Part shown: positions 1 to 64,000 of the stretch, piece after piece
How positions within the stretch are numbered: position 1 is the first letter of the stretch
How the letters are laid out: every line of letters begins with the position of its first letter
DNA from: Marivita sp.
GTDB taxonomy: Bacteria > Pseudomonadota > Alphaproteobacteria > Rhodobacterales > Rhodobacteraceae
Length of the DNA: 64,000 bases
Assembly (NCBI RefSeq): GCF_020055675.1
Contig: NZ_JAIPUS010000014.1
Coordinates: 1-64,000, forward strand
Direction: 5' to 3'
Program-made: the position numbers and the translations under genes
The notes under the pieces: model-generated
Told to the model about the DNA's origin: nothing
The model's database searches: none
What the model saw: only the letters and a program-made list of their open reading frames with translations

Positions 1-657
1 CTCCAGCAGGTCGTGCTTCGCCGGGGCCGGGTTGACGAAACCGATGTCCAACATCCGGAAGCCCGTTCCCAGCACCTGATCGAAAAGAACCTGGTCTATT
101 GCCAGCCCCAGCGGGGGATGGCGCCGCAACAGGTCACCGACAGCCTCCCGGGTGATGAAATAGGCCCCTGATGCGAGGAACGGACCGCAGAGACGATAAA
201 GCGAGGCACCCCCGGCGTGCGGCAGGTCGGAAACGGCCCGGCCAAGAGGACGCCTACGCTTGTTGCGTCTGGGGTCATCCGGAACGTGCTCCAGTTTCAC
301 GCAATTCAAGCCAGCGTGGTCCGCAGCCTCGCGAAAACCATCGTCCAGATAGGAGGCAAAAACGGCGTCCAGCCGCATGTCATCCTCCAGGACCACCGCC
401 GCCGGAGCGCCACTGTTCAAAATCTCACGCCACACCCGGACATGGCTGAGAGAACAGCAGATGTCCCCGGCCGAGACCTTGTCATGGTCCAGTCCACGTC
501 GCCGCCCGAATTCCTTTTCCAGGTCGGGGCCGTAATCCCGCTTGCGGTCAAGGGCCGGCACACGGGTCAGCGTCACACCGATATCATCGGCGTTGCGCTT
601 GATCCTGTCCCAGCGCTCGGGCTGGCGGTCCAGGTTGATGACGTAAACGGGGATCAT
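1..657 (-). CDS. Glycosyltransferase family 25 protein (LPS biosynthesis type), partial
   Basis: The minus-strand frame is open from an ATG at 657 to the window edge, giving 219 residues with no stop; the C-terminus lies outside. The N-terminus reads MIPVYVINLDRQPERW, the typical opening of GT25 enzymes. A VVLEDDM motif follows (acidic EDD at residues 91-93), matching the nucleotide-sugar/metal site of the family. AGGAGG lies about 11 bases upstream of the ATG. GT25 members transfer sugars, often galactose, to lipooligosaccharide or other surface glycans at the cytoplasmic membrane; donor and acceptor cannot be told here. It lies 117 bp downstream of the beta-galactosidase gene on the same strand and may be unrelated to that operon. 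The family call is firm; the substrate is unknown. Confidence 0.9.
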   Translation of the reverse strand, partial: MIPVYVINLDRQPERWDRIKRNADDIGVTLTRVPALDRKRDYGPDLEKEFGRRRGLDHDKVSAGDICCSLSHVRVWREILNSGAPAAVVLEDDMRLDAVFASYLDDGFREAADHAGLNCVKLEHVPDDPRRNKRRRPLGRAVSDLPHAGGASLYRLCGPFLASGAYFITREAVGDLLRRHPPLGLAIDQVLFDQVLGTGFRMLDIGFVNPAPAKHDLLE

Positions 658-774
658 CCGGCGCAACACCTCCTGATTGACCGCACGAAGCGGGCGCGCG
701 GTCCATCTCCCATGTCCGCGCAAGTCGGGCAACCTCGGATCTTCGGACCGGGCGTTGCCGCGACCCCGAACGGC

Positions 775-2676
775 TCAGAGAGGCTGACGCAGGACGCCGG
801 CGGGCGGCAAGTCCCCGGCATCGGTCTTGACGGTCTCGGCGGTGTAGTTGAACCAGAACCTCTCCGTCCCCGTGTCGCGGATCCGCACGCCCTCGGGCAT
901 CGGGCGTGTCGCCACCCCTGCCCGCGCGGCCGTCTGCGCCACAAGCCGATCGAATCCGGCTCGGTCCAGCCAGCCCGCCAGATATGTCAGCCCTCCGAAG
1001 GCCAGGGCGACGGGCCGGCCGGTTTCCGTTTCAAGGACCGGGTCGCCGGCGCCCTCGATCTCGTCGAGATAGCCGGTGACGGCCCCGCCCCCCGACAGGG
1101 CAACAGGCATGTCGGGGCGCATTGATTCAACGCGCGTCACCTTGAGATCGAAGCCGGGCAGATCAGGTGGCAGCGCCGCGGGAATGGCCATGTCGCGGCT
1201 GCGCGCCCCGGCGCGCGGGCCAAGCACCACCTGCGCGTCACTGGCCAGAAACGCCGCCTTCAGATCGTCAGGCAGAATCATCAGCCCCGGCGCGAAGATC
1301 GCCTTGTAGCCCGCGAGGTGCGCAGGATCAGGGCGGACGATATCCACCGACAGGCCTGCCCGGCGCAGGGCGCGATAGCACTCCAGCACCAGGCCGAAGT
1401 AGGACAGTCCCGCACCGTGCGGCTGCACGTCCCAGGCCCAATCTGCCTCGTAGTCGAAGACCAACGCCACGGGGACCTGTCGGGGCTGCACCTGGGGCGC
1501 CTCGGCGATCTCGGCGGCGACCTGGCGGGCCTCGTCCATTGCGGGGGCATCTGCACTGTCGGGGCGCAACAGGCCCGCGTGCATCTGTTCCTGCGCAAAG
1601 GGTGCCTGACGCCAGCGGAAGTAGCAGACCGCCTCGGCCCCGTGCGCGAAGGCCTCCCAGGACCAGAGCCGAACCATGCCCGGCAGCGGGGCGGGATTGT
1701 AAGGCGCCCAGTTCACCGGGCCGGGTTGTTGTTCCATTACCCACCAGCGCCCGCGCCCGACGGCACGATAAAGGTCATGGTGAAAGGCCTGGAAATCCGG
1801 ATCGCCCTGGCGGTTGTAGCGGCGTTTGTGGGCATCCTCGGCCCCGACGACATTTTCCAGGAACCCCAGCGGGTAACTGTCCCAGGATGCGATATCCAGA
1901 TCGTCGCCCACCTTGTAGTGATCGAAATCCGTAACCCGCCCCATGTAGTTATGCGCGATCGGCGCGTCAGAATGGGCGTGGATGATCTCGGTCTGCACGC
2001 GGTTGAACCGCACCACCTGGTCGGAGCTGAAGCGCCGGAAATCCAGCGCGTGCGACGGGTTCGGTTCGGTCACGGTCAGGTTGGGCAGGTCCACTTCGTC
2101 GAAAGTCGCGTAATCCATCGACCAGAAGACATTGCCCCAGGCGCGGTTCAGCGCTTCGGGCGATTGATATCGCTGCGCCAGCCAATCGCGGAACGCCTGC
2201 CGGGCGGCCTCGGAATAGGACAAGATGGTATCGTGGCAGCCATATTCATTGTCGGTCTGCCAGGCCTCCACATGTGGGTTGCGGCCATAGCGTTCGGCCA
2301 TGAGCGTGACGATGCGGCGGCATTCGTCAAGGTAGCCCGTGTGGCTGAAACAGTAATGCCGACGCGAGCCGAACTTGCGCGGACGTCCCTCGGCATCGAC
2401 AGCCAGCATGTCAGGATGCTTGTCCACCACCCAGCGTGGTGGCGTGGCAGTGGGGGTGCCCAGCACCACCTTCAATCCGGCCTGCCCCAGAACCTCGATG
2501 GCACGGTCCAGCCAGTCCCAGCGCAGATCGCCCGGAGTGGGTTCGATTCGGCCCCAGGCGAATTCGCCGATCCGCACCCAGGTCAGCCCCAGCTCGGCCA
2601 TGCGGGCGGCGTCGTTGTGCCAGACCTCTTCGGGCCAGTGTTCGGGATAATAGCAAGTGCCAAGCGTGCGCTGCAT
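775..2676 (-). CDS. Beta-galactosidase, glycoside hydrolase family 42
   Basis: A 633-residue protein starting GTCYYPEHWPEEVW, a hallmark of GH42. The general acid/base is Glu144 in the TDNEYG motif and the nucleophile is Glu315 in WWVMEQQPG. The order TIM barrel, then trimerisation domain, then C-terminal beta domain, and the length, both fit the family. No signal peptide is visible, so it should act in the cytoplasm on imported beta-galactosides such as lactose or galactan fragments, releasing galactose. It is the last gene of the minus-strand galactoside operon, 23 bp after dgoA. With the GH4 alpha-galactosidase upstream, the operon covers both anomers. The exact substrate is inferred. Confidence 0.93.
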   Translation of the reverse strand: MQRTLGTCYYPEHWPEEVWHNDAARMAELGLTWVRIGEFAWGRIEPTPGDLRWDWLDRAIEVLGQAGLKVVLGTPTATPPRWVVDKHPDMLAVDAEGRPRKFGSRRHYCFSHTGYLDECRRIVTLMAERYGRNPHVEAWQTDNEYGCHDTILSYSEAARQAFRDWLAQRYQSPEALNRAWGNVFWSMDYATFDEVDLPNLTVTEPNPSHALDFRRFSSDQVVRFNRVQTEIIHAHSDAPIAHNYMGRVTDFDHYKVGDDLDIASWDSYPLGFLENVVGAEDAHKRRYNRQGDPDFQAFHHDLYRAVGRGRWWVMEQQPGPVNWAPYNPAPLPGMVRLWSWEAFAHGAEAVCYFRWRQAPFAQEQMHAGLLRPDSADAPAMDEARQVAAEIAEAPQVQPRQVPVALVFDYEADWAWDVQPHGAGLSYFGLVLECYRALRRAGLSVDIVRPDPAHLAGYKAIFAPGLMILPDDLKAAFLASDAQVVLGPRAGARSRDMAIPAALPPDLPGFDLKVTRVESMRPDMPVALSGGGAVTGYLDEIEGAGDPVLETETGRPVALAFGGLTYLAGWLDRAGFDRLVAQTAARAGVATRPMPEGVRIRDTGTERFWFNYTAETVKTDAGDLPPAGVLRQPL

Positions 2677-2699
2677 GGGGGCCTCGGATTTGTCGGATT

Positions 2700-3305
2700 T
2701 CAGGAAAAGCTTGTGTCGTAGGCGGCAACGGCCGCTGCCGCCAGGTCGCCCACGCGGGCGGCGTCATATCCGGGCTTGTAGAGATTCGACCCCAGCCCGA
2801 AGCCGGTGATCCCGGCGGCACGCCAGGCGGCGAAGTCTTCGGGTCCGACGCCTCCGACCGCATAGGTCGCTGCTGTGTCGGGCAGCACGGCAGAAAGCGC
2901 CTTGAACCCGTCCAGCCCCAGCTTGAAGGCCGGGAAGACCTTCAGCCCGTCAGCGCCGTGGCGCAGGGCGGTAAAGCACTCGGTCGCGGTGAAGACACCG
3001 GGATAGGACGCCAGCCCATGGGCTTTGGACGCTTCGATGACCTCGGGGTTGGTATCGGGCGACACCACCATCCGTGCGCCGATCCAGGCCAGCCGCGCCA
3101 CCGCGTCGACGTCCAGAACCGTGCCCGCGCCAATCTCTGCCGCGTCCCCGGCATGGTCCACCATGCGCGCGATGGTATCGAACGGGTCAGGCGAATTCAG
3201 GGGCACCTCGATCCGGGTTATTCCCGCACCGATCAGGGCATCGGTGATCGCGATGGCCTCGTGCGGCTCGACGCCGCGCAGGATGGCGATGATGTCTCGG
3301 GTCAT
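2700..3305 (-). CDS. dgoA: 2-dehydro-3-deoxy-6-phosphogalactonate aldolase
   Basis: A 201-residue class I aldolase of the KDPG/KDPGal family. Its start MTRDIIAILRGVEPHEA and the GLKVFPA motif are characteristic; Lys122 there is the expected Schiff-base lysine, and RIEVPLNSPDP carries the conserved active-site Glu. The enzyme splits KDPGal into pyruvate and glyceraldehyde 3-phosphate, the last step of the De Ley-Doudoroff pathway. The ATG overlaps the stop of dgoK by four bases (ATGA), indicating translational coupling. Pairing with a KDGal kinase favours the galactonate over the gluconate enzyme. Confidence 0.92.
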   Translation of the reverse strand: MTRDIIAILRGVEPHEAIAITDALIGAGITRIEVPLNSPDPFDTIARMVDHAGDAAEIGAGTVLDVDAVARLAWIGARMVVSPDTNPEVIEASKAHGLASYPGVFTATECFTALRHGADGLKVFPAFKLGLDGFKALSAVLPDTAATYAVGGVGPEDFAAWRAAGITGFGLGSNLYKPGYDAARVGDLAAAAVAAYDTSFS

Positions 3306-4210
3306 GGGGCAGCCTCGTGCAGGGTGTCATAGGCGGCGCGCAGGCCCCGCAGGACCATGCCGTCACCGGCCACAGTTGCGACGCTGGCGCCTTGGGCAGC
3401 CAGCGCGTCGCGATAAGCGCCTGCGATGCCACCAGCCCCCACGACACGAATGTCCTGGCCCAGCCAATAGGGTCGCGCACCGGCGAGTTCGAGGCCGATC
3501 AAAAGACCCGAAAGCCGGGCGCGCGACGCCCCCGACCCGGTACCGTCCAGCAAGGCCGCGGCACGGACAGAGAACAGGTCGGCCGCCACCGTGGCGGGAC
3601 GGGAGATGACGTCATCGACGGCGCCGGCAAAGGCCCCGTCATCCCAATCGCCCCCCGTCACCGAGTGGCGCAGCACAGAGGCCTGTTCGAGCAGGGCGAA
3701 CAATTCGCCGGTCATGAAGGTGCGGAAACTGACCACCTCCCCGGCGCTGATATGGACCCATTTGCAATGGGTGCCGGGCAGGCAAAGCACCCCATCGAAA
3801 CCGGTATTGTCCGCAAGGAACCCGGCGATCTGGGTTTCCTCGCCGCGCATCACGTCCGGCGGCGACGCCTGCTTGATCCCCGGCACGATGAAGACGGAAA
3901 GGCGCGGATCCGCGGTCTCCACCTGGACGGCCGAGGCAACCGACAGCGGCGCGCAGGGCACCGCCGCATAGGGCGCCTCGGCCCAGCCTTGCCGCGACCC
4001 GGCCATGCCACAAACGATCACCGGTATCGTGCGGCCCCGTGGCAGCGCGTCACCAACCAGCGCCAGCAGCGCCGGTTCGAACTGGCCGCTCGACAGGTTG
4101 CCCATGCCCCGGTCGGACTGGCGCTGATCCAGCACCGTGCCGTCCGGCCCCATGAGCCAGACCCGCAGACGCGACGTGCCCCAGTCCACTGCCAACCATT
4201 CCGGTGTCAT
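3302..4210 (-). CDS. dgoK: 2-dehydro-3-deoxygalactonokinase
   Basis: A 302-residue sugar-acid kinase of the DgoK family. The N-terminal phosphate-binding segment reads AVDWGTSRLRVW, and LPGTHCKWVHI and TFMTGELFALL are family-typical internal motifs. It phosphorylates 2-keto-3-deoxygalactonate with ATP to give the substrate of the adjacent aldolase. Its 3' end overlaps dgoA by four bases, and it starts about 25 bp after the SDR gene, so the genes form one transcription unit. Length is normal. Confidence 0.92.
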   Translation of the reverse strand: MTPEWLAVDWGTSRLRVWLMGPDGTVLDQRQSDRGMGNLSSGQFEPALLALVGDALPRGRTIPVIVCGMAGSRQGWAEAPYAAVPCAPLSVASAVQVETADPRLSVFIVPGIKQASPPDVMRGEETQIAGFLADNTGFDGVLCLPGTHCKWVHISAGEVVSFRTFMTGELFALLEQASVLRHSVTGGDWDDGAFAGAVDDVISRPATVAADLFSVRAAALLDGTGSGASRARLSGLLIGLELAGARPYWLGQDIRVVGAGGIAGAYRDALAAQGASVATVAGDGMVLRGLRAAYDTLHEAAP

Positions 4211-4235
4211 GCCGATCCTCTCCTCTGCGCTGTGC

Positions 4236-5003
4236 CTAGCCCGTCACCACGACGCCGCCATCCACCACCATGGCCTGCCCGGTCATCATCCGGCTGGCAT
4301 CGGAGGCAAGAAAGAGCGTGGCATCCACGATGTCCTGCGGCTTCAGATGTTCCTTCAGGCACTGCCGGTTCATGTGGGCGGCGAGCGCCTCGGGCTTGGC
4401 CCAAAGCTCGAGTTGCTTGTCGGTCAGCACCCACCCCGGCGCCAGCGCGTTCACGCGGATCGCGTCGGGGCCATATTCGCGCGCCAGGCTGCGGGTCATG
4501 CCGTTGATACCGGAATTGGCCGTCGTGTAGAGTGGATAGCCCGCGTTGCCCATCATGTAGCTGACCGAGCTGAAGTTGATGATGGACCCGCCGCCCATGG
4601 CTTTCATGCCCGGCAGGGCCGCCTGGCAGGCAAAGAAATAGGCCTTGAGGTTGATCGCCATCATCCAGTCAAAGAAGGATTCGTCGACCTCTTCGGTGGT
4701 GTGGCGCTGATCGTTGGCGGCATTGTTGATCAGCGCGCGGAAGGGGCCATTGGCCGTGGCTGCCTGCTCCATCGCGGCCTTGAGCGCGGCAATGTCGGTG
4801 ATGTCGCACTGCAGGAACAGCGGGCGGTTGCCGGTGTCGCGTTCCATTTGGTCGACGAATGCGCTGGCGTCCGATCGACCGACGAAAGAGACCTTTGCCC
4901 CTTGCCGCAGGAAGCCCTCGGTCAGGGCCGCGCCGATGCCGGATCCGCCGCCGGTGATAAAGACGGAGGCGCCGTCGAGGTCGTGGAAGGTGGCTGTTCT
5001 CAT
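4236..5003 (-). CDS. SDR-family oxidoreductase, probable galactose 1-dehydrogenase, with an atypical catalytic site
   Basis: A 255-residue short-chain dehydrogenase. TGGGSGIG (residues 17-24) is the NAD(P)-binding glycine motif and NNAAND follows at about 93-98. It resembles sugar dehydrogenases that oxidise galactose to galactonolactone, and the neighbouring galactosidases, dgoK and dgoA support this. Ser146 and Tyr159 of the active site are present, but the usual YxxxK lysine is Asn163 (codon AAT on the coding strand). That may impair or alter catalysis. The start ATG overlaps the stop of the upstream dehydratase remnant (ATGA). SDR membership is certain; the substrate and the activity are inferred. 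Confidence 0.8.
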   Translation of the reverse strand: MRTATFHDLDGASVFITGGGSGIGAALTEGFLRQGAKVSFVGRSDASAFVDQMERDTGNRPLFLQCDITDIAALKAAMEQAATANGPFRALINNAANDQRHTTEEVDESFFDWMMAINLKAYFFACQAALPGMKAMGGGSIINFSSVSYMMGNAGYPLYTTANSGINGMTRSLAREYGPDAIRVNALAPGWVLTDKQLELWAKPEALAAHMNRQCLKEHLKPQDIVDATLFLASDASRMMTGQAMVVDGGVVVTG

Positions 5004-5263
5004 CAGTGGCTCTCTCTTGTCACGGGGCTGGTGTGCTTGCCCAGGAAGACGTTCAGGTCCGCGCCCCGGTCGGCCTGCAACACGTGGTCTGTAAGGAGTT
5101 TGGCGTGGCCGCGGAGGTAATGCGGCGCGTCGGGCTGCCAGTTGGTGCGGCGGGTTTCTAGTTCGGCTGCGTTGACCAGCGGGTCGAGCCGCGCGGTGCT
5201 GGCCGAGACCCGGATGCGGTCGGGCTTGCCATAGCAGGCGGCGCTGCGTCGTGTCTTGGTCAT
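5003..5263 (-). pseudogene. C-terminal remnant of an IlvD/Edd-family sugar-acid dehydratase
   Basis: An 86-residue reading frame whose last 70 residues match the C-terminus of IlvD/Edd sugar-acid dehydratases: DRIRVS, an ELETRRTNW segment, then HVLQADRGADLNVFLG and a terminal PVTRESH. Full-length relatives have about 570-600 residues including the Fe-S cysteines, all absent here. Only 22 bp separate it from the GH4 gene, so the rest was deleted and not displaced nearby. The first 13 residues (MTKTRRSAACYGK) look like new sequence. The stop overlaps the SDR start (ATGA), as expected for an original operon junction. A dehydratase here would have made KDGal for DgoK. A retained short product is possible but would not be enzymatically active. 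Confidence 0.8.
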
Positions 5264-5285
5264 AGGTCCTTGTCCGTTCCGGCCT

Positions 5286-6629
5286 TCAGGCCGCTTTCTT
5301 CACTTGCGCCCAAGCGGGCAGCCAGTCGCCGTGGGCCGCCAGCAGGTCATCTACCAGCGCCCGGATCTGGCGCAGGTCCAACTCGGCGGCGGTGTGCGGG
5401 TCCATCATGGCGGCGTGGTAGATGTGTTCGGGGTTCTCGTCCAACAGGGCGCGCACGGTCAGTTCCTGCACGTTGACCTGGGTCCGCATCAGGGCGACCA
5501 GCTGCGGCGGGATATCCGTGACAACAGAGGGCTGCACACCGTTCTGATCCACCAGGCAGGGCGTTTCCACGGCGGCCCCCATGGGCAGTTGCGGGATCTG
5601 ACCGCGGTTGGGCAGGTTGCCATAGGCGGTGAAGGGTTGATCCGTCACCACCGCGTTCATCATCTCGGCCGCGAATTCGTGGCTTTTTGGGACCTCGATG
5701 CCGGCCTGTTGGGCCAAGTCGGCCGCTTGCGCCGTCCACTCGGCCACCTGTTCGATGCAGCGCTTGGGGTATTCGTCCAGCGGGATGCCGAAGTGCTCGA
5801 TCAGGTCCTCGCGGCCAGCCTTGATGAACCACGGCACGTATTCGGCAAAGTGTTCGCTGCTTTCGGTGCAGAAATATCCCAACTGCTCCATCACCTCGTA
5901 GCGCACGGCGTTTGGGCAGCGTGGCATCAGCAGCGGCGCCTTGGGCAGCCGTCCGGCGCGGTAGCCTTCCCGCAGACGCGGATAGAGAGAGGCGCCCTGT
6001 GCATCCTCCAGTCGCAGGAAGAAGGCGACATGGTTCACCCCGCCGACGCGATACCGGATATCGTCCTTGGCCATGTCCAGATCATGGGCCAATTCCTGAA
6101 CGGTGTTTTGCACCGAATGGCACAATCCGACCTGACGGATATGCGGGTAGGCTTCGGCCAGCGCCCAGGTGTTGATCGCCATTGGATTTACGTATTGCAT
6201 CAACAGCGCGTCGGGACAGACCGCCGTCATGTCGTCGGCCACGCGCCACAGGTGCGGCACGGTACGCACCCCGCGCATGATCCCGCCAACGCCGAGTGTA
6301 TCGGCAATGGTCTGGCGCAGACCGTAGGCCTTGGGCACCTCGAAATCGGTGATCGTCGCAGGATCATAGCCGCCGATCTGGAAGGCGGTCACGACAAAAT
6401 CGGCCCCCGCCAGCGCGCGGCGCTGATCGGTATGGGTGGTCACAGTCGCACCGCTACCCATGGTGGCAATCATGCGGCGCGCCAGTTGTTCGGACTCCGC
6501 AAGGCGGGCCTCGTCGATATCCATGAGCGCAATTTCGGCGTCACGTAGCGCTTCGAAGTGCAGCATGTCGCCGACGATGTTGCGCATGAAGATCGTTGAC
6601 CCTGCGCCGATGAAGGTGAGTTTCGTCAT
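5286..6629 (-). CDS. melA: Alpha-galactosidase, glycoside hydrolase family 4 (MelA type)
   Basis: A 447-residue GH4 enzyme. The N-terminal Rossmann motif FIGAGST (residues 6-12) binds NAD+. CHSVQ (Cys170-His171) and GVNHVAF (Asn199-His200) supply the Mn2+ ligands, and this CHSV form is the one seen in MelA alpha-galactosidases. GH4 enzymes act by NAD-dependent redox elimination, not classical hydrolysis. No signal peptide, so the substrate is imported melibiose-like sugar. The start at 6629 is chosen because it overlaps the permease stop (ATGA) and has GGAG upstream; a longer in-frame form would run 96 codons into the permease gene and has no family-like sequence. Confidence 0.88.
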   Translation of the reverse strand: MTKLTFIGAGSTIFMRNIVGDMLHFEALRDAEIALMDIDEARLAESEQLARRMIATMGSGATVTTHTDQRRALAGADFVVTAFQIGGYDPATITDFEVPKAYGLRQTIADTLGVGGIMRGVRTVPHLWRVADDMTAVCPDALLMQYVNPMAINTWALAEAYPHIRQVGLCHSVQNTVQELAHDLDMAKDDIRYRVGGVNHVAFFLRLEDAQGASLYPRLREGYRAGRLPKAPLLMPRCPNAVRYEVMEQLGYFCTESSEHFAEYVPWFIKAGREDLIEHFGIPLDEYPKRCIEQVAEWTAQAADLAQQAGIEVPKSHEFAAEMMNAVVTDQPFTAYGNLPNRGQIPQLPMGAAVETPCLVDQNGVQPSVVTDIPPQLVALMRTQVNVQELTVRALLDENPEHIYHAAMMDPHTAAELDLRQIRALVDDLLAAHGDWLPAWAQVKKAA

Positions 6630-7474
6630 TTGACGGCTCCGAGTGTGAGGCCTGCAATGAAGTGGCGCTGCATCAGGAAGAACATCAGAACCGGCGGCAA
6701 GGCCGCGACGATGCTGCCTGCGCTCATCAGGTGATACTGCGCCACGAACTGGCTGTTGAAACTGGTGATCCCGGCGGTGACGGGCTGCGCGTCCGGCCCC
6801 TGCGTCAGGACCACGGCCCAGAAATAGTCGTTCCAGATGAAGGTGAAAACGAGGACCGACAGCGCGGCAATGGCGGGTTTCATCAGCGGCAGCACGATAT
6901 ACCAGAAGATGCGCCATTCCTTCACGCCCTCGACCCGCGCCGCCTCGATCAGCTCATAGGGCAGTGCGCGAATGAAGTTGCGCATGAAGAGCGTGCAAAA
7001 CCCGGTCTGGAAAGCGATGTGGAACAGCACCAGCCCCATCTTGGTATTGTAGAGCCCCACATCCACCGTCAGGTCGCGCACGGGCACCATGAGGATTTGG
7101 AAGGGCACGAAGTTGCCCGCGATGAACATGAAGAAGATCAGCAGGTTGCCCCGGAAGCGGTAGATTCCCAGTGCGAAGCCGGTCATGCACGACAGCGCCA
7201 CCGCGCCGATCACCGTGGGCACGGTGATCAGCACCGAGTTCCACAGATAACGCGGCATGTCGCTTTCGAAAAAGACCCTGCCGTAGTTGGTGAACAGCTC
7301 GAAGGACGAGGGCACACCCCAGTAATTGCCGTTGGCGAAATCCACCCCCGGCCGGATCGAGAAGAGCGCCACCGCGATCAGAGGCAGCAGCCACAGGATC
7401 AGTGCCAGGGGCACCAGCGATTGATAGGTGATCTGCGCCGCGCGCGAGCGCTTTTCGACGGGTGTCGGAAACAT
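6626..7474 (-). CDS. Carbohydrate ABC transporter permease (MalG/UgpE type)
   Basis: About 282 residues with six predicted membrane segments. The cytoplasmic EAA loop reads EAARVEGVKEWRIFWYIVLP, through which the permease contacts the ATPase. It forms the channel with the permease encoded just upstream and feeds sugar to the GH4 and GH42 enzymes. The ATG at 7474 is preferred because AAAGGA precedes it at normal spacing. An in-frame ATG at 7516 would overlap the upstream permease gene by 26 bases and has no such site. Confidence 0.92.
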   Translation of the reverse strand: MFPTPVEKRSRAAQITYQSLVPLALILWLLPLIAVALFSIRPGVDFANGNYWGVPSSFELFTNYGRVFFESDMPRYLWNSVLITVPTVIGAVALSCMTGFALGIYRFRGNLLIFFMFIAGNFVPFQILMVPVRDLTVDVGLYNTKMGLVLFHIAFQTGFCTLFMRNFIRALPYELIEAARVEGVKEWRIFWYIVLPLMKPAIAALSVLVFTFIWNDYFWAVVLTQGPDAQPVTAGITSFNSQFVAQYHLMSAGSIVAALPPVLMFFLMQRHFIAGLTLGAVK

Positions 7475-7490
7475 GTCTTGTCCTTTCCCC

Positions 7491-8417
7491 TTAGAGCCGC
7501 GCGGCGCGTTCGTCACGCCACATCGTCCACAGGAAGTAGCTGATGAAGATCAGCATGATCAGGAACAGGATCACCGCGATCGCCGAGCCATAGCCCATGC
7601 GGAACCCGTATTCCGACAGTGCCTTCTCGAACATGTAGAACGACAGCACGCGGGTGGAGCCGAAGGGACCGCCATTGGTCATGACCGAGATCAGGTCGAA
7701 GGACCGCAGCGCGCCGATGATCGTCACGACGAAGGCGATGAAGGTCGCGGGCCGAAGCTGCGGCAGGATCACGTGCCAGAGCATCCGCACCCCCTTGGCC
7801 CCGTCAAGCCGGGCAGCCTCGATCTGTTCGGGGTCCACGGCGTTCAGACCGGTCAGGTACAGGATCATGCAATAGGCCGTCTGTGGCCAGAGCCCCGCGG
7901 CAATGATGCCGTAGGTCGCAAGATCGGGATTGCCGAGGATGTTCACTTCGCTTCCGAACCAGCCCAGCACCACGTTCAGCAAGCCGACGTTGGGCAGGTA
8001 GAACCAGGAAAAGACAAGCCCGACAACGACCTGGCTGATGACGAAGGGGAAAAAGAACAGTGACTTGTAGACCCGGATGCCCGCGACGGTCTGGTTGAGG
8101 AACAGCGCGATGAACAGCCCGCCGGGGATCGCCAGCAAGTAGAGCACCAGCCACTTGACGTTGTTCCACAGCGAAACCTCGAAATTCCGGTCCGACATCA
8201 ACTCGCGATAATTTTGCATACCGATGAATTCGCCCTGCTCGGACAGGCTGCCAAGACCGGTCCATTCGAAGGTCGAGATGTAGAAGCTCTGCAGGATCGG
8301 TGAGATCACGTAGACCGCGAAAAAGGCCACACCCGGCAGCAGGAACATCAGCGGCGTGATGATCATCCGGTGGCGTTGCAGCCAGGTCTGGGTCGGCGGA
8401 TCGGTGGGCAAGGTCAT
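7491..8417 (-). CDS. Carbohydrate ABC transporter permease (MalF/UgpA type)
   Basis: About 308 residues, hydrophobic, with six predicted membrane segments and the EAA motif EAARLDGAKGVRMLWHVILP. It pairs with the MalG-type permease downstream. The ATG at 8417 has GGAGGAG directly upstream and is preferred over an in-frame ATG at 8459. The gene follows the binding-protein gene after a 120 bp gap containing a strong hairpin, a layout that usually lowers permease relative to binding-protein expression. Confidence 0.92.
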   Translation of the reverse strand: MTLPTDPPTQTWLQRHRMIITPLMFLLPGVAFFAVYVISPILQSFYISTFEWTGLGSLSEQGEFIGMQNYRELMSDRNFEVSLWNNVKWLVLYLLAIPGGLFIALFLNQTVAGIRVYKSLFFFPFVISQVVVGLVFSWFYLPNVGLLNVVLGWFGSEVNILGNPDLATYGIIAAGLWPQTAYCMILYLTGLNAVDPEQIEAARLDGAKGVRMLWHVILPQLRPATFIAFVVTIIGALRSFDLISVMTNGGPFGSTRVLSFYMFEKALSEYGFRMGYGSAIAVILFLIMLIFISYFLWTMWRDERAARL

Positions 8418-8501
8418 GGCGTCTCCTCCGGCCACGGCAGTTTGCCGCGGACAACACATGCGAAAACCTCTGGGTGGCTTGCGGATGGGCTGCGGGTGGT
8501 G

Positions 8502-8525
8502 CGGGGCCCCTGTGACGAGGCCCCG
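8502..8525 (-). other. Intercistronic GC hairpin between binding-protein and permease genes
   Basis: CGGGGCC and GGCCCCG form a perfect 7-bp stem around a 10-base loop, 13 bp after the stop of the sugar-binding-protein gene. No T-run follows in the direction of transcription, so it is not a full intrinsic terminator. Such hairpins commonly stabilise the upstream message or partly attenuate transcription. The structure is seen; the role is inferred. Confidence 0.55.
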
Positions 8526-8537
8526 ACCGGTATCGGA

Positions 8538-9806
8538 TCAGTCGTAGATGCGCTGACGCGCGCTTTCCATGCGGGCCAGAATGTCATCCAGGTTATCAGG
8601 GAAGACCATGAATTCCTGCAGGCCTTCCATGCCGATCGCGGCCATCTCGGCCGGGAAGTCCCTGTCGAAGAACTGGGCGATCCCGCCGGTAGCGTTCTCC
8701 GACAGCATGGTGAAGCCCTGCTGGAGGAACTTGTCATCCGCAACCGAGGAGTTGGCGTTGACCGGCAGCTGCCCCAGCGCATCGGGGCCGTTGATGCGGG
8801 TCTGGACGTCCGGTGAGGTCACGAATTTCAGGAATTCGCGGGCCGCCGCGACGTTCTGCGCACCCGAGGCGACGTGGAAGGTGTCGGTCGGCGCGTCCTC
8901 GCCCATTTCGACATCGGGATTGATCGCCGGGAACTGGTAGAAATCGAGCTGGTCATCGCCGAGCCCGGCATCGCGCAGCTGCGGCACCGCAAAGTTGCCC
9001 ATCAAATAGGACGTGGCCTCGCCTTTGACCATGAAGGGCAGCGCCTCTTGCCAGCTGTAGGTCTGGTGGTCGTCGATGTAGGCGCCCATGTCGATCAGGG
9101 TCCGCCAGTTCTCGAAGGCCTGGCGAACGCCTTCGTCCTCGGTCCAGGACAGCTCGCCGCGGGCCAGTGCCATGTGATGGTCGAAGCCGTTGGTGCGCAT
9201 GTTCAGGTAGTCGAACCAGCCGCCGGCGGTCCAGAGGAACTTGGTGCCGATGGTGTAGCACTTGCGGCCGGAGCCAAGGATTACCTCGCAGTTGGCGATT
9301 TCCTGTTCGAAGGTCTCGGGCTCTTCAAGACCCAGCTCGTCGAAGATGTCCGCGCGGTAGTACATGCCCCACTGGTAGTAGGTATAGGGCACACCCCATT
9401 GCTTGTCGTCCATGGTCATCGCACCTTTGACGGATTCGAGACCTTCGAAGTCGCCGGCGTCCCACCAGTCGGTGATATCCATGAACAGCCCGGAGTCCAC
9501 GTAGGGCCCCATCCGGTTGGCGGCATACCAGTTCACCACGTCCGGTGGGCTTGCCGACAGCGCGTTGCGGATCTGGCTCTTCCAGGCTTCGCGGTCGACG
9601 ATGTCCAGCTCGACCGTCAGCTCCGGGTGCATTTCGTCGAAATCGGCGGCCAGACCTTCCATGACCTCGCGCGGGGCGGGGTTCGACATGTCCGAGATGA
9701 TGCGCAGGGTGCCTTCGAGCTCGGCGTGCGCCCCGGCGAAGACGGGACCGGAAAGGCCGGTGGTCATCGTCAACGCAACGGCTGCCGAGGTAAGTTTCTT
9801 GAGCAT
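8538..9806 (-). CDS. Extracellular sugar-binding protein of a carbohydrate ABC transporter
   Basis: About 422 residues with a Sec signal peptide: basic MLKK, a hydrophobic core, then GPVFAGAHA before the mature chain. The body is a family 1 solute-binding protein (EGTLRIISDMSNPAPREVMEGLAADF..., cut here to the family-typical start). It is periplasmic and delivers a galactoside to the two permeases. The ATG at 9806 is chosen because GGGAGGA lies just upstream and the signal peptide begins there; an in-frame ATG at 9863 would add 19 residues lying in the promoter region. First gene of the operon, divergent from the IclR gene. The sugar is inferred from neighbouring enzymes. Confidence 0.9.
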   Translation of the reverse strand: MLKKLTSAAVALTMTTGLSGPVFAGAHAELEGTLRIISDMSNPAPREVMEGLAADFDEMHPELTVELDIVDREAWKSQIRNALSASPPDVVNWYAANRMGPYVDSGLFMDITDWWDAGDFEGLESVKGAMTMDDKQWGVPYTYYQWGMYYRADIFDELGLEEPETFEQEIANCEVILGSGRKCYTIGTKFLWTAGGWFDYLNMRTNGFDHHMALARGELSWTEDEGVRQAFENWRTLIDMGAYIDDHQTYSWQEALPFMVKGEATSYLMGNFAVPQLRDAGLGDDQLDFYQFPAINPDVEMGEDAPTDTFHVASGAQNVAAAREFLKFVTSPDVQTRINGPDALGQLPVNANSSVADDKFLQQGFTMLSENATGGIAQFFDRDFPAEMAAIGMEGLQEFMVFPDNLDDILARMESARQRIYD

Positions 9807-9842
9807 TGGTGTCCTCCCATAATTCAGCGTCAGAGAGTTCCA

Positions 9843-9880
9843 CATATTGAAACTCAATTCCAACTATTGAAACTATGCGG
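9843..9880. promoter_or_regulatory. Candidate IclR operator in the divergent promoter region
   Basis: Between the binding-protein gene (minus) and the IclR gene (plus), the nonamer ATTGAAACT occurs twice, at 9846-9854 and 9866-9874, exactly 20 bp apart and so on the same helical face. The first copy lies in the palindrome ATTGA-AAC-TCAAT (9846-9858). The position fits a regulator binding its own divergent control region. Direct repeat and palindrome are seen; binding by the adjacent IclR protein is inferred. Confidence 0.55.
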
Positions 9881-9944
9881 GATACAGCTTAGGAAAGTCA
9901 ACAGCCGGATCGGAACGGCCGGGCAAGGGAGGACAGTGGCGCAT

Positions 9945-10736
9945 ATGAACCGGCAGGCGACGAATGGCGGGCATGCGGATGGCACGGTCGGCAAGGCGCT
10001 GGACGTGATGGACCGCGTCGCAGCCAAGGGCCGCCCCGCCCGCTTTGCCGAGCTTTTGGCCGAATCCGATCATCCCAAGGCGACGCTCTACCGGCTGCTT
10101 CAGACGCTCACCAGCCAGGGCATGCTGATCTACGACGAGACCCGGCAGACCTATGCCCCGGGTCTGCGCCTGGTGCGTCTGGCTCATGCAGCCTGGCAGC
10201 AAAGCTCGCTCGCGCCCATTGCGCGACCCTTTGTGGATGCACTTTCCAAACAGGTGGGCGAGACCATCCATCTTGCACAGATGGACCAGGGGCAGGTGCT
10301 CTATGTCGACAAGCGCAACGCGCGCCGCCCGGTCGAGATGTTTTCCGAGGCGGGCAAGATCGGCCCGGGCTATTGCACCGGGGTCGGCAAGGCCATGCTT
10401 GCCTTTCTGCCGCCCGATGATCGCGAGAAGGCGGTGAACATGCAGTCCTTCTTTGCCCATACGTCCCGGACCCTGACAACACCGGAGGCCCTGACGCAGG
10501 AACTCGCCGCGATCCGCGCCGCGGGCATCTCCTTTGACCGCGAAGAACACGAGCAGGGCATCATCTGCATCGCCGCCCCGATCCTGTCATCGGCGCGCCG
10601 CGTCATGGGGGGGCTGTCGATCACCGCCTCGACCCAACGCAACACGCTGGACGGGCTTGCACGGCTGCGCCCGGCCCTGACCGAAACCGCCCATAAGATC
10701 GCCGGGGCTGCCGAGAACTGGCAATTTCCGGACTGA
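9945..10736 (+). CDS. IclR-family transcriptional regulator of the galactoside operon
   Basis: A 263-residue protein with an N-terminal winged helix-turn-helix (about residues 12-75: KALDVMDRVAAKG ... KATLYRLLQTL) and a C-terminal IclR effector domain (about 90-255, with GQVLYVDKRN and CTGVGKAMLAF). IclR proteins usually bind sugar- or acid-derived effectors. It is divergent from the transporter operon across 138 bp with repeated ATTGAAACT sites. The ATG at 9945 lies about 11 bases after GGGAGG; an in-frame GTG at 9936 is too close to that site. Reading frame continues open upstream but that part is antisense to the binding-protein gene. Confidence 0.9.
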   Translation: MNRQATNGGHADGTVGKALDVMDRVAAKGRPARFAELLAESDHPKATLYRLLQTLTSQGMLIYDETRQTYAPGLRLVRLAHAAWQQSSLAPIARPFVDALSKQVGETIHLAQMDQGQVLYVDKRNARRPVEMFSEAGKIGPGYCTGVGKAMLAFLPPDDREKAVNMQSFFAHTSRTLTTPEALTQELAAIRAAGISFDREEHEQGIICIAAPILSSARRVMGGLSITASTQRNTLDGLARLRPALTETAHKIAGAAENWQFPD

Positions 10737-10757
10737 CCGCCCAAGGAGGAGACCCCG

Positions 10758-11819
10758 ATGACTGGCGTAACCCTGACACAGGCCGTCAAGAAATACGGCG
10801 CCACGCAAGTGATACACGACATCGACCTGACCGTGGAGGACGGCGAATTCTGCGTCTTCGTCGGCCCTTCGGGTTGCGGCAAATCCACCCTTTTGCGGAT
10901 GATCGCGGGGCTGGAAGAGACGACGTCAGGCAAGATCCAGATCGGCCCGCGGGACGTGACACGGGTGGACGCCGCCGACCGCGGCGTGGCCATGGTCTTT
11001 CAGACATACGCCCTCTATCCGCATATGTCTGTCGAGGAGAACATGGGCTTCGGCCTGCGCATGACCGGCCACCCCAAGGCCGAGATCCGCGAGAAAGTGG
11101 CCGAGGCCAGCCGCATCCTCAAGCTCGACGAGTACCTGGACCGCAAGCCCAAGGCCCTGTCCGGCGGCCAGCGCCAGCGCGTCGCCATCGGGCGTGCCAT
11201 CGTGCGCGGCCCCGATGTGTTCCTGTTTGACGAACCCCTGTCCAACCTGGATGCCGAGCTGCGCGTGGACATGCGCGTCGAGATCGCGCGCCTGCACAAG
11301 GACATCGGCGCCACGATGATCTACGTCACGCACGATCAGGTCGAGGCGATGACGTTGGCCGACAAGATCGTCGTGCTGCGCGCCGGGCGCGTGGAGCAGG
11401 TCGGCAGCCCGATGCAGCTTTATGAGGACCCGGACAACAAGTTTGTCGCGGGTTTCATTGGCTCACCGGCCATGAATTTCATCAAAGGGGTGGTCGAGGG
11501 CGACGGCCTGCGGGTCCCGTCCCTCGGAAACCGCCTGATCGAGGCGCCCGTCGCCCTTCCGGCCGAGGGCAAGCCGGTGCACCTGGGATTGCGCCCGCAG
11601 CACCTGAAGATCGCGCCGGGCAAAAGCGAGATCAGGTTGGATATCCGCGAACGTCTGGGCGGCGTGTCTTACGATTACCTGATCCCGCCGGGCGGCGAGA
11701 AGATCATCGTGGAAACTCGCGACAACGCGCCCATGAAAGAGGGCATCACCGTCACGCTGGATTTCGAGACGGCCGACGCGATGTTTTTCGATGGCGAAAC
11801 GGGCGCGCGGCTACGCTGA
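10758..11819 (+). CDS. ABC transporter ATP-binding protein (UgpC/MsmK/MalK type)
   Basis: A 353-residue ATPase with Walker A GPSGCGKST (residues 36-44), signature LSGGQ, Walker B VFLFDEPLSNLD and a C-terminal MalK-like regulatory domain (about 240-353). It should energise the two sugar permeases encoded on the opposite strand; no other sugar ATPase is nearby. GGAGGAG stands 6 bases before the ATG, and it follows the IclR gene by 21 bp, presumably as one transcript. Confidence 0.92.
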   Translation: MTGVTLTQAVKKYGATQVIHDIDLTVEDGEFCVFVGPSGCGKSTLLRMIAGLEETTSGKIQIGPRDVTRVDAADRGVAMVFQTYALYPHMSVEENMGFGLRMTGHPKAEIREKVAEASRILKLDEYLDRKPKALSGGQRQRVAIGRAIVRGPDVFLFDEPLSNLDAELRVDMRVEIARLHKDIGATMIYVTHDQVEAMTLADKIVVLRAGRVEQVGSPMQLYEDPDNKFVAGFIGSPAMNFIKGVVEGDGLRVPSLGNRLIEAPVALPAEGKPVHLGLRPQHLKIAPGKSEIRLDIRERLGGVSYDYLIPPGGEKIIVETRDNAPMKEGITVTLDFETADAMFFDGETGARLR

Positions 11820-12033
11820 CCTCGCGGCCAGCGTCATCGCCGGGTCATCTCTGCCCGGATAGCAGAAGAAATCATGGACCGATGGGCCCCAGAGCCCTTC
11901 AGGCGAGGTTGACACACCTGCCTGATCGCCGGGCGTCGGCATGCTTTATTGAACAACTTTTTCAAAGAGCACAAATTCGGGCTTGCGATGTTGACCACAA
12001 AGAGAGACTGAGGCACCCGTAACCAATCAAGGA

Positions 12034-13047
12034 ATGGTTTCGAAATTGGTCCAGAACGCATCTTCCGCTCCGCTGCTCGACGTCCGGAGGCTCAGTCTCG
12101 GGTTCGGCGACTCCCAGACCGACCTGCTCAAGGGCGTGCGCTATTCCGTAGGTCGGGGTGAGACACTTTGCATCGTCGGAGAATCCGGCTGCGGCAAAAG
12201 CGTCAGTTCGCTGGCGATCATGGGGCTTTTGCCCAAGGGGGCTGCGCATATCACCGAGGCGGATATCAGCTTTCTTGATGAGCCCTATGATCTGGATGAC
12301 ACTGTCGCACTCAGACGCCATCGCGGGGCCGACATCGCGATGATTTTTCAAGAACCGATGAGTTCGCTGAACCCCGCTTTCAAGATCGGCGACCAGATCG
12401 CCGAAGCCGTGACTGCGCACAATGACGTAACGGATGCGCAGGCTCGCGAACGCGCCATCGAAATGCTGGACAGGGTTGGCATTCCATCCCCGAAGGCACG
12501 GATGAACGAATACCCTCATCAGCTTTCCGGTGGTATGCGTCAGCGCGTCATGATCGCAATGGCGTTGGCCAATGATCCCAAGTTGCTGATCGCAGATGAG
12601 CCGACGACCGCACTGGATGTGACCATTCAAAGCCAAATCCTCGATCTGATCCGTACCTTGCAGGCCGAGACCGGGATGGGCACGATCATGATCACGCACG
12701 ACCTTGGTGTCGTTGCCGAGATCGCCGACAAGGTTGCGGTCATGTATGCTGGTACCATTGTCGAATCCGGATCTGCCGAGGCCATTTTCAATGATCCTCA
12801 ACACCCCTACACCATTGGCCTCATATCCTCGATGCCCAAGCTCAGCGGTCCTCGCGAGCGATTGAGCACTGTGCCGGGAACTGTTCCGACGGTTCAGACA
12901 ATGCCCGCTGGCTGCCGGTTCTCGACCCGCTGCCCTTTCGCACAGGACATTTGCAACGAGACACCACCTCAGCGGGACTTCGGGGCAGGCCATGAAGTGC
13001 TGTGTCACTTTGCGCCGCTGGACTTGCGGCTGGAGCGCAGCGCATGA
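12034..13047 (+). CDS. Peptide ABC transporter ATP-binding protein (DppD/OppD type)
   Basis: A 337-residue ATPase with Walker A GESGCGKS (49-56), signature LSGGMRQR, Walker B LLIADEPTTALD, and the C-terminal oligo_HPY motif with CRFSTRCPFAQDIC found only in peptide/nickel transporter ATPases. First gene of the peptide-transport operon. The AAGGA directly before the ATG is unusually close; an in-frame TTG at 12046 would have better spacing, so the start is uncertain by four codons. The 3' end overlaps the DppF-type gene (ATGA). Confidence 0.9.
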   Translation: MVSKLVQNASSAPLLDVRRLSLGFGDSQTDLLKGVRYSVGRGETLCIVGESGCGKSVSSLAIMGLLPKGAAHITEADISFLDEPYDLDDTVALRRHRGADIAMIFQEPMSSLNPAFKIGDQIAEAVTAHNDVTDAQARERAIEMLDRVGIPSPKARMNEYPHQLSGGMRQRVMIAMALANDPKLLIADEPTTALDVTIQSQILDLIRTLQAETGMGTIMITHDLGVVAEIADKVAVMYAGTIVESGSAEAIFNDPQHPYTIGLISSMPKLSGPRERLSTVPGTVPTVQTMPAGCRFSTRCPFAQDICNETPPQRDFGAGHEVLCHFAPLDLRLERSA

Positions 13048-14201
13048 CCGAAACGATCCTGAAAGCCGTCAACCTGACGCGCGACTTCAACGTGGGCGGA
13101 TCGCTCTTCGCCAAGCCCAAGACACTTCGCGCTGTATCGAATGTGTCACTATCGGTGCAAAAAGGCGAGACGCTTGCCATCGTGGGTGAATCCGGCTGCG
13201 GCAAGTCCACGCTGGCGCGAATGCTCATGAGGCTGATCTTACCAACCTCTGGGAACATGATCTTCGAGGGTCGCCAGATCGATCAGGCAAAAGGTCGGGC
13301 TCTGACTGAATTGCGCCGTGACATGCAGTTCATTTTTCAGGACCCCTTCAGCTCACTCAATCCACGCATGACTGTTGGACGGCTGGTTGGTGAGCCTCTT
13401 GAAACGCATGAGCCCGAACTTTCGGCCAAGCAACGGCGCGTCAAGGTTTTGGAACTTCTGGCACAGGTCGGTCTGCGCCCCGAACACGCCGACCGATATC
13501 CGCACGAGTTTTCGGGTGGCCAACGCCAGCGCATCGGTATCGCCCGGGCGCTGGCCTCGGGGCCGAAGCTGATTATTGGCGACGAACCGGTGTCGGCACT
13601 CGATGTGTCGGTTCAGGCCCAGGTCATGAACTTGCTTTCGGACCTGCGCGACAAGCTTGGCCTGACGCTGGTGTTGATCGCCCACGACCTGGCGGTGATC
13701 CGGCATATGAGCGACCGCGTTGCGGTGATGTACCTTGGCGCGATCGTAGAGGAAGGTCCGACCGACGTCATTTTCGCAGACCCGCGTCATCCTTATACAA
13801 GGGCCTTGCTCTCGGCGATCCCGGTCGCAGAACACGGGCGCACACGGCACCAGATCGAACTGACCGGCGAGATGCCCAGCCCGATTGATCCGCCCACGGG
13901 CTGCCGTTTCCACACCCGCTGCCCGTTTGCCCGCGAAAAATGCAGTTCCGATGTTCCGGGTCTCCGGGAAGCCAGTCCGGAGCCAGGTCACCGTGCCGCC
14001 TGTCACTTCATTGAGGAAATTGCCGAACAAGCGCCCCCGCCCGCTCCCCAAGCGGGTACAGGCCTCACTGACGCAGCAAGAGAGCGCTTCGCACTATATG
14101 GCGACGCAATCGCGGGGATCGAAATTCGCCCGCGCTCGGAAAACCAGAACCCCAAGAACCGTCCTGCAAAGGGCGGCACAGGTCCAAACAAGGAGATATG
14201 A
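13044..14201 (+). CDS. Peptide ABC transporter ATP-binding protein (DppF/OppF type) with extended C-terminus
   Basis: A 385-residue ATPase with Walker A GESGCGKST, signature FSGGQRQR, Walker B LIIGDEPVSALD and a C-terminal oligo_HPY region (GCRFHTRCPFAREKC). It pairs with the DppD-type protein. The usual length is about 325-340; here a tail of roughly 50 residues rich in P, A, K and R follows (after HRAACHFIEEI), of unknown function. The ATG overlaps the upstream stop (ATGA). Confidence 0.9.
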   Translation: MTETILKAVNLTRDFNVGGSLFAKPKTLRAVSNVSLSVQKGETLAIVGESGCGKSTLARMLMRLILPTSGNMIFEGRQIDQAKGRALTELRRDMQFIFQDPFSSLNPRMTVGRLVGEPLETHEPELSAKQRRVKVLELLAQVGLRPEHADRYPHEFSGGQRQRIGIARALASGPKLIIGDEPVSALDVSVQAQVMNLLSDLRDKLGLTLVLIAHDLAVIRHMSDRVAVMYLGAIVEEGPTDVIFADPRHPYTRALLSAIPVAEHGRTRHQIELTGEMPSPIDPPTGCRFHTRCPFAREKCSSDVPGLREASPEPGHRAACHFIEEIAEQAPPPAPQAGTGLTDAARERFALYGDAIAGIEIRPRSENQNPKNRPAKGGTGPNKEI

Positions 14202-14205
14202 CCAA

Positions 14206-15720
14206 ATGACACTTTCACGCATGACCTTGGCCGCAGCGCTTTTGGGTGCCACGACCCTAGGCGCACAAGCCCAAGATCTCAGGATTGCGCTGCAATCGGA
14301 TGCTGACGTGCTCGACCCCGACCAATCGCGTACCTTCGTTGGTCGTATTGTTTACGCCTCGCTCTGCGACAAGCTTGTGGACATCACGCCTGACCTCCAG
14401 ATCATCCCGCAACTTGCGACCGACTGGGACTGGTCCGACGATAACACCTCGATCACGTTTACCCTGCGCGAGGGCGTCACCTTTCATGACGGCACGCCTT
14501 TCAACGCCGATGCTGTCGCGCGCAATATCGAGCGCAGCCAGACACTTGAGGAAAGCCGCCGCAAATCAGAACTGACCTCTGTCGCTGGAACCGAGGTTCT
14601 TGGTGATTACGAGATCCGCATCGACCTCTCGACTCCTGACGCGACCCTTCTGGCCCAGCTTGCCGATCGGTCCGGCATGATGATGTCGCCAGATGCGTTC
14701 GATGCGGCTGGCGCCGATTTCGGTCTTGCACCGGTTTGTTCTGGCCCCTTCGCCTTTGAAGAACGTATCGCGCAGGATCGGATCACGTTGACGAAGTACG
14801 ACGGCTATTGGAATGCCGACGCGATCAATTTCGACAGCGTTACCTTTCTGCCGATACCGGACACCACCGTGCGGTTGGCCAACCTGCGGTCGGGTGATAT
14901 CGATATCCTCGAACGCCTTGCGGCGACAGACCTCGAACAGGCCCGTAACGACGATAATATTGCCATCGAAAGTGCCGTCTCGCTTGGCTATCAGGGTCTG
15001 ACCTTCAACCTTGAGAATGGCGATCGCGGAGACAACCCTTGGGGCAACGATCCGCGCCTGCGTCGTGCGCTGAGCCTTGCCATCGGTCGCGATATCATCA
15101 ACCAGGTCGTCTTCAATGACGCTTTCGCGGCGGGCAACCAGCCGTTTCCGCCAAACTCGCCTTGGTATGATACCGAGCGTCCGGTCCCGGAGCGCGATGT
15201 CGAAGGCGCCCGCGCTTTGCTGGCAGAGGCGGGGCATGTCGACGGGATCACACTCGAGGTTCAGGTGCCGAATACCACCGTACCGCTGCAATTGATGCAG
15301 GTTGTCCAGTCGATGGCGTCCGAGGCCGGTATCAACATCGAGATCACTTCGAAAGAGTTTGCGACTTTGCTTGACGATCAGTCGGCAGGTGACTTCACGG
15401 CGAGCCAGATCGGTTGGTCCGGACGGGTGGACCCCGACGGCAACATCCATCAGTTCATGATCACGGGCGGGGGGCTCAACGACGCCGGTTATTCGAATCC
15501 TGAAGTCGATCAGCTTTTGAACGATGCCCGCACAACGACGGACCAGGCTGAACGCAAGGCGATGTACGATCAGGCGCTGGATATCCTGAGTGTGGATCAG
15601 CCCATCGTCTATCTGTATCACCAAAACTGGATCTGGGCACTTGATGCGTCGATCGAGGGCTTCACCCCGTATCCTGACGGGATGATCCGCCTCGAAGGCG
15701 TCACCAAACCCGAAGAGTGA
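14206..15720 (+). CDS. Peptide-binding periplasmic protein, solute-binding family 5
   Basis: A 504-residue protein with a signal peptide (MTLSRMTLAAALLGATTLGAQAQ, cut after AQA at about residue 22) and SBP_bac_5 features such as LATDWDWSDDNTSITFTLR and GVTFHDGTPFNADAV. It captures peptides or related substrates in the periplasm. AAGGAG precedes the ATG at 14206; longer in-frame starts overlap the ATPase gene. The neighbouring gamma-glutamyltransferase suggests gamma-glutamyl peptides or glutathione, which is an inference. Confidence 0.9.
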   Translation: MTLSRMTLAAALLGATTLGAQAQDLRIALQSDADVLDPDQSRTFVGRIVYASLCDKLVDITPDLQIIPQLATDWDWSDDNTSITFTLREGVTFHDGTPFNADAVARNIERSQTLEESRRKSELTSVAGTEVLGDYEIRIDLSTPDATLLAQLADRSGMMMSPDAFDAAGADFGLAPVCSGPFAFEERIAQDRITLTKYDGYWNADAINFDSVTFLPIPDTTVRLANLRSGDIDILERLAATDLEQARNDDNIAIESAVSLGYQGLTFNLENGDRGDNPWGNDPRLRRALSLAIGRDIINQVVFNDAFAAGNQPFPPNSPWYDTERPVPERDVEGARALLAEAGHVDGITLEVQVPNTTVPLQLMQVVQSMASEAGINIEITSKEFATLLDDQSAGDFTASQIGWSGRVDPDGNIHQFMITGGGLNDAGYSNPEVDQLLNDARTTTDQAERKAMYDQALDILSVDQPIVYLYHQNWIWALDASIEGFTPYPDGMIRLEGVTKPEE

Positions 15721-15729
15721 CACCCCACG

Positions 15730-15752
15730 GCCCCGCACAAACTGTGCGGGGC
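15730..15752 (+). other. Intercistronic GC hairpin after the peptide-binding-protein gene
   Basis: GCCCCGCAC and GTGCGGGGC form a perfect 9-bp stem with loop AAACT, 10 bp after the binding-protein stop and 25 bp before the permease start. There is no following T-run. As in the sugar operon, it probably protects the binding-protein message or attenuates read-through into the permease genes. Confidence 0.65.
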
Positions 15753-15776
15753 TGACCCCCGATCAAGAAAGCCGCC

Positions 15777-16721
15777 ATGCTGTCCTTCATTCTCCGCCGT
15801 CTGTTGGTCGCGATTCCGACGATCATACTGATCTCGATCTTCGTTTTTGCGCTGCAAAAGTTGTTACCCGGCGACCCGATCCTCGCTATGGCCGGCGAGG
15901 AACGCGACCCCGAGACGATCGCGTTCCTGCGTGAAAAATATGGCATGAACGATCCGATCCCGGTGCAGTATTTAAAGTGGGTCGGCAACGCCCTGACCGG
16001 AGACCTTGGAATCTCGCTCCGGACCAATCAGCCTGTCCTCGAACTGATCGGAGAGAAACTTCCCGTCACGATCCAGCTTGCGACAATGGCGATGATCTTC
16101 GCCATATCAATCGGAATTCCTGCTGGTATCCTGTCCGCGATCAAAAAGGGAACGGCTATAGATTACGTGGCCAACGTCGTGGCCTTGTCCGGGCTGTCAA
16201 TTCCGAATTTTTGGCTGGGGATCATGCTGATCCTGCTGGTGTCGGTAAAATGGCAGCTTCTCCCGGCGTCTGGCTACGTTCCCTTCGATGAAGACCCCCT
16301 TCGCTCCATCCAGGTGATGATCATGCCCGCTTTCGTTCTGGGTACCGCACTGGCAGCCACGCTGATGCGCCACACGCGATCGGCAATGCTGACAGTTTTG
16401 ACCTCGGACTATGTGCGGACCGCCCGCGCCAAGGGTTTGAAAGAACGCCGCGTAATTCTGAAACACGCTTTCCGCAATGCGCTGACGCCGATCGTGACGC
16501 TTTCGGCGCTGTTGTTCGGAGAACTCATCGCGGGCGCGGTCCTGACAGAGCAGATCTTTACCGTGCCCGGCTTCGGCAAGCTGGTCGTCGATGCCGTCTT
16601 CAACCGAGACTATGCGGTGGTGCAAGGTATCGTCCTCGTGACCGCCGTTGGATTTATCGTGATGAACCTGCTTGCGGACGTCGCATATGTCCTGCTCAAC
16701 CCCCGTCTAAGGAAGCAGTGA
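15777..16721 (+). CDS. Peptide ABC transporter permease (DppB type)
   Basis: A 314-residue membrane protein with the family start MLSFILRRLLVAIPTI, the LLPGDP segment of DppB proteins, six predicted membrane helices and the EAA loop YVRTARAKGLKERRVILKHA. It forms the inner-membrane channel with the DppC-type protein. The stop overlaps the next start (TGATG arrangement at 16719-16723). Confidence 0.93.
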   Translation: MLSFILRRLLVAIPTIILISIFVFALQKLLPGDPILAMAGEERDPETIAFLREKYGMNDPIPVQYLKWVGNALTGDLGISLRTNQPVLELIGEKLPVTIQLATMAMIFAISIGIPAGILSAIKKGTAIDYVANVVALSGLSIPNFWLGIMLILLVSVKWQLLPASGYVPFDEDPLRSIQVMIMPAFVLGTALAATLMRHTRSAMLTVLTSDYVRTARAKGLKERRVILKHAFRNALTPIVTLSALLFGELIAGAVLTEQIFTVPGFGKLVVDAVFNRDYAVVQGIVLVTAVGFIVMNLLADVAYVLLNPRLRKQ

Positions 16722-17620
16722 TGGCTCAGGTCGCTACCCCCACGACGATCGACGCAGAAAGCGCGAACGATCCCGTTCTGGACCACCGTCCGGAAAACCG
16801 CGTGTGGAAAAAGTTCCGCACGCATCGCTCTGCGATGCTCGGTGGCATCCTCGTCATTTTCTTTGTGGCGATGGCACTTCTTGCGCCAGTGCTTCCGATC
16901 CCCGATCCCACCGCGACCGATTGGGGCGCGGTCAGACAGGCGCCTTCGGCGGCGCATCCTTTCGGCACTGACGAAATCGGCCGTGACGTCCTCTCGCGCC
17001 TGATCTGGGGCGCACAGGCATCTTTGCTGGCAGGTGTCGTATCGGTCGCCATCGCGGTTCTGGTCGGCGTGCCGCTTGGCATAGCCGCAGGTTACTTCGG
17101 CGGTTGGACCGATGCCGCGATTTCCCGGTGCACAGAGGCGTTGCTGGCTGCCCCTTTCCTGATCCTCGCCATCGCGCTGGCTGCGTTTCTCGGTCCCTCC
17201 CTGACCAACGCGATGATCGCTATCGGTATCTCTGCCACCCCTTTGTTCGTGCGCTTGACGCGCGGACAGGTCCTGAGTGTCGCGGCCGAGGATTACGTGG
17301 ACAGTGCACGGGCCATCGGCTTGCCGACGCGCAAGATCCTTACGCGTTACATCCTGCCAAATATCGTTCCGCCGGTTCTCGTGCAGGCGACCCTGACCGT
17401 CGCCACTGCAATCATTGCCGAGGCGAGCCTCAGCTTTCTTGGGCTGGGCCAGCAACCCCCCGCACCGTCCTGGGGGTCCATGCTGAATACAGCCAAGAAT
17501 TTCCTCGACCAGGCACCTTGGATGGCGCTTTGGCCGGGCATTGCGATTTTCCTCGTCGTGCTTGGCTTCAATCTGCTGGGTGATGGCCTGCGCGACGCCC
17601 TCGACCCCCGCGAAAAGTAA
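16721..17620 (+). CDS. Peptide ABC transporter permease (DppC type)
   Basis: A 299-residue membrane protein. After a cytoplasmic N-terminal arm come the OppC-type motif FGTDEIGRDVLSRLIWG and the EAA loop YVDSARAIGLPTRKILTRYI; five to six membrane helices. It partners the DppB-type permease. ATG at 16721 is used; a GTG codon just upstream lies inside the dppB end. Confidence 0.93.
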   Translation: MAQVATPTTIDAESANDPVLDHRPENRVWKKFRTHRSAMLGGILVIFFVAMALLAPVLPIPDPTATDWGAVRQAPSAAHPFGTDEIGRDVLSRLIWGAQASLLAGVVSVAIAVLVGVPLGIAAGYFGGWTDAAISRCTEALLAAPFLILAIALAAFLGPSLTNAMIAIGISATPLFVRLTRGQVLSVAAEDYVDSARAIGLPTRKILTRYILPNIVPPVLVQATLTVATAIIAEASLSFLGLGQQPPAPSWGSMLNTAKNFLDQAPWMALWPGIAIFLVVLGFNLLGDGLRDALDPREK

Positions 17621-17634
17621 AGAACCCAAAACTT

Positions 17635-19425
17635 ATGACTAATTTTACCACCCGTCCCGATATCCGTGGCACCTTTGGCGTCGTGACCTCGACCCATTGG
17701 ATCGCGTCTGCCGTGGGGATGTCGATCCTTGAAAAAGGCGGTAATGCCTTTGACGCTGCCGTTGCCACGGGTCTGACTTTACAGATCGTCGAGCCGCACC
17801 TGAATGGCCCGGCGGGCGACTTGCCCGTTGTCTTTCACAGCGTCAAAACCGGTAACGGCGTTGTCGCGGCACAGGGTCCTGCGCCAAAGGCCGCCACGAT
17901 AGCGCATTACAATTCACAGGGGATCGAGTTGATCCCCGGATCCGGTTTGTTGTCGACCGTGGTGCCGGGAGCGTTCGACGGATGGATGTTGCTGTTGCGT
18001 GACCACGGCACCATGACGATCCGCGAGGTGCTGGAACCCGCGATCGCCTACGCGCGCGATGGCCATCCGATGCTGCCACGTGTGGCGGATACCATTGCCG
18101 GACTGGCTGAGTATTTCGCCGCCGAATGGCCGTCCTCCGCGGAAGTATGGACGCCTGGCGGCCGGGCCCCCGAACCCCATGCGCTTTTTCGAAACCCGGA
18201 CCTTGCCCGCAGTTATGAGCGTCTTGTTGGGAACGCCGAGGCCGCCGGCGGTGACCGCATCGCGCAGATAGACGCCGCCCGCACCGAATGGGCCGAAGGT
18301 TTCGTCGCCGAGGCGATCTTTGACTACCTGAAAGACGCCGAGGTTCACGATGTGAGCGAGCGCAAGAACCGCGCGGTTCTTGCGGCTGACGATATGGCCG
18401 ACTGGCGTGCCGAGTTTGAGGCGCCCCTTTCCTACGACTACCACGGCTGGACGGTTCACAAGACCGGGCCATGGGGGCAGGGACCGGTGCTGTTGCAGTC
18501 CTTGGCAATCCTCAAGCATATCGATCTGGCAGCGATGGACCCTATGGGTCCGGAGTTCATCCACACGGTCATCGAGACGGTGAAGCTGTCCTATGCTGAC
18601 CGCGAAGCCTACTATGGCGACCCCGAGCATAGCGTGATCCCGATGGAACACCTGCTGTCCGATGCGTATAATGCCAAACGTGCCACGTTGATCGGCCAAG
18701 AGGCGTCGATGGACCAGCGCCCCGGTCGGGTGCCCGGTTTCGAGCATCAGGCGGACGCCTATATCGCACGCGCCGCCCGCGACTTCGGTGTCAGCGAAGT
18801 CGCGGCTCAAGAGCCGACAATGGCCCATCTGACCGACAGGAAGGGTGACACCGTCCACCTTGATGTGATCGATCGTTGGGGCAATTGCGTCGCAGCCACG
18901 CCTTCGGGCGGCTGGTTACAGTCAAATCCGGTGATACCGGGTCTTGGCTTCCCTCTGAACTCGCGGGCCCAGATGTTCTGGCTGGAAGAGGGGCTGCCGA
19001 CGTCGCTTGCTCCCGGTCGCCGCCCACGGACCACCTTGACGCCGACACTGGCTGAGCATCAGAACGGTGCACGCCTTGTCTTCGGGACACCCGGCGGAGA
19101 TCAGCAGGACCAATGGCAGCTGATCTGGTTTCTCAGGTTCGTCCACCACGGGCTGGGATTGCAGGAAGGTATAGATGCCCCGCTTTTCCACTCGATGCAT
19201 TTCCAGGGCTCGTTTTTTCCGCGCGCGGTGAAGCCGGGCGAGATGATGATCGAACCCAATGTTGGTGGCGACTGCATTGCCGCACTGCGCGCCCGTGGCC
19301 ATCGCGTCACGGTCGCAGAGCCATGGACGGTCGGGCGCCTTACGGCAGCGTTGCGAAACCCGGACGGGACACTGATTGCTGCGGCGACGCCGCGGCTGAT
19401 GCAAGCCTATGCGATTGGACGCTGA
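17635..19425 (+). CDS. Gamma-glutamyltransferase family protein
   Basis: A 596-residue Ntn-hydrolase of the GGT family. The N-terminal GGNAFDAAVAT motif and the DTVHLDVIDRWGN stretch are characteristic; Thr406 is the predicted nucleophile created by self-cleavage into large and small subunits. Classical GGT is periplasmic, but no signal peptide is visible, so this one should be cytoplasmic and act on imported gamma-glutamyl compounds such as glutathione. It starts 14 bp after the peptide permease gene. Related cephalosporin-acylase-like members exist, so the substrate is not certain. Confidence 0.87.
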   Translation: MTNFTTRPDIRGTFGVVTSTHWIASAVGMSILEKGGNAFDAAVATGLTLQIVEPHLNGPAGDLPVVFHSVKTGNGVVAAQGPAPKAATIAHYNSQGIELIPGSGLLSTVVPGAFDGWMLLLRDHGTMTIREVLEPAIAYARDGHPMLPRVADTIAGLAEYFAAEWPSSAEVWTPGGRAPEPHALFRNPDLARSYERLVGNAEAAGGDRIAQIDAARTEWAEGFVAEAIFDYLKDAEVHDVSERKNRAVLAADDMADWRAEFEAPLSYDYHGWTVHKTGPWGQGPVLLQSLAILKHIDLAAMDPMGPEFIHTVIETVKLSYADREAYYGDPEHSVIPMEHLLSDAYNAKRATLIGQEASMDQRPGRVPGFEHQADAYIARAARDFGVSEVAAQEPTMAHLTDRKGDTVHLDVIDRWGNCVAATPSGGWLQSNPVIPGLGFPLNSRAQMFWLEEGLPTSLAPGRRPRTTLTPTLAEHQNGARLVFGTPGGDQQDQWQLIWFLRFVHHGLGLQEGIDAPLFHSMHFQGSFFPRAVKPGEMMIEPNVGGDCIAALRARGHRVTVAEPWTVGRLTAALRNPDGTLIAAATPRLMQAYAIGR

Positions 19426-19427
19426 TC

Positions 19428-20180
19428 ATGACCTATTCACTCATCGCCCGTAACGCCGACAGTGGGGAAATCGGTATCGCCGTTGCCTCGCGGTTTTTCG
19501 CCTGCGGCGCTCTTGTGCCCCACATCGGTGCCAGCTCCGCTGTTGCGACACAGGCCTTCGTGAATCCACTCTGGGGCACCGAAGGTCTCGCCCGGCTTGA
19601 AGCCGGAGAACCCGCAAATGTTGTGCTGGCAGATTTCGTGTCCCGTGACGAGGGACAGCACATTCGCCAATGCCACATGCTGGACTCCGCTGGAAACTTC
19701 GCGGCTCATACCGGCCGCGAATGCGTCGACTGGTGCGGGCACCTGTCCGGCGATCTTCACTCGGTCGCGGGCAACATGCTGACGGGTGAGGCTGTTGTCC
19801 GCGCCACGTTTGACGCCTATGCCGAAGCCACCGATCTACCATTTCCCGAACGGCTTCTTCACGCCATGCGCGCAGGCGAAACGGCCGGCGGTGATAAACG
19901 TGGTCGGCAGGCCGCTGGCCTCAAGATCAACCGCGGAGAGCCCTACGCGATCCTCGATCTGCGCGTCGATGATCACGAAGATCCGCTGGCCGAACTCGAC
20001 CGCCTGCTTGATGTATCCCGCGAGCGCTACAGTCACGTTGCACCAGCCTTCGCAACAACGGCGAATTTTTCAGGGTGCACCGATAGAGGCCCGATTGACG
20101 CGTCCATTGCAGCGGAAGAAGACCGTCGCGCGAAGCTGGGAATGTCAACGCGATCACGCGCGACCCAACGGGACTCCTGA
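19428..20180 (+). CDS. DUF1028-family protein (Ntn-hydrolase-like)
   Basis: A 250-residue protein matching the DUF1028 family: start MTYSLIARNADSGEIGIAVAS, then GASSAVATQAFVNP and a TGRECVDWCGH segment. Members have an Ntn-hydrolase-like fold and often accompany peptide transporters and gamma-glutamyltransferases, but no reaction is established. It begins two bases after the GGT stop and is clearly in the same operon. The frame extends upstream into GGT; the ATG at 19428 fits the family start. Confidence 0.85.
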   Translation: MTYSLIARNADSGEIGIAVASRFFACGALVPHIGASSAVATQAFVNPLWGTEGLARLEAGEPANVVLADFVSRDEGQHIRQCHMLDSAGNFAAHTGRECVDWCGHLSGDLHSVAGNMLTGEAVVRATFDAYAEATDLPFPERLLHAMRAGETAGGDKRGRQAAGLKINRGEPYAILDLRVDDHEDPLAELDRLLDVSRERYSHVAPAFATTANFSGCTDRGPIDASIAAEEDRRAKLGMSTRSRATQRDS

Positions 20181-20181
20181 C

Positions 20182-21021
20182 GTGGAAGACCAACTCGCGA
20201 CCTTCGTTGTGACCATTGCCTTGCCTGCAATCGCAGCCGGTATCGCAGGTGGCACCCTTGCGGGTCTGCTTGGAGTAGGGGGCGGCATCGTCATCGTGCC
20301 CGCTCTTTACTTCGCCCTCTCATTGACTGGGATGAATCCAAGTCAGATCATGCAGTTGTCGGTGGGCACATCGCTGGCCACCATCATTTTCACTTCGATC
20401 AGCTCATCGGTGGGACATTACCGGCGCGGCGCTATCGATTTCGACCTCCTCAAACTCTGGGGGCCATCAATCCTCGTTGGCGTGCTGATAGGCGGAATGC
20501 TGGGCGGCATTGTCTCGGGACTGACACTGATTGCCGTCTTTGCCGTCGTCGCGCTCTTGGTCGCGCTCGACATGATCTTGCGAGGCGGTGGAGAGATAGA
20601 TGCGCCGCGACGCTTTTCCAAACCTGTCTGGGCATTCTTTGGCGTGGTGGCAGGAGCTATTTCCGCAATGATGGGTATCGGCGGTGGCACGGTCTGCGTG
20701 CCGTTGTTGAATTTTCTGGGCTACGAAATTCGTCGCGCCGTTGGAACCTCGGCTGCGATCGGGTTCATCATCGGAGTGCCTGGCGCGGTCATCTACGTTC
20801 TGACGGGACTCGGCCAAGCAGGCCTGCCCCCACTCTCGTTGGGTTACGTCAACCTTGCAGCGGCGGCCATCATTATCCCTCTGACGGTCTTGTTCGCACG
20901 CGTTGGGGTTGCCATTGCACACAAGATTCCCCGCAGGGCGTTACGGCTGACCTTTGGACTTTTCCTGTTGTTCACATCGGGCCGCATGTTCTTTGATCTT
21001 TTTGCCGCTTTGGCCGTATGA
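20182..21021 (+). CDS. TauE/SafE-family sulfite/anion permease
   Basis: A 279-residue protein with about eight membrane segments and two copies of the family glycine motif (GLLGVGGGIVIVP near residue 28 and MMGIGGGTVCVPLL near 165). TauE/SafE proteins export sulfite, sulfoacetate or related anions. With GGT and a peptide importer upstream, export of sulfur released from cysteine-containing peptides is plausible. The best start is the GTG at 20182, directly after the DUF1028 stop; upstream in-frame ATGs lie inside that gene. Confidence 0.85.
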   Translation: MEDQLATFVVTIALPAIAAGIAGGTLAGLLGVGGGIVIVPALYFALSLTGMNPSQIMQLSVGTSLATIIFTSISSSVGHYRRGAIDFDLLKLWGPSILVGVLIGGMLGGIVSGLTLIAVFAVVALLVALDMILRGGGEIDAPRRFSKPVWAFFGVVAGAISAMMGIGGGTVCVPLLNFLGYEIRRAVGTSAAIGFIIGVPGAVIYVLTGLGQAGLPPLSLGYVNLAAAAIIIPLTVLFARVGVAIAHKIPRRALRLTFGLFLLFTSGRMFFDLFAALAV

Positions 21022-21689
21022 CGGACGAAGAAGACCTTTTCAGGCAGCTGAGCCATCTCATGCAGTCTGGCGAGGTGGCGATAGACGGTCGCCTGCCACC
21101 CGAGCGCGAATTGGCCGAGCGCTTTGGTGTCAGCCGTTCAAAGTTGCGGGTGACGCTGGAACGTCTTGAGGAAGAAGGTACGGTTTATCGGCGTCAGGGT
21201 CGCGGAACCTTTGCCGCGCCGCCGGTATCGCAAGGGCACAGTGCCCTTACCCGGATAGCACGTGAAGTCACCCCGCAGGACATCATGGAGGTCCGGCTCG
21301 AGATCGAACCCGCTCTCGCCGCCCATGCAGCCGCCCGGGCGCGACGCGGAGATCTCGCGCGGCTTGAACAAATGATGCTGGCGACGATCGACACTGGTGA
21401 ACGCGCAGCCTACGAAATCGCCGATGACACGTTCCACTACAACATCGCGGTTATCGCTCGAAACCCTCTTTTTCTTGAAGTTTACGACTCGATCCGCACC
21501 GTTCGGAAACTTGCGACCTGGGCCAGTCTTCGGCGCGAAAGTCACACACCGGATGTAATGACCCGGTTCGGCGAGCAGCACCGTGCCCTTTTCAACGCGA
21601 TTTCATGCCGCGACAGCCAGCAAGCCGTTCGACTTATGCAAGAACATCTTCTCGATGTGAACAGATTAGTCCTGCGTGCTTCGCCCTGA
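21018..21689 (+). CDS. GntR-family (FadR subfamily) transcriptional regulator
   Basis: A 223-residue regulator with an N-terminal winged helix (about residues 5-65: RLPPERELAERFGVSRSKLR) and an all-helical FCD effector domain (about 85-215) with the metal-binding Asp and His residues typical of FCD domains (DDTFHYNIA). Its ATG overlaps the permease stop (ATGA), so it is the last gene of the peptide operon and probably controls it according to a peptide-derived acid. The effector is unknown. Confidence 0.88.
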   Translation: MTDEEDLFRQLSHLMQSGEVAIDGRLPPERELAERFGVSRSKLRVTLERLEEEGTVYRRQGRGTFAAPPVSQGHSALTRIAREVTPQDIMEVRLEIEPALAAHAAARARRGDLARLEQMMLATIDTGERAAYEIADDTFHYNIAVIARNPLFLEVYDSIRTVRKLATWASLRRESHTPDVMTRFGEQHRALFNAISCRDSQQAVRLMQEHLLDVNRLVLRASP

Positions 21690-21696
21690 ACGATAA

Positions 21697-22074
21697 AATG
21701 AATCATCATTCGGTCTTGAGTCGCGCATGCGCCGGGCGCTCTTGAACGAGACCAAGTTCCAAAACGTGGGCCATGCCCGCAGCGTGATCCGGGATTGGAC
21801 CGCCGATTTCAACGAAAAACGCCCGCGTTTGGCACTTGGCTACCAGACGCCCAAGGCATTTGCCGCGCAACTTACCGCCGCACCCGACATCTGGGCCAAC
21901 CTGCGCATCAACCCAAAGCGCTCCAGTCTCAACTGGATCAAAGTTCAGTCGCAGATCAGTCCCTCGATCCGGGGTAAATGTTCGCTACCTCATGACGTTT
22001 CTTTAATCAGGCGTTTTGCGAAAACCAGACGCATAGATTTACCTGAAAGCCGGTGCGACCTCCGTTCGTTGTAA
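21697..22074 (+). pseudogene. IS3-family transposase remnant (OrfB C-terminal fragment)
   Basis: The frame carries ALLNETKFQNVGHARSVI followed by WTADFNEKRPRLALGYQTPK, matching the end of the integrase core of IS3-type OrfB (typically ELLNET ... W..DYN..RPH..LGY.TP). The DDE residues and most of the protein are missing and the sequence after about 21900 is unrelated. This occupies most of the 447 bp between the GntR gene and the FliD-like gene, marking the boundary between the peptide operon and the flagellar region. Confidence 0.75.
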
Positions 22075-22136
22075 GGGGTTTGCCTTTCGCTGAGGTCGCG
22101 GATGCAAGGTAGTGCTTTTCAGGTGAGGAGTATCTG

Positions 22137-23876
22137 ATGGTTGATATAAAGCCCCCGTTTTTTTCAAACACTGGCAGTCCCCCGTCCGAACGCGGCCTGA
22201 CGACGGATGCAACATCGCGACAGGCTGACGCGACCGTGAACACCCATACAGCGGCAAAGACTCAACGTGTGGCCGACAGCGTTGATACCCGGATTTCCGT
22301 CAAGGCCCGCATTCTCAAAGCTGTCAGCGGCTTCAGATCATCGGTTGGAGCGGTGAACGGGACAGACTTCAAGATGACAAGCACCGCCCCAAGGACCGCG
22401 TCCATTGGGATGGAAAATCCGGCGCTCGCCAAGACATTCACTGCAAACATCGCCATACGGCAACTGGCAGCGCCCCAGATAACCGTGTTCAGACTGGCCC
22501 AAAGCGCAACACCCGACACGGTATTGCAGTCTACTGCCGACCCGGTGAGGCTGACCACCGTACAAGCGGGCCAGCAGCCGGGGCAATCGCAACAGGCTGG
22601 ACAGACCTTGGTTATTAGCCCTGACAACGATACGCTCAAGGCCCTTGTACAAAGCCTGAATGGCATATCGGGGATCAAAGCGTCGCTGTTGCAAACAAGG
22701 GAGGGGCTGGCGCTTCTGGTCAAAACCCGGTCGGGGTCCCTTAACGCGCTGGAGCCAGGCTCCATCGTCGCACTGCGGCGCCTGTTGCAACCCGCCTTAC
22801 CATCGGGCGGCCAGCTCCTTGTGGTGTCGACCGGAGGGATTGCAGCCAAGGACACGATGGGCGATCTGAATGGCAGGCCCTTCGTGCATGCTGCGACCGC
22901 GATGGACACCCTTTTGCCGGGCTATCACATCACCGCCCATGCGCCCGGCCTGGCACGCCTGCAATCCGAGGAAACCATAGCGTCCCTGCAAAAACGCGTA
23001 GCGACGTTGCTGCGCGAGATGAACACCCTGATCACGTTTCTTGTGAATACGGCGCAACGCGGCACGGGTGTGGCAACGGCCTCGTCGCTGTCAGATCGGA
23101 TGATCGCGCAAGTCTTGCTTGATCGGCTGCGCAAGATTGTGTCGCGACCCATCCATGGCTTTAGATCCGACCCAGTTTTTCCCGCCGATCTGGGGATCGG
23201 ATTCGACGCTGCAGGGTTTATGAAACTGGAGGAAGGTCGGTTCACCCGTATGGCCAAGTCCAAGCGTGAGATGGTCGCGGCGATCCTCGGACCCGACGCA
23301 GGGCATGATGGCGCCGCGTCACCGCGGGACGGGCCGCACCTGTTGCATGGGGCCGTCCATCGGTTGGTCTATGACCCGACGCACACCCCGGTTGTCGCCA
23401 CGTTGAACGGAATACCACTGGCCACGGGACAGGATGCTCTGGGGCGGCCAGTTTTGACCTTGCGCAGACAAACACAAGAGGTTTCCATCGTGTTAAACGC
23501 GCAGGAGCCGATCACCACGGACATCGCCTATGGCCAAAGCCTTTTGGACCAGATGACCGATTTTGCCACTGCGGTTCTTGATCCCGCCGATCCTTTGCTG
23601 CGTGCAGACCCGGCAGCCGATGGCATGCCCTACGCTGCCGAACCCGAGGTCGCACAGGCAGATGCCCTGGTTGCTGCCATGAACGTTCGGCAGATCGTCC
23701 AAGACGACGCGGTGCAAACGAATGCCATCACCGCGCTGCCCCCCCAAGTGGCAGAATTCATGGCCTACTTGTTGTGGATCGGGCTGTTCATTCCCGATGT
23801 CAAAATAGACCGCCGCAAGAAACGCCGCACCCAGACGCCCCGTGGCTGGCGACGCAAGCGCCCCGACCCGAGCTGA
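22137..23876 (+). CDS. Divergent FliD-like (flagellar cap) paralogue
   Basis: A 579-residue protein that aligns with the FliD encoded at 25881-27530: SDRMIAQVLLDRLRKI, RPIHGFRSDPVF and LGIGFDAAGFMKLEEGRF correspond to SVLDRLRGITTQPIPGFGDEPVF and LGIQTERDGSLTLNESVF. A flagellin-IN-like module (LVQSLNGISGIKASLLQTRE) lies near 170-190. Unlike FliD it has a long unrelated N-terminus with a Gln-rich patch (AGQQPGQSQQAGQ), no C-terminal coiled coil, and ends in a hydrophobic stretch (FMAYLLWIGLFIPDV) and a very basic tail. GAGGAG precedes the ATG. It is on the opposite strand to fliD, separated by the IstB/fusion pair. Function unproven. Confidence 0.7.
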   Translation: MVDIKPPFFSNTGSPPSERGLTTDATSRQADATVNTHTAAKTQRVADSVDTRISVKARILKAVSGFRSSVGAVNGTDFKMTSTAPRTASIGMENPALAKTFTANIAIRQLAAPQITVFRLAQSATPDTVLQSTADPVRLTTVQAGQQPGQSQQAGQTLVISPDNDTLKALVQSLNGISGIKASLLQTREGLALLVKTRSGSLNALEPGSIVALRRLLQPALPSGGQLLVVSTGGIAAKDTMGDLNGRPFVHAATAMDTLLPGYHITAHAPGLARLQSEETIASLQKRVATLLREMNTLITFLVNTAQRGTGVATASSLSDRMIAQVLLDRLRKIVSRPIHGFRSDPVFPADLGIGFDAAGFMKLEEGRFTRMAKSKREMVAAILGPDAGHDGAASPRDGPHLLHGAVHRLVYDPTHTPVVATLNGIPLATGQDALGRPVLTLRRQTQEVSIVLNAQEPITTDIAYGQSLLDQMTDFATAVLDPADPLLRADPAADGMPYAAEPEVAQADALVAAMNVRQIVQDDAVQTNAITALPPQVAEFMAYLLWIGLFIPDVKIDRRKKRRTQTPRGWRRKRPDPS

Positions 23877-24027
23877 CCGCCCGGTACTGCACAGGGCTTG
23901 CCGCGGGTCCGCGCGGTAATATGGGCCAACCATCAAGCAAGGACAAACCAGGCTGTTCTTGAAGAATGGCGTTGGTCAAACGGCGCCGGGGTTAGCGGTT
24001 TTTGCCCGTGCCGGGAAAGCGCCTGCC

Positions 24028-24816
24028 TCAGGTCCTGCGGCTGAATACCTGCGCAAAACCGGGCTTTCGCGTTTCGTGCGGCTCTTCATGCATGGTCTTG
24101 CGCAGCGAGTGCCCCTCAAGTTCGAACCGCTGGGCCTGATGTACCAGTCGGTCCAAAATTGCGTCCGCAAATGTCGGATCCGCAATCGTGTCGTACCATT
24201 TTGCGACGGGCAACTGACTGGTGATGATCGTTGATTTCCGTCGGTACCGTTCGTCAACGAGTTCCATCAGGTCGCGCCGCTCGGTCGGTGAGAGCACATC
24301 CGGCCCCCAATCGTCGATGATCAGAACGTCCGCACGAACGACCTTGCGGAACAACCGGTCAAAATTGCCGGCCTCGCGGGCTGCAGCCAGATCGGCAAAA
24401 AGCTGTGGCATTCGGTAGTATAAAACCGGATGATCCTGACGGCACGCTTCAAAGCCCAATGCGCAGGCAAGGTATGACTTGCCCACACCGCAGGGTCCTG
24501 TGATCAGAATGGACTTGCGCGACCGGATCCATTCGCCATCCCGAAGCTTTTCGAACTGCGCCCGATCAAGATTGCGCTGAACCTGAAAATCAACCGTGTC
24601 CATCGTTGCGCTTTCATCGCGCAGTTTGGCTGCCCGCAAACGGCTTTGGAGACGGCGGGTATCCCGGATGGATTTCTCACGTGAGGCCATCAGGCTGATC
24701 CATTCGCTCGGATCCTGAGCACGGCTTGCGTCATGTGCGAGGAGTTCCGCATAGACATCCGCCATTCCATCAAGTTTCAAGGCGCGCAACATCTGGTAAG
24801 TGGGGTGATTGGGCAT
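24028..24816 (-). CDS. istB: IstB-type AAA+ ATPase (IS21 family helper)
   Basis: A complete 262-residue IstB: N-terminal helical domain (MLRALKLDGMADVYAEL), Walker A GPCGVGKS (residues 107-114), Walker B VLIIDDWG (164-171) and the TSQLPVAKWYDTIADPT sensor region. In IS21 elements IstB forms ATP-dependent oligomers on target DNA and activates the IstA transposase. Here no full istA is present: the gene 14 bp upstream keeps only the IstA C-terminal domain. All motifs are intact, so the protein may still be functional, either as a helper in trans for other IS21 copies or in a domesticated role. Confidence 0.93.
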   Translation of the reverse strand: MPNHPTYQMLRALKLDGMADVYAELLAHDASRAQDPSEWISLMASREKSIRDTRRLQSRLRAAKLRDESATMDTVDFQVQRNLDRAQFEKLRDGEWIRSRKSILITGPCGVGKSYLACALGFEACRQDHPVLYYRMPQLFADLAAAREAGNFDRLFRKVVRADVLIIDDWGPDVLSPTERRDLMELVDERYRRKSTIITSQLPVAKWYDTIADPTFADAILDRLVHQAQRFELEGHSLRKTMHEEPHETRKPGFAQVFSRRT

Positions 24817-24830
24817 TCAGCCGGTCCTTT

Positions 24831-25808
24831 TCAGTAAAAGTAATTGGCGCCGCGAATATTCGCATGCGCCATATCAGAGGGGTCAGAATCCGTCTCGTCC
24901 ATATCCATGGAACGTCTGGCCTGTACGTGTGACATCACTCCGGTCAAAGACACCTCACCGGCGTCAAGGGCTTGTGCACAGGCGTCGTCAAGATGGTTGT
25001 CGCTGGTGTGTTTCAAGGCCAAAATCCCCTCGCATCGGCGAAGCGCGATCACCGATTTGGGGTCTTCGTTCAAAACATGTTCGATCAGGGCCAGTACATT
25101 CGGCCCGACCCTGCGCGCCTCGTCACAAAGGCGTTGAACTTCGGATTGCGATACCGTGTCTTGCGCGGCCTGAGAAGGCGGTCTGTCGGTGGGACCGGCC
25201 CCATCCTCGGACCTTTGCGGTTTTTGCGACGTCGGGGTTTGCTCTGGGGCCGGTGACGTGTTTTGCGTCGTGGCGGTCAACCGGTCGGGCTTATTCGTAG
25301 CGGTGGTTGGCGTTGGCTTTTTCTGTTCCCTAGTGGGATCTTTTGACACGACCTGGGGTGTCCGTGCAGCGGCCTTTTTCTTTTGTGGTTTTGGCGCGCG
25401 CTTGACTGGGGCTACCTCAGGAGGAGAGGCATCCGCCGGATCGGCAGATGCGAAGCCGGCGCTTTTCCTGCGTTCCGCCAGACTGTCAAGGCGCGCACGG
25501 ATCGCCTTGGTGTTTTCCTGCCGTTGTTTGGCCACAAGATCGCCGCCACTATCGACCATGTTTTGGTTTTCCGCCGCCACCCTGCGCGCGTCCGACATCG
25601 ACAGCCCCGGGAAATTTCCCAGAACCACCTTGCGTGGCTGACCGTTGATCCGGATGTGTTGCACCCAGATTTTCTCGCCATTGCCGCGAACGCGCAAGAA
25701 CACACCGGCACGCCATGTTTCGTCGCTTCGGCGTTGCTGCCGACCGAATTTTGCATTCACGGGTCTTGATCCTGGCTTGTGCGACACGGGCTTATCATCC
25801 TCAAGCAT
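24831..25808 (-). CDS. Chimeric protein: integrase-type Arm DNA-binding domain, linker, IS21 IstA C-terminal domain
   Basis: A 325-residue protein with three parts. Residues about 35-95 (GVFLRVRGNGEKIWVQHIR, then VVLGNFPGLSMSDARRVA) match the N-terminal Arm/DUF4102 DNA-binding domain of P4-type tyrosine integrases. Residues 96-220 are a K/P/T/Q-rich low-complexity linker. Residues 222-325 (EARRVGPNVLALIEHVL, ILALKHTSDNHLDDACAQAL, and final HANIRGANYFY) match the C-terminus of IstA, the part that engages IstB. No DDE catalytic core and no tyrosine recombinase core are present. It is followed 14 bp later by istB, the normal istA-istB spacing, and begins 72 bp downstream of fliD on the same strand. 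The domains are seen; the function is unknown. Confidence 0.72.
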   Translation of the reverse strand: MLEDDKPVSHKPGSRPVNAKFGRQQRRSDETWRAGVFLRVRGNGEKIWVQHIRINGQPRKVVLGNFPGLSMSDARRVAAENQNMVDSGGDLVAKQRQENTKAIRARLDSLAERRKSAGFASADPADASPPEVAPVKRAPKPQKKKAAARTPQVVSKDPTREQKKPTPTTATNKPDRLTATTQNTSPAPEQTPTSQKPQRSEDGAGPTDRPPSQAAQDTVSQSEVQRLCDEARRVGPNVLALIEHVLNEDPKSVIALRRCEGILALKHTSDNHLDDACAQALDAGEVSLTGVMSHVQARRSMDMDETDSDPSDMAHANIRGANYFY

Positions 25809-25880
25809 GAGCCCGATCCCATGTGGTCATATTACCGGCATCCTAACCGACCATGCGAAAAGGGATCTTCTGATGCGACG

Positions 25881-27530
25881 TCAATTGTCGCTGTTCCATG
25901 AATCCATAAGCGACTGCATGTATTCGCCGGTCTTGTTAAGGCTGGTGATGACCGCCTCCATGCGACCGAACTGTATATTGTAGCGTTCCGTCAGGGCCGC
26001 GGCCTTTTCGTCCAGGGTTTCCAGCGACAGTTCGAATTCCAGCAAGTCTTCGCCAAGTTGCGTTTCTCGGCGTGCCAGAACGCCGTTGCGGCCAAGCAGC
26101 TCTTCGGCATAGCTGCCCATCTGGTCCACAAGGCTTGTGCCGTAGCCCACGGTTGTGCTGATAGCGACGTCCTGATCAAGTGTCATGACCATGCCATTGG
26201 TGCCGTCGTTGGTCGACCGCAGGACGATTTGGCCGGCGTTGTTGGTGCTGACGGTCAGGGCCTCCCCATTCAGCGTTGCTGTGGCGGGTGACGTCGCGGG
26301 ATCGTAGACCAGATCGTAGCGGCCTGGCTCCGGTGGCGCGAATGACAGGCCGGTGACTGAAACCCGGTCGTCATCGGCACTGTACTGTGTGGCGAAAATC
26401 GCCTGTGCCATGTCCGGGTTTTCGGAAATGCGCGTGTCGAACACGGACTCGTTGAGGGTCAGGCTGCCATCCCGTTCAGTCTGGATGCCAAGCTGGGCCA
26501 GAAAGACGGGCTCGTCACCAAAGCCGGGGATCGGTTGTGTCGTAATGCCCCTAAGGCGATCCAGCACGGATTGCGCGGATCGGTCTCCGGCCAGCGGCCC
26601 CGGTTCGGCCCCGTTGAGACCGCGCTGCGTGGCCGTCTCCAGATAGGATTTAAGGGCGTTCACTTCGGCCAAGAAACCGTTGACGCGGTCTTTGAGAGAG
26701 GCGCTTGTTTCTGCCGATGTCAGGTTGGAGGTTCCGACGGCATTCAAGGTCAACGTGTGACCTGCGAACAGATCATCAATCTCGTTCGACCCACGCGTGA
26801 TCTGAAGCCCGTCCACGTTGAAACTGGCGTTTTTCGCGACGGTTTCCGCGGTGGCGGCCCCGAGGGGGTTTTTTGCGCTGTCGGTTTCACCGTCCACCGC
26901 ATCTGCGGTCATGCCGAGTGCGGTTTTCACGGCTGTGATCGAGTTCGCGTCAAGCGCGCTGTCGATGCCGTCTTCCGCCTTCACGACCATCGCAAGACCG
27001 TTGCCGGTATCAAGCAAGGACGCGGTCAGGCCTTCGACGCCGTTGATTGCATCCGCCAGCCCGCCAAGAGTGGCCGCGTTGGTGCTAATCTCCGCGGTGC
27101 GGGGGTCTGTCCAGGCCGGAGTATCCAGGGAAATGGACCCGGTGGAAACGGCAGTGCTCCGGGTTGTGTTGGCATCGAACTGAAACGTCAGCACCTGCGG
27201 CGAGGCGAGTTCCTCAACTTCAATAGCTGCGGAAATGTCCTTTGCGGTGGCTTCGTTGGTCACGTCGATCGAAACGGCACTCGACGAGCTGCCCGCGCCG
27301 CGAGAAGCGGTTTCGGCGGCGCGCGACATGCCGTCCCGGAAAAAACCGACCTCCTGGGATAACTGCCCCATGGCGGAGATCGTGGTATTCGTGTCCTCGA
27401 CCCGGCGCTGCGTCAACGAGCGCTGGCCACCGGTTTCCGCCTCCACAAGGCCAGACACGAGGCTTTTCAACTCGATCCCGCTGCCCGAGCGATTGAGTGT
27501 CGATATGATGTCTGGTCTGGTGTCGCTCAT
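25881..27530 (-). CDS. fliD: Flagellar filament capping protein FliD (HAP2)
   Basis: A 549-residue FliD. The N-terminus (IISTLNRSGSGIELKSLVSGLVEAE) and the C-terminal region with GYGTSLVDQM and the heptad-like end (LEFELSLETLDEKAAALTERY) are typical; a flagellin-IN module sits near residues 150-200 (LADAINGVEGLTASLLDTGNG). The protein caps the growing filament and helps flagellin fold. A FliA-type promoter lies just upstream (27555-27581), as expected for a late flagellar gene. The gene points away from flgB. Confidence 0.92.
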   Translation of the reverse strand: MSDTRPDIISTLNRSGSGIELKSLVSGLVEAETGGQRSLTQRRVEDTNTTISAMGQLSQEVGFFRDGMSRAAETASRGAGSSSSAVSIDVTNEATAKDISAAIEVEELASPQVLTFQFDANTTRSTAVSTGSISLDTPAWTDPRTAEISTNAATLGGLADAINGVEGLTASLLDTGNGLAMVVKAEDGIDSALDANSITAVKTALGMTADAVDGETDSAKNPLGAATAETVAKNASFNVDGLQITRGSNEIDDLFAGHTLTLNAVGTSNLTSAETSASLKDRVNGFLAEVNALKSYLETATQRGLNGAEPGPLAGDRSAQSVLDRLRGITTQPIPGFGDEPVFLAQLGIQTERDGSLTLNESVFDTRISENPDMAQAIFATQYSADDDRVSVTGLSFAPPEPGRYDLVYDPATSPATATLNGEALTVSTNNAGQIVLRSTNDGTNGMVMTLDQDVAISTTVGYGTSLVDQMGSYAEELLGRNGVLARRETQLGEDLLEFELSLETLDEKAAALTERYNIQFGRMEAVITSLNKTGEYMQSLMDSWNSDN

Positions 27531-27554
27531 GGTATGCTTCCCCTATCTGTTCAG

Positions 27555-27581
27555 TAAACGGCGGTTACGGTCGCCGGTTTA
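27555..27581 (-). promoter_or_regulatory. Sigma-28 (FliA) promoter of fliD
   Basis: On the minus strand TAAACCGG (-35), an 11-base spacer and GCCGTTTA (-10) match the flagellar consensus TAAAGTTT-N11-GCCGATAA: TAAA and GCCG are exact and the spacing is correct. It ends about 25 bases before the fliD start. FliA itself is encoded at 46546-47268. Confidence 0.7.
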
Positions 27582-27594
27582 GCGATACAGGTGA

Positions 27595-27939
27595 TTACAT
27601 CCGGAAGTTGGCCTGCTTGCAGGCGTAGGTTTTGACGTTGTTTCTGAGCGTCGTGGTGACGGCCCCAGTCTGGCGGTTGATTCTGACCGTGCCGTCTCCC
27701 CATGTCGCGGTGATCTGGTTATCGTCAGAGGTGGCGATGGTCACTTTTGCCGGTGTGCCGCCTTCGACCGTTCCTTGCTTTCCGACATCGGTATCGCTGA
27801 AATCGATGCGACTGAAGGGCGCGCTGACGGCAGAGCAATCGTAACTTTCCTGATTGAAGCGGGTCATGCTGGCGCAGTCACGCAGGCTTCCGGTTAGAAC
27901 AAGCGCGGTGATCAACAGTCCGATGAGTGAATTGGCCAT
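27595..27939 (-). CDS. Small exported protein of unknown function
   Basis: A 114-residue protein with a hydrophobic N-terminal segment (MANSLIGLLITALVLTGSL) followed by Cys22, which could be a signal peptide or a weak lipobox (LRDC does not fit the consensus well). The mature part has two further cysteines, a TVEGGTPAKVTIA segment and a predicted beta-rich body. GGAG stands 8 bases before the ATG at 27939. It lies between fliD and the next hypothetical gene, same strand. Not recognised; its position suggests an envelope role in the flagellar set. Confidence 0.55.
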   Translation of the reverse strand: MANSLIGLLITALVLTGSLRDCASMTRFNQESYDCSAVSAPFSRIDFSDTDVGKQGTVEGGTPAKVTIATSDDNQITATWGDGTVRINRQTGAVTTTLRNNVKTYACKQANFRM

Positions 27940-27964
27940 GCAGCAAGTCTCCGGGTTCGCGTGA

Positions 27965-28534
27965 TTACTTGACGTTTTCGGGGTCTTCGGGCGTGTCCGG
28001 CGTCTCGGGGTCTTCGAGGACTTCGCAAACTCCGCGCTTCGCAAGGTTTGTGGCGGACTGTGTTCTGACCTGAAACTCGCTCCCCTGGGGCAATTCAATG
28101 CCTTCATGAATATACGTCTGGAGAAGCCGCACTTTTATCGTTGCTTCCACCGGTTTTGTGTCTGAGGCGGTGTCGGCTTTTGGCTCGGGGTCTGAATCTG
28201 ATGGGTCTGCCACATGTGCCGACAGCTGTTGTTCGGTGCTGGCTTGATTGGCGAAGACTTCACCAAGGGTGGTATCGCCGGCAACGGGCTTGCCAAGCTG
28301 GCAGGCGGTTGTTCTGGCACGAAGTACTTTTATCCGTGTCCGCATGATCGCCAGCCGGGTAGCGGGGTCTTCGGTGTCTGGCAACATGTTCGCGAGCACT
28401 TCGACCGCGGTCAGGGCAGGCGTGTCGGCAAGATGCTGCAACAACTTGTCCGTTACAGGATCGGCCTTTTTCGACGGGGCCGCGTTTGGTGGCTTTTGCG
28501 GCCTGCGCGGCGATGGGGCGATTTTTTCGGGCAT
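27965..28534 (-). CDS. Hypothetical protein, divergent from flgB
   Basis: A 189-residue protein: basic Pro/Ala/Lys-rich N-terminus (res 1-30), a helical middle with [17 protein letters not shown], an acidic Asp/Pro stretch, a short ordered segment ([20 protein letters not shown] then [13 protein letters not shown]) and a Pro/Glu/Asp tail. No signal peptide or membrane segment. GGAG precedes the ATG at 28534; a more upstream in-frame ATG at 28597 lies inside the flgB promoter region. I do not recognise the family. Confidence 0.55.
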
Positions 28535-28554
28535 TCCGGTCTCCGGCTGAGATT

Positions 28555-28570
28555 TGGCATTCAACTTGCA
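28555..28570 (+). promoter_or_regulatory. Sigma-54 promoter of flgBCDE
   Basis: TGGCATTCAACTTGCA matches the -24/-12 consensus TGGCACG-N4-TTGCA with GG and GC exactly 10 bases apart. Predicted transcription starts about 12 bases after the GC, giving a short leader before the flgB ATG at 28609. Confidence 0.87.
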
Positions 28571-28608
28571 AAACTCGGACCAGAAACAGGACGTCACGGA
28601 CGAAATTC

Positions 28609-28995
28609 ATGAATGCTCTCAAGGACCACATTTCCTTTCAGGCCTCAACGCTTGTGTTGCGCGAAAAGCGCAACAACTTGCTGGCATCCAACATAGCGAA
28701 CGCAGCCACACCCAACTACAAGGCGCGCGATATGGATTTTGACCTTGAAATGGCGCGGCAAAACGGCGAAAGCCCGGTGCGGATGTCGAGTGCGCGGCAT
28801 GTCGACGGGCTTGCCAGCATTGGCACGAGCGGCGTGAAATACCGCCAGCCGCTCAATCCGTCTTTTGACGGCAATACAGTGGAAATGGCGGTAGAGCAGA
28901 TGGAGTTCTCGGAGAACTCCCTTCGCTACATGACGACGCTGACGTTCCTCAACAAACGTATTTCGGGCCTGATGACGGCGATCCGGGGGGAATGA
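28609..28995 (+). CDS. flgB: Flagellar basal-body proximal rod protein FlgB
   Basis: A 128-residue rod protein. [25 protein letters not shown] near residues 17-40 holds the rod/hook consensus (SNIANAxTPxYKA), cut here; the C-terminal helix ends in [17 protein letters not shown]. It is exported by the flagellar type III apparatus and builds the proximal rod on FliE. First gene behind the sigma-54 promoter at 28555. Confidence 0.93.
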
Positions 28996-29414
28996 TGGCG
29001 GAACTTAAAAATATATTCGATATCGCGGGCCGGTCGATGGCGGCGCAGCAGGTCAGGCTGAACACGGTCGCGTCAAACATAGCCAACGCCAATGTCAGGT
29101 CGGGAACGGCCGAAGCGGCCTTTCGCCCCTTGCGCCCCGTGTTCCAGACATATTTCGAGGGCGGCCGGCGCAATGCACAAATGGCCACGACGGATGTGCG
29201 CGATGTTGTAGAGCTTGATCGTGATCCGCAGCAAATTCACGACCCCGGACATCCGCTCGCGGATGAGCAGGGCTTTGTTTACGTCTCCACGGTCGATGTG
29301 AATGACGAGATGGTCGATATGCTAGAGGCAAGTCGGCAGTACCAGAACAACCTTGAAGTGGTCACGACGCTGCGCACGCTGATGCTGCGGACCGTGAACA
29401 TGGGCAAGTCTTAA
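28992..29414 (+). CDS. flgC: Flagellar basal-body rod protein FlgC
   Basis: A 140-residue rod protein with [19 protein letters not shown] near the N-terminus and the conserved C-terminal signature [20 protein letters not shown]. Its start overlaps the flgB stop; either of two adjacent ATG codons (28992 or 28995) could be used. It forms part of the proximal rod. Confidence 0.93.
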
Positions 29415-29426
29415 GGAGTCAGGTGA

Positions 29427-30122
29427 ATGGACGTCGACAACAAAAGCCTCGCGGCGCAGAACGCGCTGCTGTCAAAGTTGGGGATCAGCACGACCGACGC
29501 AAAGAGCGCAGAGACGAAAGATGAGCTTGGGCAGGCAGAATTTCTGCGTTTGATGACTGCGCAATTGCAAAACCAGGATCCGTTTGCGCCCATGGACAAC
29601 GGTGATTTCATCGCGCAGATGGCGCAGTTTTCGTCGGTTGCCGGGATCAGCGACATGTCCAAGACGATGTCGGGTATCGCCGAGCAGATTGACCAGTTCA
29701 GGCTGGCGTCTTCTGTCAATATGCTGGGGCATTCGGTTTTGGTGCCGGGCGAAGTTGCGCGGGCCGATAGTGACGGCGAAATTCACGGCATGCTGGATCT
29801 GGAGCGCGCGTCGCTGGATACCCGGATCAGCTTTGCGGACGCGGAAACCGGCGAGCTGCTGCACACGCTTGAACTGGGGGGGCGTTCCAGCGGGATGTCC
29901 GGCTTTGCCTGGGCAGACCTGCCCGAGCGATACCGCGATGGGTCTCGCGGTGTGCGAATGGATGTGTCGGTAAACTATGGCGATGGCCCTGAAAGCCTGA
30001 TGCCGAATGTCTTTGCCGAGGTGATTGGCGCGTCGGGCGCACGATCAGCTGGAAACGCGACTTTGGAGGTCAGGGATTACGGTGATGTCAGCGCTGCGGA
30101 AGTGCTGCGCTTCCGACTGTAA
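29427..30122 (+). CDS. flgD: Flagellar hook assembly scaffold protein FlgD
   Basis: A 231-residue hook cap. The N-terminal consensus QAEFLRLMTAQLQNQDPFAP and MAQFSSVAGI are typical, followed by FlgD Ig-like/Tudor-like domains (about 95-225). It caps the growing hook and is discarded later. AAGGAG precedes the ATG. It lies directly before the hook gene. Confidence 0.93.
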   Translation: MDVDNKSLAAQNALLSKLGISTTDAKSAETKDELGQAEFLRLMTAQLQNQDPFAPMDNGDFIAQMAQFSSVAGISDMSKTMSGIAEQIDQFRLASSVNMLGHSVLVPGEVARADSDGEIHGMLDLERASLDTRISFADAETGELLHTLELGGRSSGMSGFAWADLPERYRDGSRGVRMDVSVNYGDGPESLMPNVFAEVIGASGARSAGNATLEVRDYGDVSAAEVLRFRL

Positions 30123-30156
30123 ATCAGCGCACATCCAAGAATAACAGGAGAGAAAC

Positions 30157-33100
30157 ATGTCCTTCTACACTGCTTTGACGGGCCTCAATGGCGCACAATC
30201 CGACATATCGGCGACGTCGAACAACGTCGCAAATGTCGGCACCACGGGTTTCAAGCGTTCACGCGCCGAGTTTGGTGACATCTTTGCCACCTCGCCGTTG
30301 CAGAACAACTCATCCGCGATCGGTTCGGGCGCGATCCTGAAGGGGGTCAAGCAGCAGTTCACGCAGGGCAACATCGCGTCCTCACTGAATGCACTGGACA
30401 TGGCGATTTCCGGCCAGGGTTTTTTCGCGCTGAAGCCCAGCCTGACGTCTACCCAGGTGGTCTACACGCGCAATGGCTCGTTCAATGTCGACAACAATCG
30501 AAACGTCGTGGACAGCTCGGGACAGTTCCTGCTGGCCTATCCGGTCAACGAAGACGGGTCGGTGACCGCCAAGGATATCAACAGCGCCTCTCCGTTGCGG
30601 TTGCCGGTGACATCCGGTGATCCGCAGGCGACGTCCATGGTTGATCTGGCGGTAAATGTTCCGGCCAGCGCGGATGTGGTGACCGAGAAGGAAAAATTCG
30701 CAGACGGCTACACTTTTGATCCCGAAGATCCCGAAAGCTTTACGAATTCGACATCATTCACGATCTTCGACGATCTGGGCAATCCGACGATCGCGACGGT
30801 CTATTTCATCAAGACGCAGCGTGCGACGGCCGACGATCCGACCAACAAGTTCGAGACCCGCCTTGTCATCAATGACGAGGTTGTGCCGCCCGATCTGGTG
30901 CCGGCTGTCACCAGCTCTGACGAGCAGATATTTATTGACCGGTTTGGCAACCAGACGACTTCGGTGCCGGACGACAGCTTTACCCTCGAGGGAAAGAGCT
31001 CTCCGCTTTACAAGCTCGATGAGCAGAATGACCGCGTGCCGTCAAAGCCCGCGGCCCTGACCGGGCAGGAAAGCAGCTTCAACTTCGGGGATGAGGGTAC
31101 GGGCGAAATCGAAATTGTCACCGACCCCATGCAATTCGGGGCCACGTATGAAGCAAATCCCGACGCCAACCAGGGTGTTTATTGGGGGCGTGATTTTCTT
31201 CTGGTGAACATCGACGACGGCACGCGTCCAGTGAGCATCGATGTCAGGGCGGGCCGGTATAATGCCGAGCAGCTGGCCGCCGAGGTGGAGCGGGCGATCA
31301 ACGCGGCCCATGACGATGCCCGCAAGCTTGAGATTCAGAAAGGTGTGGATGACAAGATTTCCTTGCAGCTTTTCCAGCCAACCACATCCGGAGATGCGCC
31401 GGTAGACAGCGAGCCGCTGGAGGTTGATCTGCTGCAACCGTCCTTTGTTTCAATCCAGGCCGGGATGGATTTGTCGGAAAGCACGTCGCCAAATTTCGAT
31501 CTTGATGTGTTTCTTGCCCATGCGCAAACGCGCCTGAACGAGACTTTGAACAGTGATCTGGGTTCGGGTTTCGTTCCGGGCGCGTCGGACAAGCAGTTTG
31601 CGCAGTTGACAGGCGGGGCCAAGATATCCGAACCGCCAGCGGACCCGGAAGTTTTTGACTTCAAGTACACCACGCGCGATCTGGGTGTCACTACTGTGTC
31701 CAGTTCATCAGACAGGTGGGGGGTCGCCTATAACAGCGGAGAATTCACGGTTTCCGATTTGGGTGGGACGTCCGTTGAAGGTGATGTAACCATCACCTTT
31801 TCTGACCCGGCCCTGACTGACCTGACCGTGGATATCGCGGCTGATGATGATGAAGCCGTAGTATTGGAGTCAATTGAAGCGGCGCTAAAGCAAACGGATT
31901 ATTTCGGCACGGTTCTTTTAACTGAAGCTAGCGGTTCGACGCCGGCCAGAGATTTTGCCATTCCAAAAGACCGTCATTTGGCCTACACAAATGTCGGAAA
32001 TCGACCAACGGTGGGCGTGTATGATCAAAAGCTCGCAGTTGAAGATGCAGCAGACACTATAAGCTTTGACTCCCAAAATAACCGTTTGGTTATCACAATG
32101 GATGATATTGCAGCCGGTGACTACAATGTCGGAGATACGATCCTGCTCATGGGTGCGGATGAGGATGCTGAGGCGCTAAATGGCCGGAATTTCCGGATTA
32201 CGGACATTGACGTAGACAATGACAAGATCGAAATTGCAACCGGTGGTCTTGGGCTCCCTGAGGGCGATATAAACATTTCTGGCGGAGGCTACTTTGTGCT
32301 GTCCGGACGATCCTCGGATGTTGAGGCCTATTTCGAGGGTGCGGATCTAAGTGTAGAGGGGTCTGCCACAAGCTTTAACAATCAGCGGCTTGTTGTGCGC
32401 GAAACGGATGCCGCGCGTCATGGGTATAGCGATACTGATCTGAATACGGACTTCTCTGTCAATATCTTTAATATTGACCCTACGGGCAACGTGACCGATT
32501 CTGACGCGAAAGCCGCTACACTTGGTCTCGATAATGGCACCACAGCCATGGCTTGGGTGGATGAGTTGAATCCACCCATCGAAGTCGCATATGATGCCGC
32601 GACGCAAAGTATTGTCTTCAATGTGGATCACACGACATTGGGGCCGGGCGGCGCAATCAGCAATCTGTCCGCGATACAGGTCTCTGGTGGCAGCGACTCG
32701 GGCGTGAACGCCTTTGGTCTGGCCGGCAATTCCTCTCCACGGGTCGAGATCACCAGCGCGACCAGCGTCAAGGGGCAGCCTTTTGTCTTTGACGGGGCGA
32801 ACCTGGGCGATGGTCCCACGCGGTTCGGCGCCAAGGTCAGCTATGACCGCGAGACACGTGCCTTTACCTTTGAAAGTGGGACGACTGGCGAGGCGATTAC
32901 ACAGGACAAGGCCTTGGGTGTTCCGACAACGCAACAAGCCTCTAATATCCAGGTTGGTCGCTATGAAATTGATCCGACAACAAAGTCCGCGCGTGTCGGA
33001 GCAGGAACTATTGACCTCGCGTCGCGTGTGCTGGCGTCGGGCGAAAACGATCTTATGGGCGTGGGCAGCAGCAAGAGTGTCAGCTTTGCCGAAGGGACGG

Positions 33101-34131
33101 GCCTTCAATCGCTCCCGGCCCGTGCAGTGGGCGCGCCGGCGACCGATCCGTTGAATTCCAACCCCGTTTTCCTGAACCCGGCGAACAAGGAAACGACATT
33201 CAATGTGTCTGTCGACGGAATCAACGCCGTGATCGACATCCCTGGCGGCAACTACATCGGATCGAGCCTGGCCGAGCGGCTTCAGGAACGTATCAACCAG
33301 ATGCAGGATCCCATCACCGGCAATACAATCGGTGGCGTCACCGTGCGGTACCAGCCGGACGACAACAACTTTGTCTTTACCACCGGAACAACCGGAGATG
33401 AATCGACCATCCGGGTCCGGGGTCCGGCCAAGCTTGGTCTTGACGATGTTCCGCTCGGTATCGGAAGCGTGCCGTCGATCGCCAACCTTGTCCAGGCCAC
33501 CAACGAAAACGGTGTCCCTCTGTTCGTGAACGAAAACGGCGAGATCGTCGACTCGGAGCCGGACAATCTTGTCGAGGGCTATTTCCCGCTTTACCTCAAT
33601 GAAGGTGAGCTGACCTTTGACAAGACGGGCCAGTTGATCAGTCCGCAGGGTTTGACCCGCTACGAAGCGCAAACCGAGACGTTCTCGATCTCGCTCGATA
33701 TCGACTATAGCGACTCGTCGCAGTTGGCGACGCCCTTCGTGGTCAATAACCTTGAACAGAACGGCTTTACATCCGGTCGTCTTGACGGGTTGGACATCGA
33801 TGCCACGGGTCTGTTGCGGGCCAATTACACCAATGGGCAGAACAAACCGTTGGGCAAGATCGTGATGGCAAACTTCAACAACCAGAACGGCTTGAAACAG
33901 GTCGGCAATGCAACTTTTGTCCAGACGGCCTCGTCGGGGGATCCGATCATCGGGGAAGCCGGAACCGAAGGGTTTGGGTCGATCCAGTCCGGTGCGCTTG
34001 AGCGGTCGAATGTGGACATCACCGAGGAGCTGGTCAACCTTATCACGGCGCAACGAAATTTCCAGGCGGCGTCCAAGGCGATAGAAACCTCGACGCAGTT
34101 GACCCAGACGATCATCAATATCCGTACATAA
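30157..34131 (+). CDS. flgE: Flagellar hook protein FlgE, greatly enlarged (1324 aa)
   Basis: A single frame with an intact FlgE N-terminus (MSFYTALTGLNGAQSDISAT, SNNVANVGTTGFKRS) and C-terminus (NVDITEELVNLITAQRNFQA, IETSTQLTQTIINIRT). FlgE usually has about 400-450 residues; here some 900 extra residues lie in the middle, exposed on the hook surface in known structures. Two segments have flagellin-IN-like character (RPVSIDVRAGRYNAEQLAAE and VIDIPGGNYIGSSLAERLQE). The part at about 31,880-32,640 is visibly richer in A+T than its flanks, suggesting inserted domains. AGGAGAG precedes the ATG. An intrinsic terminator follows the gene. Confidence 0.93.
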   Translation: MSFYTALTGLNGAQSDISATSNNVANVGTTGFKRSRAEFGDIFATSPLQNNSSAIGSGAILKGVKQQFTQGNIASSLNALDMAISGQGFFALKPSLTSTQVVYTRNGSFNVDNNRNVVDSSGQFLLAYPVNEDGSVTAKDINSASPLRLPVTSGDPQATSMVDLAVNVPASADVVTEKEKFADGYTFDPEDPESFTNSTSFTIFDDLGNPTIATVYFIKTQRATADDPTNKFETRLVINDEVVPPDLVPAVTSSDEQIFIDRFGNQTTSVPDDSFTLEGKSSPLYKLDEQNDRVPSKPAALTGQESSFNFGDEGTGEIEIVTDPMQFGATYEANPDANQGVYWGRDFLLVNIDDGTRPVSIDVRAGRYNAEQLAAEVERAINAAHDDARKLEIQKGVDDKISLQLFQPTTSGDAPVDSEPLEVDLLQPSFVSIQAGMDLSESTSPNFDLDVFLAHAQTRLNETLNSDLGSGFVPGASDKQFAQLTGGAKISEPPADPEVFDFKYTTRDLGVTTVSSSSDRWGVAYNSGEFTVSDLGGTSVEGDVTITFSDPALTDLTVDIAADDDEAVVLESIEAALKQTDYFGTVLLTEASGSTPARDFAIPKDRHLAYTNVGNRPTVGVYDQKLAVEDAADTISFDSQNNRLVITMDDIAAGDYNVGDTILLMGADEDAEALNGRNFRITDIDVDNDKIEIATGGLGLPEGDINISGGGYFVLSGRSSDVEAYFEGADLSVEGSATSFNNQRLVVRETDAARHGYSDTDLNTDFSVNIFNIDPTGNVTDSDAKAATLGLDNGTTAMAWVDELNPPIEVAYDAATQSIVFNVDHTTLGPGGAISNLSAIQVSGGSDSGVNAFGLAGNSSPRVEITSATSVKGQPFVFDGANLGDGPTRFGAKVSYDRETRAFTFESGTTGEAITQDKALGVPTTQQASNIQVGRYEIDPTTKSARVGAGTIDLASRVLASGENDLMGVGSSKSVSFAEGTGLQSLPARAVGAPATDPLNSNPVFLNPANKETTFNVSVDGINAVIDIPGGNYIGSSLAERLQERINQMQDPITGNTIGGVTVRYQPDDNNFVFTTGTTGDESTIRVRGPAKLGLDDVPLGIGSVPSIANLVQATNENGVPLFVNENGEIVDSEPDNLVEGYFPLYLNEGELTFDKTGQLISPQGLTRYEAQTETFSISLDIDYSDSSQLATPFVVNNLEQNGFTSGRLDGLDIDATGLLRANYTNGQNKPLGKIVMANFNNQNGLKQVGNATFVQTASSGDPIIGEAGTEGFGSIQSGALERSNVDITEELVNLITAQRNFQAASKAIETSTQLTQTIINIRT

Positions 34132-34140
34132 AGGTCGGGT

Positions 34141-34167
34141 CGGCGCCTTTGGCGCCGGTCTCTTTTC
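34141..34167 (+). terminator. Intrinsic terminator between flgE and flgF
   Basis: CGGCGCC-TTT-GGCGCCG is a perfect 7-bp GC stem with a three-base loop, followed by GTCTCTTTT. It lies 9 bp after the flgE stop and 15 bp before the flgF start, so it should reduce read-through from the very long hook message. Confidence 0.75.
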
Positions 34168-34181
34168 ATCAGGGGCAGGTC

Positions 34182-34949
34182 ATGGATCGCAATATCCACA
34201 TCGCACTCAACAACATGCGCAACATCGGGTCCGAGTTGCGCGTGAACGCGCAGAATATGGCCAACGTAAACGTCCCCGGATTCCGCTCGGATCTTGCAGT
34301 CACGCGGCAGGCGCAGTTCCTGGAGGCGTTCGACCAGTTCCGCTCACGGGTCTACAGCCAGCAAGCCGACACATCCCTGTTTTCATCCGAGCCGGGAAAC
34401 CTCCAGAATACTGGCGAAGATCTTGACGTGGCGATCCGCGGCGACGGGTATTTCTTCATTGAACCGGCAACGGGTGGGGACAACGCCTTGTCGCGGCGCG
34501 GTGATCTGGGATACGATGCCGAGCGGTTTCTGGTCGATGGTGCTGGCAATCGCATTCTGGACACCGGATTGGCGCCGATTCAGTTGCCTCAGGCACGGCG
34601 TATTGTGATCCAGGAAACCGGGCAGATCGACCTTGAACTGTTTGGCGCCCCCGAAGGCACCCTTGTGCCTGGGCCGATCATCGCGACAACCCTTGCCGAA
34701 GACAGCGTTTTGGCCAAATCGCCGGATGGCCATGTCCGTGCCGCCGAGGGTGAGGACGGCTTGCCACAGCCGGATCAGCGGGTGCGGCTTGCCCAGGGAT
34801 CCCTGGAAAGCAGCAACGTGAACTCGATTGCATCGCTTGTGTCCAACATCGAAAGCCAGCGCCATTTCGAGATGAGCGTAAAGTTCATCTCCCTTGCGAA
34901 GGAGATTGACGAGGCCACCAGCCAGATCATGCGCCTGCCCAATGGCTGA
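34182..34949 (+). CDS. flgF: Flagellar basal-body rod protein FlgF
   Basis: A 255-residue rod protein. N-terminal NAQNMANVNVPGFRSDLAV, central AIRGDGYFFIEP and C-terminal QGSLESSNVNSIASLVS mark the FlgF/FlgG family; gene order (flgE-flgF-flgG) gives the assignment. The start ATG at 34182 has AGGGG upstream; an earlier in-frame ATG at 34149 lies in the terminator hairpin. No own promoter is seen, so it depends on read-through past that terminator. Confidence 0.9.
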   Translation: MDRNIHIALNNMRNIGSELRVNAQNMANVNVPGFRSDLAVTRQAQFLEAFDQFRSRVYSQQADTSLFSSEPGNLQNTGEDLDVAIRGDGYFFIEPATGGDNALSRRGDLGYDAERFLVDGAGNRILDTGLAPIQLPQARRIVIQETGQIDLELFGAPEGTLVPGPIIATTLAEDSVLAKSPDGHVRAAEGEDGLPQPDQRVRLAQGSLESSNVNSIASLVSNIESQRHFEMSVKFISLAKEIDEATSQIMRLPNG

Positions 34950-34972
34950 TTGACGGCTGGCTGCCCCGCGTT

Positions 34973-34988
34973 TGGCATAAGGCTTGCA
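34973..34988 (+). promoter_or_regulatory. Sigma-54 promoter of flgGHIJKL
   Basis: TGGCATAAGGCTTGCA fits the -24/-12 consensus with correct GG-to-GC spacing. It lies in the 74 bp between flgF and flgG, 36 bp before the flgG ATG. Confidence 0.87.
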
Positions 34989-35023
34989 GTATTTCGTGAG
35001 ACGCAGATTTTACGGAGCTTTTG

Positions 35024-35812
35024 ATGTCCTCCAACGCAATGCACGTTGCCAAGACGGGTCTGAACGCGCAGCAGACGCGCATGCAGGTGATCGCCAACAA
35101 CCTGTCGAACCTGAATACGGTCGGCTTCAAGAGTGATCGCGCAAATTTTGAAAGTCTTCTTTATCAGGTCAAGCGTTCTGGCGGGGATCAGACATCCGAG
35201 GGTACCGCGCTGACCTCGCCGCTGGCGCTTGGCACCGGCGTGCGGGTGGTCAATACTCAAAAACTTCATTCCCAAGGCGGGATGGTCAACACCGACAACT
35301 CGTTCGATCTGGCAATTGACGGTCAGGGCTTCTTTCAGGTTTTGATGCCTGATGGCCGGGTGTCATATACACGAAACGGGTCGTTCTCGCGGAGTGTGGA
35401 TGGCGCGCTGACGACCGCAAGTGGGTATGTCGTGCAGCCCGAGATCACGATACCCGAGGGCGTCTTGGCGGTGAACATTTCGCAGGACGGCATTGTTTCG
35501 GTACAGGTTGCGGGTCAGAATGCACCTCAGGAAGTTGGACAGCTGACGCTGGCATCGTTTGCGAACCCAAGGGGCTTGCAGCCAATCGGGGAAAGCTTCC
35601 TTGTGGAAACCGCCGCAAGTGGCCAGCCCGCTGTGGCTGCACCTCAGGCGCAGGGCCTTGGCAAGCTGGTGCAGGGATCTCTTGAATCGTCCAATGTCAA
35701 TGTAGTTCAACAGCTCGTTGAAATGATCGAAACACAGCGCGCCTATGAAGTCAGTTCCAAGGCGATCTCGTCGTCTGACGAGATGATGCGCTATATCTCC
35801 AACAACTTGTAA
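35024..35812 (+). CDS. flgG: Flagellar distal rod protein FlgG
   Basis: A 262-residue protein with MQVIANNLSNLNTVGFKSDR, the LAIDGQGFFQV core and the C-terminal VQGSLESSNVNVVQQLVEMI and QRAYEVSSKAISSSDEM. It forms the distal rod crossing the P and L rings. GGAG precedes the ATG at 35024. First gene of its sigma-54 unit. Confidence 0.95.
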   Translation: MSSNAMHVAKTGLNAQQTRMQVIANNLSNLNTVGFKSDRANFESLLYQVKRSGGDQTSEGTALTSPLALGTGVRVVNTQKLHSQGGMVNTDNSFDLAIDGQGFFQVLMPDGRVSYTRNGSFSRSVDGALTTASGYVVQPEITIPEGVLAVNISQDGIVSVQVAGQNAPQEVGQLTLASFANPRGLQPIGESFLVETAASGQPAVAAPQAQGLGKLVQGSLESSNVNVVQQLVEMIETQRAYEVSSKAISSSDEMMRYISNNL

Positions 35813-35822
35813 GGCTCTGATC

Positions 35823-36473
35823 ATGGGGTACCTTCGTCACGCTCTCCTTTGCCTTGCCGTTGGTCCGCTGGCTGCTTGTTCCACCTATGTCGAGGATCGG
35901 GCCAGCCGTGCATTTCAGCCGGTTACCCAAGAGTCGAAAGTGCGCTCCGGCCCGGCGGACGGCAGCATCTATCATCCCGGGGCAACAGGCCTGTTCGCGT
36001 CTCAGCGGCGAGCGTCCGATGTGGGGGACGTGCTGACCGTGGCGCTGAACGAGTCCTTTCAGGCCAGCAAGTCGCAGACGGCGTCTGCTGGGAAGACGGA
36101 AAACGTGACGGCGCAGCTACCGGGATTCCTTGGGATTGGCGAACCGGAATTCGGGTCAGCCCAGACCTTTGAGGGCACGGGAAGCGCAGAACAGTCCAAT
36201 TCGTTCACGGGCTTGGTAACGGTCAGTGTCATGCGTGTGCATGGCAATGGAAATCTTGAAATTCTTGGTCAAAAGAAGCTGACCCTGAACAATGGTGATG
36301 AATACGTCCGCGTCAGCGGCATTGTCCGACGAGAGGATATCGGGCCGTCCAACGTGGTCAATTCAAACCGCCTGGCCAATGCGGAGATCACGTATATCGG
36401 TGCGGGCGATGTGGCCGATACCGGGCGCCGGGGCCTGTTCCCGAAACTGTTTTCCGCGCTGAACCCGGTTTGA
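35823..36473 (+). CDS. flgH: Flagellar L-ring lipoprotein FlgH
   Basis: A 216-residue lipoprotein: signal peptide with lipobox LAAC (Cys19), then the FlgH core with [31 protein letters not shown] and the [16 protein letters not shown] motif. It assembles the outer-membrane bushing, consistent with a Gram-negative envelope. It starts 10 bp after flgG. Confidence 0.95.
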
Positions 36474-36483
36474 GGTTGTGCTG

Positions 36484-37617
36484 ATGCCCTCTGCCCGCAA
36501 TTTGCTGTGCGTGTTGGCCATGGTCCTTGCGACATTGCCCGCAAGCAGTGCCATTGCGGACCGGATCAAGGACCTCGCCAGCGTCGCCGGCGTGCGCAGC
36601 AACCAATTGATCGGCTACGGTCTGGTTGTCGGCCTGTCTGGAACCGGGGATGAAGACCTTGGCATAACGTTGCAATCGCTGCAATCCATGGTGTCGCGTT
36701 TTGGCATGGTCACCGAGCAGATCGACATGGACGGGACCAACGCGGCCGCGGTCATGGTGACGGCAGACTTGCCGCCTTTTCTAAAGCCGGGGCAGACGCT
36801 GGATGTCACAGTGTCCACACTTGGCCCCGCCGAGTCGCTGCGTGGCGGCACGCTGTTGATGACCCCGATGCTGGGTGTTGATGGTGAAACCTATGCCATT
36901 GCGCAGGGCAATCTCGTTGTGGGTGGGCTTGGTGTTACGGCGAATGATGAATCATCTTTGACGGTCAACGTACCGACGGTCGGTCGCGTGCCGCAAGGCG
37001 CGACGGTCGAGAAGATGGTCGAGAACCCCTTTATTTCAGGCGATTACCTGGTGCTGAACCTGCACCGGGCGGATTTCTCGACAGCGAGCAACGTGGCCGA
37101 GGCAATCAACGTGGTGTTTGGCGACAACGCCGCGGTGCCGATTGACGCGGCCTCGATCCGGGTGCTGGCGCCTTCGGACCCGGAGCAAAAGGTGTCGTTT
37201 GCCAGTTTGATCGAACAGGTCGAGGTGCAACCCGCAGAGCCTGCCGCGCAAGTGATAGTGAACTCTCGGACCGGCACGGTGGTGATCGGTGGCAATGTCC
37301 ACGTAACGCCGGCCGTGATCACGCATGGCAGTTTGACGGTGCGTATCCGCGAAGACATGGACGTGACTCCACAGAACGAGACGATCATAACCGATGACGC
37401 CGTGGTGAATGCGCCGGGCGAGCCGGTCCAGACACCGGAAAGCGAGATCACCGTGGACGAGCCAGAGGCCCGCGCGTTCGTCTTCGATCCTGGCACTGAG
37501 CTCAGCGATGTCGTGGATGCGATCAATGCGATCGGCGCCACGCCGTCTGATCTCGTGGCAATACTGGAGGCATTGAAGGTGGCGGGCGCCTTGCGCGCGC
37601 AGCTGATCATAATCTGA
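36484..37617 (+). CDS. flgI: Flagellar P-ring protein FlgI
   Basis: About 377 residues with a signal peptide ending near [18 protein letters not shown], and the family motifs [29 protein letters not shown] and [17 protein letters not shown]. It forms the peptidoglycan-level ring around the rod. ATG at 36484 has GAGG at good distance; a GTG at 36478 is less likely. Confidence 0.95.
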
Positions 37618-37640
37618 GCCAACAAAAAGGCAGGGCCGAC

Positions 37641-37961
37641 ATGACTGATATCAGTTCCACAGCATTGGCGATGACCGTCAGCACATCCGGCCAGGCCGAG
37701 CGCGGCAAAAGCCCCGGGACGTCGCAGGACACCAAATTGGACGATGTCGCCAATCAGTTCGAGGCGCTTTTTGTGAAAAGCATCCTGTCCAGTGCCCGAT
37801 CCGCGAAATTGGCTGATCCATTGTTAAACAGTGAGGGCAGCAAGACGTTTCTTTCGATGTTAGATCAGGAATATGCAACCGCCCTGGCAAAGCGAGAGTC
37901 GTTGGGGATAGCTGAAGCCCTGATGCGTCAGTTTCAGCCATCAGTCGACAGTGAGGACTAA
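37641..37961 (+). CDS. flgJ: FlgJ rod-binding domain protein (no muramidase domain)
   Basis: A 106-residue protein with only the N-terminal rod-capping domain of FlgJ (DVANQFEALFVKSILSSARS, then YATALAKRESLGIAEALMRQ). The C-terminal glucosaminidase present in enterobacterial FlgJ is missing, as is common in alphaproteobacteria, so a separate wall hydrolase is needed. It sits between flgI and flgK, 5 bp before the latter. Confidence 0.88.
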   Translation: MTDISSTALAMTVSTSGQAERGKSPGTSQDTKLDDVANQFEALFVKSILSSARSAKLADPLLNSEGSKTFLSMLDQEYATALAKRESLGIAEALMRQFQPSVDSED

Positions 37962-37966
37962 GCTTA

Positions 37967-40900
37967 ATGGCCAGCTTGCTCGAAATCGGAAGGAGCGCGA
38001 TCAACGCACAGCGCGAAGCGTTGAACGTCACCGGTCAGAATATCGTCAACGTCAACACGGAAGGCTATCGCAAGCGCGATGCCAACCTGTCCGAAGTTTC
38101 CGGTGTTCAAAGCGAGTTGACTGCCCTGACGGCGCAAACCGGGCTGGGTGTTCAGCTTGGCGAGGTGCGGCGCGCTTATGACTCTTTTCTGACCGAAAGC
38201 AAGCGCACGGCGTCGGGCCGGTTCGAATCTTCGGATGCGTTCGTGCAAAAGCTTGAGCGGTTGCAAAACACCGTTCTGCCGAATGACGGCGATTTGGGAT
38301 CGACCCTGACCGCCTTTTTCGACACGCTCGGTGAGGTTGCCGCGCGTCCTGGTGATCTAGTGCCGCGCGCTGCCGCGATGGAAATGGCTCAAACGGTCAG
38401 CAACGCATTCAACACAACGGCGTCGCTTCTGCAAGAATTGGGCGATGGCACGTTCGACGAGATTTCAACACGGTTGAATAAAGTGAACCAGAACCTGAGC
38501 GCACTTGCATCCGTCAATGGCAAGTTGCGGTCATCAAATCTTGGGGGCAATCCGCCCAATACGTTGCTGGATGAACGGGACCGGCTGATTGATGCGCTGT
38601 CCGCAATGGTCCCGGTCAGCGTTTCGATCGGTAATCGCTTTGAGGCCGAGGTTCGTCTTGGCGCTTCGGATGGCGGGCCGCTTATTGTGACTGGCGAGGA
38701 CAGCAAGGTTCTGGCGTCAGGGATCAGCGATCAGGGCAACATCTTTTTCCGGGTTGGGGCGGGGCAGACCGTTTCGCAGCTGGAAACCGGCGGCTTGCGT
38801 GGTCTGGTCGACGCATACGGAACCACCCTGCGCGCGAGCAACGAGTTGGACATGCTGGCGCGGAATTTCAGCAATGGCATGAATGCGCAGCATGCGCAGG
38901 GCATAGACCTTGAAGGTCAACTGGGCCGTGAGATGTTTGCCGTAGCACAGTTTTCGCCGACGCTCGGTCGCGCGAACGAGGGTACGGCTGAGGCGACGAT
39001 ACGTCTGGTTCCCGGCCGGGCCGACAGCCTTGACCGCATGCAAATGAGCTATGCGGCATCCACGGATCGGTGGATCTTGAAGGATGATACCGGAGCCGAG
39101 TTGGCGACGGGGCGGACACGGCTTGAAATCGACGGCGCGGTGATCGACGTGACTGGGACGCCTGCGGATGGCGATACCGTCACCTTCACCCGCGATCCGG
39201 GCGATGCGTCTCGGATCGCGTTTCTCTTGAACCGACCCGAAGAAATCGCGGCGTCGTCCACCACTGTGATCTCACCGAAGACGACCAATCTGGGATCAGC
39301 CACTTTGACATCGCAAGCGGCGGAGGGCGAAAGCTCGGGTATCGCGCCATTGACGGATGTATTGGCCAACAACCTGTCGCCGGTGGCGGCGCAAGAATTG
39401 TTGCGGGGCGGCGTGATCGGCAGCATCCCGCGCGGGACCAAGGATATCAGCCTCGCCAGCCTGGCCACGCAGACGACCGCATCCATAGCGGCCAAGGTCG
39501 ACGCGGATATCGGGGCATTCACCCTGACGCTGGACGGCGTGGATCACAATTTTGCCGTGCAACCAAGCGACGTCGCCCAGACCAGCTGGGAGACGGGCGC
39601 GGAAATTGCAAAATATCTTGATATGGGTGTGTTCAAATCCTCGGTCGCGGGAGAGACCCTTCGGGATCTGGGTGTAAGCGTCGCGGGGTCGGCCACCGGG
39701 TTGGCCTTTGCATCCGACGGATCGCGCAGCTTGACCGCAGCCTCCGCGGTGTCGTCTTCGGGGTCGTCGATCGGTGCCTCCGTGACACAAGGGCAGGAGG
39801 CGTCGGATATCCGGGTCTTCACCCGAGAGGGCCGGCAGATCGCGGGTATACCGCTCAATACGGATGAGGTTGCCAATCTTCTGACCATTGATAACGGCTT
39901 TGCAAGGGAAGCGGAGTATCGCGCGGACTACAATTCCGCAGCGGGGGGCGTCGGCTATCGCGGTATTGATGTCACGCAAAGCCAGATCGGCGCATCGCCG
40001 CTGACAGGCGGTGCGCAGAAGGTATCCGCCAGCCTTATCGGGCTTTCGGCAGCGACCGGAACAACGCTTTCGGAAGGCAATGTCGGGATTTCCTCGAACA
40101 GCGCTGTCAACCAGACGCAAGGTCAGACGATCACCCTGGATATGGCCACAGGCTTTGTTCGGTCTGCCACGATCCCTGCGGGGGCTGATGCCGCCCTCGT
40201 CGCGGATCGTGCCAACGAGTCCTTCGCGCCTGTTGGTGTTCAGGCCAATGCAATGACGGCGCTGCGCCTGTCGCTTGATCCGTCGGCCACGGATGGGTCG
40301 GTTCAATTTGATCTTGCCGGTCTTGATGGCGCTCCCTTGACGATTTCGGCACAGATAAGCAATGGCGATCTGAATGCACTGGTCAGCGCGGTCAACCGTC
40401 TGAGCGATGACACCGGGATCAAGGCAGAATTGTCGTTGTCCGGCGATGCGGTGACGTTGATTCAGGACGATGGGTTCGACATCGCCATCAGCAACATTTC
40501 CCCGAACGGTGTCGGTTTCGGCGCGGTTGCCCTCGATCAGGAATTCAAACCGTTGAGCCGTGGCGAAACTTCGACATTCGCCAGTCCGTTTCTGAATGAA
40601 ATGCGGGTCAGCGGCACCGTCTCGTTCCTCAGCACGTCCGAATTCGCGATCAGCAGTGACGCGACAGGGGCCGAGACTCTGATCTCCGACTCCGAGCCGG
40701 TAACGGGTGGTCTGGTGGCGCGTGAGTTCTCCAATGGCGGAACAGCGGCGTCGCTGATGTTCAATATCGACCCTATGATTGACGGACCCTCGACCAGTGT
40801 CGACGGGACCAACGTGCATGCGCCGTCCGCGCGCTACGAGGCGGCGGTGACCGCTGACAATGGGCCGAGCTTTACCGGCATCGTATCGGCTGCGGATTTG

Positions 40901-42283
40901 GCGGCAGGCACCCTGTCTGGCGATGGGGTCGCACAGGCCATGGCGGCCGAATTGCGTGCACAGGCCCCGGTGCCGGCCCTGACAGGCGCTGCGCGCGCAA
41001 TCGGGGATTTCCCGCCCGTGGGGACGACGTCGCGCTTCACGCTCGGCGGTGCGGAGTATACCCTGACACGGGTCGACGGCGGTGACCCGACCCGCCTGAC
41101 GGCCTTGGATTTCGAGATCACAGGCCCGGAAAACGGGCGTTTGGTCCCCCGTGTGGATGAAGTGAACGGCGATTTTGCGCTGTCACTTGATGTCGTGGAT
41201 GGTCAGTTGTCGGGCGCAGGCCCTGTACCCGTGTCGGAATCCACGGCGGCACAATTCGGGCTGAGCACCGCGCTGACGACGCCGTCATTGCAGGGGCGCG
41301 CCATCGCGTCGAATCTTGCTGATGGGGACTACTCGATCGACGTATCGCTGAATGGGGTGTCGGCCAGCCTGACCGTAACGAAGTCGGAAACTGGCATAAC
41401 CGTTACTGTGCCCCCAGGTTTGGCTGAAAGTCTGGACGCAGGGATCGAGGCGGACGCAGAAGGTAACGACATCCTTGTTTTGAGTGCAAAACAGCCCGGT
41501 CTCGGGCAGTTAAGCGTGACAGGCGGTGACCACGCAACCGCGCTTGGCCTCAAGATTGGCACAGTGGACCTGACTGTTGATGCCGGCGCGCTGAACGCCC
41601 GTAGTACGACGGCTTCGGCGATTGACGTGGTGGCGGGTGCGACCAGCGCTGCCGGATCCTATCTGCACCTGACCGACCTGCCTGATGAAGAACTTATCGT
41701 CGTCATGGGTGATAGCGGTGCCAAGCGGATCGCGGCCCAGTTCGAGATTGGTTCCCCAGCTGGTGCTGCGGACCGCAAACAGGAAAGCTTCCGGGTCGAG
41801 ATGATGGACGATGGCACCGGGCGCGTTGAACTGTTTGACGAGGAAACGGGCGCGTCGATCGCGACGCGGACATCAAACGGTCTGGCGCGTTTCAACGTCT
41901 CGGGGCAGGATGTCGAGCTGTCGGGATTTGCCGAAACAGGTGATACTTTCACCTTGGTGACGGGACGACGGTCGCCGGGCGATGCCCGTAATCTGGACGA
42001 GATGTTAAGCCTTGGCCAACAGCGGACTGGATTTACAAGCTATCAAGACGAATTCCGCTCCATCGCCGCAGGTGTCGGCGCCACACTTGACGCAGCGCGT
42101 TTGACCAGAACGTCAAATGAAGCGGTTTATGAAGCGGCTGTGGCAACGGAAAGCGAACTGAGCGGGGTGAACCTTGACGAAGAGGCCGCCAAATTGATCG
42201 CGCAACAACAAGCATATCAGGCGGCGGCACGCATTCTGCAAAGCGCGCGTGAGATGTTCGATACCCTTATCCGGATTTCGTGA
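37967..42283 (+). CDS. flgK: Hook-associated protein FlgK (HAP1), greatly enlarged (1438 aa)
   Basis: The N-terminus (LLEIGRSAINAQREALNVTG, QNIVNVNTEGYRKRDANLSE) and the C-terminus (SELSGVNLDEEAAKLIAQQQ, YQAAARILQSAREMFDTLIR) are typical FlgK. Usual length is about 450-700; here roughly 800-900 residues of acidic, Ala/Ser/Gly/Asp-rich beta-type sequence are inserted in the middle, including flagellin-IN-like stretches (LNALVSAVNRLSDDTGIKAE). One continuous frame with no sign of fusion of two genes. It joins hook and filament. Confidence 0.93.
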   Translation: MASLLEIGRSAINAQREALNVTGQNIVNVNTEGYRKRDANLSEVSGVQSELTALTAQTGLGVQLGEVRRAYDSFLTESKRTASGRFESSDAFVQKLERLQNTVLPNDGDLGSTLTAFFDTLGEVAARPGDLVPRAAAMEMAQTVSNAFNTTASLLQELGDGTFDEISTRLNKVNQNLSALASVNGKLRSSNLGGNPPNTLLDERDRLIDALSAMVPVSVSIGNRFEAEVRLGASDGGPLIVTGEDSKVLASGISDQGNIFFRVGAGQTVSQLETGGLRGLVDAYGTTLRASNELDMLARNFSNGMNAQHAQGIDLEGQLGREMFAVAQFSPTLGRANEGTAEATIRLVPGRADSLDRMQMSYAASTDRWILKDDTGAELATGRTRLEIDGAVIDVTGTPADGDTVTFTRDPGDASRIAFLLNRPEEIAASSTTVISPKTTNLGSATLTSQAAEGESSGIAPLTDVLANNLSPVAAQELLRGGVIGSIPRGTKDISLASLATQTTASIAAKVDADIGAFTLTLDGVDHNFAVQPSDVAQTSWETGAEIAKYLDMGVFKSSVAGETLRDLGVSVAGSATGLAFASDGSRSLTAASAVSSSGSSIGASVTQGQEASDIRVFTREGRQIAGIPLNTDEVANLLTIDNGFAREAEYRADYNSAAGGVGYRGIDVTQSQIGASPLTGGAQKVSASLIGLSAATGTTLSEGNVGISSNSAVNQTQGQTITLDMATGFVRSATIPAGADAALVADRANESFAPVGVQANAMTALRLSLDPSATDGSVQFDLAGLDGAPLTISAQISNGDLNALVSAVNRLSDDTGIKAELSLSGDAVTLIQDDGFDIAISNISPNGVGFGAVALDQEFKPLSRGETSTFASPFLNEMRVSGTVSFLSTSEFAISSDATGAETLISDSEPVTGGLVAREFSNGGTAASLMFNIDPMIDGPSTSVDGTNVHAPSARYEAAVTADNGPSFTGIVSAADLAAGTLSGDGVAQAMAAELRAQAPVPALTGAARAIGDFPPVGTTSRFTLGGAEYTLTRVDGGDPTRLTALDFEITGPENGRLVPRVDEVNGDFALSLDVVDGQLSGAGPVPVSESTAAQFGLSTALTTPSLQGRAIASNLADGDYSIDVSLNGVSASLTVTKSETGITVTVPPGLAESLDAGIEADAEGNDILVLSAKQPGLGQLSVTGGDHATALGLKIGTVDLTVDAGALNARSTTASAIDVVAGATSAAGSYLHLTDLPDEELIVVMGDSGAKRIAAQFEIGSPAGAADRKQESFRVEMMDDGTGRVELFDEETGASIATRTSNGLARFNVSGQDVELSGFAETGDTFTLVTGRRSPGDARNLDEMLSLGQQRTGFTSYQDEFRSIAAGVGATLDAARLTRTSNEAVYEAAVATESELSGVNLDEEAAKLIAQQQAYQAAARILQSAREMFDTLIRIS

Positions 42284-42291
42284 GGCCAACC

Positions 42292-43557
42292 ATGTCTGTT
42301 TCGACCAAACTTTTCACTGACCAGATGCTGAATCGCTTTTCGGGGATCAATGAAGAAATCGAACTCCGTCAAACCCAGATTTCCACCGGACAAGAGATAA
42401 ACCAAGCCTCGGACAAGCCGCTTGATGCTGTCAGGCTATCCGCGCTGGAAGAACGCTCAACCCAGCTTGCCGGTTTCGAGCGCAACGTCAGAACAGCGCA
42501 GGAAAGCCTGACGCTGGCGGATACAGAACTGACATCGGCATTCGACAGGTTGACGCGGCTGCGTGAAATCGCGACGGCCGCCGACAGTGACACCTTCGCG
42601 CCAATCGACCGTGAGGCGTTTCGCGTTGAAGTTTCCCAGATACGCAGCGCGCTTGTCGGTCTGGCTAACACGCGTACACCGGATGGCCAGGCGATTTTTG
42701 GTGGATATGCCACGGATATCACGCCATTCGAGCAAAATGCCGATGGGGAAATAGAGTTCAAAGGAGATGGCGGGGAACATACGCTTGCGGCGTCCGAAAC
42801 CATGCGGTTTCCGACCTCGGTAAATGGCGGGCGCGTGTTCATGCAAGTCGAGACATCTTCGGGGATGTCCAGTATTTTCGACATCGTTGATAGTTTTGAG
42901 GCGGCGCTATCCACCAAGGAATCCATTCAGGACAGCCTGTCAGGACCCGGTGAACCCGGGCTGTCGTTGCGATTCAATGGCGACCGGATGCCTCGCGACG
43001 TGAGCTTTGTGATCGAGGGGCCTTCGGGCCGCGAGACTGTCAATGTCAGTGAAGTTGTTGGCGGATCGAGCGACCGCCTGATCGACGCGATCAATGCGCA
43101 AAGCGAGGCCACGGGCATCACCGCCGAGCTGTCGCAGGACGGGCGCTTGCAGCTTTCCGCCAATAGTGGAACGGTCACGATCTCTGAACTCGACGTGGAG
43201 GGTGTTACCCTCGCCAGCAAGGATCCCAAATTTACCTTCACCACTGATGACGTGCCGGAGCAGACCCTCGCACCGGCTGCACAGAAACTGGGGGCGCAGT
43301 TGACCAAGCTGATCGACGCGGGTCAACACATCGCGCTGTCGCGAACCACGGTCGGGGCGAGGCTGCAGCGAGCCGAGGCGCAGGAGGAAACCCTGCAAAC
43401 CAGATCCGTCGCGCTGGATACGCAGATAAATGACCTGTCCGCGGCAGATCTGGAACGGGTGATCACGGAACTGCAAAGTCTTTTGGTCAATCGCGACGCG
43501 GCGCGACAGGCCTATTCCAAAATCAGCCAAAGCAGTCTTTTCGATTTCTTGAACTAA
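42292..43557 (+). CDS. flgL: Hook-associated protein FlgL (HAP3)
   Basis: A 421-residue protein with the flagellin-like N-terminal coiled coil (RFSGINEEIELRQTQISTGQ, INQASDKPLDAVRLSALEER) and C-terminal helix (DTQINDLSAADLERVITELQ). A flagellin-IN module occurs near 245-265 (LIDAINAQSEATGITAELSQ). It is somewhat longer than the usual 300-400. The ATG at 42292 follows GAGG; it lies 8 bp after flgK and ends the flgG-flgL unit. Confidence 0.92.
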   Translation: MSVSTKLFTDQMLNRFSGINEEIELRQTQISTGQEINQASDKPLDAVRLSALEERSTQLAGFERNVRTAQESLTLADTELTSAFDRLTRLREIATAADSDTFAPIDREAFRVEVSQIRSALVGLANTRTPDGQAIFGGYATDITPFEQNADGEIEFKGDGGEHTLAASETMRFPTSVNGGRVFMQVETSSGMSSIFDIVDSFEAALSTKESIQDSLSGPGEPGLSLRFNGDRMPRDVSFVIEGPSGRETVNVSEVVGGSSDRLIDAINAQSEATGITAELSQDGRLQLSANSGTVTISELDVEGVTLASKDPKFTFTTDDVPEQTLAPAAQKLGAQLTKLIDAGQHIALSRTTVGARLQRAEAQEETLQTRSVALDTQINDLSAADLERVITELQSLLVNRDAARQAYSKISQSSLFDFLN

Positions 43558-43618
43558 AGCCTCCCGCTGTTAACCCGCGACATTGGTGCTCTGAGTCTGA
43601 CGTATATTATCGGGGACC

Positions 43619-43638
43619 CCGGATAAGGATATATCCGG
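43619..43638. repeat. Inverted repeat after flgL
   Basis: CCGGATA-N6-TATCCGG is a perfect 7-bp inverted repeat 62 bp after the flgL stop and just outside the IS630 remnant. No T-run follows in either direction. It could help end the flgG-flgL transcript or be part of an old insertion-sequence end; the sequence does not decide. Confidence 0.4.
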
Positions 43639-43651
43639 CCGTTCCGGTCCA

Positions 43652-43900
43652 CTAGAAGGGCTTGGGCCTTTCGTTTTGGTGCGCCAGATCGTCGTAGATC
43701 GCGGCCTCAAGATTATCGACGCTGGAATAGCTGCCGCGCCGGATGCACGTTTTTGTAATCTCGGCGAAGAAACGTTCGACCAGGTTCATCCACGAAGCGC
43801 TGGCCGACGTGAAGTAGAGCTTGAAGCACGGGGTGAAGGGCGTCTTTTGGGTGGCATCCAGCGGTTTTCCTGCACCGTTTTGGAAATCAATTTCAACCAT
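43652..43900 (-). pseudogene. IS630-family transposase remnant (C-terminal fragment)
   Basis: The minus-strand frame carries ASWMNLVERFFAEITKTCIR, then RRGSYSSVDNLEAAIYDDL and NERPKPF, matching the C-terminus of IS630-type transposases (SWLNxVERFF, IRRGxFxSVxxLExAI, ARPKPF). The catalytic core and N-terminus are gone and the extreme C-terminus is truncated. This debris explains the 551 bp between flgL and the next flagellar gene; 43,900-44,058 holds nothing else I recognise. Confidence 0.8.
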
Positions 43901-44058
43901 GTTGCCATGGGGCGCGGTGGCACCCGCGAGAGCCGTGTCTTGTCGCCTTTGAGACCGGCCAGCCTTTCCTGAAGATACCTTTGTTGCCGTCGCCAGACTG
44001 TGGGCTTCGACTTGTTTTCCGCGCTTTGTGTAACACGCTATGGGGCTGCGCACAGTTT

Positions 44059-44074
44059 TGGCACGGTTCCTGCA
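44059..44074 (+). promoter_or_regulatory. Sigma-54 promoter of the extra hook/rod gene
   Basis: TGGCACGGTTCCTGCA: the TGGCACG half is an exact consensus match and GG/GC spacing is correct; only the first T of TTGC is C. It lies 35 bp before the ATG at 44109 and downstream of the IS630 remnant. Confidence 0.83.
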
Positions 44075-44108
44075 ACGACACTTGCGATTGTACTGAAGGA
44101 GACCGCAA

Positions 44109-44912
44109 ATGTTCGGGACTATCCTGTCCGGCATGTCAACGTCGATGTTCGAAATATCCACCGTATCGAATAACGTGGCAAACGCCGGAACCACAGCGTT
44201 TCGAAAGAGCACAGCCAGTTTTACGGATCTCTACAGTGGTGCGTCGCCAGAGACGGTGTCGCGTACATCAACAGGGGTAGGCAGCTTAGTGGAACAGACT
44301 CGCCAAAGCACCAAGCAGGGCGGGTTCATGGAACGTGAAGGGGTTTTGAATATGGCCCTAAGTGGAAACGGCATGTTTGTCACAACCACGCCCAACCCTG
44401 ACGGCACGCCTTCCAACACGTTGAGCTATACCCGGGATGGTGAGTTTTCACTGGATGAAAACGGCGTTCTTCGGTCGTCGACCAACGACATCGTGTTTGG
44501 CTACGATGGTGAAGGTGGAGGAGCCTTGCAGCAAATTTCAGTGCCGTTCATCAATGAGAACGATGTTCAATTGACCGCAATCGAAGTCGCTTCGGACGGC
44601 AGAATGATGGCGACCTATGGCTCTGAAGAGCCGGTCGTCGCTGGCCAGATTGCTGTGGCCTTGTTTGCCAATTCCACATCATTGCGGCAGCTTGGTATGG
44701 GGCGTTTCCAGGAATCCGTGACATCCGGAGCGCCGATTCTGGGTATCGCCGGCACCGAGGGGTTTGGTCGTGTTCTGACCGGGACGCTTGAATCTTCGAA
44801 CGTTGACCTGACGACCGAATTGACAAGCATGATCCGCGCGCAGCAGCAGTTTTCGGGTTCGTCACGCATTCTTCAGACATATTCCGACATGATCGAAAAG
44901 CTGACACGCTGA
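44109..44912 (+). CDS. Additional flagellar hook/rod family protein (FlgE/FlgF-like)
   Basis: A 267-residue protein with the family N-terminus (FEISTVSNNVANAGTTAFRK), a central ALSGNGMFVTTTPNPDG, and the C-terminal GTLESSNVDLTTELTSMIRA and QQFSGSSRILQTYSDMIEKL. Genes for FlgE, FlgF and FlgG are already present, so this is a paralogue. Its C-terminus resembles FlgE more than FlgG, and it is the size of a rod protein. AAGGAG precedes the ATG and it has its own sigma-54 promoter. It could be an extra rod section or a short hook-type subunit; its place in the structure is unknown. Confidence 0.85.
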   Translation: MFGTILSGMSTSMFEISTVSNNVANAGTTAFRKSTASFTDLYSGASPETVSRTSTGVGSLVEQTRQSTKQGGFMEREGVLNMALSGNGMFVTTTPNPDGTPSNTLSYTRDGEFSLDENGVLRSSTNDIVFGYDGEGGGALQQISVPFINENDVQLTAIEVASDGRMMATYGSEEPVVAGQIAVALFANSTSLRQLGMGRFQESVTSGAPILGIAGTEGFGRVLTGTLESSNVDLTTELTSMIRAQQQFSGSSRILQTYSDMIEKLTR

Positions 44913-44952
44913 GTGATCACCGCATAGGGCTGCATCTTATGCATGTTGTTTT

Positions 44953-45648
44953 ATGACACAAAAAGCCCATGTCACACGCCGCGCAGTTCTTGCTGGCGCG
45001 CTTTGCTCGCCAGCCTTGGCGCATGGCGCGCCGCTTGTTGATATGTCAACGGGTGGCAGCTTGTTCAGCAACACGGCTTTTCGTCCGCCGGAAGGGGACA
45101 CGCAGGGGCTTTTGCATATGTTCGGCGACCCGGAACCGGACCTACCGCCAGATGTATCGTTGGCGCCACGGCAAGCACCGCTTTTCGGCATGTCGCGACC
45201 GCTGCGCCTGGCGTTGGGAAATGCGAATACTGGCGAAAAAATGACACTGAAAGTGGCGGCGCGCGCGCCGTTCAGCCCGTCGGAGAAACGCCAGCTTGAT
45301 CATTTCCTGCGCGATTGGCGGCAAAACGAAATTCAGGAAATTGACGGTGCCGTGCTGCAAGCGCTCTTGCGGATATGCGAGGATGTTGCGCCCGAAGGCG
45401 GCGCACTGAACGTGCGGATCACGTCAGGATATCGCAGTCGCAAAACCAACGACTTGTTGCGCCGTATGGGCAAGAAAGCGGCGCGCAATTCACTGCATAT
45501 GCAGGCGCGTGCGATCGACTTTTCCTTGCCGGACGTGCCGATGAAGACGCTGTCGCGCGTCGCAAGGCAGGTCTGCCCGGGTGGTGTGGGCACGTATTCG
45601 ACATTTGTGCATGTCGATAGTGGGCCACAGCGCAGTTGGAGCGCCTGA
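44953..45648 (+). CDS. DUF882/M15-type peptidoglycan peptidase, probable Tat substrate
   Basis: A 231-residue protein. The N-terminus has a twin-arginine signal (RRAVLAGALCSPALAHGA). The C-terminal catalytic domain (about 105-231) has SGYRSRKTND (158-167), the zinc site His182 ... Asp189 (LHMQARAIDF) and a third ligand His220 (FVHVDSG), as in D-Ala-D-Ala peptidases of family M15/YcbK. It lies 40 bp after the extra hook/rod gene inside the flagellar cluster. Since FlgJ lacks a wall hydrolase domain, this enzyme may open peptidoglycan for rod passage; that is an inference. Confidence 0.82.
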   Translation: MTQKAHVTRRAVLAGALCSPALAHGAPLVDMSTGGSLFSNTAFRPPEGDTQGLLHMFGDPEPDLPPDVSLAPRQAPLFGMSRPLRLALGNANTGEKMTLKVAARAPFSPSEKRQLDHFLRDWRQNEIQEIDGAVLQALLRICEDVAPEGGALNVRITSGYRSRKTNDLLRRMGKKAARNSLHMQARAIDFSLPDVPMKTLSRVARQVCPGGVGTYSTFVHVDSGPQRSWSA

Positions 45649-45711
45649 TGGGCGAGGAGTTGCCGGGTATATCAGGGAGTTCAGAGCTAAATTTCGCAGT
45701 CTTTCGGTTTT

Positions 45712-45727
45712 TGGCGCGAATTATGCT
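45712..45727 (+). promoter_or_regulatory. Probable sigma-54 promoter of flhG-fliA
   Basis: TGGCGCGAATTATGCT has GG and GC at the correct 10-base separation and matches TGGCACG-N4-TTGCT at all but two of the scored positions (A to G, T to A). It lies 26 bp before the flhG ATG at 45753. Confidence 0.65.
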
Positions 45728-45752
45728 GAGTAGCAGCATCGAGGGTGGATAG

Positions 45753-46538
45753 ATGGCAACGGTAATCACGATTGCAAGCGGAAAAGGGGGCGTGGGGAAA
45801 TCCTCGTTGGCTACCAATTTCGCGTTGCGTCTGCAAAAGTCGTCCGGTCGGGCGCTTCTGGTGGACTCAGACCTCCTGATGGCCAACTCGCATATCCTGC
45901 TTGATCTTCAGCCCGAGTTCGATTTGATCGATGTCTTGCAGGCCCGCTGCACGCTACGTGAGGCGATCGAGGTTGTGGATGGTGGTCTGTCTGTGTTGGC
46001 CGGTCGCACGGGTGCAAGCGTTGCAATCGACAAGGTTGAAGACCCCCTACAAAGTGTGTTGTCCGAATTGCGACAGCTAAAGGATGCTTTTAGTTATATT
46101 GTGGTCGATGCCCCTGCTGGTGCAGGACAAGACCTGATCAACACTCTTGCAAATTCCGATCGCGTTCTGATTGTTCTCTTGGCGCAGGCGACAAGTTTTG
46201 TGGATGCCTATGCGCTGATCAAGAATTCCTACCTGGAACGCGGAATCGCTGAATATTCAGTTGTTGTGAACATGGTCAACAGCGAGCGACAGGCAAGGGC
46301 GGTGTTCGAGAATTTCAGCTATACGGTTAAGGCGTTTTTGCCGGTAGGTCTGACTTACGCGGGGCATTTCAAACATCGCAGGGAAATTTACGAGTCGTCT
46401 ATAAAATGCGTTCCTATTGTTCAGATGGAAGACAAGCATGAACAGATCAAAAATTTTGATTTGGTTCTCAGGCAAATCCTGCACGCTCCACATAATGCCC
46501 TGCGGCACGATCCAATGCCCTTGAATATATCGGGGTAA
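45753..46538 (+). CDS. flhG: MinD-like ATPase FlhG (FleN), flagellar number regulator
   Basis: A 261-residue ParA/MinD ATPase with the deviant Walker A GKGGVGKSS (residues 10-18), LLVDSDLLMANSH and VVDAPAGAG. FlhG proteins limit flagellar number and often inhibit the master sigma-54 activator. Its place just before fliA and the two activators supports FlhG over MinD. No flhF or flhA lies in the window. Base composition here is lower in G+C than in the flg genes. Confidence 0.88.
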   Translation: MATVITIASGKGGVGKSSLATNFALRLQKSSGRALLVDSDLLMANSHILLDLQPEFDLIDVLQARCTLREAIEVVDGGLSVLAGRTGASVAIDKVEDPLQSVLSELRQLKDAFSYIVVDAPAGAGQDLINTLANSDRVLIVLLAQATSFVDAYALIKNSYLERGIAEYSVVVNMVNSERQARAVFENFSYTVKAFLPVGLTYAGHFKHRREIYESSIKCVPIVQMEDKHEQIKNFDLVLRQILHAPHNALRHDPMPLNISG

Positions 46539-46545
46539 AGGCGCG

Positions 46546-47268
46546 GTGGTGAATTGTTATCCGACAGATACACGAAATATTGAACGAATTGTTCGTGAAC
46601 ATGAGGGGCTCGTCCGAAGGGTTGCACACCATGTCCATTTTCGGGTTCGGTCAATTGTCGAATATGAGGACTTGCTTCAAATCGGATTGATTGGCCTGAT
46701 AGAAGCTGCCCAGCGGTATTCGCGGCAGGATGGCGTTTCATTTGAAAATTACGCGGTCCTGCGTGTCCGAGGCGCAATGCATGACTATCTGCGAAAAAAT
46801 TCCGTGTTGTGTCGAAAATCGATCAAGATTAACCAGTTGATCAACTCGGCCAAGACGAAGCTGATGCAGGATCTGGGCCGCACCCCAGAAAAGCACGAAT
46901 TGGCTGCAGCTGTGTCGATGACGCTGAATGAATACACGCAGTGGGAACAGACCTTGAATGCAAGCTATCAGAATTCTATTCAAGATGAATACGATGAGCA
47001 TTCGATGTGGTTCGCTTCAGAGGATGCCCCCGCCGAACAAAGGCTGGATCGCGAGCGCTTGAAAGAAACGCTGCTGGCTGCGTTGAGAACTTTGCCCGAA
47101 CGGGAAATGCTTGTACTCCAACTTTATTATGTTGAAGAGCTGAACGTCTACGAGATCGCTGCGGTTCTTGACGTGACACCGGGGCGCGTTTCTCAAATCA
47201 AGTCGGCAGCGTTCAAGAAAATGCAGCCGTTGCTCAAGGGTCATGCCGATGACGCCCGGAACGTCTGA
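46546..47268 (+). CDS. fliA: RNA polymerase sigma factor FliA (sigma-28)
   Basis: A 240-residue sigma-70-family factor with region 2 (EYEDLLQIGLIGLIEAAQRY, FENYAVLRVRGAMHDYLRKN), region 3 and region 4 (EREMLVLQLYYVEELNVYEI, DVTPGRVSQIKSAAFKKM), the pattern of flagellar sigma factors. It should drive late genes such as fliD, which has a matching promoter. The start is GTG at 46546 (or the next codon, also GTG), after AAGG. It follows flhG by 7 bp. Confidence 0.92.
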   Translation: MVNCYPTDTRNIERIVREHEGLVRRVAHHVHFRVRSIVEYEDLLQIGLIGLIEAAQRYSRQDGVSFENYAVLRVRGAMHDYLRKNSVLCRKSIKINQLINSAKTKLMQDLGRTPEKHELAAAVSMTLNEYTQWEQTLNASYQNSIQDEYDEHSMWFASEDAPAEQRLDRERLKETLLAALRTLPEREMLVLQLYYVEELNVYEIAAVLDVTPGRVSQIKSAAFKKMQPLLKGHADDARNV

Positions 47269-47291
47269 GCGGGCCCGGCTTGGAGGATGCT

Positions 47292-47690
47292 TTGGAAAAG
47301 ATAACTACAGTGCAGTTGTCGGTGCAGTCCGCCGAGGCGATTATGGTAGGTCACGACAAGAAACCGCAACTGTTGGTAAACGGGACGCTGATGAATTTGG
47401 CCAGAGGCCATATCGTGTTACACGTTCAAACCCGTGAAATTTCTCATGTTGGAGGCATTGGTGAGCTTGACATCGACGATACGCGGCCTGTCATGCAAGC
47501 GCATCTGCACGTATCGTATAGTCAGTTTTCCAGTCTTTTAAAGCTGTTGCGGAGCGACCCGCCCCGGCCGCCTTCGGCCGTCATCGCCCTGAAAGATGAA
47601 TTGTTAACCTCGCCTGAGGGGTATCTTGTCCTGGAAGGTCGACGGCGTTGTATGATCGCGGATGTTTCTTGGAGTATTCCGATCCTGTAA
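47292..47690 (+). CDS. Hypothetical protein following fliA
   Basis: About 132 residues, start TTG at 47292 with GGAGG five bases upstream (a TTG at 47280 is also in frame but overlaps that site). No signal peptide, membrane segment or motif I recognise; the sequence has alternating beta-like stretches (QLLVNGTLMNLARGHIVLHV, MQAHLHVSYSQFSSLLKLL). It lies 23 bp after fliA and converges with the first sigma-54 activator. Probably part of the flhG-fliA unit; function unknown. Confidence 0.6.
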   Translation: MEKITTVQLSVQSAEAIMVGHDKKPQLLVNGTLMNLARGHIVLHVQTREISHVGGIGELDIDDTRPVMQAHLHVSYSQFSSLLKLLRSDPPRPPSAVIALKDELLTSPEGYLVLEGRRRCMIADVSWSIPIL

Positions 47691-47741
47691 TGCGGCCCGT
47701 CCCCAACCAGTACCCCGAGCGAAATATGGACTTGTTTATTT

Positions 47742-48845
47742 TTAGGAGTCGCTATCAATTTTGTATTTACGCATCTTTGCAATCAAGGTTGTTCGTTTTA
47801 AAGAAAGCATGTTGGCAGCCTTTGTCGTACTGTAATCTGCCAGCTTCAGCGCGGTAGTAATATAGTTCAGTTCGATGTTGCTAAGGTGATCTTTCAAACA
47901 AAACGGCTGGTCGCTGCGCAACGTTTGCATCGCATCAATGTCCGATTTTTGTATCTCGATCGGCTCTGAATTTCGCTCCGAGGATGTGGTTCGCGCCACC
48001 GAGGCAGGAATCTTGTGAATGGCGCTCCAAAGGTTCGCTTGTTCCTCGACATTTCTTTCGTCAAGGTGGAGCAATTTCCGCACCATAGGCCGGGTCAGTG
48101 GCTGGCCGCGCGAAAATACAGCGGCCCGCTGGAGAAAGTTTTTCAACTCTCGCACATTACCGGGCCATTCGTAATGCATCAGCTCTTCCATGCCGTCCAG
48201 TTCCACAGGGGGTGGAACAAGGCCCGAGCCGTCGTTTTCAATCTGGTTGGATATAGCCGAAACGAGTTCGGGTATATCCTGAACTCGATGTTTGAGTGAT
48301 GGCACACGGATGACGACCACCGACAAACGGTACAGCAAGTCTTCGCGGAAGTCACCTTCGTGTAACTTTCCATTGAGGTCCTTGTGTGTCGCACAGACAA
48401 GGCGAAAATCTACAGGCCGCTCGGTGTTCGATCCAAGACGGCTGATCTTGCGCGTTTCGATGACGCGAAGCAGCTTGGCCTGAAGCTCCAGTGGCATGTC
48501 ACCGATTTCGTCCAGAAAGAGCGTGCCCCGCGCGGCATCTTCAAAGCGCCCTTTGCGAGTTGTGCTTGCGCCAGTGAAGGCCCCTTTTTCATGCCCGAAA
48601 AGTTCCGCTTCAAGCAGGTCGCGCGGGATTGCTGCGCAGTTGACGCAAATCAGTTTGCCTTTCCGACCGGACATCGCGTGCAAGGCTTGCACAACAAGTT
48701 CTTTTCCTGCGCCGGTTGGTCCGGTTGTCAAAACATTGACGTTGTAGGTCGAGACGTTCTCAATTTCCTGACGCATCCGCACGACGGCTGGCGAGGTGCC
48801 TCCAATTGCCTTGAAATCTGAAATTTTCGTTGAAGGCGCGGTCAT
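47742..48845 (-). CDS. Sigma-54-dependent activator with Fis-type HTH (FleQ/FlrC-like)
   Basis: A 367-residue enhancer-binding protein: AAA+ domain with Walker A TGPTGAGKE (about 41-49), the sigma-54 contact loop GAFTGA (88-93) and GTLFLDEIGDMP, then a Fis-type helix-turn-helix at the C-terminus (NYITTALKLADYSTTKAANM, LSLKRTTLIAKMRKYKI). It has no N-terminal receiver domain, so it is not a standard response regulator. It is divergent from the second activator. The ATG at 48845 follows GGAAG; a TTG at 48866 is less likely. It likely turns on the sigma-54 promoters in this window. Confidence 0.9.
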   Translation of the reverse strand: MTAPSTKISDFKAIGGTSPAVVRMRQEIENVSTYNVNVLTTGPTGAGKELVVQALHAMSGRKGKLICVNCAAIPRDLLEAELFGHEKGAFTGASTTRKGRFEDAARGTLFLDEIGDMPLELQAKLLRVIETRKISRLGSNTERPVDFRLVCATHKDLNGKLHEGDFREDLLYRLSVVVIRVPSLKHRVQDIPELVSAISNQIENDGSGLVPPPVELDGMEELMHYEWPGNVRELKNFLQRAAVFSRGQPLTRPMVRKLLHLDERNVEEQANLWSAIHKIPASVARTTSSERNSEPIEIQKSDIDAMQTLRSDQPFCLKDHLSNIELNYITTALKLADYSTTKAANMLSLKRTTLIAKMRKYKIDSDS

Positions 48846-49003
48846 TGCAATTCTTCCGAATGTCAAAATAGTGATCTTAGTAGCTGTGCAGCAAGTGAAC
48901 TAGTCCAACACGTTTCTACCCGATGAACGAGGGTTGGCGATATATATTATCAATTGATCTCGTCATACAAAGCAAGAGAGATTGGGCATGCATAATCTAT
49001 GCT

Positions 49004-49054
49004 TTTAGTCATACTAAAGTTAGTAATCTAAATATTTAGATATCCAATGGATAT
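49004..49054. promoter_or_regulatory. Cluster of three short palindromes upstream of a sigma-54 promoter
   Basis: Three palindromes stand in tandem: TTTAGT-CAT-ACTAAA (49004-49018), TCTAAATATTTAGA (49027-49040) and ATATCC-AAT-GGATAT (49040-49054). They lie in the AT-rich 259 bp between the two divergent activators, 11-60 bp upstream of the -24 element at 49065. They are candidate binding sites for an activator or repressor. The palindromes are seen; the binding protein is inferred. Confidence 0.5.
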
Positions 49055-49064
49055 TCAGTTATTT

Positions 49065-49080
49065 TGGCACACAGCTTGCC
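49065..49080 (+). promoter_or_regulatory. Sigma-54 promoter of the second activator and fliEFGHIJ
   Basis: TGGCACACAGCTTGCC has an exact TGGCAC and TTGC with correct spacing. It lies 25 bp before the ATG at 49105, so the activator gene is itself sigma-54 dependent and can be autoregulated. Confidence 0.88.
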
Positions 49081-49104
49081 TTTATAGAGGCGGAGGTGGA
49101 CGCC

Positions 49105-50271
49105 ATGTATCGTGCCATTATACAGATTGAAAACTTTCGATTGGGCCAGGCCCTGGTTGATACTCTGTCAGATCATGCAGTTTCGGTGCGCCGGGTCTGT
49201 GACACAAGCTGCGATGAAAAGCGCCCGAACACGGATTTCCTGATCCTCTCGCAGGAACATGCAGACGTACTTGGGGGGCAATCCGGTGTGGTCGAGTTGG
49301 CGCGCAAAATGGGAGCCAGATCTGTTCTCGTGGTCAATGAGACGGCCAGCGGTTTCTGCATTACGTCTGAATTGGGCGGCAAGATTGTTCATCTCGGACT
49401 TGGCGATGATATCTGCCCGCAATACGCTCTTCTATTCATTGCAACGCTTGTGCATGGTTCCGGGCGCGCGATGGTGCGCAACCCGCACGTCAAGACACTT
49501 TTCGCAATGGCGGCACGTGTCGCAAACTCCGATGTCAGTGTCTTTATCAACGGGCCGACCGGCAGCGGCAAAGAGATCATGGCAAGGTATATCCACAGCC
49601 AGTCAAAGCGCGCGGGCGGCGAGTTCGTGGCGATCAACTGTGCGGCCATCCCCGACAATATGCTGGAGGCGATGTTGTTCGGGCATGAAAAAGGATCGTT
49701 CACCGGCGCGTCCAAGGCCAATGTTGGCCTGATCCGGGCTGCGGACGGTGGCACATTGCTGCTGGATGAAATCTCGGAAATGTCCCTACCGTTGCAGGCG
49801 AAACTACTGCGCGCCATTCAAGAGCTTGCGGTCACTCCGCTTGGCGGCAACCGTCAGATCGAGGTCGATGTCCGCATCCTCGCCACGTCGAACCGCGACA
49901 TGTCGGCCGAGTGTCTCGCCGGGCGCTTTCGCGAGGACCTGTTTTATAGGCTGAACGTGTTTCCTGTCACGACCATGCCGCTGTCGGCCCGACGCGACGA
50001 TATTCTACCCATCGCACAAGAGCTGTTGGTCCGTCATGTCAAGGATGTCGCGGAAATCCCGTTGCTGGCGCACTGCGCCGTCGCCCTGTTGGAAGCGCAT
50101 GACTGGCCGGGCAACATCCGTGAACTGGAAAACGTGATGCAGCGCGCGCTTGTTCTGAAAACCGGGACGACCATCACGGCCGATGCCATCATGATCGACC
50201 AGATAGCAAGGCCGTCGCCCATTATTCAAGCCGGCACGCCAAGCGCTTGGCCCGGAGCGCACGGACTATAG
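49105..50271 (+). CDS. Sigma-54-dependent activator without DNA-binding domain (FleT/FleQ-like)
   Basis: A 388-residue protein: an N-terminal FleQ-like domain of about 120 residues, then an AAA+ domain with Walker A GPTGSGKE (150-157), the loop GSFTGA (197-202, where GAFTGA is usual) and GTLLLDEISEMS. It ends about 35 residues after the AAA+ domain (TADAIMIDQIARPSP) with no helix-turn-helix. It should therefore need a DNA-binding partner, the Fis-HTH activator encoded divergently being the obvious one; the R. sphaeroides FleQ/FleT pair acts as a hetero-oligomer. GGAGG precedes the ATG. It is the first gene of the fliE operon, 12 bp before fliE. Confidence 0.88.
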   Translation: MYRAIIQIENFRLGQALVDTLSDHAVSVRRVCDTSCDEKRPNTDFLILSQEHADVLGGQSGVVELARKMGARSVLVVNETASGFCITSELGGKIVHLGLGDDICPQYALLFIATLVHGSGRAMVRNPHVKTLFAMAARVANSDVSVFINGPTGSGKEIMARYIHSQSKRAGGEFVAINCAAIPDNMLEAMLFGHEKGSFTGASKANVGLIRAADGGTLLLDEISEMSLPLQAKLLRAIQELAVTPLGGNRQIEVDVRILATSNRDMSAECLAGRFREDLFYRLNVFPVTTMPLSARRDDILPIAQELLVRHVKDVAEIPLLAHCAVALLEAHDWPGNIRELENVMQRALVLKTGTTITADAIMIDQIARPSPIIQAGTPSAWPGAHGL

Positions 50272-50283
50272 GAGGCACAGTAT

Positions 50284-50622
50284 ATGAACAGGATCGACCC
50301 GGTCACCTCGACCATGTCGCTGAATGCGGCGGATGCAATCAATCGCGCCCGGGACATGTCGGCGCGGGCGTCCGGTGCGTTGCCGGCCAGCCCGTCGAAC
50401 GAGCCAAGCTTTGCCGACAGGATGCGCCAGTCGCTGGACGCGGTGGCGAATGCACAGACTGAGGCGAGCGAAATGCGCCGCGATTTCGAAACCGGGAAGG
50501 AAACGGATTTGACCAAGGTGATGGTCGCGCAACAGGTTTCTTCGCTTGGTTTCCAGTTGACGCTGAACGTCCGAAACAAGGCTTTGACTGCATATAAAGA
50601 CATCATGAACATGCCCGTCTAA
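50284..50622 (+). CDS. fliE: Flagellar hook-basal body complex protein FliE
   Basis: A 112-residue protein with SFADRMRQSLDAVANAQTEA and the C-terminal VAQQVSSLGFQLTLNVRNKA, then LTAYKDIMNMPV, typical of FliE. It links the MS ring to the rod. AGGAGG precedes the ATG. Confidence 0.93.
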   Translation: MNRIDPVTSTMSLNAADAINRARDMSARASGALPASPSNEPSFADRMRQSLDAVANAQTEASEMRRDFETGKETDLTKVMVAQQVSSLGFQLTLNVRNKALTAYKDIMNMPV

Positions 50623-50665
50623 GGGTGGAAAATCGAGTAGAAACAAGTGCGTGAAAAGCTAGCCC

Positions 50666-52513
50666 ATGACGGATAATTCCACAAACACGTCGCTCGCACC
50701 GGCGCGAAACGGCTTTGCGCAGCGCGTGACAATGACCATGAACGACCTGCGCATGTTCTACATGCAGCCAGCGGTACAGCGTGCTTTTCCCGTTGTGGCG
50801 GCTGCCCTTCTGGTGGTTCTGGGGCTTATTTTTTATGTCGCATTGCAGACGCCGCAGCGCACGACGCTGTTTGCATCCTTACCCGAGGCCGAGAAGGCCG
50901 CGGTTATGGATGCGTTGCGCAATAACGGCACCGATGTTCAGATCGATCCGGTCGGCGGTGAGGTGACTGTTCCCGTTGCGGATTATTACACCGCCCGCAT
51001 GACCCTTGCCGCTCAGGGGTTGCCGCAGTCGATGCCAGATGGCTACAGCATGTTGACTGATATGCCGATGGGCACCAGCCGATCTGTTGAAACCATGCGT
51101 CTGAAACAAACGCAGGAAGTCGAACTTGCCCGGTCGATCAATGAAATCGACGTTGTTTCCGCCTCGCGCGTGCATCTTGCAATCCCGGAACGCTCTGCTT
51201 TTGCACGCAATGCTCAGGCACCAACCGCGTCAGTTTTTGTCCAGGTGAAGCCGGGTCGCAGCCTGTCGTCACAGCAGGTGACGGCGATTGTGAATCTGGT
51301 TTCGTCTTCTGTTGCCAATTTGTCGAAGACAAGCGTGACGGTTGTCGATCAAAACGGTCGGCTGTTGTCCGATACGGTTGACGATCCTGCGACGACGCTG
51401 GCCGATCGACAGCTGGAATATCAACTCAAGCTCGAGGAAATCTATCGCGCGCGCATCGAAACCTTGCTGACCCCGATCGTCGGGCCTGGCCATGTATCGG
51501 CACAGGTCAGTCTGGAAATCGACTTTACCCGTCGGGAAGTAACAGAGGATCTTGTGATGCCGGGCGAGTCTGGCTTGCTTAGCGAACAGAACGCGCTCGA
51601 AGAGGAGGTAGTGGAAAGAGCCAGAGGGATTCCCGGCGCCATTAGCAACACGCCGCCACCCGCTGCGGAACTTGAAGGCAACAACGGAAACGCCAATGTT
51701 CCAGATGCCGGTGACGGTGAAAATGAAGATAACCCAGATGGGGGGGGCGAGGCCGGGCAGAATGAAAATACTGCGAACACCGTGACCAACGGCCAGGGCA
51801 CCCGCCTGCGATCCACGAACAATCTAAGAAACTACGAGATGAGCCGCCGTGTTTCGTCGGAAAGCAGCCCTCTTGCCCAAATAAAGGGTGTCCATGTTGC
51901 GGTTTTGGTGCGTGAACGCCAGCCCACAGGGGAAGCTACGGAAGAGGGGGCAATAAGCGAGATTTCGGTCGGCCTTGATCCCTCCCGCATCGAAGATGTC
52001 AAAGCGCTGGTCGAACGCACCGTGGGGATCAACGCCGCTCGCGGTGACACTCTGATCGTGTCAAGCCTGCCATTCATTTCGCCCGAGGCCGTGATCGCGT
52101 CGTTGTCCGAGGGTACGGAATTTTCCTGGTACGAGGATCCTTGGGTGCGCGAGATGATGCGCAACCTGTTGATGCTGATGGTTCTGGCGGTCGTGGTTCT
52201 TGGCCTGATCAAGCCACTTTTGACCCAGTTCCTCGCGGCACCCTCTGACGGGCAGGGGCCGAATGTCATCACGACAGAGGACGGCGAGATTATCGACATG
52301 GACACGATCGATTTGGAAGAGGGCCAATCCCTTGAAGAGATCAAGGCCAAGCTCAAGCCGAAGAAAAGTTCGATCTCGGTCGAGATGCTGGATACCGCCA
52401 ACAGCTATGACGACAAGGTCGCGCTGATCCGGATGATTGTCGGTGACGAGGCCGGGCGCGTTTCGAACGTCTTCAAGGCGATGATGGAAGAAGACATGGA
52501 TCAAAGTACGTGA
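50666..52513 (+). CDS. fliF: Flagellar MS-ring protein FliF
   Basis: A 615-residue protein with a membrane helix near residues 38-60 (FPVVAAALLVVLGLIFYVAL), YscJ-like ring-building domains with TVVDQNGRLLSDTVDDPA, an acidic low-complexity insert around 325-380, and a second membrane helix near 492-512 (NLLMLMVLAVVVLGLI). The cytoplasmic tail (EEIKAKLKPKKSSISVEMLD) binds FliG. Size is normal. Confidence 0.95.
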   Translation: MTDNSTNTSLAPARNGFAQRVTMTMNDLRMFYMQPAVQRAFPVVAAALLVVLGLIFYVALQTPQRTTLFASLPEAEKAAVMDALRNNGTDVQIDPVGGEVTVPVADYYTARMTLAAQGLPQSMPDGYSMLTDMPMGTSRSVETMRLKQTQEVELARSINEIDVVSASRVHLAIPERSAFARNAQAPTASVFVQVKPGRSLSSQQVTAIVNLVSSSVANLSKTSVTVVDQNGRLLSDTVDDPATTLADRQLEYQLKLEEIYRARIETLLTPIVGPGHVSAQVSLEIDFTRREVTEDLVMPGESGLLSEQNALEEEVVERARGIPGAISNTPPPAAELEGNNGNANVPDAGDGENEDNPDGGGEAGQNENTANTVTNGQGTRLRSTNNLRNYEMSRRVSSESSPLAQIKGVHVAVLVRERQPTGEATEEGAISEISVGLDPSRIEDVKALVERTVGINAARGDTLIVSSLPFISPEAVIASLSEGTEFSWYEDPWVREMMRNLLMLMVLAVVVLGLIKPLLTQFLAAPSDGQGPNVITTEDGEIIDMDTIDLEEGQSLEEIKAKLKPKKSSISVEMLDTANSYDDKVALIRMIVGDEAGRVSNVFKAMMEEDMDQST

Positions 52514-52536
52514 TCCACGAATAGGGACTGAAACGG

Positions 52537-53577
52537 ATGGATGGTACCAAGGTCGAACCAACCGATGCGTCGGAAATCACGGAACATCTGAGCGGGACGC
52601 AGAAATCCGCGATCATGATGATGCTGTTGGGTGAAGAGGAGGCTGCCGAGATCCTCAAGAACCTCAGCCCGCGCGAGGTGCAGCATCTGGGGGCGGCGAT
52701 GTATTCGGTGCGCAACACCGATCAGGAAACGGTTAATGCCGTACTGGACGAGTTCCTGGCCATCATCAAGCAGCAGACCAGCCTTGGGCTCGGAGCTGGA
52801 AACTACATCCGCAACGTGCTCAGCCGTGCTTTGGGAGAGGACAAGGCGCAATCCGTTCTCAGCCGTATCACGCCAGCCAGCAGTGAACGCCCGATCGAAA
52901 TACTCGACTGGATGGACGCGCGATCGATCGCCGAACTTGTTCAAGATGAGCATCCACAGATCATTGCCTTGGTCGTGTCCTATCTCGATTACAGTCTTGC
53001 CTCGGACGTTCTGAACCTGTTGGGCGACGATTTGCAGCCAGAGGTCGTGCAGCGCATCGCGACATTGGAAACCGTCGACCCTGAAGCCCTGAGGGAGCTG
53101 GAAAAGGTCATGCAGGAAAAGTTCAAGGCCAATACCAGCCTGCGGTCGTCCAAGGTCGGCGGCGTCAAGGCGGCGGCGAAGATCATGAACTTTACCAAGT
53201 CCAATACCGAACGCCGTATCATGGGGTCCATCAAGCGCCGCGACAAGGAACTGATGCAGGCAATTCAGGAGAACATGTTCACCTTTGAAAATCTGGGCAT
53301 GTCCGACGACCGGTCCTTGCAGACCCTTTTGCGGTCAATTGATACCGAGGATCTCATCATGAGCATGAAGGGTGCAGATGACGAACTTCAAAACAAGCTG
53401 TTTGGCTGCATGTCGACGCGCGCGGCGGCCAATATCAAGGACGAAATGGAGGTTCTTGGCCCTGTCCGCCTGACCGAGGTGCAAAGGGCGCAGGTCAAAA
53501 TCATAGAGGTGGCCCGCAAGATGGCCGATGAAGGCACGATCGTCCTTGCCGGTCGGGGCGGGGAGCAAATGGTGTGA
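52537..53577 (+). CDS. fliG: Flagellar motor switch protein FliG
   Basis: A 346-residue C-ring protein with the EHPQ motif (DEHPQIIALVVSYL, near 129-142), QKSAIMMMLLGEEEAAEIL at the N-terminus, and the torque helix region with KGADDELQNKLFGCMSTRAA. It couples stator force to rotation. The stop overlaps the fliH start. Confidence 0.95.
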   Translation: MDGTKVEPTDASEITEHLSGTQKSAIMMMLLGEEEAAEILKNLSPREVQHLGAAMYSVRNTDQETVNAVLDEFLAIIKQQTSLGLGAGNYIRNVLSRALGEDKAQSVLSRITPASSERPIEILDWMDARSIAELVQDEHPQIIALVVSYLDYSLASDVLNLLGDDLQPEVVQRIATLETVDPEALRELEKVMQEKFKANTSLRSSKVGGVKAAAKIMNFTKSNTERRIMGSIKRRDKELMQAIQENMFTFENLGMSDDRSLQTLLRSIDTEDLIMSMKGADDELQNKLFGCMSTRAAANIKDEMEVLGPVRLTEVQRAQVKIIEVARKMADEGTIVLAGRGGEQMV

Positions 53578-54491
53578 TGCTTCACCCCGTGTCCGATCTG
53601 CAAGCCTCGACAGACAAGGACGGTTACGTCCGGGCCAATGTGTCCGATGCTCTGCAAGGATTGCAGGGCCGTGGGTTTACAAAGGACGGCGACATGCCGC
53701 GAAAGGCCGGTGGGTCTTTCCGTCGCCTGACATGGGGCGAACTGGCGGTTGAACACCCGGTTGCCCCGGTCGAACCCGACCCGACCGTGGAGGACGCGGC
53801 CGAAGATCACGAATCCGATGTGGTAAAGCGGGAGCGTGCAGACGATGCCGCAGAGCATGCCGAGGCGGTCGCCGAAGATGCACATGCAGCCAGTCAAAGT
53901 CATGATCCTCCGTCCGAGATAGCGGATGACCCTCAGCCGGTGCCGGATGTCCCGGTCCAGGTCGAGCCGCCTGCGCCGGTGGTGGACGAGCAAATGCTGC
54001 AAAAGATCCGCGACGATGCCTATGCCGAGGGGCTGTCGGCAGGCAAGGCGATGACCGAGAGCGAACGCGAGGCCGAGTTGGCGCAGCAATTCGATCGCTT
54101 GCGCGCCCTGGTTGAGCGAATGGAAGCCACGGATGTATTGGATATCGCAACACTGTCCGAAAGCCTCAGGCTGGCCGTCCTCGATCTTGCCTCCCAGCGC
54201 GTCGGTTTTCTGCTGACCAAGATGCCGGATATACTGGCGGAGCGGATCGAGATGCTGGTGGAGAACCTGTCTCATCTGTCTGGGCAGCGCGAACTTTTTC
54301 TGGCGCCGGATGATGTGTGGCTTGTGCAGAAGAGCTTTCTGGAGCGGCAGCATTCCCCACAACTTCATATTGTCGCCGACCCATCCCTGCGGCGTGGCGA
54401 TGCACGTTTGCGCATCGGTGGTGCCGAAATGAGTGATCTGATGAGCGAGACGGCGAAACCTGTCACCAAACCCGTGACAGAGACGGTTTAA
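53577..54491 (+). CDS. fliH: Flagellar assembly protein FliH
   Basis: A 304-residue protein: a disordered acidic N-terminal half, the coiled-coil start with DDAYAEGLSAGKAMTESER (around 143-161) and a C-terminal FliH/HrpE domain (LYSF-type region replaced by LAPDDVWLVQKSFLERQ). It regulates the export ATPase FliI. Assignment rests partly on position between fliG and fliI. Longer than the usual 220-250. The ATG overlaps the fliG stop. Confidence 0.85.
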   Translation: MLHPVSDLQASTDKDGYVRANVSDALQGLQGRGFTKDGDMPRKAGGSFRRLTWGELAVEHPVAPVEPDPTVEDAAEDHESDVVKRERADDAAEHAEAVAEDAHAASQSHDPPSEIADDPQPVPDVPVQVEPPAPVVDEQMLQKIRDDAYAEGLSAGKAMTESEREAELAQQFDRLRALVERMEATDVLDIATLSESLRLAVLDLASQRVGFLLTKMPDILAERIEMLVENLSHLSGQRELFLAPDDVWLVQKSFLERQHSPQLHIVADPSLRRGDARLRIGGAEMSDLMSETAKPVTKPVTETV

Positions 54492-54493
54492 CG

Positions 54494-55828
54494 ATGCTGA
54501 ACCTTACTGAACAGATCACCCGACCGCTCAAGGGAGGCACCGAGGGAGAGAGCCAGCCAAAACTGAGCGGGCGCGTCTCAAGATATGATGGGTTGCTGCT
54601 GGAATGCGACGGTTTCCCGGTCTCGGTGGGATCGATCTGCACTGTCCAGACCGATCAGGGCGATCATGTTCTGGGCGAAGTAATTGGCTACAACGAGGGC
54701 CGCAACAAGTTGGTCCTGTACGAATCCGGTGCGCCGGTACGGGCGGGCGCGCGGGTCGATCTGCTGGATCAGGGCACGTCGGTTGATGTGGGAGAGGCGT
54801 TTCTTGGGCGGGTTGTCGATGCGCTTGGGAAGCCGCTTGATGATCTGCCGACACCAGTGGGAGCGGAGCGCATTCCGCTCAACGGCAAGATGCTGAACCC
54901 TTTGGCACGAAAGCTTATTCCCGGAGCGTTGGATGTGGGCGTACGCGCCGTCAACGGCCTGCTGAGCATTGGGTGCGGTCAAAGGATCGGGATCATCGCC
55001 GGCTCGGGTGTCGGTAAATCGGTTTTGCTGGGGATGATGGCACGCCATACATCGGCGGATGTGGTGGTGATCGGCCTGATCGGTGAGCGCGCGCGCGAGG
55101 TGGGCGAGATGGTTCGATCCGTTATGAACCCCGAGGCAAGACACCGGATCAGCATCGTGGCGGTGCCTGCTGATCGGTCCCCGCTTTTGCGGATTAGGGC
55201 CGCACGCCGCGCCACCGCGATCGCTGAGCATTTCCGTGATCAGGGCAAGAACGTTTTGCTGATCATGGACTCGCTGACACGGGTTGCCCACGCGCAGCGC
55301 GAAATCGGCCTCGCCTTGGGTGAAGCGCCCACATCGAAGGGGTATCCGGCGTCAGTGATTTCGATGATCCCGACCTTGATCGAACGCGCCGGCATGGGTG
55401 TGGGCGCGCATTCGGGGTCGATCACCGGAATATACACGGTGCTGGCAGATGGGGACGATGGAAATGACCCGGTTGTAGATACGGCGCGGGCCATTCTGGA
55501 TGGGCATGTGGTGCTTAGCCGGTCGATCGCGCAAATGGGCATCTATCCCGCCATCGATATCCCCGCGTCCATCAGCCGGGTGATGAACGATATCGTCCCA
55601 CCACAGCAACAAGCGGCCGCCCAAAAGTTCAAGCGGATGGTGTCGCTGTATAATGAGAACCGGGACCTGATGTTGATGGGCGGCTATGTCTCGGGGCAGG
55701 ATAGCGATCTGGACGAAGCTGTGTCTCTTTGGCCGAGGCTGGTGGAGTACATCCGTCAGGCTCCGGACGCCCGAGCGGATATCAACGAAAGCGCCCGGTT
55801 GCTGACCTCTCTCGTGGGGCGGACCTGA
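54494..55828 (+). CDS. fliI: Flagellum-specific export ATPase FliI
   Basis: A 444-residue F1-beta-like ATPase with Walker A AGSGVGKS (around 168-175), GLIGERAREVGEMV, the Walker B LLIMDSLTRVAHAQREI and the export-ATPase GEAPTSKGYPASV motif. It powers substrate delivery to the export gate. Two bases separate it from fliH; its stop overlaps fliJ (TGATG). Confidence 0.96.
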   Translation: MLNLTEQITRPLKGGTEGESQPKLSGRVSRYDGLLLECDGFPVSVGSICTVQTDQGDHVLGEVIGYNEGRNKLVLYESGAPVRAGARVDLLDQGTSVDVGEAFLGRVVDALGKPLDDLPTPVGAERIPLNGKMLNPLARKLIPGALDVGVRAVNGLLSIGCGQRIGIIAGSGVGKSVLLGMMARHTSADVVVIGLIGERAREVGEMVRSVMNPEARHRISIVAVPADRSPLLRIRAARRATAIAEHFRDQGKNVLLIMDSLTRVAHAQREIGLALGEAPTSKGYPASVISMIPTLIERAGMGVGAHSGSITGIYTVLADGDDGNDPVVDTARAILDGHVVLSRSIAQMGIYPAIDIPASISRVMNDIVPPQQQAAAQKFKRMVSLYNENRDLMLMGGYVSGQDSDLDEAVSLWPRLVEYIRQAPDARADINESARLLTSLVGRT

Positions 55829-56247
55829 TGGGGATGCGCAAGGCGAAACTGTTGCGGAACATGGCCCTGAAGGAACAGGCCCGCCTGCCTCATTTCGTCC
55901 AGCGGCAACAGGCATTGCAGGTGGAAATAGATCAGATTCAGGCTTTGCTGGAGCGCATGGAGACGCTGCGCGATTACGCCCGTGATCAGACGGTGCAACA
56001 GGCCCACAAGCTGCACACCAACCGGTATTACGAACTTCGTCTGATCGAAGAGACCCAAGCACTATCGAACAAGCTGGATTTCCTCACGGTCGAACTGACG
56101 AACGTCACCGGGGCGATCGCTCGCATGAGTCACAAGAAACAACTGGTTTCCGACAAGGCCCGGCAGGTTTTGAAAGAAGCACAGCAAGAGCGGGACTCCA
56201 TGATCGAAGCATCTCAGACGACGTATCGCATTGTTCAGAAGCCATGA
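55828..56247 (+). CDS. fliJ: Flagellar export protein FliJ
   Basis: A 139-residue protein that is almost entirely charged coiled coil (QRQQALQVEIDQIQALLERM and later heptads), the normal size and position of the FliJ stalk protein that docks FliI to FlhA. FliJ sequences are poorly conserved, so the call rests on coiled coil and synteny. The ATG overlaps the fliI stop. Confidence 0.82.
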   Translation: MGMRKAKLLRNMALKEQARLPHFVQRQQALQVEIDQIQALLERMETLRDYARDQTVQQAHKLHTNRYYELRLIEETQALSNKLDFLTVELTNVTGAIARMSHKKQLVSDKARQVLKEAQQERDSMIEASQTTYRIVQKP

Positions 56248-56294
56248 AATTCATCGCGCCATACGTCGGGAATTTTCCGTCCCGGCGGGTTGAT

Positions 56295-56310
56295 TGGCAT
56301 CTGTCTTGCA
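56295..56310 (+). promoter_or_regulatory. Sigma-54 promoter of fliKLMNOPQR-flhB
   Basis: TGGCATCTGTCTTGCA matches the -24/-12 consensus with correct spacing. It lies in the 99 bp between fliJ and fliK, 37 bp before the fliK ATG. Confidence 0.87.
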
Positions 56311-56346
56311 GAGCTCAATCCAGTCTCTGATTGAATTGGACGCGTG

Positions 56347-58350
56347 ATGACGGCGACGCCGCTTATCAAGGATCAAAGTGTTGTGGCGCACCCGCCTTCA
56401 GGCGGCCTCAGGGCTGATGCCACTGCGGTGGGTGATGCTATTTTCGCCGAGATCTTTGCAGCGATCGACATGACGGGCCTGCAGGGTCCTGACCATGCGG
56501 GCGATGGGCCTGCAGGGCTATCCCTGATGCCGGGGGCCGACGACGAAAAGCCTGCGAGCGGTGATCCTGTGACCGGGGATGTCGCGCTGTTTGCGAAGAT
56601 GATGCACCGCGCCAAGGCCGCTTTGGTTGTGCCCGATGCAGACGATCTATCGGATATCCCGCAGACGGCGGATTTGGCGATGCTTGGTGGGGCCGAGGGG
56701 CATCTTTCCGTTCTGCGCCTGATCGGGGACCTGGGCGCCACCGATTTACCCGTCGATCTTGATAAGGTCGTGGCCTATCTTTCGCGGCTTCTCAATGGTG
56801 AGTCAGGCGCCACGTCCGAAGCTGTGCCGCTGGAAGCGGGTGTGCCACCTGAGTCTGCGAGCGACATGTTGGCCCTTTCGGATGTCGAATTGGCCCTCAT
56901 GCAGGTGGATGGGCGTTTGGCAATCAGGGTTGCTGGCGCGTTAGAGCGTGTATCAGATGATATCGCCGCTTATGCCAACTTCATAGGGCTGGCGGCGTCT
57001 ACGCCGCAGCAAGCGACAGGGCAGGCAACGCCGCTGGTGCCGGCCGAGGGTGCGCTCCTTGCCAATGCATCGGCAAGCCCTGCGCCCGCTGCGTCGATGA
57101 CGACAAGCCAGCCAAAGGGGCAGCCGTTGATAGCTTCGGGGCAAGCGGGCTCGGCATCTGTTCATGCGGCAGTCTCGCTCGAAGCACCATCTGTCTTAAT
57201 TGCAACGCCGGACGGTCCGGGTGCCGTGGGCGACCAAAAGAGTGACACACCTGTTGCCAAATCTGTCGATAATTTGACAGTCAGGCCTGATGCACCTTCG
57301 GCAGTGAACGTTTTTGCCAACCCGGTGGCCCGTATTGCAGATTTTGTTGCGGGGGCCGAGGTCGCTGGTCCAAACGGGGACGCGTTGCGTGATGGAGCCA
57401 CTTTCCAGCCTGCATCACCAGACGCCGGGTCAAAAGCTGCGGGCGCATTGGTGTCTTTGCTGGGCGTGCAAGCGGCGCCTGCGGAGCAGGGCGCTTTTCA
57501 GATGGCTCCCGGTGTACCAACTGCTGACAGTGATCTGATGTATCCGAATATCACCCAGCCCTACGTCGTTTCGGCTGTATCGCCCATGATTGCGGCCAAT
57601 ATGAAAACCGGGCGTATGCTCAGTAGTGAGCAGGCAGACGGACAACAGAGCGATCAACGCGCAGGCCTTGTGCCACAAACTATTATGGCAGGATCGGAGA
57701 TCCTTGGTGCGCGAGCAGCCGATACGGCTCTTGCTACCATTACGAGGATCGCGCGCGGCGACGCGCCAGCGCAGGCCGAGAACAATCAGAAACCCGCCCC
57801 GGACCATCGGGCAACCGGGCAGGCCGTCAGTGACATGGCTAGGACGCCAGCCGCGCAATCGAGCACGCCGTCGCCAGCAGGGTCTTCCAGTGCGGCATCG
57901 CCTGTGCCAATGGCCCAGAGCGGCGGTTTGCCAACCGTGCTGGATGTCAGGCGCCAGGGCTGGACCCAGACACTTGTCCAAAGAGCGGCGGGGATGGTGC
58001 AGTCGGGTGGCGTTCTGACATTGAAGATACTTCCCCAACATCTGGGGCAAATCACCCTGAAGATGAGCGAAGGCCGCCGTGGTCTGGATTTGCGGATCGT
58101 CACCGAAGTGGCATCGACCGCAGCCATGTTGCGCGGGGTTGAAGGCCAGATTTCAAGCGCCTTCGATGGGGCTGGTCTGACACTCGGAGAGTTTTCCGCC
58201 AACACTGGCAAAGGGGGCGACACGCCCTTTGACGATGATGGCGACGATAGTGATCCGGCTCTGGCCGGACTGAGCGATTCCGATGAAACCGACGCCCGCA
58301 TGATATCTGATGACACTGCGCAGCACTCCTTGCTGAACATTATCCTTTAA
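56347..58350 (+). CDS. fliK: Flagellar hook-length control protein FliK
   Basis: A 667-residue protein with a long low-complexity Ala/Gly/Pro/Gln-rich body and the C-terminal Flg_hook domain (about 540-620: GGVLTLKILPQHLGQITLKM, VEGQISSAFDGAGLTLGEF). It measures the hook and switches export specificity through FlhB. It is on the long side for the family (about 400-650), which may go with the enlarged hook subunit. No strong ribosome-binding site; ATG at 56347 or GTG at 56344. Confidence 0.88.
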   Translation: MTATPLIKDQSVVAHPPSGGLRADATAVGDAIFAEIFAAIDMTGLQGPDHAGDGPAGLSLMPGADDEKPASGDPVTGDVALFAKMMHRAKAALVVPDADDLSDIPQTADLAMLGGAEGHLSVLRLIGDLGATDLPVDLDKVVAYLSRLLNGESGATSEAVPLEAGVPPESASDMLALSDVELALMQVDGRLAIRVAGALERVSDDIAAYANFIGLAASTPQQATGQATPLVPAEGALLANASASPAPAASMTTSQPKGQPLIASGQAGSASVHAAVSLEAPSVLIATPDGPGAVGDQKSDTPVAKSVDNLTVRPDAPSAVNVFANPVARIADFVAGAEVAGPNGDALRDGATFQPASPDAGSKAAGALVSLLGVQAAPAEQGAFQMAPGVPTADSDLMYPNITQPYVVSAVSPMIAANMKTGRMLSSEQADGQQSDQRAGLVPQTIMAGSEILGARAADTALATITRIARGDAPAQAENNQKPAPDHRATGQAVSDMARTPAAQSSTPSPAGSSSAASPVPMAQSGGLPTVLDVRRQGWTQTLVQRAAGMVQSGGVLTLKILPQHLGQITLKMSEGRRGLDLRIVTEVASTAAMLRGVEGQISSAFDGAGLTLGEFSANTGKGGDTPFDDDGDDSDPALAGLSDSDETDARMISDDTAQHSLLNIIL

Positions 58351-58372
58351 GCACACGAACCGAGGGCCCCCG

Positions 58373-58969
58373 ATGGCTGATGATGAAGACGAGCCTAAGA
58401 AGAAATCTGGTATTCTGAAGATTCTGATATTCGTGGCGGGGGGGCTCGTGGTCCTTGGGATCGGGCTTGGCGCTGGCTATGTCCTGTTCGGGTCACAAGC
58501 GGAATCCCCCGAGCAAGTGGCGGCAAACATCATTGAACGCAATAACAACGCCGCCGCCCCGTCCGAAGACGAAGACGACGTGGAGGGTGGCGAGGGCGAA
58601 AGCCGTCCGAAACCTGATAAGGTGACCAAGGAAAGCCCGAAGGACGAGGTTTTCCAGACACTCTACTATGAAATTCCCGGCACAATGACGACCAATCTGC
58701 GGGATTCTCGTCGATTTCTTCAGGTCGGCGTTGGGGTCTCGACCCGATATGACGACGAGATCCTGAGAAACGTGGAATCCAACTTACCAGCCATCAAGGC
58801 AGTGATCCTTGCGACATTAAGCGGCTATGGCGAAGAGGACGTCATCGGACGTGATGCACGCGATGCGATGTCCTTGGAACTGACGAAGGTGATCAACGAG
58901 GAACTCGAACTTCTTGAGGGCTTTGGCGGCGTCGAGAGCGTGTTGCTGACATCGTTCGTGATGCAATAG
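58373..58969 (+). CDS. fliL: Flagellar basal body-associated protein FliL
   Basis: A 198-residue inner-membrane protein: cytoplasmic DEDEPKKKSG start, one membrane helix (about 14-38), an acidic linker (SEDEDDVEGGEGE) and a periplasmic FliL domain (RFLQVGVGVSTRYDDEI). It surrounds stator units. It starts 22 bp after fliK. Confidence 0.92.
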   Translation: MADDEDEPKKKSGILKILIFVAGGLVVLGIGLGAGYVLFGSQAESPEQVAANIIERNNNAAAPSEDEDDVEGGEGESRPKPDKVTKESPKDEVFQTLYYEIPGTMTTNLRDSRRFLQVGVGVSTRYDDEILRNVESNLPAIKAVILATLSGYGEEDVIGRDARDAMSLELTKVINEELELLEGFGGVESVLLTSFVMQ

Positions 58970-58984
58970 TATGAGCGGTTTTTG

Positions 58985-59953
58985 ATGTCTTCAAAAAAAC
59001 TCACTCAGGATGAAGTGGATGCCTTGATCAGCAGTCTTGATAAAGACGGCACAGCTTCATCCACAAAGCGGGCCGTTGCGGAACAGGATGTTCGGGAGTT
59101 CACCTTTGGCTCTGACGACCTGTCGCTTTTGGGCGATTACTATGCGCTGCGGGTAATAAACGAGCGGTTTGCACGCCTTGCAAGATCGGTGTTCCAGCCG
59201 ATGTTGCGCGTACAGCCGCGCATCGCGTCGCTGATGCCAAAGGTCCAGACTTTCGACGAATATTGTGTTGATACCAAACCGTTGATGAGCCTGACGACAT
59301 CGCGCATCGACGAATTGCGCGGCAGCAAGATGATGGTCATCCAGCCCGAGTTCATCTCAACACTGACGAACGCATATTATGGCGGTGATCTGGGCTTGAA
59401 GTACAAAGCCCGCAATGAATTCACCACGACGGAAGAGCGTGTGATCGAGATCATCACCGAAGGTCTGAATGCGATGCTGTTGACAGCGTGGCAAGATCTG
59501 ATGCCACTTACCTTTTCGGACCAGTCGCGGGAGGAAAACCTGCAATTCGCCTCGTTTGTGGATGGCAGCGATACGGTGATCATCTGCTCATTCGAGGTTC
59601 AGTTGCCCAAGATCGAGCCAGCCACGATCGACATTCTCTATCCGCTTCAGACGCTCAAGCCGATTGCCGCACAGCTACGGTCGCGCATGCAATCCGAGGT
59701 GATAGACGATGACCTGACTTGGCGCGAACGTCTCGAGAGGGCCGTATCGCAGGTGCGCTTGCCGATGAACATTCGATTGAGCAAACCCAAGGTCTCGTTG
59801 CGGCAACTTCTTGAAATGGAAACAGGGGACGTGTTCCCGATCCATCTACGCGAGGGCCTGACCGTTCTGGTGCAGGGCCACGAGATGTTCATGGCTGATA
59901 TCGGTGAAGTTGGCGGTATCAGCGCCATTACGATCACCAAGAAAATGGACTAG
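58985..59953 (+). CDS. fliM: Flagellar motor switch protein FliM
   Basis: A 322-residue C-ring protein. The N-terminal KLTQDEVDALISSLDKDG is the CheY-P-binding segment, followed by the CheC-like middle domain (RFARLARSVFQPMLRVQPRI) and the C-terminal SpoA domain (MNIRLSKPKVSLRQLLEME). Retention of the CheY-binding segment suggests chemotactic control. ATG at 58985 is used; a TTG one codon earlier is in frame. Confidence 0.93.
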   Translation: MSSKKLTQDEVDALISSLDKDGTASSTKRAVAEQDVREFTFGSDDLSLLGDYYALRVINERFARLARSVFQPMLRVQPRIASLMPKVQTFDEYCVDTKPLMSLTTSRIDELRGSKMMVIQPEFISTLTNAYYGGDLGLKYKARNEFTTTEERVIEIITEGLNAMLLTAWQDLMPLTFSDQSREENLQFASFVDGSDTVIICSFEVQLPKIEPATIDILYPLQTLKPIAAQLRSRMQSEVIDDDLTWRERLERAVSQVRLPMNIRLSKPKVSLRQLLEMETGDVFPIHLREGLTVLVQGHEMFMADIGEVGGISAITITKKMD

Positions 59954-59980
59954 CCCCGATAACACGAGAGAGAGATTTCC

Positions 59981-60280
59981 ATGTCTGACGACGAAATCGA
60001 AGCACCTACCCGCTCGCGTGAGAGCGAAAAGCTGCGCGCGCTGGAAAACATCGAAGTGGAGATGTCCGTTGAAGTGGGGCGTACCGAGATCTCGATCAGT
60101 GACCTGCTGCGCCTCAACGAAGGGTCGGTCGTGGAGCTGGATCGGCTGGCGGGCGAGCCGTTGGATATCCTTGTGAACGGAACGATGATCGCCAAGGGCG
60201 AGGTCGTGATGGTCGGCGAGCGGTTTGGCATCCGGTTCTCGGACATCGTGGACCCGGAAAAGCGTGTGGACAAGATCTGA
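59981..60280 (+). CDS. fliN: Flagellar motor switch protein FliN
   Basis: A 99-residue SpoA-domain protein: LENIEVEMSVEVGRTEISIS, GSVVELDRLAGEPLDILVNG and VGERFGIRFSDIVDPEKRV are the FliN core almost to consensus. It forms the base of the C ring. GAGAGAG lies upstream of the ATG. Confidence 0.94.
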   Translation: MSDDEIEAPTRSRESEKLRALENIEVEMSVEVGRTEISISDLLRLNEGSVVELDRLAGEPLDILVNGTMIAKGEVVMVGERFGIRFSDIVDPEKRVDKI

Positions 60281-60317
60281 TGTCGCGCTTTGGGCACAGC
60301 GTCATGCGGTGATGAAA

Positions 60318-60611
60318 ATGTCTTTTCTCTCCCCGGATCTGAAAAGCATCTTGATCGTTCTGGCATTTCTGGGAACGCTTCTTGTTGTGCGGCAGATCAT
60401 TGTCACCAAGGCGAACAGCATCAAGCAGACCCTTGGGACGCATGATCAACGGATACACTTGCTGGAGGTGTACCGGGTTGAGAAAACTTTAAAGCTTTCC
60501 TTGCTCGATATCGAGGGGAACCGCGTTGCCGTATTGCACGGCGCAGGGCGTCATGCGGCCTTGCTCAAGCTTGACGGCCCTCCGGCGGAAAAGCGTGTGC
60601 CGGATGCGTGA
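60318..60611 (+). CDS. fliO: Flagellar biosynthesis protein FliO
   Basis: About 97 residues: one N-terminal membrane helix (LKSILIVLAFLGTLLVVRQI) and a small basic cytoplasmic domain (RVEKTLKLSLLDIEGNRVAV, LHGAGRHAALLKL), the pattern of FliO, which helps FliP assemble. The family is weakly conserved and the call relies on position between fliN and fliP. Start ATG at 60318 or 60312. Confidence 0.8.
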   Translation: MSFLSPDLKSILIVLAFLGTLLVVRQIIVTKANSIKQTLGTHDQRIHLLEVYRVEKTLKLSLLDIEGNRVAVLHGAGRHAALLKLDGPPAEKRVPDA

Positions 60612-61404
60612 TCTGCGGAAAATCGTGTTATCCATGCCGGTCCTGAAACGATGCCTCGGCCTGTTTTTGGCCAGCCTTGCGGTCATGATATTCTTGCCGT
60701 CGCAGCCTTGGGCACAAGAGTCTGTCGAGGGCTTTCCAGCGTTGAACGTCACAACCGGCGAAGATGGCGAAACAACCTATTCACTGTCATTGCAAATCCT
60801 TGCCTTGATGACAGTGTTGACGATCCTGCCCTCGTTTGTGTTGGGGGTGACCGCTTTCACCCGGATCATCATCGTGCTTTCAATCTTGCGGCAGGCATTG
60901 GGCACCCAGCAAACGCCACCCAACCAGGTTCTGATTTCAATCGCGCTTTTTCTGACATTCTACATCATGGCGCCGACTTTTGACGAGATCTACACGCAAA
61001 GCCTGTCACCCTATCTGGACGGGCAGACATCGCCGGAGACGGCGATCGGAAGTGCCGCGTCGATCTTGCGGGAATTTCTCATTCTCAACACCCGCGAATC
61101 CGACCTCGTGATGTTCGCCGAGATGGCTGGGGATGCCCCCTATCAATCCAACGACGAGGTTCCCTATTCGGTGCTTTTGCCGGCCTTCATAACATCGGAA
61201 CTGAAAACTGCGTTTCAAATCGGGTTTCTGCTGTTTCTTCCATTTTTGGTCATCGACCTTGTGATCGCGTCGATCCTGATGTCGCTTGGCATGATGATGC
61301 TGAGCCCGATGCTCGTGGCTTTGCCGTTCAAGCTGCTGTTGTTCGTCCTGGTGGACGGATGGGCCATGACCGTGGCGTCGATCGCGTCCACCTATGTGAA
61401 CTAG
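60604..61404 (+). CDS. fliP: Flagellar export gate protein FliP
   Basis: About 266 residues: cleavable signal (VLKRCLGLFLASLAVMIFLP ... WAQ) and four membrane helices with LPSFVLGVTAFTRIIIVLSI, RQALGTQQTPPNQVLISIAL and FQIGFLLFLPFLVIDLVIAS, all highly conserved in FliP. It is the core of the export channel. ATG at 60604 overlaps fliO; an ATG at 60634 is an alternative. Confidence 0.95.
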   Translation: MRDLRKIVLSMPVLKRCLGLFLASLAVMIFLPSQPWAQESVEGFPALNVTTGEDGETTYSLSLQILALMTVLTILPSFVLGVTAFTRIIIVLSILRQALGTQQTPPNQVLISIALFLTFYIMAPTFDEIYTQSLSPYLDGQTSPETAIGSAASILREFLILNTRESDLVMFAEMAGDAPYQSNDEVPYSVLLPAFITSELKTAFQIGFLLFLPFLVIDLVIASILMSLGMMMLSPMLVALPFKLLLFVLVDGWAMTVASIASTYVN

Positions 61405-61408
61405 CCGG

Positions 61409-61675
61409 ATGGAATTCGACTCCAACATAGAAAGTCTGCGCGGCGCATTTTGGCAAATCATCATGGCGGCGGGGCCCATCCTTGGCGTGGCTCTGGCCGT
61501 CGGTCTGTTGATAGGTATCCTGCAAGCCGCGACATCAATCAATGAAATGACGCTGAGTTTCGTCCCCAAACTTGTGATCGTGTTGATCGCGATGGCGTTG
61601 CTGTCGACATACATGATGCGGGAAATGGTAGATTATTTCGCAACGATCTTCGAGCAGATCCGCCTGTTGAAATGA
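61409..61675 (+). CDS. fliQ: Flagellar export gate protein FliQ
   Basis: An 88-residue protein with two membrane helices (GPILGVALAVGLLIGILQAA, LVIVLIAMALLSTYMMREM) and the QAATSINEMTLSFVPK motif of FliQ. It is four bases after fliP and overlaps fliR by four bases. Confidence 0.94.
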   Translation: MEFDSNIESLRGAFWQIIMAAGPILGVALAVGLLIGILQAATSINEMTLSFVPKLVIVLIAMALLSTYMMREMVDYFATIFEQIRLLK

Positions 61676-62493
61676 TTGCGCAAGCCCCAAATCTTGACGA
61701 TCTTCTGGGGATCGGCGGCGTAGAGCTTCAGCAAGTCTTTGACCTTGGGCTTGTTTTTTTCCTGCATACGCTGCGCCTGAGCGCCTTTTTCCTTTCCGCG
61801 CCGTTCTTTGGCGCGGCGGCCATTCCCCTTCAGGCCCGGATCGTCATCAGCGTCACGGTCTCGGCGGCTTTGTTCGGGTTGGTCGAGGTGCCAGACCCCA
61901 ACAGCCTGCCGTTTCTTGCCCTGATCAGGGTCGCTCTGGTCGAAGTAACGATCGGTCTGGCGATGGGGCTGATCCTGACCATCCTGTTCGCCTCGGTTGC
62001 GTTGGCCGGCGAAAAGATCGCGGCCTCCGCCGGTCTGGGGTTCGCGGCGCAGGTTGATCCGAATTCGGGCGGACAGACGCCGGTTGTCAGCCAGATTTTG
62101 AACCTGTTCGCGATCGCGGCGTTCCTGTCGCTTAACGGTCATCTTTATTGCATCGCGATTATCCGTATGAGTTACGAGATCCTGCCCCTTGGCCAGCCTT
62201 TTGCCTTCGACCAGCTTGTCGGGGCCGGGCTGGATGCCGGAGGACACATGTTCTCAATCGCGTCTACCCTGATGCTTCCCGTGGTCTCGTTGCTGTTGCT
62301 GGCCAATTTCACGGTGGGGGTCGTGACACGCTCGGCGCCGCAACTAAACCTGTTCTCGTTCGGATTTCCACTGACGATCCTGGCGTGTTTTTTCGCGCTC
62401 TATTTCTCGACCACGCCATTCAGTCTGGCCATTCGTGACATGATTGATTTCATGTTCATGTTTCTCGAAGACAGCTTGATGGATGCGGGCTGA
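61672..62493 (+). CDS. fliR: Flagellar export gate protein FliR
   Basis: A 273-residue protein with about six membrane helices and the FliR segments SAFFLSAPFFGAAAIPLQAR, EVTIGLAMGLILTILFASVA and GFAAQVDPNSGGQTPVVSQ. It forms the export gate with FliP and FliQ. Start (ATGA) overlaps fliQ and the end overlaps flhB by one base. Confidence 0.94.
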   Translation: MIAQAPNLDDLLGIGGVELQQVFDLGLVFFLHTLRLSAFFLSAPFFGAAAIPLQARIVISVTVSAALFGLVEVPDPNSLPFLALIRVALVEVTIGLAMGLILTILFASVALAGEKIAASAGLGFAAQVDPNSGGQTPVVSQILNLFAIAAFLSLNGHLYCIAIIRMSYEILPLGQPFAFDQLVGAGLDAGGHMFSIASTLMLPVVSLLLLANFTVGVVTRSAPQLNLFSFGFPLTILACFFALYFSTTPFSLAIRDMIDFMFMFLEDSLMDAG

Positions 62494-63644
62494 TGGCGGA
62501 ACCGGCAAGCGACGGTCAGGAAAAGACCGAGGAACCTACCCCGAAGCGGCTGGAAAAGGCCAAGGAAGACGGGCAAATCGCCAGCTCCAAAGAGTTATTC
62601 GTCTTCTCGACACTGTTCGTGGGTTTCCTGCTGTACCTGCTTTTGTTGCCCTTCATGCCGAGCATTCTCATGGAGTGGGCTTCGCTGTTCCGATTTTCCG
62701 GGGAAAATGGACTGCTTGACGAGACGTTTCGCAATCTCTCTTCTGGGTTCGCCTTCATCTTCTGGAAGTCGGTCATTTTTGCGTTTCCATTGCTGATCGT
62801 CGTGATCCTGACGCAAATGACGATGTCCGGTTCGATCAACTGGTCCAATTCGGCGTTGGCCTTCAAAGGCAATCGGATCGACCTGCTCAAGGGTCTCAAG
62901 CGCATGGTGTCGGTCAAGGCGCTGGTCGAGATGCTCAAGGCGATCGGCAAGGTCGTGTTGCTTATCAGTGCTGCAGTTTTGGTTTTCGCATGGCAAAGCG
63001 ATACGCTTTTGACATCTCAGCACACGCATCTTTTCGGCGGGGTGTCGCGGATCGGAGATGTGTTTTTGTTGCTGCTTATCGCGTTTCTGCTGGTTCTGGC
63101 AGGCATGGGGATCATCGACGTGATCTGGCAGCAGTATCAGCACACCCAGCAATTGCGCATGACCCTTCAGGAAGTGAGGGATGAAAACAAACAGACCGAA
63201 GGCTCTCCCGAAGTCAAAGCCAAGATCCGCCGCTTGCAGATGACGGCTGGTTCACGCGCCGAGAAAAGAAAGGCCGCGCTGGAAAGCGTCCCGACAGCCA
63301 GTGCGATTATCACCAACCCGACCCATTTTGCCGTGGCCTTGAAATACGAGGTTGGGTCGCCGGGCGCGCCGCTTATCCTTGCGATGGGGCGCGGTTTACA
63401 GGCGCAGGAAATCATGGAGATCGGCAAGACAGCCGGGGTGACAGTTTTCCGCAACGAGCTTTTGGCGCGCGCGCTGTTCTTTGCGGGTGAGATCGGCGAG
63501 GAAATCCCGCCCCCTCTTTATGCCGCCGTCGCGGCTGTGCTGGCCTTCATCTACCGGCTGAACAAGGAAGAAGATGTCGAGGCCCCTGACGTTGATTTGC
63601 CTGACGAAATGCTGTTCGACGAAAACGGAAAGGCACTGTCATGA
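62493..63644 (+). CDS. flhB: Flagellar export switch protein FlhB
   Basis: A 383-residue protein: EEPTPKRLEKAKEDGQIASS at the N-terminus, four membrane helices, and the cytoplasmic domain with the autocleavage motif Asn275-Pro-Thr-His278. It switches export from rod/hook to filament substrates under FliK. It ends the fliK-flhB gate cluster; flhA is not in the window. Confidence 0.95.
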   Translation: MAEPASDGQEKTEEPTPKRLEKAKEDGQIASSKELFVFSTLFVGFLLYLLLLPFMPSILMEWASLFRFSGENGLLDETFRNLSSGFAFIFWKSVIFAFPLLIVVILTQMTMSGSINWSNSALAFKGNRIDLLKGLKRMVSVKALVEMLKAIGKVVLLISAAVLVFAWQSDTLLTSQHTHLFGGVSRIGDVFLLLLIAFLLVLAGMGIIDVIWQQYQHTQQLRMTLQEVRDENKQTEGSPEVKAKIRRLQMTAGSRAEKRKAALESVPTASAIITNPTHFAVALKYEVGSPGAPLILAMGRGLQAQEIMEIGKTAGVTVFRNELLARALFFAGEIGEEIPPPLYAAVAAVLAFIYRLNKEEDVEAPDVDLPDEMLFDENGKALS

Positions 63645-63874
63645 AACACAAGCCGCCACCGCGCCGCCGCCATCGCAGCCGAGGTGAGTTGATAAGCACA
63701 GTGACGTTTCTGGGCGTGGGAGTGTTCTTTGCCGGCGAAACCAGGGTTCTGCTGTCCGAGGGTAACCGGCTTGATGCGGTTATGATGGGGCTTTTCTGTG
63801 TGCTGTGTCTGGCCGGTGCTGCGCGGTTCCATATCCACAACCTGTGGCATCTCATCCAGAGCAGGCGAAGATGA
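63641..63874 (+). CDS. Small membrane protein of unknown function after flhB
   Basis: A 77-residue protein with a basic N-terminus (KHKPPPRRRHRSRGE) and two hydrophobic segments (VTFLGVGVFFAG and AVMMGLFCVLCLAGAARF). Start overlaps flhB (ATGA), and its own end overlaps the next gene (ATGA), so it is translationally coupled to the export genes. Not recognised. Confidence 0.65.
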   Translation: MKHKPPPRRRHRSRGELISTVTFLGVGVFFAGETRVLLSEGNRLDAVMMGLFCVLCLAGAARFHIHNLWHLIQSRRR

Positions 63875-64000
63875 CCGAAGAAAAGAAAAAACCACGCATC
63901 GTATGTGGCGATTGCCGACATCTAGGGGTGACCTATCAACCCTCCCAACCGTGGCGTTGTGGTTTTTTCGGTTTCAAATCACGTGATTTACCGGCGCGCG
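63871..64000 (+). CDS. Partial CDS with Cys-rich N-terminus, runs off the right edge
   Basis: An ATG at 63871 overlaps the stop of the small membrane protein gene (ATGA) and the frame stays open to the window end: MTEEKKKPRIV then CGDCRHLGV and WRCGFFGF. Three cysteines in CxxC ... C spacing hint at a small zinc-binding module. About 43 residues are visible. The frame is supported by the overlap; the function is unknown. Confidence 0.55.
   Translation, partial: MTEEKKKPRIVCGDCRHLGVTYQPSQPWRCGFFGFKSRDLPAR

Follow-up and report, generated by a model that had tools for sequence, protein, structure and literature searches.

What is an intact istB gene doing beside a gene whose product joins part of an integrase to part of a transposase, and has the catalytic core of neither? 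The two genes lie in a 64,000-nucleotide stretch of Marivita sp. DNA, analysed whole and referred to here as the window. They form a domesticated transposition module: not an IS21 element, there being no transposase, and not an integrase. Selection has very probably maintained the two genes together, as one unit, in a rare type of flagellar gene cluster. The features concerned are these, in window coordinates:

22137–23876, plus strand: FliD paralogue, converging on istB and its neighbour in the L043 MAG too (30% identical to the window FliD, E 3e-58)
24028–24816, minus strand: istB, AAA+ helper ATPase (262 aa), Walker A GPCGVGKS at residues 107–114 (IS21_help_AAA, motifs, omega, tree)
24831–25808, minus strand: fusion gene (325 aa), Arm domain–linker–IstA C-terminal tail (ORF and translation, Pfam, IstA alignment, relatives)
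25518–25712, minus strand: Arm DNA-binding domain, residues 33–97 (PF13356, known structures, omega)
25146–25460, minus strand: linker, residues 117–221, K/P/T-rich (omega, no gaps against L043, low pLDDT)
24834–25145, minus strand: IstA C-terminal tail, residues 222–325 (L065 IstA alignment, omega)
24834–24866, minus strand: terminal hook HANIRGANYFY, residues 315–325 (motif in four fusion proteins, omega, IstA ends)
25881–27530, minus strand: fliD, upstream of the fusion gene (FliD_C 6.6e-29, FliD_N 6.2e-9; 58–59% to the Octadecabacter and G293 FliD)
28609–63644, no strand assigned: flagellar gene cluster flgB to flhB, the context of the pair (tblastn with Octadecabacter plasmid proteins)

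The preliminary description of this locus had an integrase-type Arm domain, a linker and an IstA C-terminus joined in one frame before istB, and the open reading frame, Pfam and BLASTP confirm it. Both frames are open on the minus strand. The gap between them is 14 bp (24817–24830), and 72 bp separate the fusion gene from fliD on the same strand (25809–25880), both as first described. Arm-DNA-bind_3 (PF13356) matches at 1.5e-10, with 41.5 bits against a cutoff of 27. In sequence, this head resembles arm-type domains of known structure (3ju0, 8.2e-6; 3jtz and 3rmp, 1.2e-4), and Foldseek matches a low-confidence model of it to 3jtz (E 6e-3, probability 1.00); the model, built from a two-row alignment and with a mean pLDDT of 51, is useful for the Arm head only. 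No tyrosine-integrase catalytic domain was found after the Arm, which is the only Pfam match. No transposase or recombinase core was detected in the protein at E<=1, the one other Pfam row being a sub-cutoff DUF (0.081); rve and Mu-transpos_C_2, both detected in the complete IstA of locus L065, have no match in it at the same threshold. The DDE core has been lost and no tyrosine-recombinase core has replaced it, as had been said, and the IstA beta-barrel has gone too. The linker is K/P/T-rich, again as described, and mostly below 50 in pLDDT, but it had been given 125 residues and its unconstrained part is nearer 105.

IstB, for its part, is as intact as was claimed. It matches IstB_IS21 of Pfam at 1.5e-63 and NCBIfam IS21_help_AAA at 4.1e-73, above cutoff, and retains its Walker A motif and a Walker B motif, VLIIDDWG. 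In a PADLOC profile comparison that took in four proteins, the DrmD model matched it at 3.6e-22, a far poorer fit than that of the IS21 helper model; a profile alone can label IstB-type ATPases as defence proteins.

The fusion is not confined to one strain. The same architecture, Arm–linker–IstA tail beside a related IstB, occurs next to istB in three further genomes, making four copies in four. The closest, L043, is a Rhodobacteraceae MAG and the sole relative of the fusion protein from a scan of GTDB contigs; the two proteins are 78% identical end to end, their IstBs 93%, and in L043 the pair has the same two flanking genes, fliD and the FliD paralogue. The second, in genome G293 of another genus, came from a search of 295 family genomes; its fusion protein has the Arm domain, a P/A/T-rich linker and, of the tail, only HENIRGRDYFS, and its IstB (62–63%) follows 14 bp downstream. 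The third, on plasmid pOA238_118 of Octadecabacter arcticus 238, is annotated 'Arm DNA-binding domain-containing protein' and ends as an IstA tail, AHGNIRGPQHF. That tail is 39% identical to L065 IstA over 98 residues, the linker before it contains an exact 33-residue duplication, and istB (64%) starts 2 bp after the Arm gene; the gap is 14 bp in the window, L043 and G293. PF13356 scores above cutoff in all four proteins. For the Octadecabacter Arm gene, the probable start is an ATG lying 18 codons ahead of the annotated GTG (L071 31604, NC_020909.1), and the residues so added (MLDN...) resemble the window's MLED.... The Octadecabacter plasmid also carries a second, distinct IstB (L072 32052–33085, NC_020909.1 82052–83085), 32% identical to the first; a 74-residue ORF precedes it, and neither neighbour is annotated as IstA.

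Searches with IstB matched 6 of 295 genomes of the family at 1e-60 (the window genome, G000, with G293, G050, G123, G221 and G165), 8 of 390 of the order at 1e-75, 1 of 385 of the class at 1e-84 (G000 itself) and 2 of 17 of the genus at 1e-55, the second of these, G003, being a normal IS21; the draws overlap, and such cut-offs would miss pairs whose IstB falls below about 50% identity. For the genus of G293, the one genome available is G293 itself. Candidates were set aside where IstA lies upstream of IstB (G050, G221 and G123, the same as L047, whose IstA looks broken), where an IstA tail does (L054, L055, L057, L058, L059, all from the order draw), and where IstB is a fragment without a partner (G165 of the family, L060 of the order); the IstB of L056, also from the order draw, is at a contig edge, its partner outside the contig.

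From the side of the fusion protein, the other 18 genomes listed in the family search match in frames of at least 417 aa, integrase length. Among short Arm-only frames, L026, L061 and L062 were rejected, no IstB following them among ORFs of 90–100 aa or more; L011, L063 and L064 gave no NIRG match in a motif scan of 64 loci; the L008 contig ends about 90 bp after the Arm match, with the neighbour outside it; and frames outside the neighbour check include G043:C51, G025:C3 and G067:C346. The fusion protein (P0001) matched 739 plasmid records, none covering 80% among the 40 matches listed; the Octadecabacter copy, absent from that list, was recovered through IstB, and the plasmid search is accordingly not exhaustive. 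Query P0003 found only itself at 1e-6. A phage search returned 11 records, Arm domains and IstA tails, with the neighbourhood viewed for H41 only. Viral contigs had no match to the fusion protein or to query A3, and with query A2 gave L065 and L066 (IS21) and L067 (24%). The pair is not reported among the titles and abstracts listed, a coverage that takes in few subscription journals.

Do the four copies share one origin? In a tree of 20 IstB rows, the four pair IstBs form one clade (100/99) beside L065 and the fragment L060, inside the IstBs of IS21. In a tree of 31 Arm domains, the four fusion Arms group together (96/92), apart from the 27 Arms of integrases; this tree has 76 columns and long branches, its bootstrap had not settled, and it left out 7 of 34 integrase loci, which had no Arm segment of 50 aa. 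One ancient swap would explain both clades and, to judge from the sequences, a single domestication likely lies behind all four pairs.

A gene of this kind might still be the debris of a chance deletion, now decaying. IS debris is indeed close at hand, in the form of the C-terminal fragment of an IS3 transposase (21727–22071, plus strand; rve_3 2.4e-10) with a GntR/FCD regulator on one side of it and the FliD paralogue on the other, and omega in the linker is about 1. The rest of the gene, however, does not behave like a relic. Nei–Gojobori counts between the window and L043, a single sequence pair and so without error bars, give an omega of 0.14 for the Arm domain (residues 29–100), 0.07 for the tail (222–300) and 0.11 for IstB, with 0.12 for fliD and 0.27 for the FliD paralogue, and the last 12 residues of the fusion protein show no amino-acid change. 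A linker free of purifying selection had been named beforehand as a sign against retention. Taken literally, at an omega of 1.06, it is one; but the domains that flank it are constrained, and over 325 codons the length has not changed, as for a spacer. The natural reading is that the linker would be just that, a spacer free to vary while both ends are constrained. The fusion gene has a dS of 0.39 and istB one of 0.36; three neighbours have 0.40, 0.55 and 0.52. In its place, the pair therefore appears to be about as old as fliD. The frames are open, moreover, and the architecture is the same in divergent copies whose fusion proteins are only 28–32% identical. Chance fusion and decay thus seem largely refuted by the constraint data, and we find that account scarcely credible. 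We are confident instead that the pair is a selected, domesticated unit.

What, then, has been selected in the tail? Over residues 176–325, BLASTP aligns the fusion protein with L065 IstA at 32% identity (E 2e-17), and the one ends AHANIRGANYFY where the other ends AHTNIRGAHYFH. The beta-barrel (PF22483) occupies residues 320–383 of L065 IstA and is absent from the fusion protein, so the part kept is the segment that follows the barrel. H-x-N-I-R-G is invariant across all four fusion proteins. It recurs, followed by two residues and an aromatic pair, in 12 of the 14 distinct IstA ends seen in full, a biased sample made up of neighbours of related IstBs or of proteins chosen by tail similarity; the exceptions are L042, with N-V-R-G, and L047, where the motif is disrupted. 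phmmer aligned the IS5376 IstA chain with L065 IstA over 117–338 only, so the tail of the solved IstA may be a different one.

Published structures can be read two ways here. C-terminal parts of IstA contact IstB, according to the accessible text of PMC11208146, but the contact shown in the solved complex is made by the beta-barrel, which the fusion protein lacks, and the same text describes the C-terminal region of IS21 IstA as not visible in the structure, its role yet to be defined. For the IS5376 IstA–DNA structure, the available part of PMC10122671 predicts a flexible stretch with two helices over the last 45 residues and describes a contact between Gln369, in the C-terminal region, and a flipped base of the donor DNA. 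The tail could therefore have been retained for DNA and not for IstB. With head and core lost, though, there would be no donor DNA for it to touch, and this would favour a role with IstB.

Does the pair still belong to a mobile element, or serve one? The nearest complete IS21 to it, L065 1011–3351, lies in a contig filed as viral and has clear multiple end repeats: CATGTGGCCAC occurs at four sites on each side, at no more than two mismatches. Near the pairs it was found at two mismatches, once upstream in the window, once upstream in L043 and in two overlapping copies downstream in G293; there is none near the Octadecabacter pair, and the intact repeat is near none of the four. The IS21 terminal repeats looked for around the pair were thus not found in the form that L065 has them, a weak test given that the repeat is missing from L069 as well, although L069 is an IS21 relative. 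The window pair lies between the two arms of a 10-base inverted repeat, which is absent from the L043 stretches compared. In the Rhodobacterales comparison that had been called for, the window and the MAG keep one gene order around the pair, with the same neighbours. Nor are the intact IS21 copies, whose presence elsewhere was to count against retention, anywhere in sight: at E<=0.001 the window genome has no further IstB, the single match being the pair's own.

Two alternatives turn on these results. The pair might be a target selector in trans, directing an IS21 or integrase element elsewhere, much as the Tn7-like selector TnsF of Tn6022 is built from tyrosine-recombinase parts (PMC10293859, in the part available). 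With a single IstB in the genome, a gene order stable between window and MAG, and IS21 not reported with a target selector in that part of the source, this is very improbable, and the earlier suggestion that the pair helps an IS21 copy elsewhere is unsupported. Alternatively, the pair might protect, by a target immunity that shields the flagellar cluster from IS21-type insertions or by some other defence role. Transposase tails do act on AAA+ partners in related systems (PMC11208146 and PMC9371665, accessible text), and the DrmD model does match IstB, though the IS21 helper model does so far better; but the genome holds no other IstB to guard against, and the beta-barrel and core of IstA are both gone. 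We consider protection improbable.

The reading we prefer draws on the surroundings of the pair. Flagellar genes surround all four copies and belong to one related sigma-54/FliD-type set, whether the pair is carried by a plasmid or by chromosomal contigs; the immediate neighbours differ. This tie to one type of flagellar cluster is new; previously only the neighbouring fliD had been remarked on. When 52 pOA238_118 proteins were compared with the window by tblastn, 34 matched at 1e-4, including fliD (58%), flgG (88%), fliG (86%), fliA (61%) and two sigma-54 regulators (55–64%). The flagellar clusters of the window and of this plasmid are homologous (for Octadecabacter clusters see PMC3646047). 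Gene order on the plasmid is motA-motB-Arm-istB-rpoN. G293 has rpoN, motA and motB no more than 7 kb from its pair, with fliD and flgB-G on another contig; in the window genome, motA is about 3 kb past the window end. A FliD search at 1e-60 matched 9 of the 295 family genomes: G000, G293 (59%) and seven at 31–35%. The pair is present in G000 and G293 only, the two with this FliD subtype, and the other seven have no IstB at 1e-60. The probability of such a coincidence is 2.3e-5 if the two are independent; but the genes of a cluster travel together, so the association shows linkage, not function, and the link between pair and cluster could be plain co-inheritance. A separate FliD draw of 210 genomes gave G000 plus two at 32–34% only.

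The FliD paralogue is 76% identical to its L043 counterpart and 42% to an Octadecabacter 'hypothetical protein', goes unrecognised by the Pfam and NCBIfam FliD models at E<=0.1, and was not seen in G293 within the 19.9 kb that surround fliD. The FlgE and FlgK homologues (30157–34131 and 37967–42283, plus strand) run to 1324 and 1438 aa, far above the usual sizes of these proteins, and match Octadecabacter proteins of 1410 and 1436 aa. According to PMC3646047 (accessible part), O. antarcticus 307 has a flagellar cluster like that of O. arcticus, and similar clusters occur in only three further strains (L. vestfoldensis SKA53, HTCC2083 and Roseovarius sp. TM1035); the two Octadecabacter strains are reported to be non-motile, so visible motility is not needed for the pair to persist. 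The accessible parts of that paper and of two more on Rhodobacterales flagellar clusters of the fla1, fla2 and fla3 types (PMC11974857, PMC12363192) make no mention of an IstB or Arm gene.

Since the unit is tied to one sigma-54/FliD-type gene set, local control of that regulon would be its most likely use. A GAFTGA loop in the AAA+ domain is the mark of sigma-54 activators (bEBPs). The exact string is absent from all 20 IstB rows, and IstB would therefore not work as a usual sigma-54 activator. Sigma-54-like sites with up to two mismatches number 37 in the window against 38 expected by chance; all five with a single mismatch lie 31–54 bp before flagellar gene starts (28555, 34973, 44059, 49065 and 56295, plus strand), and none, at up to two mismatches, precedes the fusion gene. 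Intergenic words shared among the clusters reach a top count of 5, against 5–6 in shuffles, and offer no candidate Arm site.

How might the pair work? Long ago, we suggest, an IS21 IstA lost its front (HTH, DDE core and beta-barrel) and gained a tyrosine-integrase Arm domain in its place, while its tail and the neighbouring IstB were retained. The Arm head would bind short arm-type sites in DNA, and the floppy linker would present the C-terminal hook (HxNIRGxxYF) to IstB. Recruited by the hook, IstB would assemble on, clamp and bend the DNA at the Arm-bound place, and the output might be local control of the sigma-54/FliD-type flagellar regulon through DNA architecture. There are precedents for parts of this. 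IstB oligomers assemble on target DNA and bend it in IS21 (PMC11208146, accessible text); in ShCAST, TnsB hooks onto TnsC by its final 15 residues, carried on a linker whose length and sequence are both unconserved, and hook fragments bind TnsC and alone cause no TnsC disassembly (PMC9371665, likewise).

That the Arm head binds DNA and the hook binds IstB we infer; for a selected, domesticated pair together with this recruiting mechanism, the balance tips modestly in favour. The central proposal of the preliminary description, a retained IS21 module whose Arm domain and IstA tail could recruit IstB, is supported, and it holds against the findings that were to count against it as far as these could be looked for. 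A specific function is not, and can be put only conditionally. Regulation of flagellar genes, suggested by genomic context, is quite possible, although we lean slightly against it. More tentative is the full proposition of a new kind of regulator, a transposase-free AAA+ pair in which an Arm protein with a transposase-derived hook loads IstB at chosen sites to control a flagellar regulon; that a C-terminal IstA residue touches donor DNA lowers its probability. The Arm protein might instead load an IstB clamp that bridges, anchors or compacts the cluster, positioning or maintaining flagellar DNA with transcription unchanged. The bending and clamping of DNA by IstB in IS21 (PMC11208146, accessible text) and the occurrence of the pair on plasmid and chromosomal contigs with different immediate neighbours would suit such a role; nothing links the pair to partition or polarity genes in particular, however, no repeats or sites were found, and we think it unlikely.

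If the recruiting mechanism is right, this would be a natural domain swap in which the part of a transposition system that recruits the AAA+ protein has been freed from the chemistry and put to work in a flagellar gene cluster. The C-terminal region of IstA has been retained beside IstB after loss of the DDE core and beta-barrel and, in the G293 lineage, little of it remains beyond the terminal peptide. The undefined IstA C-terminus would then be a self-sufficient IstB-docking module, already moved onto another DNA-binding head, and the pair suggests a route by which IstB could be aimed with a foreign DNA-binding domain.

Compared with known systems, the pair is closest to IS21 itself (IS5376, the L065 element), with which it shares the IstB family, gene order, 14-bp gap, IstA tail and terminal motif. 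It differs in having no HTH, DDE core or beta-barrel, in having an integrase Arm for a head, and in that the L065 end repeat was not found around it. Its head is the same in sequence and fold as the Arm domains of P4/HPI-like tyrosine integrases (3jtz, 3rmp, 3ju0), except that in the fusion no core-binding or catalytic domain follows. The TnsB hook and TnsC of ShCAST, and the MuA tail and MuB, are likened to the pair by their working, in which a short element at the C-terminus, borne on an unconserved linker, binds the AAA+ partner, and not by hook sequence; in the fusion, that element sits on a transposase-free protein and its binding to IstB is predicted. Likened by working, too, are the Tn7-like selectors, and TnsF of Tn6022 above all, in which DNA-binding parts of a tyrosine recombinase are reused to place an AAA+ ATPase (PMC10293859, in the part available). 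TnsF has core-binding-like domains and acts through TniQ, whereas the pair has no transposon and joins an Arm domain to the tail of IstA.
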